Shown here: positions 1-36,717 of the stretch, in pieces | How the letters are laid out: every line of letters starts with the position of its first letter | Numbering within the stretch: position 1 is the first letter of the stretch | Notes under the pieces: generated by a model | What the model was told of the DNA's origin: nothing | The model's input: only the letters and a program-made list of their open reading frames with translations | Database searches by the model: none | Translations under genes and position numbers: made by a program | From: Candidatus Lambdaproteobacteria bacterium | Lineage (GTDB): Bacteria > SAR324 > JACQKK01 | Direction of reading: 5' to 3' | DNA: 36,717 bases | Assembly (NCBI GenBank): GCA_016204605.1 | Contig: JACQKK010000166.1 | Span: forward strand, 1 to 36,717

Positions 1-1
1 G

Positions 2-1063
2 GCCAAGCATACCGGCAAGCCCTCGTACCTGATCTGCAACGCCGACGAGAGCGAGCCCGGCACGTTCAAGGATCACCTGCTGATCTTCCGCGATCCGCAC
101 CAGTTCCTGGAAGGCCTCATCATCGGCTGCTACGCGCTCGATTGCCACCACAGCTACATCTACGTGCGCGGCGAATCGCAGCGGGCGATCCGCCACCTGC
201 AAGGGGCGATCGACGACCTCTATGCCGCCAAGCTGCTCGGCCGGAACATCCTGGGCAAGGGCTACGACCTCGACCTGACGATCCACCCGGGCGCCGGCGC
301 CTACATCTGCGGCGAGGAGACGGCGCTGCTGGATTCCCTGGAAGGCAAGCGCGGCCAGCCCCGCTTCAAGCCGCCGTTCCCGGCGGTGGCGGGCTACAAC
401 GGCGGCCCCACCAGCGTGAACAACGTCGAGACGCTGACGTGCCTCTCGCACATCGTCAACGGGGGCGCCGCGGCCTGGAAGGCCATCGGCACGCCCAACA
501 ACACGGGCACGCACCTGGTGAGCGTGAGCGGCCACGTCGCCAGGCCCGGGGTGTACGAGGTGGAGATGGGCGTGCCCCTGCGCGCCATCATCGCCGACCT
601 GGCCGGCGGCGTGCGCGAGGGCAAGCGGCTCAAGGCGGTGATCCCGGGCGGCGCCTCGGCGGCGGTGCTGCGGGCCGAGGAGGTGGACGTGCCCTACGAT
701 TTCGATTCGCTGGCGAAGGCCGGCACCATGATGGGCTCCTCGGCCCTGATCGTGTTCGACGAGGACACGGACATGGTCGAGGTGGCGAACCGCACCATCC
801 GCTTCTTCAACCACGAGTCCTGCGGCCAGTGCACCCCCTGCCGCGAGGGGACGTTCTGGGTCAAGAACATCGTGCGCGACTTCATGGAGCAGCGCGGCAG
901 CCCCGAGAAGCTGGCCCGCATCGACCGGGTGGCCGCCGGCATGGGCGGCACCACCATCTGCGCCTTCGGCGATGCCGTGAGCGGCCCCATGCGCGCCTTC
1001 GTCAAGAAGTTCCCCGAGGAGTTCGAGCGCCACTACCCGCGCCAGTTGCGCAAGGCCATCTAG
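2..1063 (+). CDS. nuoF: NADH-quinone oxidoreductase subunit F (5' end outside window)
   Basis: This is the C-terminal part of the NADH-binding flavoprotein subunit of complex I, which passes electrons from NADH through FMN to cluster N3 on the cytoplasmic arm. The frame is open from base 2 and begins inside the protein (AKHTGKPSYLICNADESEPG), so the true start lies upstream; the first internal Met codon is not the start. The conserved NADESEPGTFKD region of the FMN/NADH site is seen at the left edge. The N3 4Fe-4S ligands follow: ESCGQCTPCREG (Cys codons at 821, 830 and 839) and a fourth Cys in TTICAFGDA (codon at 959). It is followed after 45 bases by nuoG, in standard nuo order. The family assignment is secure; only the N-terminus is missing. 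Confidence 0.97.
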   Translation, partial: AKHTGKPSYLICNADESEPGTFKDHLLIFRDPHQFLEGLIIGCYALDCHHSYIYVRGESQRAIRHLQGAIDDLYAAKLLGRNILGKGYDLDLTIHPGAGAYICGEETALLDSLEGKRGQPRFKPPFPAVAGYNGGPTSVNNVETLTCLSHIVNGGAAAWKAIGTPNNTGTHLVSVSGHVARPGVYEVEMGVPLRAIIADLAGGVREGKRLKAVIPGGASAAVLRAEEVDVPYDFDSLAKAGTMMGSSALIVFDEDTDMVEVANRTIRFFNHESCGQCTPCREGTFWVKNIVRDFMEQRGSPEKLARIDRVAAGMGGTTICAFGDAVSGPMRAFVKKFPEEFERHYPRQLRKAI

Positions 1064-1108
1064 CGGTGCGCCCCCGAGCGCGAGCCGCCCTTTGAGCGTA
1101 CCGGAGCC

Positions 1109-2740
1109 ATGCCGATCTTCCATCTCGACGACGAGCCGGTCGAGTTCAAGCCGGGGGAGAACATCCTCGCCGCCCTGCTGCGGGCCGGCAAGTACGTGCC
1201 CCACTACTGCTTCCACCCCGCCCTCAAGGTGACGGCGCAGTGCCGGCAGTGCCTGGTGGATATCGTGGACATGGGCAACGGCCGGCCCATGCCCAAGCTC
1301 CAGGCTTCCTGCTCGACCCCCGCCGCCGAGAAGATGCGCGTCTCCTCGAAGAACGCCAAGGTGCAGGAGGCGCAGCGGCAGATCAACGAGTTCCTGCTGG
1401 TCAACCACCCGCTCGATTGCCCCATCTGCGACCAGGCCGGGGAGTGCGAGCTGCAGAACATCGCCTACGGCTTCGGCAGCGGCCACTCCGAGATGGAGTA
1501 CGAGAAGCGCGTGTACGGCTGGCGCGACGTGGGGACGTTCATCGCCCTCGAGCGCAACCGCTGCATCCACTGCTCCCGCTGCGAGCGCTTCACGCGCGAC
1601 GTGACGGGCACCCACGACTTCGGGGTGTACCTGCGCAGCCACGAGCTGACCTTCGACACGTTCGAAGATCACCAGATCGCCGACAAGTTCCAGGGCAACC
1701 TGGCCGATCTGTGCCCGGTGGGGTGCATCATGAACCGCGACTGGCGGTTCAAGAAGCGCGCGTGGAAGCTCAAGCGCACCGAATCGGTCTGCACCTCGTG
1801 CTCGACCGGCTGCAACGTCACCCTCGATCACCACCAGAACGTGATCTACCGCCTCAAGCCGCGCGAGAATCCCGAGGTCAACCGCTGGTGGATGTGCGAC
1901 GAGGGGCGCGTGGGGTTCCACCCGCTCAACGACAGGAAGACCCGCCTGCTCGAGCCGATGGCGCGCGTGCAGGGCCAGCTCCGGAGCGTGGCCTGGCCGG
2001 CCATCTATCAGGCGCTCGCCGAGCGCCTGAAGCAGATCGGCGCCACGGGCGACCAGGTGGTGGGGCTGGCCGATACCTCTGCCACCAACGAGGAGCTGTT
2101 CCTGTTCCAGAGCCTGCTCCAGCAGGGGTTCGGCAGCGGGGCCGCGCTCTTCCCCTACCGGGCGGGCACGCAGCAGGAGCAGCCGCCGGCGGGGCTGGCC
2201 GACCCGTTCATCTATACGCTCATCACCACCGACAAGAGCCCCAACACCGCCGGGGCGCTGGCGCTCGGCCTCACCCCCGACGCCCGGGGCGAGCAGGCCC
2301 GGGCCGCGCTGGCCAGGCCGGCCAGGGTGCTGATCGTGCTCGGCACGCCGTTCGCGGGCGATGCGGCCCTGCTGAAGGCCGCGGGCAAAGCCGAGCTGAT
2401 CGTGCAGATCGCCCACGCCGAGAGCCCCTGGAGCGCTCTGGCCGACGTGCTGCTGCCGGGGCTGACCTCCGCCGAGAAGTGGGGCACGTTCACGAACAAG
2501 GCGGGCCGGGTGCAACGCATCCAGCCGGCCATCACGCCCCCGCCCCTGGCGCGCGCCGAGTTCCGCGTGCTGGCCGAGCTGCTGCGCGCCCTGGGCAAGG
2601 AGATCGCGTTCGCAAACGCGCCCGAGGTGTTCGGCGCGCTGGCCGGCCAGGAGGGCTCGTTCAAGGGGCTCGCCTGGGAACGGCTCGGCAGCCGGGGCGC
2701 GCCGCTGGCGGCCGCGGTTCCCCGGCCGGCGGGCGGCTGA
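1109..2740 (+). CDS. nuoG: NADH-quinone oxidoreductase subunit G, short form
   Basis: This is the large iron-sulfur subunit of the complex I peripheral arm, which carries electrons from NuoF towards NuoI. The N-terminal 2Fe-2S ferredoxin domain has Cys34, Cys45, Cys48 and Cys68. A His-Cys3 site for N5 follows (His100, Cys104, Cys107, Cys113), then a 4Fe-4S motif CIHCSRC from Cys152. Cys228, Cys231, Cys235 and Cys263 form the CxxCxxxCx27C pattern of cluster N7, which many NuoG proteins lack. The rest is a molybdopterin-oxidoreductase-like domain with no catalytic role known. At 543 residues it is shorter than the roughly 680-900 usual for the family, and the shortfall is in that domain. GGAG at 1103-1106 is very close to the ATG. 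The next gene is nuoJ, not nuoH. Confidence 0.95.
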   Translation: MPIFHLDDEPVEFKPGENILAALLRAGKYVPHYCFHPALKVTAQCRQCLVDIVDMGNGRPMPKLQASCSTPAAEKMRVSSKNAKVQEAQRQINEFLLVNHPLDCPICDQAGECELQNIAYGFGSGHSEMEYEKRVYGWRDVGTFIALERNRCIHCSRCERFTRDVTGTHDFGVYLRSHELTFDTFEDHQIADKFQGNLADLCPVGCIMNRDWRFKKRAWKLKRTESVCTSCSTGCNVTLDHHQNVIYRLKPRENPEVNRWWMCDEGRVGFHPLNDRKTRLLEPMARVQGQLRSVAWPAIYQALAERLKQIGATGDQVVGLADTSATNEELFLFQSLLQQGFGSGAALFPYRAGTQQEQPPAGLADPFIYTLITTDKSPNTAGALALGLTPDARGEQARAALARPARVLIVLGTPFAGDAALLKAAGKAELIVQIAHAESPWSALADVLLPGLTSAEKWGTFTNKAGRVQRIQPAITPPPLARAEFRVLAELLRALGKEIAFANAPEVFGALAGQEGSFKGLAWERLGSRGAPLAAAVPRPAGG

Positions 2741-2868
2741 GAGGCCGGGTGCGGCGCTCCTGCGCCGCCGGCTGGTGCGGAGGGTATGGCGCCGCGGGTG
2801 CGCGGGTTTTGCGCGTCCCTGCGGCGGGCAACGTCACGATTGCGAGAGTAAACGTTTCCGGGACTGCC

Positions 2869-3398
<530 letters not shown>

Positions 3399-3402
<4 letters not shown>

Positions 3403-3701
3403 TTCCCGTGACCCATGTGCTCGTGCTGAGCGCCGCGCTGTTCGCGATCGGGGTCAGCGGCGTGATCCTGCGCCGCAACGCCATCGTCGTGTTCATGAGC
3501 GTCGAGCTGATGCTGAACGCGGTCAACGTGGCCTTCGTCGGCTTCGCCTACGGCCTGAACTCGATGACCGGCATCATGTTCGTGCTGTTCGTGCTGGTGG
3601 TGGCCGCCACGGAGGCGGTCGTCGGCCTGGCGATCATGCTGGCCATCTTCCGCAACCGGGGCACCCTCAACATCGACGAGTTCAACCTGCTGCGCTGGTA
3701 G
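3399..3701 (+). CDS. nuoK: NADH-quinone oxidoreductase subunit K
   Basis: This is a three-helix complex I membrane subunit homologous to MrpC, in the proton path between NuoJ and NuoN. The 100-residue product is the family's usual size. It has both conserved membrane glutamates: one in SVELMLNAVN (about residue 36) and one in TEAVVGLA (about residue 72). The start overlaps the nuoJ stop by four bases and has a good ribosome binding site (AGGAGG-like, 3390-3396). The C-terminus NIDEFNLLRW is typical. A 134-base GC-rich spacer separates it from nuoL, and I see no gene in that spacer. Confidence 0.97.
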
Positions 3702-3835
3702 CGCCGCCCGCCCGCGCCCGGAACCGTCGCGGCACCGCACCTCGCGGCGCCGCCCAGCCCGGAGCCCCCTCGCGACCGCAGGGCCGCATCCCGACCGACG
3801 TTCCGGGCGCCCGGCCTCCACCCTTTCGGACGATC

Positions 3836-5761
<1,926 letters not shown>

Positions 5762-5807
5762 GCCTAACCGAACGCTGGTCGCCCGGACTTTGTGGAGCGC
5801 GCAGCTC

Positions 5808-6161
5808 ATGCCGATCACCGACGAGCTGAAGTCCATCAACAAGCTGGAAGCGGCCGGCTTCACCCACGACCAGGCCAAGGCCATCGTCGAGGTGCAGGAG
5901 GAGTCCATCCAGCGCGGCTTCGAGCGCATGGCGGAGGTGCTCGATCGCCGGTTCGGCGAGCTCGATCACCGCTTTGCTGAGTTTGAGCACCGCATGACGG
6001 AAATGGAGCTGCGGTTGCGCAATGAGATTCAAGGCGTCCGCATCGAGATGCAAGCCATGAAGGCGGAGCTGATTCGCGAACAGCGCGACCTGATGCTCAA
6101 GTTCGCGGCGCTGGTTTCCCTGATCGCGCTGGTGACCGGCGCCGTGGTGAAGTTCCTGTGA
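5808..6161 (+). CDS. Coiled-coil protein with C-terminal membrane anchor, DUF1640/CCDC90-like
   Basis: The product is 117 residues and lies between nuoL and nuoM on the same strand. Residues about 5-30 ([20 protein letters not shown]) resemble the head of the DUF1640/CCDC90 family, which has bacterial members and includes mitochondrial MCUR1. A heptad-like coiled coil rich in Glu, Arg and Met covers about residues 35-95. One C-terminal hydrophobic helix (about 97-115) ends four residues or fewer from the stop, so this is a tail-anchor-like protein. An ATG at 5808 with GGAG at 5794-5797 is preferred; an in-frame ATG-like start at 5790 is possible. Its position suggests a role with complex I assembly or stability, which is inference. 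It is not a standard Nuo subunit. Base composition matches the neighbours. Confidence 0.75.
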
Positions 6162-6234
6162 CGCCCCGCCGACTCCCGTCGGCCCGACTGCTCGACCAGA
6201 GGGCGACCCCTCACCCGAAGGAAGCGAAGCCGAA

Positions 6235-7818
6235 ATGACCATCCTGGGACTTCCCATCCTCTCCTTCGTGATCTTCTTCCCGATGGCCGGGGTGCTGCTG
6301 CTCTTGTTCGTGGATCGCGAGCGCGCCGAGCTGGCCAAGTGGGTGGCGCTGGTCGCCAGCGGGATCACGTTCCTGATCTCCCTGCCGCTGTTCTACGGCT
6401 TCGACGAGGCGGCGACCGGGTTCCAGTTCGTCGAGCGCGCGGCGTGGATTCCCGCCTGGGGCGCCGAGTACCAGCTGGGGCTCGACGGCATCTCGCTGTT
6501 CCTGGTGCTGCTCACCACGCTGCTCACTTTCCTCTCGATCCTGGGCTCGTGGACCTCGGTGCAGGAGCACGTGCGCGAGTTCCTGATCTGCCTGCTGCTG
6601 CTGGAAGTAGGGATGACGGGGGTGTTCGTGGCCCTCGACATGTTCCTGTTCTTCGTGTTCTGGGAGGTGATGCTGTTCCCGATGTACTTCCTGATCGGCG
6701 TGTGGGGCAGCGACCGCCGGCTGTATGCGGCCATCAAGTTCGTCGTCTACACCATGTCCGCCTCCGCGCTGATGCTGGTGGCGATCCTGGTGACCTACTA
6801 CCTGCACTACCGGGCGTCGGGGCGGCTTTCGTTCTCCCTGCTCGATTGGTACACGCTCCAGGTGGGGCTGCCGGCGCAGTACTGGCTGTTCGCCGCCTTC
6901 GCCCTGGCGTTCGCGGTGAAGGTGCCCATGTGGCCCTTCCACACCTGGTTGCCCGATGCCCACGTCGAGGCCCCCACGGCGGGCTCGGTGATCCTGGCCG
7001 GCGTGCTGCTGAAAATGGGCACCTACGGCTTCCTGCGCTTCGCAATGCCGCTGTTTCCACAGGCCACCGAGGCGGCGATCCCGTTCCTGATCGGGCTGTC
7101 GGTGATCGGCATCCTCTACGGCGCCCTGGTGTGCATGGTGCAGCCCGACATGAAGAAGCTGGTCGCGTACTCCTCGGTTTCGCACCTGGGGTTCGTGATG
7201 CTGGGGCTGTTCGCGCTGAACCTGCAGGGGGTGCAGGGCAGCGTCTTGCAGATGCTCAACCATGGCGTGAGCACGGGGGGGCTGTTCTTCCTGGTGGGGA
7301 TGATCTACGAGCGGCGCCACACCAAGGCCATCGCCGAGTTCGGCGGGCTGATCAGGGTGATGCCCATCTATGCCGCGTTCATGCTGATCTTCGTGCTCTC
7401 CTCGATCGGCCTGCCCAGCCTGAACGGATTCGTGGGCGAGTACCTGATCCTGCTCGGCGCATACCAGGTGAGCCCCATCGCGGCGATCCTCAGCGCCTCG
7501 GCCGTGATCGTCGCCGCGGTGTATCTGCTGTGGATGTACCAGCGTGTGTTCTTCGGCGTGATCTCGAACGCGAAGAACCTCACGCTGCGCGACCTGCCGC
7601 TGCGGGAGGTGGCCGTGCTGGTGCCGCTGGTGGTGCTGATCCTCTGGGGGGGCATCTATCCCAAGACCTTTCTCGGCAAGACCGAAGCCTCGGTGGCCGG
7701 GTTCCTCAAGCGGGTGCGGATCGAACGGCAGACGGCCCAGGCGGCCCAGCCCGCCCCTGAAGCCGCGCTGGCCCGGGCGACCGAGTCACCGGCCTCCCCA
7801 TCCGTGGAGTCGCGATGA
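6235..7818 (+). CDS. nuoM: NADH-quinone oxidoreductase subunit M
   Basis: This is the middle antiporter-like proton-pumping subunit of complex I. It has 527 residues and about 14 hydrophobic helices. Family motifs include the conserved [14 protein letters not shown] glutamate helix, [19 protein letters not shown] with the Lys and His residues of the half-channel, [17 protein letters not shown], and [17 protein letters not shown]. The ATG at 6235 follows GAAGGAAG. The stop overlaps nuoN by four bases (ATGA at 7815-7818). The last 40 or so residues are Ala- and Pro-rich and look like a variable cytoplasmic tail. Confidence 0.98.
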
Positions 7819-9284
7819 GCTTCACCCTCTCCGCCGCCGATTTCCTGAGCGTACTGCCCGAGTCGATCCTGTTCGCCATGGGCATGGTGGTGCTGGTGTT
7901 CGAGATGTTCGGCACCGGTCGCGATACCCGCAACCTGGCGTACCTTTCGCTGCTGAGCCTGCTGGTCTCGGGCTTCGCCCTGCACCGGCTGGCGGGCAGG
8001 GGCATCACGGGCTTCGGCGGCAGCATCACGGCCGACCCGTTCGCCATCGTCCTGGGGATGATCTTCCTGCTGGTGGTGGCGCTGATCGTGCTGGTCTCGA
8101 TCCGCTACCTGCACGACCGGGGCGTGGGCCACGGCGAATACTACGCCCTGCTGCTGTTCGCCTGCGGCGGGATGATGCTGATGGTCTCCAGCACCGACCT
8201 GCTCACGATCTTCATCGGCCTGGAGATCCTCTCGATCTCGAGTTACGTGCTGTGCGGCCTGATCCAGGGGGATCTGCGCTCCAACGAGTCTGCCCTCAAG
8301 TACTTCCTGCTGGGGGCGTTCGCCACGGGCTTCCTGCTCTACGGGATGGTGCTGCTGTACGGGGCCACCGGGAGCATCCGGCTGCCCGAGATCGCCGCGG
8401 CGGTGAACCGCAGCGAGGTGCGCGGCAACCCGATGATCTGGTACGGCCTGGGGCTGATCCTGGTCGGCTTCGGCTTCAAGATCGCGCTGGTGCCTTTCCA
8501 CATGTGGACGCCCGACGTATACGAGGGCGCCCCCACCCCCGTGACGGCGTTTCTCTCCTCCGCCCCCAAGGCCGCCGGCTTCGGCGCCCTGATCCGCATC
8601 CTCACCGAGGGCCTCGGCGCGCTGACGCCCGAGTGGAGCCAGGTGCTGTGGGTGGTGGCCGCGCTCACCATGACCGTGGGCAATGCCCTGGCGCTCCAGC
8701 AGGACAATATCAAGCGCATGCTCGCCTACAGTTCCATCGCCCACGCCGGGTACATCCTGGTGGCCCTGGTGGCGGGCGGGCGAGATAGCCTCGGCGGCGT
8801 GCTGTTCTACCTGCTCGCCTACGCCTTCATGAACAGCGGGGCCTTCGCCGTGCTGATCCTCGCCTCCAGCCCGGTTCGGGAGCGGGTCACCTTCGAGGAC
8901 TACCGGGGCTACGGCTACGTGGAGCCGGCGCTGGCGCTGGCGATGGTGGTGTTCATGCTCTCGCTGACCGGCATTCCGCTCACGGCGGGCTTCGCGGGCA
9001 AGTTCCAGATCTTCAAGTCGGCCATCGACAAGGGCTACGTGTGGCTGGCCGTGATCGGCCTGCTCAACAGCGTCGTCTCCGTCTACTATTACCTGCGCAT
9101 GATCGTGGTGATGTATATGCAGCGCCCGACCGCCGAGCACCCGCCCGAGCGGGTCGTGCCGAGCGTCCCCCTGTACGTGGCCGTGGCCGCCTCCGCGCTC
9201 GGCGTGCTCTACCTGGGCGTCTTCCCCGCCGGCTGGCTCGAGCTGTCGGTGCGGTCCGTGACGAGCCTGCTGGCCGGTGGGTAA
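7815..9284 (+). CDS. nuoN: NADH-quinone oxidoreductase subunit N
   Basis: This is the third antiporter-like complex I subunit, next to NuoK. It has 489 residues, the usual length. Motifs include the [17 protein letters not shown] glutamate helix, [39 protein letters not shown] with the conserved Lys, [13 protein letters not shown], and [17 protein letters not shown]. It is coupled to nuoM by an ATGA overlap and is the last nuo gene of the cluster. After 60 bases a DedA gene follows on the same strand. Confidence 0.98.
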
Positions 9285-9344
9285 GCGCCGGCCAAGGGCC
9301 CTGCCCGCATCACTCCGCATCGCCCCGGCGCTTTCGAGGCCCGC

Positions 9345-9953
9345 ATGGAAGGCCTGTTGGACTTCCTGTTGCAGGAAGGCTCCTACCTGCTGCTGTTCGG
9401 CGTGCTGCTCGCGGCCGGCTTCGGCGTGCCGATCTCCGAGGAGGTGGTGCTGATCGCCGCCGGGGCGCTGGTGCGCTACGAGGTGATGGCGTTCGCGCCC
9501 ACCGTCGCCGTGTGCGCGCTCGGCATCCTCGGCGGCGACACCGTGATCTACCTGCTCGGCCGGAACCTGGGCCACCGGGTGGTGGGCCATCCCCTGCTGC
9601 GGCGTTTCCTCAGCCGCGAGCGCGAGGCGATGCTCGGGCGTTTCTTCGCCCGCTACGGCGCGCTCACGGTCTTCATGGCCCGCCACGTGATGGGGGTGCG
9701 CATGGCCGTGTGGGCGCTGGCCGGCATGCAGCGCATGCCCTACCTCATCTTCATCGGGCTGGATGCGGCGGCCCTGCTCTTGAGCGGGCCGTGGGGCTTC
9801 GCGCTCGGCTACTACTTCGCCGACCAGATCGAGCTGGCCCTGCAGGATGCCCGCGTGGCGGGTCGGCTGATCGTCATCGTGGTCGTGGTCACCGCCGCCG
9901 GCATGGCGCTGCACGCCTTCATCCGCCGCAAGATGCGCGGCAACGGCCGGTGA
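9345..9953 (+). CDS. DedA family (SNARE-associated) inner-membrane protein
   Basis: The product is 202 residues with re-entrant and transmembrane segments of the DedA/VTT fold. The conserved membrane acidic site is seen as GFGVPISEEVVLIAAG near residues 27-42. A later arginine motif, RHVMGVRMAVWALAGM, corresponds to the family's R-x-x-x-x-x-R site. DedA proteins are linked to lipid carrier recycling (undecaprenyl phosphate, phosphatidylethanolamine) and to membrane energetics; which substrate applies here cannot be read. The usual proline in RFxPGxR is replaced (RHVMGVR). It follows nuoN by 60 bases on the same strand and may be a read-through passenger of the nuo operon. Confidence 0.88.
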   Translation: MEGLLDFLLQEGSYLLLFGVLLAAGFGVPISEEVVLIAAGALVRYEVMAFAPTVAVCALGILGGDTVIYLLGRNLGHRVVGHPLLRRFLSREREAMLGRFFARYGALTVFMARHVMGVRMAVWALAGMQRMPYLIFIGLDAAALLLSGPWGFALGYYFADQIELALQDARVAGRLIVIVVVVTAAGMALHAFIRRKMRGNGR

Positions 9954-10190
9954 TACCAGTGCCACGCCAGCCGACGAGGAATGCCGGGGCGTCAGGGGCG
10001 CTGCCCCCGACACCCCCGCTGGGGCCGAGGGCGCCGGCCCCCCTTGGGCGCCTGCGACGTGCTCACGCGCCGCAGGCCCATTTCGTGGGTGCGGGGAGCC
10101 CCGCTCCCTGCCGGGAGGTAGCGGGATGGAGGAGGAGACCGGCGCCCTCCTCCTCCGAAACATTCGGGTGGCAGCGAGTTGAAATCAGGA
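9954..10190. repeat. Hairpin-rich, non-coding spacer between convergent genes
   Basis: This 237-base spacer lies between the ends of the DedA gene and the opposing DUF2254-like gene. It is packed with inverted repeats. One stem at 9991-10011 has 9 pairs with one mismatch around GCT. A short CCCC-GCT-GGGG stem sits at 10014-10024. A perfect 10-bp stem is annotated separately at 10128-10156. The alternating G-run and C-run pattern resembles dispersed extragenic palindromes of GC-rich proteobacteria. I do not see a second full copy in this window, so calling it a dispersed repeat is inference. No credible gene was found in it. Confidence 0.5.
10128..10156. terminator. Hairpin between convergent genes, possible bidirectional terminator
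   Basis: GGAGGAGGAG at 10128-10137 is perfectly complementary to CTCCTCCTCC at 10147-10156, with a 9-base loop. It lies 35 bases past the stop of the - strand DUF2254-like gene and about 175 bases past the DedA stop. There is no clear T-run on either side, so termination is an inference from position and stem strength. Confidence 0.45.
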
Positions 10191-11843
10191 TCAGCGCCCG
10201 GGGGCGGCCACCTGGAGCTTGGCATCGCGCGGGGGATAGTTGGGCTCGATGTAGCGGCGGTAGAAGTCTTTCAGGTGCTCCTTCTCCGCGTCTTCGAGGA
10301 AGAAGAAGTTCACGCCGCGGTCCGTCACCTCCCAGAACTTGCGGTCCGAGACCGACAGCATCTCGCGCTGGATGGTCTCCATGCGCTCGCGGGGCTCCTG
10401 CTTCATGTCGTTGGCGATGCGCTGCACGAGCCGCTCGTCGCCCTGGGAGAGCAGGAACGCGGCGAAGGCGAGTTGGGCCTTGCGCACGCTGCGCAGGTCG
10501 AACTCGTTGGATTGGGTGGCGGGGTTGTCGTCCACTTCGAGGAAGGTGGTCATCAGCGCATCCAGATTGGGCGCCTGCACCTGGTACCCCTTCTTCAGCA
10601 GATAGGAGAGGTCGAAACAGGCCGTGATCAGGATCAGCGGCACGTTATACGTCTGGGCGAGCTGGCCGTAGTACTTGAAGTAGAAGGCGATCCGTTCGGC
10701 CAGCTTCTGATCCACCAGCAGCACCTCTTCGGCCAGCAGGCGGTACTGGTAGAACAGGTTGTAGAGCGCCTTGGGATTGCGGTCGTTCAGGGCATGGCGC
10801 AGGAAGGTGTTGAAGAACTCGATCACGGCCTGCAGCACCAGCGTATCGCGCAGGCGGATCGCATACTGGCCGATGATCTTGGTGCTGTTCGCCACCGCGC
10901 TCACGGCATCGGGCATCTCCTTGATGGACATCTTGAAGATCAGCTCCATGTCCATGAAGCCCTTGGCTTCCACCCAGGTGCGGGTGCGGTGGATCTCGTT
11001 CAGGAAATCGGTGGAGGCCGCGGGGAAGTAATCCTTGTTGGGCCGGTACCACACCGCCGGCATGCGCCGCTTGATCAGCAGATGATCCGCCATCACGTCC
11101 TTCAGGCTGCGGATGCTGAGCAGGGCCACGTTGCGGTCCATCTGCGAAACGGCGCTGAGCGCAATATCGCTGATCTGCTCCATCGCGTTCGCCACGTCGC
11201 GCTGGTAGCGGCGGGTTTCGCCGGGCCGGCCCTTGGCCTGCTGCATGCGCGCCATCGAGGTCTTGGCGTTGCGCCGGATGATGCGGATGATGTTCTCGGG
11301 CGTAAGGAACAGGAACACGTAGTTGATGTACGGAATCAGCAGCCCCACCACCGCTCCGGTGAGCAGCAGCATGACCAGCGTGCCCCAGAAGGGCAGCAGA
11401 TCGTCGAAGCGCGCGTACACCATCAGCAGCGCATACATCGTCGCCACCACCATCAGGGCGAAGTAGGCGATGGTCGCCCGGTCTGCGATGAACAGATCCA
11501 CCAGCTTGGGGGTATAGCGCTGAGCGGCCAATTGCACGACGATGGCGACCACCGTCACGACGAGCGGCACGATGGCGTTGAGGACGTCCTTGATCCCCCC
11601 GATCGCATCCGCCGCCTGGTCCGCGTCCAGCAGGAACAGCGCCTCCAGCAGGCTCTTCTCGCCGCCGAACTCCCCCCAGTCCCAGAGCCGGAACACGAAG
11701 AACAGCACGACGCTGAGGCCGGAAAGCACGCCGAATGGAATCACCCAATGGCGGAGCAGCGACGAGGGCTGCTCACCGAAGCGCGAGTCGCGCGGGCGCT
11801 GCTCAGCGCCGGATCGGGCCGGGAGGTTACCCTGCGGGGTCAT
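10191..11843 (-). CDS. DUF2254-like multi-pass membrane protein
   Basis: The product is about 550 residues. The N-terminal third has roughly four hydrophobic segments. It contains a QLAAQRYTPKLVDLFIADR stretch that matches the signature between helices in DUF2254 proteins (Q-x-x-S/A-x-x-x-x-P-R/K-L-x-x-x-F-x-x-D-R). The C-terminal two thirds are soluble and mostly helical. The function of the family is unknown. ATG at 11843 is preferred; an upstream in-frame TTG (11894) would add 17 residues without clear support. The C-terminus is unusually long compared with the typical 420 or so residues I recall for DUF2254. The gene is transcribed towards DedA and away from the Hfq-like gene. Confidence 0.65.
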   Translation of the reverse strand: MTPQGNLPARSGAEQRPRDSRFGEQPSSLLRHWVIPFGVLSGLSVVLFFVFRLWDWGEFGGEKSLLEALFLLDADQAADAIGGIKDVLNAIVPLVVTVVAIVVQLAAQRYTPKLVDLFIADRATIAYFALMVVATMYALLMVYARFDDLLPFWGTLVMLLLTGAVVGLLIPYINYVFLFLTPENIIRIIRRNAKTSMARMQQAKGRPGETRRYQRDVANAMEQISDIALSAVSQMDRNVALLSIRSLKDVMADHLLIKRRMPAVWYRPNKDYFPAASTDFLNEIHRTRTWVEAKGFMDMELIFKMSIKEMPDAVSAVANSTKIIGQYAIRLRDTLVLQAVIEFFNTFLRHALNDRNPKALYNLFYQYRLLAEEVLLVDQKLAERIAFYFKYYGQLAQTYNVPLILITACFDLSYLLKKGYQVQAPNLDALMTTFLEVDDNPATQSNEFDLRSVRKAQLAFAAFLLSQGDERLVQRIANDMKQEPRERMETIQREMLSVSDRKFWEVTDRGVNFFFLEDAEKEHLKDFYRRYIEPNYPPRDAKLQVAAPGR

Positions 11844-11895
11844 CGGGAGCCAGTCTCGGTACAAGGTGGGCGCGGGTGCCTGACAAGGCAGCAAG

Positions 11896-11912
11896 CGGTG
11901 CGATTCGCACCG
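11896..11912. other. Short perfect hairpin between two - strand genes
   Basis: CGGTGCG and CGCACCG (7 bp) flank a 3-base loop. The hairpin lies 81 bases beyond the stop of the Hfq-like gene and 53 bases before the start of the DUF2254-like gene. It could be a weak terminator or a protein-binding palindrome; there is no T-run to decide. Confidence 0.3.
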
Positions 11913-11992
11913 GATGATCGGATGGTCGAAGACGGCTGCAAGACGTGTCGCCCCATGCCCGCATGCAGGGCCGGCTTCACGAGCCCGCTACA

Positions 11993-12214
11993 TCACTCGA
12001 CGATCTCCCAGAACTTGATCGCCGACTTGTTGATGACCTTGCCGTCCCTCATCCCCAGATGATACGGGGTGTGCCATCGCAAGCCGTCGATCAGCGTATC
12101 CCCATCCAGAAACGTGATGCGAATCTGCTTCCGTTCCGTGATGATCTTGCTGAGCAGCACGGCTTCATGGGGCGGCTGGGAACGATGCGGGTGCTCCGGT
12201 CTCTGTTCGCCCAT
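11993..12214 (-). CDS. Small Hfq/Sm-like protein (putative RNA-binding)
   Basis: The product is 73 residues. After a basic, His- and Pro-rich N-terminus (about 18 residues) comes a short helix and a five-strand Sm-like pattern: IRITFLDGDTLIDGLRWHTP, then LGMRDGKVINKSAIKFWEI. The G-D-x-L and W-x-x-P-x-x-L spacing fits the Sm1 region. VINKSAIKFWE lines up with the Hfq Sm2 motif (Y-K-H-A-I-S), with Asn-Lys-Ser in place of Tyr-Lys-His. It is likely a ring-forming RNA-binding protein, but lateral and distal face residues differ from Hfq, so targets are unknown. The start is supported by GGAG (complement of 12223-12226) 8 bases upstream. It is divergent from the XPB helicase gene. Confidence 0.6.
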   Translation of the reverse strand: MGEQRPEHPHRSQPPHEAVLLSKIITERKQIRITFLDGDTLIDGLRWHTPYHLGMRDGKVINKSAIKFWEIVE

Positions 12215-12356
12215 GCGATTATCTCCGCGGGGATGGCCCTGATGAATGCGGATTCGCGCACGTTGCCCGCTTGCACACGACTCGGACTTCCACGGATACC
12301 CGTATCGGCCGCAAAGATCAATGCGGCGCTTTGTCGCACCGCGTGAGAGGCACCCC

Positions 12357-13730
12357 GTGTCCGGAGCCGCAGCGACCTTGCGATACGACCGCGGGAGCCT
12401 GGTGGTGGAAGGCCTCCCGCTGGCGGCCGGCGCGGCGCCCGGCTGGCTGACCTGGGACGCCCGGATCGGGGCGCATCGGGGGCTGGCTTTGCACTACCGG
12501 GCGCTGGTGAGCCACCTGACCCATGCCGGCGTGCCCTTCCACGATGGGGCGCGCCGCTTCGGCACGCTCGTCCCCGGCGCCGAGGGCGGCCCGCCCCCCT
12601 ACCCCCACCAGCAGGAGGCGCTCGCGGCGTGGGCCCAGGTCAAGCGCGGCTCGGTGGAGCTGCCCACCGGGGCGGGCAAGACCCGCCTGGCGCTGATGGC
12701 GCTGCGCCTCGTGGCGCGCGATACGCTGGTGCTGGTGCCGACCCTGGAGCTGGTGGCGCAGTGGTGCGCGGTGATCGCCCGCGAGACCGGCCTGGTGGCC
12801 GGCGCCATCGGGGGCGGCAGCTTCGAGCTGCGGCCGGTCACCGTCTGCACGTACGCCTCGGCGCTGCGCCACGCGGAGACGTTCGGCGACCGCTTCGGGC
12901 TGGTCGTGTTCGACGAGTGCCACCACTTGGCCGGGGCAGGCTACGCGTCCATCGCGGAGTTGCTGATCGCCCCGTACCGGCTCGGGCTCAGCGCCACCCT
13001 GGCCCGCCCCGACGGGCGCCACGCGGTGCTGGACCGGCTGATCGGCCCGGTGTGCTACCGCAAGCCGGTGGGCGAGCTGAGCGGGCGCTACCTGGCCCCC
13101 TACGACACGCAGGTGCTCTACGCCGAGCTGACCCCCGCCGAGCGCGAGGCCTACACGGCCGACCGGGAGACCTACCGCGGGTTCGCCCGGGGTCTCGGCA
13201 TCCCGCTGGGCGGCCCGCGCGACTGGCAGCGGTTCGTGTTCGCGGCGTACCGCAGCGCGGAGGGCCGGGCCGCCCTGGCCGCCTACTGGCGGCAGCGCCG
13301 GGCGGCGTTCGCCGCCGAGGCCAAGTTCGCGCTCTGCGCCGCGCTGCTCGAACGCCACCGCGGCCGGCGCATGCTCGTGTTCACCGAGGACAACCGCACG
13401 GCCTGCGAGGTCTCGCGGCGGTTCCTGCTGCCCCTGATCACCCACCAGACCGGGATGGCCGAGCGCCGCGCCATCCTCGCCCGCTTCCGCGAGGGGCGCT
13501 GGCCCATGCTCGTCTCCTCGAAGGTGCTCAACGAGGGCGTGGATGTCCCGGCGGCCTCGGTCGCCATCATCCTGTCCGGGAACGCCAGCGTGCGCGAGCA
13601 CGTGCAGCGGCTGGGGCGCATCCTGCGCCGGGAGGGCGACAAGACCGCCCTGCTCTACGAGCTGCTCACGCGCGAGACGGCCGAGGAGCACACCAGCCGC
13701 CGGAGGCGCCAGCACGATGCTTACCGGTAG
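12357..13730 (+). CDS. XPB/Rad25-type superfamily 2 DNA helicase
   Basis: This is an SF2 ATPase/translocase of the XPB type, in archaea the partner of Bax1 in nucleotide excision repair. From the GTG at 12357 it has 457 residues. The N-terminal ~80 residues look like a damage-recognition-type domain. Helicase motifs follow: Q-like YPHQQEAL, Walker A ELPTGAGKTR (Lys108), DEAH-type box DECHH (186-190), motif III GLSATLARPDG, and motif VI QRLGRILRREG near the C-terminus. GTG 12357 is preferred because GAGAGG (12345-12350) sits 6 bases upstream. In-frame ATGs at 12246 and 12321 would add 37 or 12 residues of low-quality sequence. The 3' end overlaps the next gene by 14 bases, a sign of coupled synthesis. 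Confidence 0.88.
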   Translation: MSGAAATLRYDRGSLVVEGLPLAAGAAPGWLTWDARIGAHRGLALHYRALVSHLTHAGVPFHDGARRFGTLVPGAEGGPPPYPHQQEALAAWAQVKRGSVELPTGAGKTRLALMALRLVARDTLVLVPTLELVAQWCAVIARETGLVAGAIGGGSFELRPVTVCTYASALRHAETFGDRFGLVVFDECHHLAGAGYASIAELLIAPYRLGLSATLARPDGRHAVLDRLIGPVCYRKPVGELSGRYLAPYDTQVLYAELTPAEREAYTADRETYRGFARGLGIPLGGPRDWQRFVFAAYRSAEGRAALAAYWRQRRAAFAAEAKFALCAALLERHRGRRMLVFTEDNRTACEVSRRFLLPLITHQTGMAERRAILARFREGRWPMLVSSKVLNEGVDVPAASVAIILSGNASVREHVQRLGRILRREGDKTALLYELLTRETAEEHTSRRRRQHDAYR

Positions 13731-14979
13731 CCTGCTCGTCTATGCCATGCGCGGGGGCCCTGAGGGACAGCGGGTGCGGCCGCGCCTGCTGGACCCCGCC
13801 GACCCCGCCCTGCGCGGCGCCGCCGAGGCCTTGACGGGCCTGTTCGCCGGTCACGTCGGCCAGCGCCGGGCCGAGCTGGAGCTGGCCCTGCGCAGCTTCC
13901 AGCCCCCGGAGCTGCCGCTGCGCGTGCAGCCGGGGCTGGCGCGCCTGCTGTTCGAGCGCTGCCTGTTCGAGACCGACTGCCCAATCGAGCCGGCCCGCAT
14001 GCGCGCAGACCTGTTCGATGCCGCCGCCGAGGCCTGGCGGCGCGCGGAGGGATCGGGTGCGGGCGCGGGTGAGGGCGCCGAGCCCGCCTGGCGCGCCGGG
14101 GTCATGGAGCGGATCGCCCGCCGCCATGGCCTCACCCCGGCCGAGGCCGACGCGGAGCTGTTCGCCGACCTCGAGGAGAACCAGGTGCTGCGAAGCTGGG
14201 AGCCGCTCGCCGCTGAGGCGCTGCTGCTGCGCTACAACGTGGCGCAGGTGCAGGGGCTGCTGCTGCGTGCGGAACGGCTGACCGTCCGGGCGCCCTGGCC
14301 GGGGGCGCGCCGGATGCGGCAACTGCTGCGCTACCTCAAGTTCTTCGGCCTCCTGTTCCGGATCGGGCGCGACGAGGACGACTCGCTGCGGCTGGCCGTG
14401 GACGGCCCGTTGAGCGTGCTTGACTCGGCGACGCGCTACGGGCTCGATCTCGCCCGTTTCTTCCCGGCGCTGCTGCTCTGGCGCGAGCCCTGGCGGATGG
14501 AGGCGGAACTGCGGCCCCGGCCGGGACAGCCGCGATCTGGCCGGCCGGTGCGGCTCACGCTCGAGCCGCACCCGTGGCTGCGCAGCCATTATCCCGACCA
14601 CGGCCAGTGGGTGCCCGAGGAAGTGCGCCGCTTCGCCGACGCCTTCCGCGGGGCGCCGGCCGCGGCGGACTGGCGGGTCGAGCCCGCGGAGGAGCTGCTG
14701 CCGGTGCCGGGCAACCGCTTCCTCATCCCCGATTTCCGGTTCGTGCATCACGCCACCGGGCACACCGCGTTCCTGGAGCAACTCGCCTACCCCTCGCGGG
14801 AGCGCGTGGAAGCCCGCGGCGCGCTGATCGCGGCGGCGGGCCGGCGGGACTACATCGTGGCCTGCCGCAACCTGCCTGCGCTGCGCGCGCTCGCCCCCGC
14901 GCCCGCCTGGCTGCTGGCCTATCGCCGCAGCCTGCTGCCCTCGCAGGTTTGCGAGGCGCTCGGGCGGCTGGAGGGATAA
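13717..14979 (+). CDS. Bax1-type (DUF790) nuclease, partner of XPB
   Basis: The product is 420 residues and begins MLTGSLL, as DUF790/Bax1 proteins commonly do (MLTS/ML-LL). In archaea Bax1 binds XPB and cuts bubble DNA; it has a PD-(D/E)xK-like nuclease domain near the C-terminus. Here FLIPDF (Asp339) followed 15 residues later by FLEQ (Glu354) fits the metal-binding D...E pair. The middle region contains RYNVAQVQGLLLRAERLTV, the nuclease-recognition segment conserved in this family. A Gly-, Ala- and Glu-rich insert (about residues 107-117) is probably a linker. GGAGG at 13702-13706 precedes the ATG, which overlaps the helicase stop. The pairing itself strongly supports both calls. Confidence 0.85.
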   Translation: MLTGSLLVYAMRGGPEGQRVRPRLLDPADPALRGAAEALTGLFAGHVGQRRAELELALRSFQPPELPLRVQPGLARLLFERCLFETDCPIEPARMRADLFDAAAEAWRRAEGSGAGAGEGAEPAWRAGVMERIARRHGLTPAEADAELFADLEENQVLRSWEPLAAEALLLRYNVAQVQGLLLRAERLTVRAPWPGARRMRQLLRYLKFFGLLFRIGRDEDDSLRLAVDGPLSVLDSATRYGLDLARFFPALLLWREPWRMEAELRPRPGQPRSGRPVRLTLEPHPWLRSHYPDHGQWVPEEVRRFADAFRGAPAAADWRVEPAEELLPVPGNRFLIPDFRFVHHATGHTAFLEQLAYPSRERVEARGALIAAAGRRDYIVACRNLPALRALAPAPAWLLAYRRSLLPSQVCEALGRLEG

Positions 14980-14983
14980 GGGC

Positions 14984-14998
14984 GAGCGGTTACCGCTC
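14984..14998. terminator. Palindrome at convergent gene ends, possible bidirectional terminator
   Basis: GAGCGG-TTA-CCGCTC forms a 6-bp stem that overlaps the stop codon of lspA (- strand) and lies 5 bases after the stop of the Bax1 gene (+ strand). It is short and lacks a T-run. Only the position argues for termination. Confidence 0.3.
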
Positions 14999-15484
14999 CG
15001 CCGCGGCGGCTTTCGGTCTGGCGAGCAGGCCGATCACGTAGGAGACGACGCCCGCGCTGATCAGGATATCCGCGACGTTGTTGACGAAGAAGCTGTAGCT
15101 GAAGAACCGGAAATGGAGGAAGTCCGTGACCGTCCCGTAGAGCGCGCGGTCGATCAGGTTTCCCAGGGCGCCGGGCAGGATGAACACGAACGCGAGCTGC
15201 GCCCAGAGGTTGAGCTGTTGCCGGTGGCGCAGCCAGTATCCCCCCAGCAGCACCACCGCCGCGCAGGACACCAGCAGCAGCAGCGGCACCCGCACCGTGG
15301 AGGGCAGCCCGGCCAGAAAGCTGAAGCTGACCCCGGCGTTCTCGACGTGGGTCAGGTCGATCAGGTTGGGGATCAGCGGCGCGCTCTCGTGCAGCGGCAC
15401 CCTCAGGCGCACCCAGACCTTGCTGCCCTGATCGAGCGCCAGCAGCAGCCCCAGCCAGACAAGGCTGATCCGCACGGATATCAC
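14990..15484 (-). CDS. lspA: Lipoprotein signal peptidase (signal peptidase II)
   Basis: This inner-membrane aspartyl protease cuts signal peptides from diacylglyceryl-modified prolipoproteins. The 164-residue product has four hydrophobic helices and the family motifs LDQGSK (from residue 17), NAGVSFSF, GNLIDR with catalytic Asp112, and VTDFLHFRFFSYSFFVNNVADI with catalytic Asp139. The start shown is a GTG; a second GTG three codons further in is possible, and no strong ribosome binding site separates them. It is the last gene of a - strand run after envC and the DUF4336 gene. Confidence 0.95.
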   Translation of the reverse strand: MISVRISLVWLGLLLALDQGSKVWVRLRVPLHESAPLIPNLIDLTHVENAGVSFSFLAGLPSTVRVPLLLLVSCAAVVLLGGYWLRHRQQLNLWAQLAFVFILPGALGNLIDRALYGTVTDFLHFRFFSYSFFVNNVADILISAGVVSYVIGLLARPKAAAAER

Positions 15485-15608
15485 GACGGCGATCTCATGA
15501 AGCGGGCGGCGGCGGAGCGCCGGCAGGCGCGGTTCTGGACAGAGCTGCGGTAGCTCCCCACCCTACTGTGCCCCCGCGCGCCGGCGCAAGGGGCCGGCCG
15601 GCTCCAGA

Positions 15609-16310
15609 TTACCCGAGCGGCCCGGTGATGGGCCTGAACGCCTCGAGCAGCCTGGCCTTGCCGCCGGCGGCCACGATCTGGCCGTGGGCCATCACGATGC
15701 GGTCGAAATCCCACGCCACGATGCTCCGCAGGGAGCCCGCCAGGGCCGCCTTGTCCTTCAGCAGCACGTAGCGCATCAGCCGGGAAGGGCCGAAGCGGTT
15801 GACGCTGCCGTTCAGGCGCATCAGCAGGCGGTTGATGCCGCTGAATTCGTCGCCGAAGTTGAACACGAGGTCGGTCACGATCAGCGTGCGCGAGGCGCGG
15901 TGCAGCAGCACCGACTCGTGGAAGCGCACGCCCGCGATGGGCAGCCGCTCGAGGTGGGCCGCCAGCGCCGCCGGCCAGTCGTCTTCCAGCGCGCCCGAGA
16001 CGGTCAGGCGCTGCTCCAGCTTGGCGCGCGAGGCCCGCGGCACCAGCACCCGCGCCTTGGGGTAGCGGTCCGCGTACCAGGGCGCATCGGCGGTGTGGAA
16101 GTTGTTCGGCACGAGCACGTAGGCCACGGTGCCCAGTGCGTCGAGCTCGGCCATCGCCCGTTCGGGGAGCGCGATGCCGCTGTGGATGGCGAGCTGGCCC
16201 CCATCGAGCGCCACCACCACCATGCGCCGGGGCAGCGGCACCGGCGGGAAGTCGCCGCTCAGCTCGTAGAGCCCAGCTGCGAGTGCGTTCAGCTTCGGGG
16301 TCGGGGCCAT
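15609..16310 (-). CDS. DUF4336 family protein
   Basis: The product is 233 residues from ATG 16310. It shows the core of DUF4336 proteins, a metallo-beta-lactamase-fold offshoot: MVVVALDGGQLAIHSGIAL, VAYVLVPNNFHTADAPWYAD and YPKARVLVPRASRAKL. The His-rich HxHxDH metal motif of true metallo-beta-lactamases is absent; the NNFHT...W replacement is typical of the DUF. The function is unknown. The frame is open 28 codons upstream, but that stretch is Pro- and Ala-rich and overlaps the next gene's stop, so the later ATG is preferred. It sits between envC and lspA on the same strand. Confidence 0.8.
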   Translation of the reverse strand: MAPTPKLNALAAGLYELSGDFPPVPLPRRMVVVALDGGQLAIHSGIALPERAMAELDALGTVAYVLVPNNFHTADAPWYADRYPKARVLVPRASRAKLEQRLTVSGALEDDWPAALAAHLERLPIAGVRFHESVLLHRASRTLIVTDLVFNFGDEFSGINRLLMRLNGSVNRFGPSRLMRYVLLKDKAALAGSLRSIVAWDFDRIVMAHGQIVAAGGKARLLEAFRPITGPLG

Positions 16311-16371
16311 GGCTCTCGGGTGGGTTCGGGTTGGAGGGCATCCGGCAGTGCTGACGGGCGCCGCGCGCCGC

Positions 16372-17691
16372 TCAGCCGGAACGGGCGCGGCCATTGGCGG
16401 AAAGGCCCCCGGGCAGCAGCCATTGCACCGGATCCTCGGGCTTGCCGTTCAGCCGCACCTCGAAGTAGATGCTGTAGTTGGAATCCACCGGCTGGTAGGT
16501 GGGGGCTCCCAGCACGGCGGCGGCCTCGACCCAGTCGCCCTTGCGCACCTTGAGCCCCTCCAGATGGCCGTAGACGGTGAACAGCCCCTTGCCGTGATCG
16601 AGCACCACCAGATCCTCATACCCGCGGAACGGTCCGGCGTGCACCACGGAGCCTGAGGCCACGGCCTTCACCCCCTGCTCCGGCTTGACGCGGATCACCA
16701 CCCCCCGCTGCGGCTTCTTCAGGTCGTAGCGCGGATCGAACCGGCCGAAGGCGGCGACGATGGTGCCGGAGGCGGGCGGGGGCAGCCGGCCGCGCAAGGT
16801 GTCGGGGTCGGGTTGCGCGGCCAGCCGCGCCTCGGCGCTGCGCTCGTGCTCGAGCCGCTCGAGCGCGCCGCGCATGCCGTCCATCACCTTCTCGAGATCG
16901 GCCAGGTACTTCCGGTACAGCCCCTGGTTGGCGCGGAGACCCCCCAGCGACGCGCGCAGGGTGCGCTCCTGCTCGCGCAACGCCTCCCGGTCCTCGCGCA
17001 GTTGGGTGGTCAGCGTGGCCAGCTCGGCCAGGGTGGCCTCGATCTGGTCCTGCTGGCGCGTGACCTGGCGGTTGAGCGCCTCATACTCGCGGATGGCCCG
17101 CTCGTCCGCTTCGCGCAGGGCGGAGAGGTAGCGGCTGTCCCGGAAGAAGGTGCCGTAGCGGGCCAGGGCGAACACCGTCGCCGTCTCGCCCGCCTTGAGC
17201 ACGCGGTACAGGCGGCGCAGCCGCTCCCCGATCCGCCGCCGGGCACCCGCGAGCTGCTCGTGCAGGCGGGCCAGCTCTGCATCCTGCTCCTGGCGGAGCT
17301 TGAGGGTCGCCTCGCGCTTGGCGTTCAGCTCGCGCTCGTTGCGGCGCGCCACCCGGATGGCCTCGGTCAGGCGCTGGATGCGCTGGAGCGCCGCCTGCTC
17401 GGCGGAGCGGAACTCCCGCAGCCGCGCCAGCATCTGTTCCTTCTCGAAGCGGAGCTGCTTGATCTGGTTCCGCTGCTCGCTGATGCGCGAGTCGAGCGGC
17501 GGGGACTCGGGCTGCTGGGCGAGTGCCGGAGCGCCGCTCTGCGCGAGCGCGAGCAGTGCCAGCCCGTGCAGTGCCAGCCCGTGCAGCGCCCGCGCCCAGC
17601 GCCGGCCGCCCGGCCCACGGCCTGCGCCGGCCCGATCGGCCGGAGATGCGGCCGGCGGCTCCTGCGATCGGCGGGCAGGCCCCGTTCGCAT
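16372..17691 (-). CDS. envC: EnvC-type murein hydrolase activator (degenerate LytM)
   Basis: EnvC is recruited by FtsEX to the division site and activates amidases. The 439-residue product has a basic N-terminus, a hydrophobic export segment (about residues 35-55, ending LAQ) and a long coiled coil (about 70-280). A C-terminal LytM/M23 domain follows (AAFGRFDP, VVIRVKPEQGVKAVASGSVV, YGHLEGLKVRKGDWV, IYFEVRLNGKPEDP). The zinc-site His and Asp of active M23 enzymes are replaced (VVIRV for HxGxD, IYFEVR for HxHFE), so it should be an activator, not an enzyme. ATG 17691 is preceded by TGGGAGA. The gene follows ftsX by 23 bases. The export segment contains a 15-bp tandem repeat. Confidence 0.92.
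   Translation of the reverse strand: MRTGPARRSQEPPAASPADRAGAGRGPGGRRWARALHGLALHGLALLALAQSGAPALAQQPESPPLDSRISEQRNQIKQLRFEKEQMLARLREFRSAEQAALQRIQRLTEAIRVARRNERELNAKREATLKLRQEQDAELARLHEQLAGARRRIGERLRRLYRVLKAGETATVFALARYGTFFRDSRYLSALREADERAIREYEALNRQVTRQQDQIEATLAELATLTTQLREDREALREQERTLRASLGGLRANQGLYRKYLADLEKVMDGMRGALERLEHERSAEARLAAQPDPDTLRGRLPPPASGTIVAAFGRFDPRYDLKKPQRGVVIRVKPEQGVKAVASGSVVHAGPFRGYEDLVVLDHGKGLFTVYGHLEGLKVRKGDWVEAAAVLGAPTYQPVDSNYSIYFEVRLNGKPEDPVQWLLPGGLSANGRARSG
17553..17582. repeat. 15-bp tandem repeat inside the envC export signal
   Basis: Two perfect copies of GCAGTGCCAGCCCGT lie at 17553-17567 and 17568-17582, with a partial third. In the protein they give a repeated LHGLA unit in the hydrophobic core of the export segment. 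The unit is a multiple of three, so slippage would keep the frame and change the core length. Confidence 0.8.
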
Positions 17692-17714
17692 GGCAGGGTT
17701 CTCCCAGGGCACGG

Positions 17715-18611
17715 TCAGGGCTCCAGCTCGCGCAGCATCCGCTCGACGGAGAAGCGGCTGGTGAGGCCGCCCAGCAGCGCGGGGATCACGATCGCCGGCG
17801 CCATCCACTCGGGCGGAAAGAACACCGTCAACTCCATCAGGTGGCGGGTGGTTGCGTTCCAGCTCAGCCCGGCCAGCATCAGCCGGTAGGCCAGCCACAC
17901 CAGCCCCAGCGCCGCCAGCGCCCCCGCCAGGCTCAGCACCACGCCTTCGACCACGAACGCCGAGCGGATGAAGCGCCGTGTGGCGCCGACCAGGTCCAGG
18001 ATCTCGATCTCCTCGCGCCGCGCATAGAGCGAAAGGCGCACGGCATTCGAGACGATCAGCGCAAAGGCCACCACCATCAGGCCGATGAAGAACAGCCCCA
18101 GCGCCTGGCTGAGCTGGAAGAACAGCGCCACCTTGGCCCACTCGCGGTCGGCGTAGATCACGTCGTCCACCCCCGGCAACGCGCGCAGCCGGGGCGCGAT
18201 CGACCCCAGCTCCTTCCGGAAATCGAGGTACACCTCCACGTCGATCGTGTAGGGCAGGCTTTCGCGCCCCACCCCCACCAGCAGCGTGTGATCCGCGCCC
18301 AGCTTCTCCGTCAGGGCCGAGAGCCCCTGGGCGGGCGCCACCTCGACGGCCGAGCGCACCATGGGCAGGCGTTGCAGCGTCTCCATCAGCCGGCTGCGCT
18401 CCGCCCCGCTGATGCCGGGCTTGAGGAACAGCGAGACCGTGCTGTTGGAGAGCCAGATCTCCGAAACGTGGCGCACGTTCACGTGCAGCAGCACGATCAC
18501 CCCCAGCACCGAAAGCGCCGCGGCGATGATCAGCACGCTGCTCAGGGCGGCGCGCGGGTTCTGGCGCATGGTGCGCAGCGCGCGCGGAATGCCATAGCGG
18601 AAGTAGATCAC
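17715..18611 (-). CDS. ftsX: Cell division membrane protein FtsX
   Basis: This is the membrane half of the FtsEX complex, which relays ATP hydrolysis by FtsE to EnvC in the periplasm. The 298-residue product has four hydrophobic segments: one near residues 25-45, then three in the last 130 residues. A large periplasmic loop lies between TM1 and TM2 (LSNSTVSLFLKPGIS through LPGVDDVIYADREW). The conserved cytoplasmic segment SLYARREEIEILDLVGATRRF is typical. The start is GTG, overlapping the ftsE stop (GTGA, 18608-18611). Confidence 0.95.
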   Translation of the reverse strand: MIYFRYGIPRALRTMRQNPRAALSSVLIIAAALSVLGVIVLLHVNVRHVSEIWLSNSTVSLFLKPGISGAERSRLMETLQRLPMVRSAVEVAPAQGLSALTEKLGADHTLLVGVGRESLPYTIDVEVYLDFRKELGSIAPRLRALPGVDDVIYADREWAKVALFFQLSQALGLFFIGLMVVAFALIVSNAVRLSLYARREEIEILDLVGATRRFIRSAFVVEGVVLSLAGALAALGLVWLAYRLMLAGLSWNATTRHLMELTVFFPPEWMAPAIVIPALLGGLTSRFSVERMLRELEP

Positions 18612-19396
18612 GGGTGCTCTGCCGCAGCGATTTCGGCGGGGGGCGCGGGCGGCGGCTCGCCCCGGCCCGCGGCGCCCGGCTCCACCAGCCGCACCTCGTG
18701 GACCTTGCGCTCCTTGATGAGCAGGGTGCGGGCGCGGTAGGAGCGGATCAGGTTCAGGTCGTGGGTGGCCACGATCACGGTGCTGCCCCTCTCATGGATG
18801 CGCTTGAGCAGGTCCATCACCTTGAACGCCACGGTCTGGTCCAGGTTTCCCGTGGGCTCGTCGGCGAAGAACACCGGCGGGCGGAACGCCAGCGCCCGGG
18901 CGATCGCGACCAGTTGCTTCTCGCCGCCCGAGAGCCCCAGCACCGGCTCGCGGGCGCGCTCGGCCAGCCCCACCTCCTCGAGGCGCGCCCGCGTGGCCCG
19001 GCGCAGCTCGGCGCCGGTGACCCCCGCCACGCGCTGGGGCAGCGCCACGTTGTCCTCGACGCTCTCGTTCAGCAACAGCCGGTAGTCCTGAAACACCATA
19101 CCGATGGCGCGCCGGTGGTGGGCGCGCTGGTCGGCATTGAAGCGCGCGACGTTCACCCCGCCGAACAGCACCTCGCCCCTGTCGGGCCGCTCCTGGAGCG
19201 TGAGCAGGCGGAAGACCGTGGTCTTGCCCGCCCCGCTCACGCCGGTCAGGTAGACGAAGCTCCCCGGCTCGATGCGCAGGCTCACGTCGCTAAGCACCGG
19301 CGCCATGCCGAGGTAGCTCTTGGTGAGCCCCTTCAGCTCGATCGCCGGCGGCGCTCCGGGCGGCGCCGGTTCCGGGACACGGCTGGGCGCGATCAT
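18608..19396 (-). CDS. ftsE: Cell division ATP-binding protein FtsE
   Basis: This is the ABC ATPase of FtsEX. The 262-residue product has Walker A GVSGAGKTT (52-60), Q-loop VFQDYRLL, signature LSGGEKQLVAIARAL and Walker B VFFADEPTGNLD, followed by the switch His in ATHDLNLI. The signature differs slightly from the usual LSGGEQQRVAIARA. A Pro-rich N-terminal extension (about 17 residues) and an Ala/Pro-rich C-terminal tail (about 25 residues) go beyond E. coli FtsE. It is the first gene of ftsE-ftsX-envC. The 151 bases upstream hold no gene, and I could not find a convincing promoter there. Confidence 0.95.
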   Translation of the reverse strand: MIAPSRVPEPAPPGAPPAIELKGLTKSYLGMAPVLSDVSLRIEPGSFVYLTGVSGAGKTTVFRLLTLQERPDRGEVLFGGVNVARFNADQRAHHRRAIGMVFQDYRLLLNESVEDNVALPQRVAGVTGAELRRATRARLEEVGLAERAREPVLGLSGGEKQLVAIARALAFRPPVFFADEPTGNLDQTVAFKVMDLLKRIHERGSTVIVATHDLNLIRSYRARTLLIKERKVHEVRLVEPGAAGRGEPPPAPPAEIAAAEHP

Positions 19397-19547
19397 GGTT
19401 CGAGCGGGTCCTCATTCACGGGCTGGGCTGCGCCCTGGCGCCCGGCCCCCTCGCCAACGATTGGAAAGAGAGCGGCTGGACCGGGCGAGTCCCGCCTTTC
19501 TGCCCCGACTATGCCATAGCGGCACGATGGGCGACACTCCCGCGACC

Positions 19548-19889
19548 TCACCCTCCCGCGCCGCCGCCGCGCCAGGCGATGAGGAGCGCCATCACGCAGC
19601 CGAGCGTCACGCCCAGGGCCAGCCCGACGGCGACGCGGAACAGCGGCGAACGGCGGGTCTCGTTGCGGGGGTACCGCCGGAACAGCCGCCAGAGCGTGAC
19701 GCCGCCGGCCACCGCCAGCGCGAGCGGGACCAGCGGTCCGCCCGGCGCAAGGGAACCGCGCAACGCCACCAGGGTCGCCAGCGCCACGAGCAGCGTCACG
19801 AGCTGCGTCAACCAATGGCGCAGCGTGGCGCCGATATCGGGGTCCATGCCGGCCCGCTCCGGCGGGCGCGGCTGAGGTTGGTCGGTCAT
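19548..19889 (-). CDS. Small membrane protein of unknown function (three helices)
   Basis: The product is 113 residues from ATG 19889. After a Pro-rich cytoplasmic start (MTDQPQPRPPERAG) it has three hydrophobic segments, about residues 22-42, 50-68 and 85-107, and a Gly-rich end. I do not recognise the family. Its ribosome binding site (AAGGA, complement near 19897-19901) lies inside the left 46-bp direct repeat. The ATG is 2 bases from the stop codon encoded by that repeat copy. Without the inserted islet, this gene would directly follow the response regulator with a 2-base gap, so the pair was probably an operon. The frame is open upstream to 19961, but that part comes from the repeat and islet edge. 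Confidence 0.65.
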   Translation of the reverse strand: MTDQPQPRPPERAGMDPDIGATLRHWLTQLVTLLVALATLVALRGSLAPGGPLVPLALAVAGGVTLWRLFRRYPRNETRRSPLFRVAVGLALGVTLGCVMALLIAWRGGGAGG

Positions 19890-19891
19890 CG

Positions 19892-19937
19892 TCAATCCTT
19901 CAGGTCCAGGTCGAACTGCTCGCCTTCGGCGGCGTAC
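19892..19937. repeat. Left 46-bp direct repeat (putative attachment site copy)
   Basis: This copy matches 21838-21883 at 45 of 46 bases. On the - strand it encodes YAAEGEQFDLDLKD plus a stop, the C-terminus of the response regulator, although that gene is now 1.9 kb away. It differs at base 19909 (Leu CTG here, TTG in the other copy). The downstream membrane-protein gene starts just past it. Confidence 0.92.
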
Positions 19938-19941
19938 CTGT

Positions 19942-20442
19942 CTAATTTCCCAACAATCCAAGATCGTCTAGAAGCCTCTTAGCCAAATTGATTCTCTCAC
20001 TTGTTGCTTTTAGCGGCTTTCGTCTCCGCAACTCATCCCAATAATCTTCCCGATAGCCGTTGATTCGCAGGTACTCCGCCGTCGCCGCGAGTTCTAACAC
20101 CAATGCCGAATACTTTTCCATTATCGCCAACGCGTCCTTGCGCCTAGAATTTTCATTTCCCTTTGGTTCCGGAAAGTCCCCCAAAATGCTGAAGGTTGTA
20201 TATGGAATTTCATGGAACCCAGGTTTTTCCGTGCCCTGGATCAATAGAAGCTGTTCTGCATCGTCCGCAGAATTTGCAAGTTGTACGCTGAATGGCCCGA
20301 AATTGTGGTAATCAAACTCAAATCCGAACCCTAAATCTAGACGTTCCAACAGGAACACAGTCTTTTGGAGGCGCGTTTTTCCTATGATTGATCCGCCATT
20401 CAGTTTTACTAACTCAGCTACGTGATTTGCAAGTTCGGTCAT
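19942..20442 (-). CDS. YwgA-like protein, partner of HD phosphohydrolase
   Basis: The product is 166 residues. Its start, with GSIIGKTRLQKTVFLLERL (about 16-34) and then FDYHNFGPFSVQLAN, matches the pattern of Bacillus subtilis YwgA-type proteins and is broadly like SocA/Panacea-type antitoxin domains (G-K-T-x-L-Q-K...Y-x-F-G-P-F-S). By gene naming, ywgA is next to the HD gene ywfO in B. subtilis, so the same pairing recurs here. No enzyme motif is visible, and it may regulate or restrain the HD enzyme (inference). The start overlaps the HD stop (ATGA), with GGAGG 7 bases upstream. Codon use is AT-rich, unlike all neighbours. Confidence 0.7.
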   Translation of the reverse strand: MTELANHVAELVKLNGGSIIGKTRLQKTVFLLERLDLGFGFEFDYHNFGPFSVQLANSADDAEQLLLIQGTEKPGFHEIPYTTFSILGDFPEPKGNENSRRKDALAIMEKYSALVLELAATAEYLRINGYREDYWDELRRRKPLKATSERINLAKRLLDDLGLLGN

Positions 20443-21800
20443 CGGGCAACCTCCATCAGCAGTTTCTCGACAGCGGTGTGTACGGTCTCGTTTCTTACGT
20501 ACACCCGATAGAATCTCCTAATCTTTAGCGCTTCGACTACGGCCGAATATTCGGACACATCACCAAACCGGCCTCCATCGGATGATCTAATCATAACATT
20601 ATTGAGCGCATGTCTGCTTTCATAGTCTTCCGCTTTATATGGAGAGATATTTGGGCCGTCAATCAAGACATCAACGTCAGATAGTTGACCTTCCTTCTTC
20701 GCTTGCGACAATTTACTCTTGAATGATACGAGCTCATGACCACTCAATTTCTCACCAACATCGACACACTTATACAATTTGCGTGTTAACAATCGACTGG
20801 ATAACTCTTGAACAACTTCATTTGGCGCATCTCTCATTAGCGGCAATCCGCCCCAGATACTCGAATCATCTAGTTGCAAGTAATTGGATAACGTTGCGCC
20901 ATCCTTCGAGAAGAACGCAAAAAGTGGACTCGAATTTGGCAACCCGACATCTCCTTCTTTTCCATTTCGCATAAGTTCCGCGACTAATGACAGCAGTCTC
21001 CCTAGCATCTTCTCGGCGGCGCGAGTCGTTTTATGATAATACACCTGCGTGTATAGATGAAAACGGACCAACAAGTACGCTTCTGCCGCCTGCAAGCTTT
21101 TCGCACCAAGAATGAGACCGTCGACAGGTATGAATTCATCTGGTCCGGCATCAGACGCCAGTTGTAGCTTCTCGATTTCCAAATTATTCAACAGCCAACT
21201 CCAATCGAATCCGCCATGTTCTGTGCCAGTCATCTGTTTGTCGCGACGCAGGTAATCGAGACGGTCAGCGTCGAATTGGCTATGTACAATTGCCGAATAG
21301 ATGTCAGTAGGTTCCTGTTTAAGGAGCGATGAAGTCCGTGATTTAACGTCCTCTATCTTATCTGTCGCGGCAGCCAGCAATTTTCCAACTTCCGTATCAC
21401 CTTCAATAATCTCGATCGTCCAGTCCTCGTGTGACTTAGAAATTCCACACGAATTCATCACTCCTTCAAATGTGTGGCTAAATGGACCGTGGCCGATGTC
21501 GTGGAGAAGCGCGGAACAAATCGCGACGTTTGCGGCATTTTCGTTAAAGTGTTCAGGACGTTTGTGCTTTATAATTTGCGCCAACTGTCGAGCTGTATGG
21601 AACACCCCAACACTATGGGAGAACCGCGTATGCGTCGCTCCGGGGTACACAAGTTCTGAAAACCCGAGTTGCTTTATCCTTCGGAGCCTTTGAAATTCGA
21701 CGCAATTTAACAGGTCCCATGCCAATGCGTCGACGATGCTCTTAGGCGAGAACACGATCAGCCCATGCACCGGGTCTCGAATCCTTTGTTCCCTCTCCAT
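20439..21800 (-). CDS. HD-domain phosphohydrolase, SAMHD1/YwfO-like
   Basis: The product is 453 residues from ATG 21800; a GTG at 21809 would add three. It has the layout of SAMHD1-like dNTP triphosphohydrolases: QRLRRIKQLGFSELVYPGA (37-55), the first His in THTRFSHSVGVFH (His62), the HD pair in LLHDIGHGPFSH (His100-Asp101, His104), and the distal Asp in FDADRLDYLRRD (Asp179). It is likely a metal-dependent nucleotide phosphohydrolase; the substrate is not readable from sequence. It is clearly less GC-rich than its surroundings. No good promoter was found in the 37 bases before it, so it probably depends on transcription from the regulator operon. Confidence 0.85.
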   Translation of the reverse strand: MEREQRIRDPVHGLIVFSPKSIVDALAWDLLNCVEFQRLRRIKQLGFSELVYPGATHTRFSHSVGVFHTARQLAQIIKHKRPEHFNENAANVAICSALLHDIGHGPFSHTFEGVMNSCGISKSHEDWTIEIIEGDTEVGKLLAAATDKIEDVKSRTSSLLKQEPTDIYSAIVHSQFDADRLDYLRRDKQMTGTEHGGFDWSWLLNNLEIEKLQLASDAGPDEFIPVDGLILGAKSLQAAEAYLLVRFHLYTQVYYHKTTRAAEKMLGRLLSLVAELMRNGKEGDVGLPNSSPLFAFFSKDGATLSNYLQLDDSSIWGGLPLMRDAPNEVVQELSSRLLTRKLYKCVDVGEKLSGHELVSFKSKLSQAKKEGQLSDVDVLIDGPNISPYKAEDYESRHALNNVMIRSSDGGRFGDVSEYSAVVEALKIRRFYRVYVRNETVHTAVEKLLMEVAR

Positions 21801-21837
21801 AACATGCACTCGGCAAGACTGTTCTTTTTCGGTAGCT

Positions 21838-21883
21838 TCAATCCTTCAGGTCCAAGTCGAACTGCTCGCCTTCGGCGGCGTAC
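21838..21883. repeat. Right 46-bp direct repeat inside the regulator 3' end
   Basis: This is the second copy of the 46-bp repeat (offset 1946 bases from the left one). It is the actual 3' end of the response-regulator gene. Its only difference from the left copy is at 21855, where a Leu codon is TTG rather than CTG. TTG is the less expected choice in a genome this GC-rich, which hints that this copy arrived with the islet. Confidence 0.92.
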
Positions 21884-23343
21884 TCGTTGAGCTTGTTGCG
21901 CAGGGTGCGGATGCTGATGGAGAGCATCTTGGCGGCCTGGGTGCGGTTGCCGCCGGTCTTGCGCAGGGTCTCGAAGATCAGCTTCTTCTCGACCTCGCGC
22001 ATGGACATGCCCACCTGGATGCCGAGGCCGCCCACCGTGGCCGAGCCCGCCGCGCTCGCGGCCCTGGGGGTCGCGGCGGCGGCCGTGGTGGCCGGCATGG
22101 TGCGCGCGGGCTCGGGGCGCGGTTGGGAGAGCGCGCCCGCACCGCCGCCCATCAGCAGGTGCTGGGGCTCGATGGCCTTGGCGTCGCAGAGCAGCAGCGC
22201 GCGCTCCATCACGTTCTCGAGCTCGCGCACGTTGCCGCGCCAGTTGTAGTGGCAGAGCACCTCCATGGCCGGGGCGCCGATGGCGGCCGGCTTGCGGGCG
22301 TTGCGGCGGGCGTGCTTGTTGACGAAGTAGTTGGCCAGCAGCGGGATATCCCCTTTGCGGTCGCGCAGCGGCGGAATCACCAGCGGGATCACGTTCAGGC
22401 GGAAGTAGAGGTCTTCCCGGAACTGCCCCTGCTCGACGCGCTTGAACAGGTCGCGGTTGGTCGTGGCGACCACGCGCACGTCCACGCGGATGGGGTCCTT
22501 GCCGCCGATGCGGTCCACCTCCTGCTCCTGCAAGACGCGCAACAGCTTGGCCTGGAGCGGCAGGGCCATCTCGCTGATCTCGTCGAGCAGCAGCGTGCCG
22601 CCGTTGGCCTGCTCGAAGCGTCCCTTGTGATCCTGCACCGCGCCGGTGAAGGAGCCCTTGCGGTAGCCGAACAGCTCGCTCTCGAGCAGCGTATCGGGCA
22701 GGGCGGCGCAGTTGATGGCGACGAACGGCCCGTCCGCGCGCTCCGAGTGGGCGTGGATGTAGCGCGCCAGCAGCTCCTTGCCCGTGCCGCTCTCGCTCTG
22801 CACGAGCACGGTGGCCTTGCTGCGGGCGATGTTCTGGGACACGCCCAGCAACTGCTGCATGGCGGGATCGGCGGTGATGATCTCCTTCTCGGGCACGGGG
22901 GCTTCGCCCGCGGCGGCCATGGCGCCCGCGGCGGCCGGCTCGGCCGACTTGGGCGGGGCGGCGTGCCTGCGCTCCTCGGCCATGGTCAGCGCCCGCTCGA
23001 CCACGAACGTGAACACGTCGAACTTGAAGGGCTTGAGGATGTAATCGAAGGCGCCGTGCTTCATGGCCTCGACGGCCGTCTCGATGGTGCCGTAGGCCGT
23101 CACCATCAGCACCGGCACCTCGGGCCGGAGCGCCTTGAGGTCCTTCAGCAGCTCGACGCCGCTGCGCTTGGGCATGGTCATGTCGGTGATGACCATGGCG
23201 TAGTTGCCCTTCTTGAACTTGTTGAGCGCGTCGATGGCGTTGTGGGAGGTCTCCACAGGATACCCCACGTGCTTGAGGGTCTCCGACATGGCGATCCGCA
23301 TTTCCACTTCGTCGTCCACGATCAGGATCGGCTGCTGCACCAT
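21838..23343 (-). CDS. Sigma-54-dependent response regulator, NtrC class (FlrC/FleR-like)
   Basis: The 501-residue product has three parts: a receiver domain (Asp10-Asp11, phospho-acceptor Asp54, VTAYG, LKPF), a central AAA+ domain and a Fis-type helix-turn-helix. Walker A reads SESGTGKE, and the sigma-54 contact loop is GSFTGA rather than GAFTGA. The C-terminus (VEKKLIFETLRKTGGNRTQA, SISIRTLRNKLNEY) matches flagellar FlrC/FleR-type regulators, but no flagellar genes are in the window, so the regulon is unknown. ATG 23343 is preceded by AAAGGAGA, which decides the start over a longer frame to 23376. The last 14 codons and stop form the right direct repeat. Confidence 0.93.
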   Translation of the reverse strand: MVQQPILIVDDEVEMRIAMSETLKHVGYPVETSHNAIDALNKFKKGNYAMVITDMTMPKRSGVELLKDLKALRPEVPVLMVTAYGTIETAVEAMKHGAFDYILKPFKFDVFTFVVERALTMAEERRHAAPPKSAEPAAAGAMAAAGEAPVPEKEIITADPAMQQLLGVSQNIARSKATVLVQSESGTGKELLARYIHAHSERADGPFVAINCAALPDTLLESELFGYRKGSFTGAVQDHKGRFEQANGGTLLLDEISEMALPLQAKLLRVLQEQEVDRIGGKDPIRVDVRVVATTNRDLFKRVEQGQFREDLYFRLNVIPLVIPPLRDRKGDIPLLANYFVNKHARRNARKPAAIGAPAMEVLCHYNWRGNVRELENVMERALLLCDAKAIEPQHLLMGGGAGALSQPRPEPARTMPATTAAAATPRAASAAGSATVGGLGIQVGMSMREVEKKLIFETLRKTGGNRTQAAKMLSISIRTLRNKLNEYAAEGEQFDLDLKD

Positions 23344-23404
23344 GACTCTCCTTTGGGGCTCTGCTCGAGCTTCCATGCGTGCGGGGAAAAGGCGGCGGGG
23401 CTCC

Positions 23405-24898
23405 CTACCCCGCTTTGCCGCGCTGGGCCCGCGCGGCGGTGCCCGGCTCCGTCATCAGGGGAAACATCAAGGTGAAGGTGGTGCCTTGGCCCACGCGGCT
23501 CTCGACATCGATGGTGGCCTGGTGCGAGTCGAGGATGCTGTGGACGATCGCCAGCCCCAGGCCGGTGCCGCGCGACTTGGTGGTGAAGAAGGGGTCGAAG
23601 ATCTGCCGGCGCACGTCGGCCGGCATGCCCACGCCCGTATCGCTCAGCCGTACCTCGATCACCTCCCGGCCGCGGGCGCCGGGCGGCAGATCGCCGAAGC
23701 GCGCCAGCAGCTTGGGATCGCTCAGGCTCAGGCAGCGCGAGGCGATGGTGAGCGTGCCCCCATCGGGCATCGCCTGCACGGCGTTGAGGAACAGGTTGTG
23801 GAACACCTGCTTCAGCAGCTCGCCATCACCGCGAATGGCGCTGCGCCTGGCCTTGAGCTTGAGGGCCATGCCGATGCCGTTGTGGCGGGCCAGGTAGCCC
23901 GAGAACTCCGCGCCATCGCGCAGCAGCGCGTTCAGCTCCAGCGCCTTGCGGCTGACCGGGCGGGGCTTGGTGTACTGGAGCAGGTTCGAGATGATGTGGT
24001 TCATGCTCTGCACGGCCGAGAAGATGTGATCCATCAACACCACCTTCTCATCCGCGACAGGCAGCCCCTTGCGCACCAGCGAGGCGAACAGCTCGATGCT
24101 CCCCAGCGGGTTGCGGATCTCGTGGGCGATGTTGGCCGCCATCTCGCCCATGGCCGTGAGCCGGTTGCGCCGCGCGGCGTGCTCCTCGAGCCGCTTGAGC
24201 AGCGTCACGTCCTGCACGTTGAGGATGTAGCCGAGCGGCCGCCCCTCGCCGTGCATGGGCGAGCTCGACACCTGCAGCCGCAGCGTTTCGCCGCCCCGGG
24301 TGTAGGTGAGCGGCTCGTCGGGCTCCGCGCCCGGGGCTCCGCCGGCAGCCGGCACGTTGGCCGGGAGCACAGCGGCATGGAGCAGCCCGTTGACCGGCTG
24401 CCCGATCAGCGCCTCGGCGCTGGCGCCGAGCAGGCCCGTGCCGGCCCGGTTCACCGACGTGATGGCGCCCTGCAAGTCCGTCACCAGCACGCCGATGGCC
24501 AGGCTCTCGAAGATGTTGGAGAGGTACGCCTTGACCTTTTCCTTCTCGGTCAGGTTGCGTTCGAGCTCCCGGTTCTTCTCGTCCAGCTCCAGGTTCAGGC
24601 TGGCCACCTTCTGCTGGAGCAGCTTGTGGGACTCCCGCAGATTCTCGGCGGCGTGGATGAACTGCCCGAAGCCCTGGTGCAGCAGCACGTCCTTCTGCGC
24701 CAGCTCCATCTCGAGGGCCTCGATCCGGGCCACCAGCCCCGCACCGGCGCGGGCCTGGAGCGCGGCGTCCGCCCCGGTCGCCCGCTCCGGCGCCGCGGCG
24801 CGCGAAGCTGCCGCGGCGCGGTGGGGCCTGGGCTTGGGCTGGGCGCGCCCGGCGCCGGAGGCGGTGCGGGCGCGCGCACGGTTCGCGGCTCGGCTCAT
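23405..24898 (-). CDS. PAS-domain sensor histidine kinase (NtrB/FlrB/FleS-like)
   Basis: This is a likely soluble sensor kinase; no membrane helix is seen. The 497 residues begin with an Ala/Arg-rich disordered stretch (about 1-50), then a coiled coil (about 55-122), a PAS domain (about 125-235), an HisKA dimerisation domain with phospho-acceptor His259 in IAHEIRNPLGS, and a HATPase domain with NAVQAM (N box), SDTGVGMP (G1) and GTGLGLAIV (G2). The stop is 61 bases before the response-regulator ATG, so they form a two-component pair. Its start overlaps the stop of the upstream TPR gene (ATGA, 24895-24898). Confidence 0.94.
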   Translation of the reverse strand: MSRAANRARARTASGAGRAQPKPRPHRAAAASRAAAPERATGADAALQARAGAGLVARIEALEMELAQKDVLLHQGFGQFIHAAENLRESHKLLQQKVASLNLELDEKNRELERNLTEKEKVKAYLSNIFESLAIGVLVTDLQGAITSVNRAGTGLLGASAEALIGQPVNGLLHAAVLPANVPAAGGAPGAEPDEPLTYTRGGETLRLQVSSSPMHGEGRPLGYILNVQDVTLLKRLEEHAARRNRLTAMGEMAANIAHEIRNPLGSIELFASLVRKGLPVADEKVVLMDHIFSAVQSMNHIISNLLQYTKPRPVSRKALELNALLRDGAEFSGYLARHNGIGMALKLKARRSAIRGDGELLKQVFHNLFLNAVQAMPDGGTLTIASRCLSLSDPKLLARFGDLPPGARGREVIEVRLSDTGVGMPADVRRQIFDPFFTTKSRGTGLGLAIVHSILDSHQATIDVESRVGQGTTFTLMFPLMTEPGTAARAQRGKAG

Positions 24899-27729
24899 TG
24901 CTTCAGGTACTCGCGGTATTGGAGCAGGTTGACGAGGTCCTTCTGGTTCTCGCGGGCCAGGGCTTCCCAGAGCTCGCCGGGGCGGCTCTTGGCCAGGTCC
25001 ACCAGGCCGTTGAAGATTTCGAGCGCCTTTTGCTCCTGGCCGGTGCGGCGGTAGATCAGCCCGATCTGGTAGCGCGCCCAGGGCGCCCGCTCGTGATTGG
25101 GATAGCGCCGGATCGATTCCTCGTACGCGGCGACGGCGCCTTCGTCGTCGCCCAGATCGAACAGGGCATCGCCGTAGAAGAACTGCGCGGCAATGACGAA
25201 ATCGGGCACCCCCGCGCCCTCGATCGGGTAGTGGAAGTTCTCCACGGCCTTCTTGAAGGCCTCGCCCGCGTCCTTGGCCTGGCCCAGCTCCTTGTGCACC
25301 ATGCCCAGCCGGTAGGAGACATCCGCAATGGCCTCGTTCAGCTCCGGGGCCTGGCCGCGCTCGAACTCCTGCACGAGGATGCGATAGGCGTTGAGGGCGT
25401 CGTTGTAGCGGCGGCCGAGGAAGTACATCCTGCCCAGCTCGAGCCGGGCATCGGTGCGGTAGGGGTTGTCCTTGTGCTCCTGGATGAACCGCAGCAGCGC
25501 CTCCTCCGCCTTGCCGAGGTTGTCCTTCTCGATATAGGCCTGCGCGCGCCGGAGGGCGATCAGCGGGCCGAGCGCGCCCGCCGGCTCGGCGGTGAGCTGG
25601 TCGTAGAGCGCGATGGCGTCGTCGTACAGGCCGAGCCGGTGGTAGGAGGCGGCCACCTGGAACAGCGTGAATTTGAAGCGGAACTGCGGGAAGTAGCGAT
25701 CTTTGTATGCCGTGTAGACCTTCGCCACGTCCCAGTACGCGCGCCTGGCGAAGGCGCTGCCGACGAGCTCCTTCAGGTTCTCGGCGATGTTGGCGTCGAT
25801 GATGTTGGGGCGCACCAGCGGGCTCGCGGGGAAGTCCCGCGCCAGTCGCTCGAAGGTGAGGATGGCGTCGGCGCTCTGGTGGTGCAGCGTCTGGGTGAGC
25901 GCTTTGCGCAGCAGCGCCTGGGGCAGCAGCGTGCCCGTATCGGGGTCGTCGATCACCTCGTCGTAGAGCTTAAGCGCGCGCCCGTAATCGTCGATGGGGC
26001 GGTTGGCATGGATGTCGGCGATGCGCAGCTTGCCGCGCACGCGGATCTCGGGCGGGGCGCCGACGAGCGTGCGCTCGTAGTCGCGCAGGGCCTCCTGCTC
26101 CTTGCCTTCCTGGCGCAGCATGTCGCCCACCCGCAGCGCCACCAGCTTCGCGAACGGGCGGTCGGGGTATCGGTCGAGCAGCGTGCGGTAGATCGCCCGG
26201 GCCGACTCGATATCGGCGTTCTCGTAGTAGGTTTCGCCCATGTGGAACAGCAGCAGCGGGAAATCGACCGCGTACTCCGGGCTGATGCGGCGGCCGGCGT
26301 CGAACTCGTGGCGGGCCTCCGCGTACTGCTTCTGCTGGTAGAGCGCATCGCCCACGTGGTAGAAGGCCGGCCCTTCGAGCGCCTGATCGCCGCGCAGCGC
26401 CACGAACTTGCGGAAGGCCTCGATCCCCTCGTTGAGCCGGTTCAGGTCCACGAGCGCCACGCCCCGGTAGTAGTGGGAATCGGGCGTGTAGGGGACATTC
26501 TCGGGGTAGCGCTCCTCGAGGATCTCATAGTGCACGTTGGCCTCGAAGTTGAACCCCATCTTCTGGTAGCTGCGGCCGATCTGGTAGAACGCGCGCGGGA
26601 TCAGGTCGGAATCGTATGCGGCGGCTTCGGCCGCCCGCACCGCCGCCTGATAGTTCCCGATCACCTCGTGGAAGTTGGGGGCCCCTGCCGCCGTGAGCAC
26701 CTCGTACTGCGCATCCGCGGCGCGGAAGAGCGCCCGGATGCCGAGCTTGCGCCCGGGCGAGGCGTTGAACACCCGCATGAAGATTTCCGCCGCCTGCGCG
26801 AAGTTCCCCGCCCGGAACTCCCGCTCGGCGAGGATGTAGTTGGCCTTGACCGCCAGGTTGGGCTCCGCGTTCAGCAGCTCCTCGAGCGGCTCGGGGCGCC
26901 GACCCAAAGGGGGGGGCGGCGGCTCCGGCGCGGTGGCGGCGGGCTGGGGCGGCGCGGCCGGCCCGGCGCGCGCCACCGCGGCCGGCCCGGGCTGGAAGGT
27001 GAACACCAGGCGCGGCGGATCGGTGAGCGCCTGGGGCGCCGCCTGCAACCCCGGCTCGCGCAGCTCCAACCGCAGCAGCGTATCCTCGCCCTCGCGCTCG
27101 ATGGCGCCGAGCGCCAGCGACCGCGCCGTACCCGCCGCGCGCAGGCCTTGGGCCGGCCGCGCATCCCGCAGGCGCAGCAGGAACCGGTCGCCCTCGATCC
27201 GGCTCTCGTAGCGCGGCAGGCGGTTGAGCTGGATGACGAGGCGCCCGCCGCCGCGGTAGGCCCCCAGCCGCACGGCGCTCACCTCCGCCCAGGGCGTCGG
27301 CGGGGCCGGTCGCAGCGCGAGCACCACCCGGTTGGGCGGCGCCTTCGGCAACAGCTCGACCTGGAGGGCGGTCACCCGCAGGCGCAGTTTGGCCCAGGTG
27401 GTGTCCTCGTCCACCTCCTCGAAGGCGACGCCGAGCAACTGCCGGTCGTTGAAGGCCAGCTCACGACGGTCGTCGGAGAGCGCCGGGCGGGTCCTGCGGA
27501 ACTTCACCACCAGCACGCCGCGGGCGACGTTTTCCACCACCTCAGCCTGCGTGCGGCCCGTGAGCAGGAAGTGCACTTGCAGCGCGTTACCCTCGCGCCT
27601 GAGCTCGATGCCGGTGATCTCGGCGACCTTCGCGGGCTGAGCATGCAGCGGAACGGAGCCGATCGGCTGGAGCGCCGCAGCAAGCACCCAGGGCAGGACT
27701 TGCGTCAAGTGCAGGCGGGAGGTGTTCAT
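24895..27729 (-). CDS. Large exported tetratricopeptide-repeat protein
   Basis: The product is 944 residues with a signal peptide (MNTSRLHLTQVLPWVLAAAL, likely cut after LHAQ). The first ~240 mature residues are beta-rich and include two repeats that resemble AMIN-type periplasmic domains (VAEITGIELRREGNALQVHF; AVRLGAYRGGGRLVIQLNRL). A Pro-rich linker follows. From about residue 290 to the end there are many TPR-like repeats (for example REFRAGNFAQAAEIFMRVFN and RYNDALNAYRILVQEFE). It is probably a periplasmic scaffold for envelope proteins, which is inference. It is coupled to the kinase gene by a 4-base overlap and lies downstream of the bactofilin across a spacer with a long hairpin. Confidence 0.8.
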   Translation of the reverse strand: MNTSRLHLTQVLPWVLAAALQPIGSVPLHAQPAKVAEITGIELRREGNALQVHFLLTGRTQAEVVENVARGVLVVKFRRTRPALSDDRRELAFNDRQLLGVAFEEVDEDTTWAKLRLRVTALQVELLPKAPPNRVVLALRPAPPTPWAEVSAVRLGAYRGGGRLVIQLNRLPRYESRIEGDRFLLRLRDARPAQGLRAAGTARSLALGAIEREGEDTLLRLELREPGLQAAPQALTDPPRLVFTFQPGPAAVARAGPAAPPQPAATAPEPPPPPLGRRPEPLEELLNAEPNLAVKANYILAEREFRAGNFAQAAEIFMRVFNASPGRKLGIRALFRAADAQYEVLTAAGAPNFHEVIGNYQAAVRAAEAAAYDSDLIPRAFYQIGRSYQKMGFNFEANVHYEILEERYPENVPYTPDSHYYRGVALVDLNRLNEGIEAFRKFVALRGDQALEGPAFYHVGDALYQQKQYAEARHEFDAGRRISPEYAVDFPLLLFHMGETYYENADIESARAIYRTLLDRYPDRPFAKLVALRVGDMLRQEGKEQEALRDYERTLVGAPPEIRVRGKLRIADIHANRPIDDYGRALKLYDEVIDDPDTGTLLPQALLRKALTQTLHHQSADAILTFERLARDFPASPLVRPNIIDANIAENLKELVGSAFARRAYWDVAKVYTAYKDRYFPQFRFKFTLFQVAASYHRLGLYDDAIALYDQLTAEPAGALGPLIALRRAQAYIEKDNLGKAEEALLRFIQEHKDNPYRTDARLELGRMYFLGRRYNDALNAYRILVQEFERGQAPELNEAIADVSYRLGMVHKELGQAKDAGEAFKKAVENFHYPIEGAGVPDFVIAAQFFYGDALFDLGDDEGAVAAYEESIRRYPNHERAPWARYQIGLIYRRTGQEQKALEIFNGLVDLAKSRPGELWEALARENQKDLVNLLQYREYLKQ

Positions 27730-27784
27730 CGGTTCATCCCTGGAACCTGGGGTTGCCTCGGGGCGTCACATCCGTGTGCCGCGT

Positions 27785-27846
27785 CCCCACCGATCGGCCC
27801 GCAAGCGGTGGCTTCTCCACCAGGCGGCGAGGGCCGATCGGTGGGG
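27785..27846. other. 16-bp perfect inverted repeat with nested hairpin
   Basis: Bases 27785-27800 are perfectly complementary to 27831-27846, with a 30-base loop that holds a second small stem (GGTGG-CTTCT-CCACC). It fills the spacer between the bactofilin stop and the TPR gene start. It could terminate or process the operon mRNA, but no T-run follows on the - strand. Partial read-through control of the genes downstream is inference. Confidence 0.7.
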
Positions 27847-27860
27847 AGGCGCGCCGCCGC

Positions 27861-28427
27861 TCAGGCGCCCGGCGCGGAGCGCTGCGCAGTGCTGCTGTTG
27901 GCCGTGCCGCCGTTGGCCGTGCCGCCGTTGGCCATGCGGGCCGCGGGGGCGCCCCCGGCCGCGGGCTCCACGCCGAAGCGGGGCTCCATCAGCCGCCGGC
28001 GCTGCTCCGCATCGAGGTCGCGGATCATGTGGCACTCGCCCTGGAACTCGGCGCCGCCCTCGATCATCACCGTGCCGGTGTACAAATCGCCGCGCAGGAT
28101 GCCGGTGCGGAACACCTCCACGCGCTCCTCGGCCTTGACGTTGCCTTCGACCCGGCCGCTGATGAGCACGGCATCGGCGACGATATCGCCCTTGACCACG
28201 GCGTTCTGGTTGATGATGAGCACCGTGCCGTTCTCCTTCGAACGGATGGTGCCGGTGACCGTGCCATCGATGCGCAGGGTGCCCTTGAAGCGGATGGTGC
28301 CCTCGAAGCGCGAATCCACCCCCAGCAACCCCACCTCCGACACGGAGGGGATGGGCACCGCCGCCTCTTCGGTCTTCTTGCCGAACACTGCGCCTCCCTG
28401 GTGATGATGCGCGGGCCGGTCGCTCAC
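27861..28427 (-). CDS. Bactofilin
   Basis: Bactofilins are self-polymerising beta-helix cytoskeletal proteins that place cell-wall enzymes. The 188-residue product (175 if it starts at the GTG at 28388) has the bactofilin core: FEGTIRFKGTLRIDGTVTGT, VVKGDIVADAVLISGRVEGN and VFRTGILRGDLYTGTVMIEG, with regular G/D-turn spacing. The GTG at 28427 overlaps the stop of the upstream gene (GTGA). The GTG at 28388 gives the family-typical start VFGKK and has GGGAGG just upstream, so it may be the real one. The C-terminal tail is Gly-, Ala- and Asn-rich, with a 15-bp tandem repeat (27897-27926) that encodes ANGGT units. Confidence 0.92.
   Translation of the reverse strand: MSDRPAHHHQGGAVFGKKTEEAAVPIPSVSEVGLLGVDSRFEGTIRFKGTLRIDGTVTGTIRSKENGTVLIINQNAVVKGDIVADAVLISGRVEGNVKAEERVEVFRTGILRGDLYTGTVMIEGGAEFQGECHMIRDLDAEQRRRLMEPRFGVEPAAGGAPAARMANGGTANGGTANSSTAQRSAPGA
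27897..27926. repeat. 15-bp tandem repeat in the bactofilin C-terminal tail
   Basis: GTTGGCCGTGCCGCC occurs twice without a mismatch (27897-27911, 27912-27926), with a partial third copy after it. It codes for repeated ANGGT residues in the unstructured tail, so length changes would keep the frame and probably be tolerated. Confidence 0.8.
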
Positions 28428-29197
28428 GCGCTCGCTTCGCGGTGCGTCTGCACCACGGGACCCGGCTTGGAGAACGCGGCCTTGTCCATCTCGAACCGCT
28501 CCTTGAGCAGCAGGCCGCCCCGCAACGAAAACAGGTACAACGTCACATGGGTGAACGTCTCCTCCGCCGAGTCGCGCCGGATCGAGCGCTGGTACGTCGT
28601 GGCCCCGCGCAGGCGCGGAAAGCGGATGCCGAGCTTGTAGGCCTGCGGAAACCCTTCCCCGTTCACCCGTACGCTCGGGGTGGGCACATACGCGGGCGGC
28701 GCCTGCTCCTGGTTCTCGAAAATCGCGAACAGGTAGCCGCCCCGGTTTCGCGCATCGTCGATCTGGCCGACCATGCGGAAGGCCACGGTCACGGAGCGGG
28801 GGTCGATGCGCGTGATCACCTGGTAGATGCGCACCGGCGGCGAGTACCGGTCGTCGTCGCCCGCCCGCGCCGCCAGCTCCGCTCCGGCCGCCTGCGCCTC
28901 CGCCGGGAGCGTCGCGTGGGCCACCGGGTTCAGCTTCTCGTCATAGGCGTCCTGATTGGCCGCGGCGATCTGCTCCATCAGCGCATCGCGTTCCCGTTCG
29001 AGCTGGCGCCGCTCGCGCTCCATCCGCTGCCAGTGCGGGAACCGGATCAGGTACAGCGCGCTGAGCGCGGCCATCGCCGCCAGCGCCAGCCCGCCCACCA
29101 CCAGCAGACCGTGAACCCGCCACGCCGAGAGGCTCAACGTGAGCGGGTGGCCAAAATTCCGCGCAACGATGAACGTGTACGTCTTCGAGATTCTCAT
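28424..29197 (-). CDS. Membrane-anchored coiled-coil protein upstream of bactofilin
   Basis: The product is 257 residues from ATG 29197. The N-terminus (MRISKTYTFIVAR) leads into one membrane helix (about residues 30-50), then a coiled coil (about 50-80), then a beta-rich domain (about 105-245). The N-terminal layout is like that of membrane-anchored M23 peptidases often found beside bactofilins, but no LytM motifs (HxxxD, HxH) are present. I do not recognise the C-terminal domain. It is the first gene after a good promoter and overlaps the bactofilin start. It may be a bactofilin partner (inference). The frame is open upstream to 29413, but that region contains the promoter. Confidence 0.6.
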   Translation of the reverse strand: MRISKTYTFIVARNFGHPLTLSLSAWRVHGLLVVGGLALAAMAALSALYLIRFPHWQRMERERRQLERERDALMEQIAAANQDAYDEKLNPVAHATLPAEAQAAGAELAARAGDDDRYSPPVRIYQVITRIDPRSVTVAFRMVGQIDDARNRGGYLFAIFENQEQAPPAYVPTPSVRVNGEGFPQAYKLGIRFPRLRGATTYQRSIRRDSAEETFTHVTLYLFSLRGGLLLKERFEMDKAAFSKPGPVVQTHREASA

Positions 29198-29286
29198 GGC
29201 CACCGCTCGCCGCGCCGCAGGAGTTGCGGCTCTTCGCCTCGGAATGCCCCATCCTACCGCATCCGCGCCCGCACCGGCAAAAATTA

Positions 29287-29303
29287 CCCTATTCGTTATA
29301 GGG
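29287..29303. promoter_or_regulatory. Palindrome overlapping the -10 box (possible operator)
   Basis: CCCTAT-TCGTT-ATAGGG is a perfect 6-bp inverted repeat covering the -10 element of the promoter above. A protein bound here would block RNA polymerase. It could instead be chance symmetry around TATA; no second site is visible. Confidence 0.4.
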
Positions 29304-29323
29304 TCTTTCGCGCGGCAAATCAA
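29295..29323 (-). promoter_or_regulatory. Sigma-70-type promoter for the bactofilin/TPR/two-component operon
   Basis: On the - strand, TTGATT (29323-29318) and TATAAC (29300-29295) are separated by exactly 17 bases: 4/6 and 5/6 matches to the consensus. This is a rare AT-rich patch in very GC-rich sequence. It lies about 100 bases before the first gene's ATG at 29197. Confidence 0.6.
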
Positions 29324-29526
29324 TGAAGTCGCCGCGGGTGTGCGCGCACGGTGGGCACCCGAAGGAAGGCTCCGTGACGGCGTCGGGCAGCCGCCGGGTT
29401 GTCGCAGCGGCAAAGCCCGTCTATCGTGGAAACGATCCGGCGGCGCGGTCCGCCGGCCGGAACGCCGGGCGGGCCCATCCGCCGGTGCTGCTCCCGACCA
29501 GGCTCACCCCCCGGAGCGGAGCCTCC

Positions 29527-30270
29527 ATGCGATTCGCGGTGATCCAGTGCGGCTCGGCGGTGCCCGGCGCGCGCCGCAGGCTGGGGGACTTCGGCGCGAT
29601 GTTCACCGCGCTGCTGGCCGAGCCCGGGCAGACCTGGGACGTGCTGGACGCGCGGGAGGAGTGGCTGCCGCGCGACCCGGCCCGTTACGCGGGCTATCTC
29701 GTCACCGGCAGCACCCGCGCGGCCTACGACTGCGAGCCATGGATCCTGCGCCTGATCGAGGGGCTGGGCGCGGTGCACCGCGCCCGTGTTCCGCTGCTGG
29801 GGGTGTGCTTCGGCAGCCAGTGCGTGGCGGCGGCGCTCGGCGGCGGCGTGGTGGCCAATCCGCTGGGGTGGGAGCTGGGGCTGCGGGAGGTGCACCTGAC
29901 CTCGGCCGGCCGGCAGGTGCCCGGGCTGGAGCGGGCCCCCGCCCCCTTGCGCATCCTGGAAACGCACATGGACATCGTGGCGCCGCCACCCCCCGGCGCG
30001 ATCGTGCTGGCCTCTTCCGCCCGCACCCCGATCGAGCTGTTCGCGCTGGGCACCGACGTGCTGGGGCTGCAGGGCCACCCGGAGTTCGACAACGACACGC
30101 TCGCGGAGGTGATCGCCCTGATGGGCGCGCGCCTGCCCGCGGAGCGGGCGGAGGAGGGCCGGCGGTCGCTCGCCGCCCAGCCCCACCGCGACGTGTTCCG
30201 CGACCTGCTGCGGGCGTTCCTGCGGCGCGACCCCGCCCTGCTCGCCGCCCTGGCGGGGCTTCAGGGGTAG
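29527..30270 (+). CDS. Class I glutamine amidotransferase-like protein
   Basis: The product is 247 residues. It carries the class I amidotransferase triad: nucleophile Cys94 in GVCFGSQCVAAALGG, and His184 with Glu186 in LQGHPEFDND. It is a stand-alone glutaminase-type domain of the GMP-synthase-like/GATase1 group; the ammonia acceptor is unknown. No synthase domain or partner gene is adjacent. GGAG at 29518-29521 precedes the ATG at 29527 and decides the start over longer frames. It is convergent with panB. Confidence 0.88.
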   Translation: MRFAVIQCGSAVPGARRRLGDFGAMFTALLAEPGQTWDVLDAREEWLPRDPARYAGYLVTGSTRAAYDCEPWILRLIEGLGAVHRARVPLLGVCFGSQCVAAALGGGVVANPLGWELGLREVHLTSAGRQVPGLERAPAPLRILETHMDIVAPPPPGAIVLASSARTPIELFALGTDVLGLQGHPEFDNDTLAEVIALMGARLPAERAEEGRRSLAAQPHRDVFRDLLRAFLRRDPALLAALAGLQG

Positions 30271-30346
30271 GCGGGTGCCCCGCCCACCCGGGTTCGCTCG
30301 ATGCCAATCGACGTTTGCCGCCGGGCCGTCGGGGTTGCGGCCGCCC

Positions 30347-31123
30347 TCACTTCGAGATGAAGGTGCCGGCGCGCACTTCCTCGGCGTATTGGCGGATGGC
30401 CTGCTGGATGGTGCGCCCCGCCTCCGTGTAGCGCTTGGCGTGGCGGGGAGTGTAGTCGGGCATGAGCCCGAACAGGTCGTGGAACACCTGCACCTGGCCA
30501 TCGCAATGGGGGCCGGCGCCGATGCCGATGGTGAGGATGTCCAGCCGCGCCGTGATCGATTTGGCCAGCTCGTGGGGGACGTTCTCCAGCACCAGCATCG
30601 AGGCCCCGGCCTCCTGCAGGGCGAGCGATTCCTCCATCAGCCGCGCCGCCTCGGCCTCGGTCTTGCCCTTCTTGCCGTAGCCGCCCAGGGCGTGGATCGA
30701 TTGCGGGGTGACGCCCAGGTGGCCCACCACAGGGATGCCGTAGCCCACCAGCGCCCGCACCTGGGGCAGCACGGGCGTGCCGCCCTCCACCTTCACCCCA
30801 TGGGCCAGCCCTTCCTTGAGGCAGCGCCCGGCGGAGCGCACGGCCTCTTCGACCGAGGGCTGGTAGCTCATGAACGGCAGGTCGGCGATCACCACCGCGT
30901 GCGTCGAGCCGCGGGCCACCATCCGGGTGTGGTACACCACCTGGTCGAGGGTGACGGCGAGCGTGCTCTCATCGCCCTGGATGACCATCCCCAGCGAATC
31001 GCCCACCAGCAGGCAATCCACGGCCTCGTCCACCAGGCGAGCCATGGTGGCGTCGTAGCAGGTGACCATCACGATCGGGGATTTGCCCTTCTGGGCGACC
31101 AGATGTCGGATGGCGCGTTGCAT
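30347..31123 (-). CDS. panB: 3-methyl-2-oxobutanoate hydroxymethyltransferase
   Basis: PanB makes ketopantoate from 2-oxoisovalerate using methylene-tetrahydrofolate, the first committed step of pantothenate synthesis. The 258-residue product has the usual length and motifs: VTCYDATMARL, LLVGDSLGMVIQG (metal-binding Asp), ADLPFMSY, HGVKVEGG, VVGHLGVTPQS and IGIGAGPHCDGQVQV. ATG 31123 has GGGAG 8 bases upstream. A much longer frame upstream (to 31567) is Arg- and Pro-rich and not coding. panC is not next to it. Confidence 0.97.
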   Translation of the reverse strand: MQRAIRHLVAQKGKSPIVMVTCYDATMARLVDEAVDCLLVGDSLGMVIQGDESTLAVTLDQVVYHTRMVARGSTHAVVIADLPFMSYQPSVEEAVRSAGRCLKEGLAHGVKVEGGTPVLPQVRALVGYGIPVVGHLGVTPQSIHALGGYGKKGKTEAEAARLMEESLALQEAGASMLVLENVPHELAKSITARLDILTIGIGAGPHCDGQVQVFHDLFGLMPDYTPRHAKRYTEAGRTIQQAIRQYAEEVRAGTFISK

Positions 31124-31687
31124 AGGCTTGGCTCCCGTCGCCGTCGGTTGACGTTCCCCCCGGCGGGTGCCGCGCCCGGTGCAGCCCGCATGTCTCCCCA
31201 GTCTGTGCGTCCTGCCCGGGTGCGACGGCAGGCTATGTGTGCCGTGCGCTCCGGGGAGGATCAACGAATCCTTTAGCAGATGCGTTCCCGGGAGGAAAGT
31301 CGGCGCGCGACTCGCTGCTGGGTCAGGTTGAAATCGGGTGCGGAGTCTCGCCTGCGGGGCACGGCGACGTGTTGTCGGTCCGCGCCCTTCGGCCCGCTCG
31401 GGGCGGACTCGGCGCGGGGCCTCTCGCGGATGTACGGCGGTGCGAACGGACGCCGCATCCATGCAGGCGCATCGCATCGGCCGCCGCCGGAGCGCACGCC
31501 CCTGGGGGCGGCGCCGTGGGGTCACGCGTTCCGCACGCCCCACGCATCGATCGCGCGGCGCCCCCATTGGCAGGGGCTCCTGGGCACGCTATGGTGGGGC
31601 CTCGTGCTCGCCGGCGACCGGTCGCGCCCAGGGGAAACGGGCCGGGCGCCTCCCCACACCGCTCCAGAGCAGCCTCCCGACGAGGCC
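31124..31687. other. 564-base intergenic region between divergent panB and flavin reductase genes
   Basis: No convincing gene is present; the open frames here are Arg-, Pro- and Ala-rich and have no family look. It contains a good sigma-70-type promoter for the + strand gene (31567-31595). I did not find a convincing promoter for panB. Long for this otherwise compact window. Confidence 0.6.
31567..31595 (+). promoter_or_regulatory. Sigma-70-type promoter for the flavin reductase gene
   Basis: TTGGCA (31567-31572) and TATGGT (31590-31595) are separated by 17 bases: 5/6 and 4/6 matches. It lies about 90 bases upstream of the ATG at 31688. Confidence 0.5.
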
Positions 31688-32152
31688 ATGACGCCCGAGC
31701 TGTACAAGCAGGCCATGCGCCGCCTCGGCTCCGGGGTGAGCGTGATCACGACGCGGACGCCGGCCGGACAGTTGGCCGGCTTCACCGCCACTTCCCTGGT
31801 CTCCGTCTCCCTGGAGCCGCCCCTGGTGCTGTTCTGCCTGCGGCTGGATTCCAACAGCATCGCGGCCTTCCGCGAGGCGCGGGGGTTCGTCGCCAACATC
31901 CTGGCGGCGGGGCAGGAGGCGCTCTCCGAGCAATTCGCGCAACTGGAGGACGACCGCTTCCGCGGCGTGGCGTTCCGCGAGAGCGGCGCCGGCCACCCCA
32001 TCCTTGCGGGCACGCTGGCCAGCCTAGAGTGCAGCACGCGGCAGGTGCTCCCGGCGGGCGACCACGAGCTCTTCCTCGGCGCGGTCGAGGCCATCCACCT
32101 CGGCACGGGACGTGCGCTGATCTACTGGGACGCGCGTTACCACGCGCTATGA
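31688..32152 (+). CDS. Flavin reductase-like FMN-binding protein
   Basis: The product is 154 residues. It has the split-barrel flavin reductase fold: the start LYKQAMRRLGSGVSVITTR, then GFTATSLVSVSLEPPLVLFC (the T-A-x-S-x-x-S-x-x-P-P-L motif that binds FMN), VANILAAGQEALSEQFA, and LECSTRQVLPAGDHELFLGA with the conserved GDHxxxxG. Such proteins supply reduced flavin to partner oxygenases or act alone; no partner is adjacent. An in-frame open stretch runs upstream to 31280 but includes the promoter region and is not protein-like. The ribosome binding site is weak. Confidence 0.9.
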   Translation: MTPELYKQAMRRLGSGVSVITTRTPAGQLAGFTATSLVSVSLEPPLVLFCLRLDSNSIAAFREARGFVANILAAGQEALSEQFAQLEDDRFRGVAFRESGAGHPILAGTLASLECSTRQVLPAGDHELFLGAVEAIHLGTGRALIYWDARYHAL

Positions 32153-32235
32153 TCCGGAGGTGGAATTTCACCCTCCCCGGCCTTCTCTCCCAGGAGCGAG
32201 ACGAAGCCCAAATCACCCCCGGGCGGAACAGCGGC

Positions 32236-32266
32236 CTTTCCCCCCTCCAAGTCGGAGCGGGGGAAG
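32236..32266. terminator. Hairpin between convergent flavin reductase and thiC
   Basis: A long stem (CTCC with GGAG inside, then a C-run with a G-run and TT with AA, with single-base bulges) surrounds a 5-base loop. It lies 84 bases past the flavin reductase stop and 35 bases past the thiC stop, and its ends are A/T-containing on both strands. This is the best bidirectional terminator candidate in the window. Confidence 0.5.
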
Positions 32267-32300
32267 CCACGGTAGCGATGGGGGAGAGGTCCCGCCTGCG

Positions 32301-34360
<2,060 letters not shown>

Positions 34361-34602
34361 TCGCTATCGCACCGAACCTGCGCCATGCGCCGCCGCTTGT
34401 CAAGCGCGGCCGGGATGCGCGCGGCGACGTCACCCACCCCGGCCCTCCCGCACATGGGTGGAGGGCGAACGGCTCCGGAGCATGATCGCAAACCCGCGAG
34501 ACACGCCCAAGACTCGGGCAGTTTCTTGAGAGGCCGCGCTGCCTCGCAGCAGCCGCAGGGAGACTTTTGCAAGGTCTCAAACCGGCATGAGCCGCCGCGC
34601 GG
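34361..34602. other. Spacer between the SDR stop and the TPP riboswitch
   Basis: A 242-base stretch with no convincing gene. On the - strand there is a perfect TTGACA (34403-34398), but the hexamer 17 bases further on (CAGGTT) is a poor -10, so the thiC promoter is not settled. Confidence 0.35.
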
Positions 34603-35418
34603 CTACTGCACATGCCAGCCATCGTCCACCAGCAGCGAGGCGCCGGTGATGCGCGCCGCCTCGGGCGAGGCCAGCCAGCGCACGGCCGCCGCGACGTCCT
34701 CCGGCGCGACGGGCGCGCCGGTGAGGTGGCGCTCGGAGAAGCGCCGCAGCGTCTCCTCGGGCGACCAGCCGAGGGCGCGACCCGTCCCGGCGACGAGCTC
34801 CGTGGCGACGGTGCCCGGGCACACGGCATTGACGGTCACGCCGTGGCCGGCCGCCTCCATGGCCAGCGCCCGCGTGAAGCCGACCAGGGCGTGCTTGGCC
34901 GCCGTGTAGGCCGCACCGGTGCCGATGGCCCGGTGGCCGGCCACGGAGGCGACGTTGACGATGCGTCCCCAGCCGCGCCGCACCATGCCCGGCAGCGCGC
35001 GCCGGGCGGTGAGGAACGCGCCGCGCACGATCACGGCGAACTGGATGTCCCACTCGGCGAGGCTCATCTCCGGCACGGGCTTGAGGACGAACACGCCGGC
35101 GTTGTTGACGAGGATGTCCACACCCGAGTGGTGCGCCTCGATGGTCGCGATCGCCGCCTCCACGTCGCCCGGCTCGCGCACGTCGCAGGGCAGGGCGTCC
35201 ACCCGGCCCGGATGGCGCCCCGCGAGCCCGGCCACGGCACGGCGCAGCGTCGCCGCGTCCGAGAGGGGGTAGGGCACCGCCGCCACCGAGGCGCCCGCCC
35301 GACCGAGGTCAGCCAGGTAGACGTGGGCGCCGGACTCCGCCAGGGCCGAGGCGATGGCGAACCCGATGCCCCGGGCGCCGCCGGTCACCAACGCCACGGG
35401 AGTCGCGGGGGCGGGCAT
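34603..35418 (-). CDS. Short-chain dehydrogenase/reductase (SDR)
   Basis: This is a classical SDR oxidoreductase of 271 residues. Nucleotide-binding motif TGGARGIG is at 12-19, NNAG is at 105-108, and the catalytic residues are Ser158, Tyr171 and Lys175 (YTAAK). The C-terminal ASLLVDDGW is typical. An acidic residue at the end of strand 2 (LADLGR) suggests NAD(H) rather than NADP(H). It resembles 3-oxoacyl-ACP reductase/hydroxybutyrate dehydrogenase types, but the substrate is not readable. ATG 35418 is chosen because the Rossmann fold begins there; the longer frame upstream overlaps the next gene. Confidence 0.9.
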   Translation of the reverse strand: MPAPATPVALVTGGARGIGFAIASALAESGAHVYLADLGRAGASVAAVPYPLSDAATLRRAVAGLAGRHPGRVDALPCDVREPGDVEAAIATIEAHHSGVDILVNNAGVFVLKPVPEMSLAEWDIQFAVIVRGAFLTARRALPGMVRRGWGRIVNVASVAGHRAIGTGAAYTAAKHALVGFTRALAMEAAGHGVTVNAVCPGTVATELVAGTGRALGWSPEETLRRFSERHLTGAPVAPEDVAAAVRWLASPEAARITGASLLVDDGWHVQ

Positions 35419-35457
35419 CGCGGGTCGGGGCCGGGGGTGGAGGGTGCGAACGGGATA

Positions 35458-35521
35458 GGACCTGGGCGAGACACACTCGTCCGTGAGCGGCCTCCCCTCC
35501 GGGAGGTTCCCGCCCAGGTCC
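35458..35521. other. Structured element: 11-bp stem enclosing a second hairpin
   Basis: GGACCTGGGCG (35458-35468) is perfectly complementary to CGCCCAGGTCC (35511-35521). Inside, CCTCCC-CTCC-GGGAGG (35491-35506) forms another hairpin. It lies just past the stop of the upstream unknown gene and 40 bases before the SDR start, all on the - strand. It may be a terminator or an RNA leader element; no T-run follows. Confidence 0.6.
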
Positions 35522-35527
35522 CGATCT

Positions 35528-36717
35528 TCAGCCTGCAACCCGCTGCGCCGCCGGTGCGTCCAGCGGCGCGAAGGGGCGGGGCACGGCCTCGGCCGGCGCT
35601 GAGCCACCGGCCGAAGGCGCCACGGCCGCGGGTGCGTCGAGCCGGTAGGTATCGTCGAGCACGTCCCGCGCGGGGCTGCGCTCGATGCGCCAGCGCCGCA
35701 GGAAGCCCAGCTCCTGCAGGGCGGCCAGCTCGCGCTTGAGCGCCTCCACCATGCGATAGCGGGTGGTCTCGCCGAGCCTGAATCCCGCCTCGTGCAGCAG
35801 TTGACCGGCGTGGCACGTGACCGCCACCGGCTCGCCCGCCGGCACGCGCGCCCAGGCCGCCCGCAGGTGGACGTAGAGGCCGACCGCCAGAGGGTGCTCC
35901 CCGCTCGGCAGCCGCAGCAGCCGCTCCGGCAGGCGCGCATAGGGCTGCCCGAGGCTGGCGCAGCCGCCGTCGTAGAAGCAGGGGTCCACCATCAGCCGCG
36001 CCCGGCTCACTTCGCCCGAAGCCCGGCCCGCCGCGGCTTGCGGCGAATCGGTGGGGGCGAGCTCGCCGGCGCGGGAGAGCACGGTGAGGAAGTGCGACTC
36101 TTCGAGCCGGCTCCTGCCGCCTTGCGTCAGCACGCGGCGCAGCTCGATCTCCGCCAGCAGGTCGAGCAGCCGGGAAAGCTTGCGCGCGCGCACGCGGGCC
36201 GCGCGGGCCGGCTCTCCCGGCTCTGCGGCCTGGCCGAGGAGCACGCCCGGCTCGAGGTCGACGACCTCCGCCGGCCGGCTGCCATGCAGCCGCGCCATCA
36301 GGAGCGCGAACAGCCGCACGCCCTCGGCGCCGAGGCGCTGGTGCACCCGCCGCTGCACCTCCGCCAGGAACGTCGCCGGATCGAGCGGCAGCAGCTCCAC
36401 CTGCTCGGGGCCCTGCCCTCCGCGGCGCTCGGGGATGCGGCAGTAAAGCCGGCAGGGGGTGGCCCCGGCCGTGCCGCTTGCACCATCGGCCGCGCCGGCC
36501 ATCCCATCGCCCCGCGCCGCGCCCGCGAGGGAGCGCGGCAGGTCGCCATCGGGCAGCGCGGGCAGCCCCCGCGCGGTCCGGCTGGCGCGGTCGCTGCGCA
36601 CGCGGCAGATGGCGTGGGCCAGGTCCGCACTCAGGTATTCCCAGCGGCAGAGCGGGCTGCGCGGGCTCCAGCCGAGCGCGTCCGCCTGGAGGGCCGCCTG
36701 GCCCCCCGCGTCGGTCA
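35528..36717 (-). CDS. Unrecognised protein, possible winged-helix C-terminus (start outside window)
   Basis: The - strand frame is open from the right edge to a TGA at 35528-35530, about 396 codons. It continues upstream of the first internal start candidate (GTG at 36601) with coding-like sequence (RWEYLSADLAHAI), so the start is beyond the window. A region near the middle reads LLDLLAEIELRRVL. The last third (VTCHAGQLLHEAGF, RYRMVEALKRELAALQELGF) looks like a winged-helix DNA-binding pattern, as in some replication initiators, but this is only a resemblance. I do not recognise the family. Confidence 0.6.
   Translation of the reverse strand, partial: TDAGGQAALQADALGWSPRSPLCRWEYLSADLAHAICRVRSDRASRTARGLPALPDGDLPRSLAGAARGDGMAGAADGASGTAGATPCRLYCRIPERRGGQGPEQVELLPLDPATFLAEVQRRVHQRLGAEGVRLFALLMARLHGSRPAEVVDLEPGVLLGQAAEPGEPARAARVRARKLSRLLDLLAEIELRRVLTQGGRSRLEESHFLTVLSRAGELAPTDSPQAAAGRASGEVSRARLMVDPCFYDGGCASLGQPYARLPERLLRLPSGEHPLAVGLYVHLRAAWARVPAGEPVAVTCHAGQLLHEAGFRLGETTRYRMVEALKRELAALQELGFLRRWRIERSPARDVLDDTYRLDAPAAVAPSAGGSAPAEAVPRPFAPLDAPAAQRVAG

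Follow-up and report, generated by a model that had tools for sequence, protein, structure and literature searches.

The anti-phage dGTPase of Shewanella (SpdGTPase, NF041026), a dNTP hydrolase of the HD superfamily, reportedly defends against phage by depleting dNTPs. In the two-gene system Clover (CloA/CloB), an anti-phage HD dNTPase is restrained by a nucleotide signal, and activating cues can switch it (PMC12265719). In DarTG, the C-terminal domain (CTD) of DarG occludes the active site of the toxin DarT, and an ssDNA-mimic mechanism has been reported for it (PMC11481870). Two further genes, ywfO and ywgA of Bacillaceae, encode an HD protein and a small partner; for YwfO-like proteins, a role in nucleotide house-cleaning has been discussed with respect to a minimal genome (PMC4993169), and our literature search found neither an established function for the ywfO-ywgA pair nor any paper on the function of YwgA. 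With regard to mobility, restriction-modification genes have been reported to undergo insertion with long target duplication (Nobusato et al. 2000, as cited in PMC3031569).

The window analyzed here, one whole contig of 36,717 nt from a fragmented genome assembly that is 80% complete, carries on its minus strand at 19942-21800 an HD phosphohydrolase gene followed by the gene of a 166-aa partner, the two overlapping by ATGA as read from the sequence. The features of the locus are as follows.

19548..19889, minus strand: small predicted membrane-protein gene, whose reading frame begins just past the stop codon of the adjacent repeat copy
19892..19937, minus strand: repeat copy beyond the insert, made up of the response-regulator end and stop codon, carrying AAGGA before the ATG at 19889
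19938..21837, no strand: AT-rich insert of 1,900 bp with two genes only, GC 0.47 versus 0.68-0.72 in the flanks
19942..20442, minus strand: partner gene, 166 aa, YwgA-like and resembling a stand-alone DarG CTD
20439..20442, minus strand: ATGA start/stop overlap of 4 nt, read directly
20439..21800, minus strand: HD phosphohydrolase gene, 453 aa, with ATG at 21800 and an in-frame GTG at 21809
21838..21883, minus strand: repeat copy completing the intact response regulator, its sole mismatch synonymous (TTG/CTG, Leu)
21838..23376, minus strand: NtrC-type response regulator gene of the host core, its 3' end being the insertion target; several genomes of the same family have orthologues at 72-76% identity

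A preliminary description of this DNA had the two genes overlapping by ATGA and travelling as sole cargo, and both points hold: the HD gene runs from 21800 to 20439 and the partner gene from 20442 to 19942, and about 98% of the insert is coding, leaving 4 bp between the partner stop codon and one boundary and about 37 bp between the HD start and the opposite one. The flanks consist of core genes for complex I subunits, an XPB-type helicase, FtsE/FtsX, a TPR protein, a histidine kinase and the NtrC-type response regulator. None of the ten large ORFs of the window that were checked is a further defence gene, and the pair in the window is not within a defence island.

The HD protein matched both PF01966 (E=7e-12, 46.1 bits, cut-off 22) and the HD-associated region PF19276 (E=5e-12, 46.1 bits, cut-off 23.1), as well as EF1143 of Enterococcus (PDB 2o6i, E=6e-54); SAMHD1 was also matched by sequence. 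The HD phosphohydrolase identity given in the preliminary description was thereby confirmed. Residues R59, H62, H100, D101, H104, H109, E112, H124, D179 and Y183 are invariant in the paired HD proteins compared (10/10), and the metal-binding H...HD...D and catalytic residues are also kept in core HD proteins. These data indicate that the protein is a phosphohydrolase of the SAMHD1/EF1143/YwfO type with an intact active site, most likely a dNTP triphosphohydrolase. The anti-phage dGTPase shares with it the HD superfamily and dNTP hydrolysis as a known or predicted activity; that identity was nevertheless rejected, as NF041026 matched the HD core alone (27.4 bits versus a cut-off of 400), and the window protein is of the SAMHD1/EF1143 type and has a partner. 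Clover was rejected as well, since models of the dGTPase type fell far below their cut-offs and the window partner is not a nucleotidyltransferase.

Further phylogenetic analysis separated two HD genes of the host. The second one, elsewhere in the genome and GC-rich, groups with its own phylum in a maximum-likelihood tree, whereas the window HD falls in a 100/100 clade with HD proteins of the viral contigs L087, L088 and L118 and of rhizobial/Roseibium plasmids. The window copy thus lies in a viral-contig/plasmid clade far from the core copy of the host, and this placement therefore indicates that it was acquired horizontally.

Close relatives of the partner were found neither with back-translated patterns in the genome and viral collections nor by tblastn against plasmids and phages, and the partner was absent from the 51 other genomes of the host phylum searched. 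Since direct searches found no close relatives, its family was reached via the neighbours of HD genes. In Priestia megaterium, the gene directly downstream of the HD gene encodes YwgA, which aligns with the window partner over 126 aa (BLASTP 25%, E=9e-10) and marks it as a remote relative of YwgA as judged by sequence; the relatedness to the neighbouring ywfO and ywgA genes supposed earlier is borne out by this chromosome, where both families are adjacent.

The same family also leads to DarG. Residues 167-292 of PADLOC DarG match the window partner (E=8e-6), other family members match residues ~160-329 with E-values down to 2e-16, and two members retrieve macro-domain DarG proteins by single-sequence tblastn. 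Upon iteration the family takes in the DarG CTD and one haloarchaeal DUF4065-annotated protein, and the best PDB match of its profile is 7yk3_B, the DarG CTD in the DarTG complex (E=2e-6). An AF2 model of the partner computed from an eight-sequence alignment (pLDDT 90.5, pTM 0.87; a single-sequence prediction of pLDDT 55 was discarded) has the same structure as its best Foldseek PDB match (TM 0.68, probability 1.00), and winged-helix regulators such as PadR gave weaker matches covering part of the fold. The nearest solved relative of the partner is, according to both profile and model, the DarT-binding CTD of DarG rather than Panacea. The Panacea family (DUF4065, PF13274) had been invoked in the preliminary description on the basis of two short motifs. 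These motifs are indeed present (GKTRLQK and YHNFGPFS), and the haloarchaeal relative by profile carries the DUF4065 annotation, but membership was rejected: no Pfam model matched the partner, and Panacea matched neither it nor seven relatives (no match at E<=1 for the window partner, none at E<=0.1 for eight family members).

The resemblance to DarTG thus lies in a sequence profile and fold shared with a domain that binds and blocks its toxin (PMC11481870). In contrast to DarTG, the window pair has neither a macrodomain in its 166-aa partner nor DarT, and the gene beside the partner encodes an HD phosphohydrolase. Acidic DNA mimicry was rejected as a general property of the partner proteins, whose net charges range from -4 to +3; as they are not strongly acidic, the ssDNA-mimic mode of the DarG CTD need not apply to them. 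The host genome (C53) also encodes a genuine DarG, next to whose gene lies a DarT-like one (L074 1486-3190); both are separate from the HD/partner pair.

Some other members of the family differ in context. A 377-aa reading frame in genome G054 (L073 1426-2556) apparently joins the partner domain to extra sequence. On a Haloarcula plasmid, the gene of the DUF4065-annotated relative overlaps a TrmB-family regulator gene (L086 2944-3390), which suggests partner swapping of partner-type domains. Uncharacterized proteins of Sulfolobus ellipsoid virus 1 and SSV4 share the modelled fold of the partner and could possibly be viral antitoxin-like or counter-defence proteins.

A scan of viral contigs with the HD alignment yielded 29 loci, several of which have a homologue of the partner gene adjoining the HD gene; L118 and L122 came from subsequent scans. 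In total, viral or mobile contigs contributed ten HD/partner pairs besides that of the window. The HD gene precedes the partner, as in the window, in nine of these (L118, L122, L088, L087, L091, L093, L094, L111 and L092) and follows it in one (L096). The genes overlap by 4 nt in the window, L087, L091, L093 and L094, by 8 nt in L118, by 13 nt in L122 and by 14 nt in L088 and L111, and L092 has a 20-nt gap instead; overlaps of 4-14 nt therefore occur in eight of the nine same-order pairs beyond the window, the partner of L087 being cut by the contig end. Every member of the HD subclade of the window outside the rhizobial branch is paired, and in all nine loci measured the GC content of the pair is below that of both 1.5-kb flanks, the downstream flank of L118 being only marginally higher. 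The distances among HD proteins and among partners are correlated in ten pairs (Mantel r=0.71, p=0.0003), a correlation that indicates co-inheritance and not binding. These observations support the two genes as a recurrent unit and, in part, the reading of the preliminary description, a candidate defence or toxin-antitoxin-like module in which the small protein would control the HD enzyme.

The preliminary description had called for a search for co-occurrence of the two families and for their proximity to defence genes, and both were found. Tyrosine integrases adjoin the pair in L088 and L091, a terminase in L092, a type I restriction subunit in L094, and TIR and HicA/HicB genes in L122, although this association with integrases, type I restriction, TIR and HicAB comes from a small sample and is not a full enrichment test. 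In L121, a truncated HD gene (3908-4216) has type I (HsdM/HsdS) restriction genes on one side and type IIG/ISP genes on the other, and it is probably the remnant of a decayed gene within a restriction island. The pair is thus not confined to a fixed core-genome arrangement away from defence genes, yet a core pair does exist in Firmicutes: in P. megaterium, ywfO and ywgA lie side by side as a core chromosomal gene order. Its families and their HD-then-partner order agree with those of the window, but a 23-nt gap separates the genes, in contrast to the overlapping, horizontally acquired cassette of the mobile clade in the window.

HD genes also occur alone. Core HD homologues are present in 26 of the 52 genomes of the host phylum, and the partner adjoins none of these ~26 genes. 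In Listeria, an HD gene without ywgA occupies the syntenic place and is followed, as in Priestia, by tautomerase and site-2 protease genes; unpaired HD genes were also found in Melainabacteria and on rhizobial plasmids, the latter being sister to the window HD. Given these unpaired HD genes, the partner is not an obligatory antidote for every HD protein of the family.

On either side of the insert in the window lies one copy of a 46-bp direct repeat (19892-19937 and 21838-21883, 45/46 identical), and the repeat unit coincides exactly with the 3'-terminal 46 nt of the response-regulator gene, stop codon included. The C-terminal coding sequence of this regulator is conserved in same-family genomes. 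Its end is single-copy in the relatives compared, which are of the same family but of other genera and have different genes downstream, and no comparable copy was found in the rest of the host genome. Without the insert, the small membrane-protein gene with its ATG at 19889 would directly follow the response regulator. Both neighbouring genes are intact, because the far repeat copy also keeps the AAGGA before this ATG. We infer that the cassette inserted at the 3' end of the response regulator, in the direction of transcription and with a 46-bp duplication. As the pair is oriented in the same way as the response regulator, read-through transcription is likely, and with both neighbours left intact the pair would probably be transcribed in this manner; no promoter-like site was found upstream of the HD gene on its strand, and the leader fold before it is not special. 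The layout resembles the long target duplications that accompany insertion of restriction-modification genes, as that work is cited in PMC3031569: both combine a compact gene pair with flanking direct copies of a target sequence (putatively duplicated here) and no transposase, but the cargo here is an HD gene and its partner rather than restriction-modification genes.

The repeat may instead represent attL and attR sites left by a site-specific recombinase that acted in trans or has since been lost, a reading that we hold to be possible, though not the one we favour. Attachment sites in gene ends re-create the 3' end of the gene. The repeat restores the end of the response regulator in this way, with one synonymous change, and the related pairs in L088 and L091 adjoin integrases. 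However, the insert consists of the two genes alone, contains no integrase and is too small to accommodate one or further att sequences; the site has no second copy in the host genome; and none of the eight other pairs measured is flanked by a comparable repeat (none longer than 12 nt).

Since a predicted SAMHD1-type dNTPase is coupled to a DarG-CTD-like protein, a restrained dNTP-depleting effector is the simplest reading of the pair, and we put the chances at about even that the two genes constitute a mobile module for defence, or one akin to toxin-antitoxin systems, whose HD enzyme depletes dNTPs and is kept in check by the partner. The HD enzyme would most likely hydrolyze dNTPs, and the translationally coupled partner would most likely bind it directly and hold it inactive. 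Phage infection would probably lift this restraint, through changes in dNTPs or a phage factor, upon which dNTPs would be depleted and phage replication would stall. What the analysis itself shows is the coupling of the genes, the conserved active site, the horizontal origin, the recurrence in mobile contigs, and the homology and fold that the partner shares with the DarG CTD. The pair is most simply read as functionally comparable to Clover: both have two genes, for an HD dNTPase (predicted in the window) and a regulatory partner, and Clover is anti-phage (PMC12265719), but CloB is a nucleotidyltransferase and the window partner has the DarG-CTD fold. More broadly and more tentatively, somewhat short of an even chance, the pair may represent a widespread mobile immune system in which a DarG toxin-binding domain was recruited as an inhibitor of SAMHD1-type dNTPases, linking YwfO-YwgA, DarTG and SAMHD1-like enzymes and moving as an exact cassette with target duplication. 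No experiments on any of these HD/partner pairs were found in the literature. The recurrence of the pair in prophages, next to restriction and toxin genes, points to a candidate anti-phage module undescribed so far.

Coupling and co-divergence do not distinguish an inhibitor from an activator. The partner could be a sensor, activator or substrate-recruiting adaptor, with the HD enzyme inactive until the partner recognizes infection. The tolerance of HD genes without a partner, which then need not be an antidote, the partial resemblance of its fold to winged-helix regulators such as PadR (the weaker matches) and the switching of HD dNTPases by activating cues in Clover (PMC12265719) are all in keeping with such a role. 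We nevertheless regard it as unlikely, given that the closest solved relative of the partner is an inhibitory domain and that overlapping operons of a toxin followed by its antidote would be typical of neutralizing pairs.

Equally improbable in our assessment is a metabolic house-cleaning pair, in which a YwfO-type enzyme would hydrolyze nucleotides together with an accessory protein, the two genes being occasionally transferred between genomes and having no specific anti-phage role. The core ywfO-ywgA pair of Priestia, the core HD homologues in half of the genomes of the phylum (26/52) and the discussion of a YwfO-like enzyme as sanitizing nucleotides in a minimal genome (PMC4993169) would fit this explanation. 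In contrast, the host already has a core HD copy, the window copy falls in a mobile clade, the paired HD genes of viral contigs adjoin integrase, restriction, TIR and HicAB genes, and the core HD genes of the phylum are all unpaired (0/~26).

An assembly artefact, in which a short repeat joined two unrelated contigs of a metagenome assembly, is conceivable in a fragmented and 80% complete genome but very improbable, as host sequence runs on at both sides, the repeat copies differ by one synonymous base, both genes of the pair are intact, and other loci independently show both the HD clade and the gene order.

If the restrained-effector model is true, bacteria would share the antiviral use of SAMHD1-type dNTPases, in a version that brings along a dedicated protein antidote, the uncharacterized YwgA family would gain a first testable function, and the C-terminal fold of DarG would be a re-usable toxin-neutralizing domain. 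Moreover, the module consists of two small genes and is directly assayable in E. coli.

Two other settings of HD genes were observed. On rhizobial and Roseibium plasmids, an HD gene sister to that of the window belongs to a conserved four-gene cassette together with genes for a radical SAM protein, a DEDDh 3'-5' exonuclease and an AAA_28 kinase-like protein (L065 2626-6413, L066 267-3886, L067 2622-6407 and L070 2622-6413); in L065, L067 and L070 it adjoins TcmP, Shedu SduA, or VapC and ABC-three-component genes, and it looks like a candidate defence cassette. In addition, single SAMHD1-like HD genes without a partner occur in the viral contigs L098-L110 and L071, mostly at ~30% GC (~42% in L071 and L110), and the HD gene of L071 (2415-3947, Klebsiella phage ST11-VIM1phi8.3) lies near an integrase in a moron-like position.
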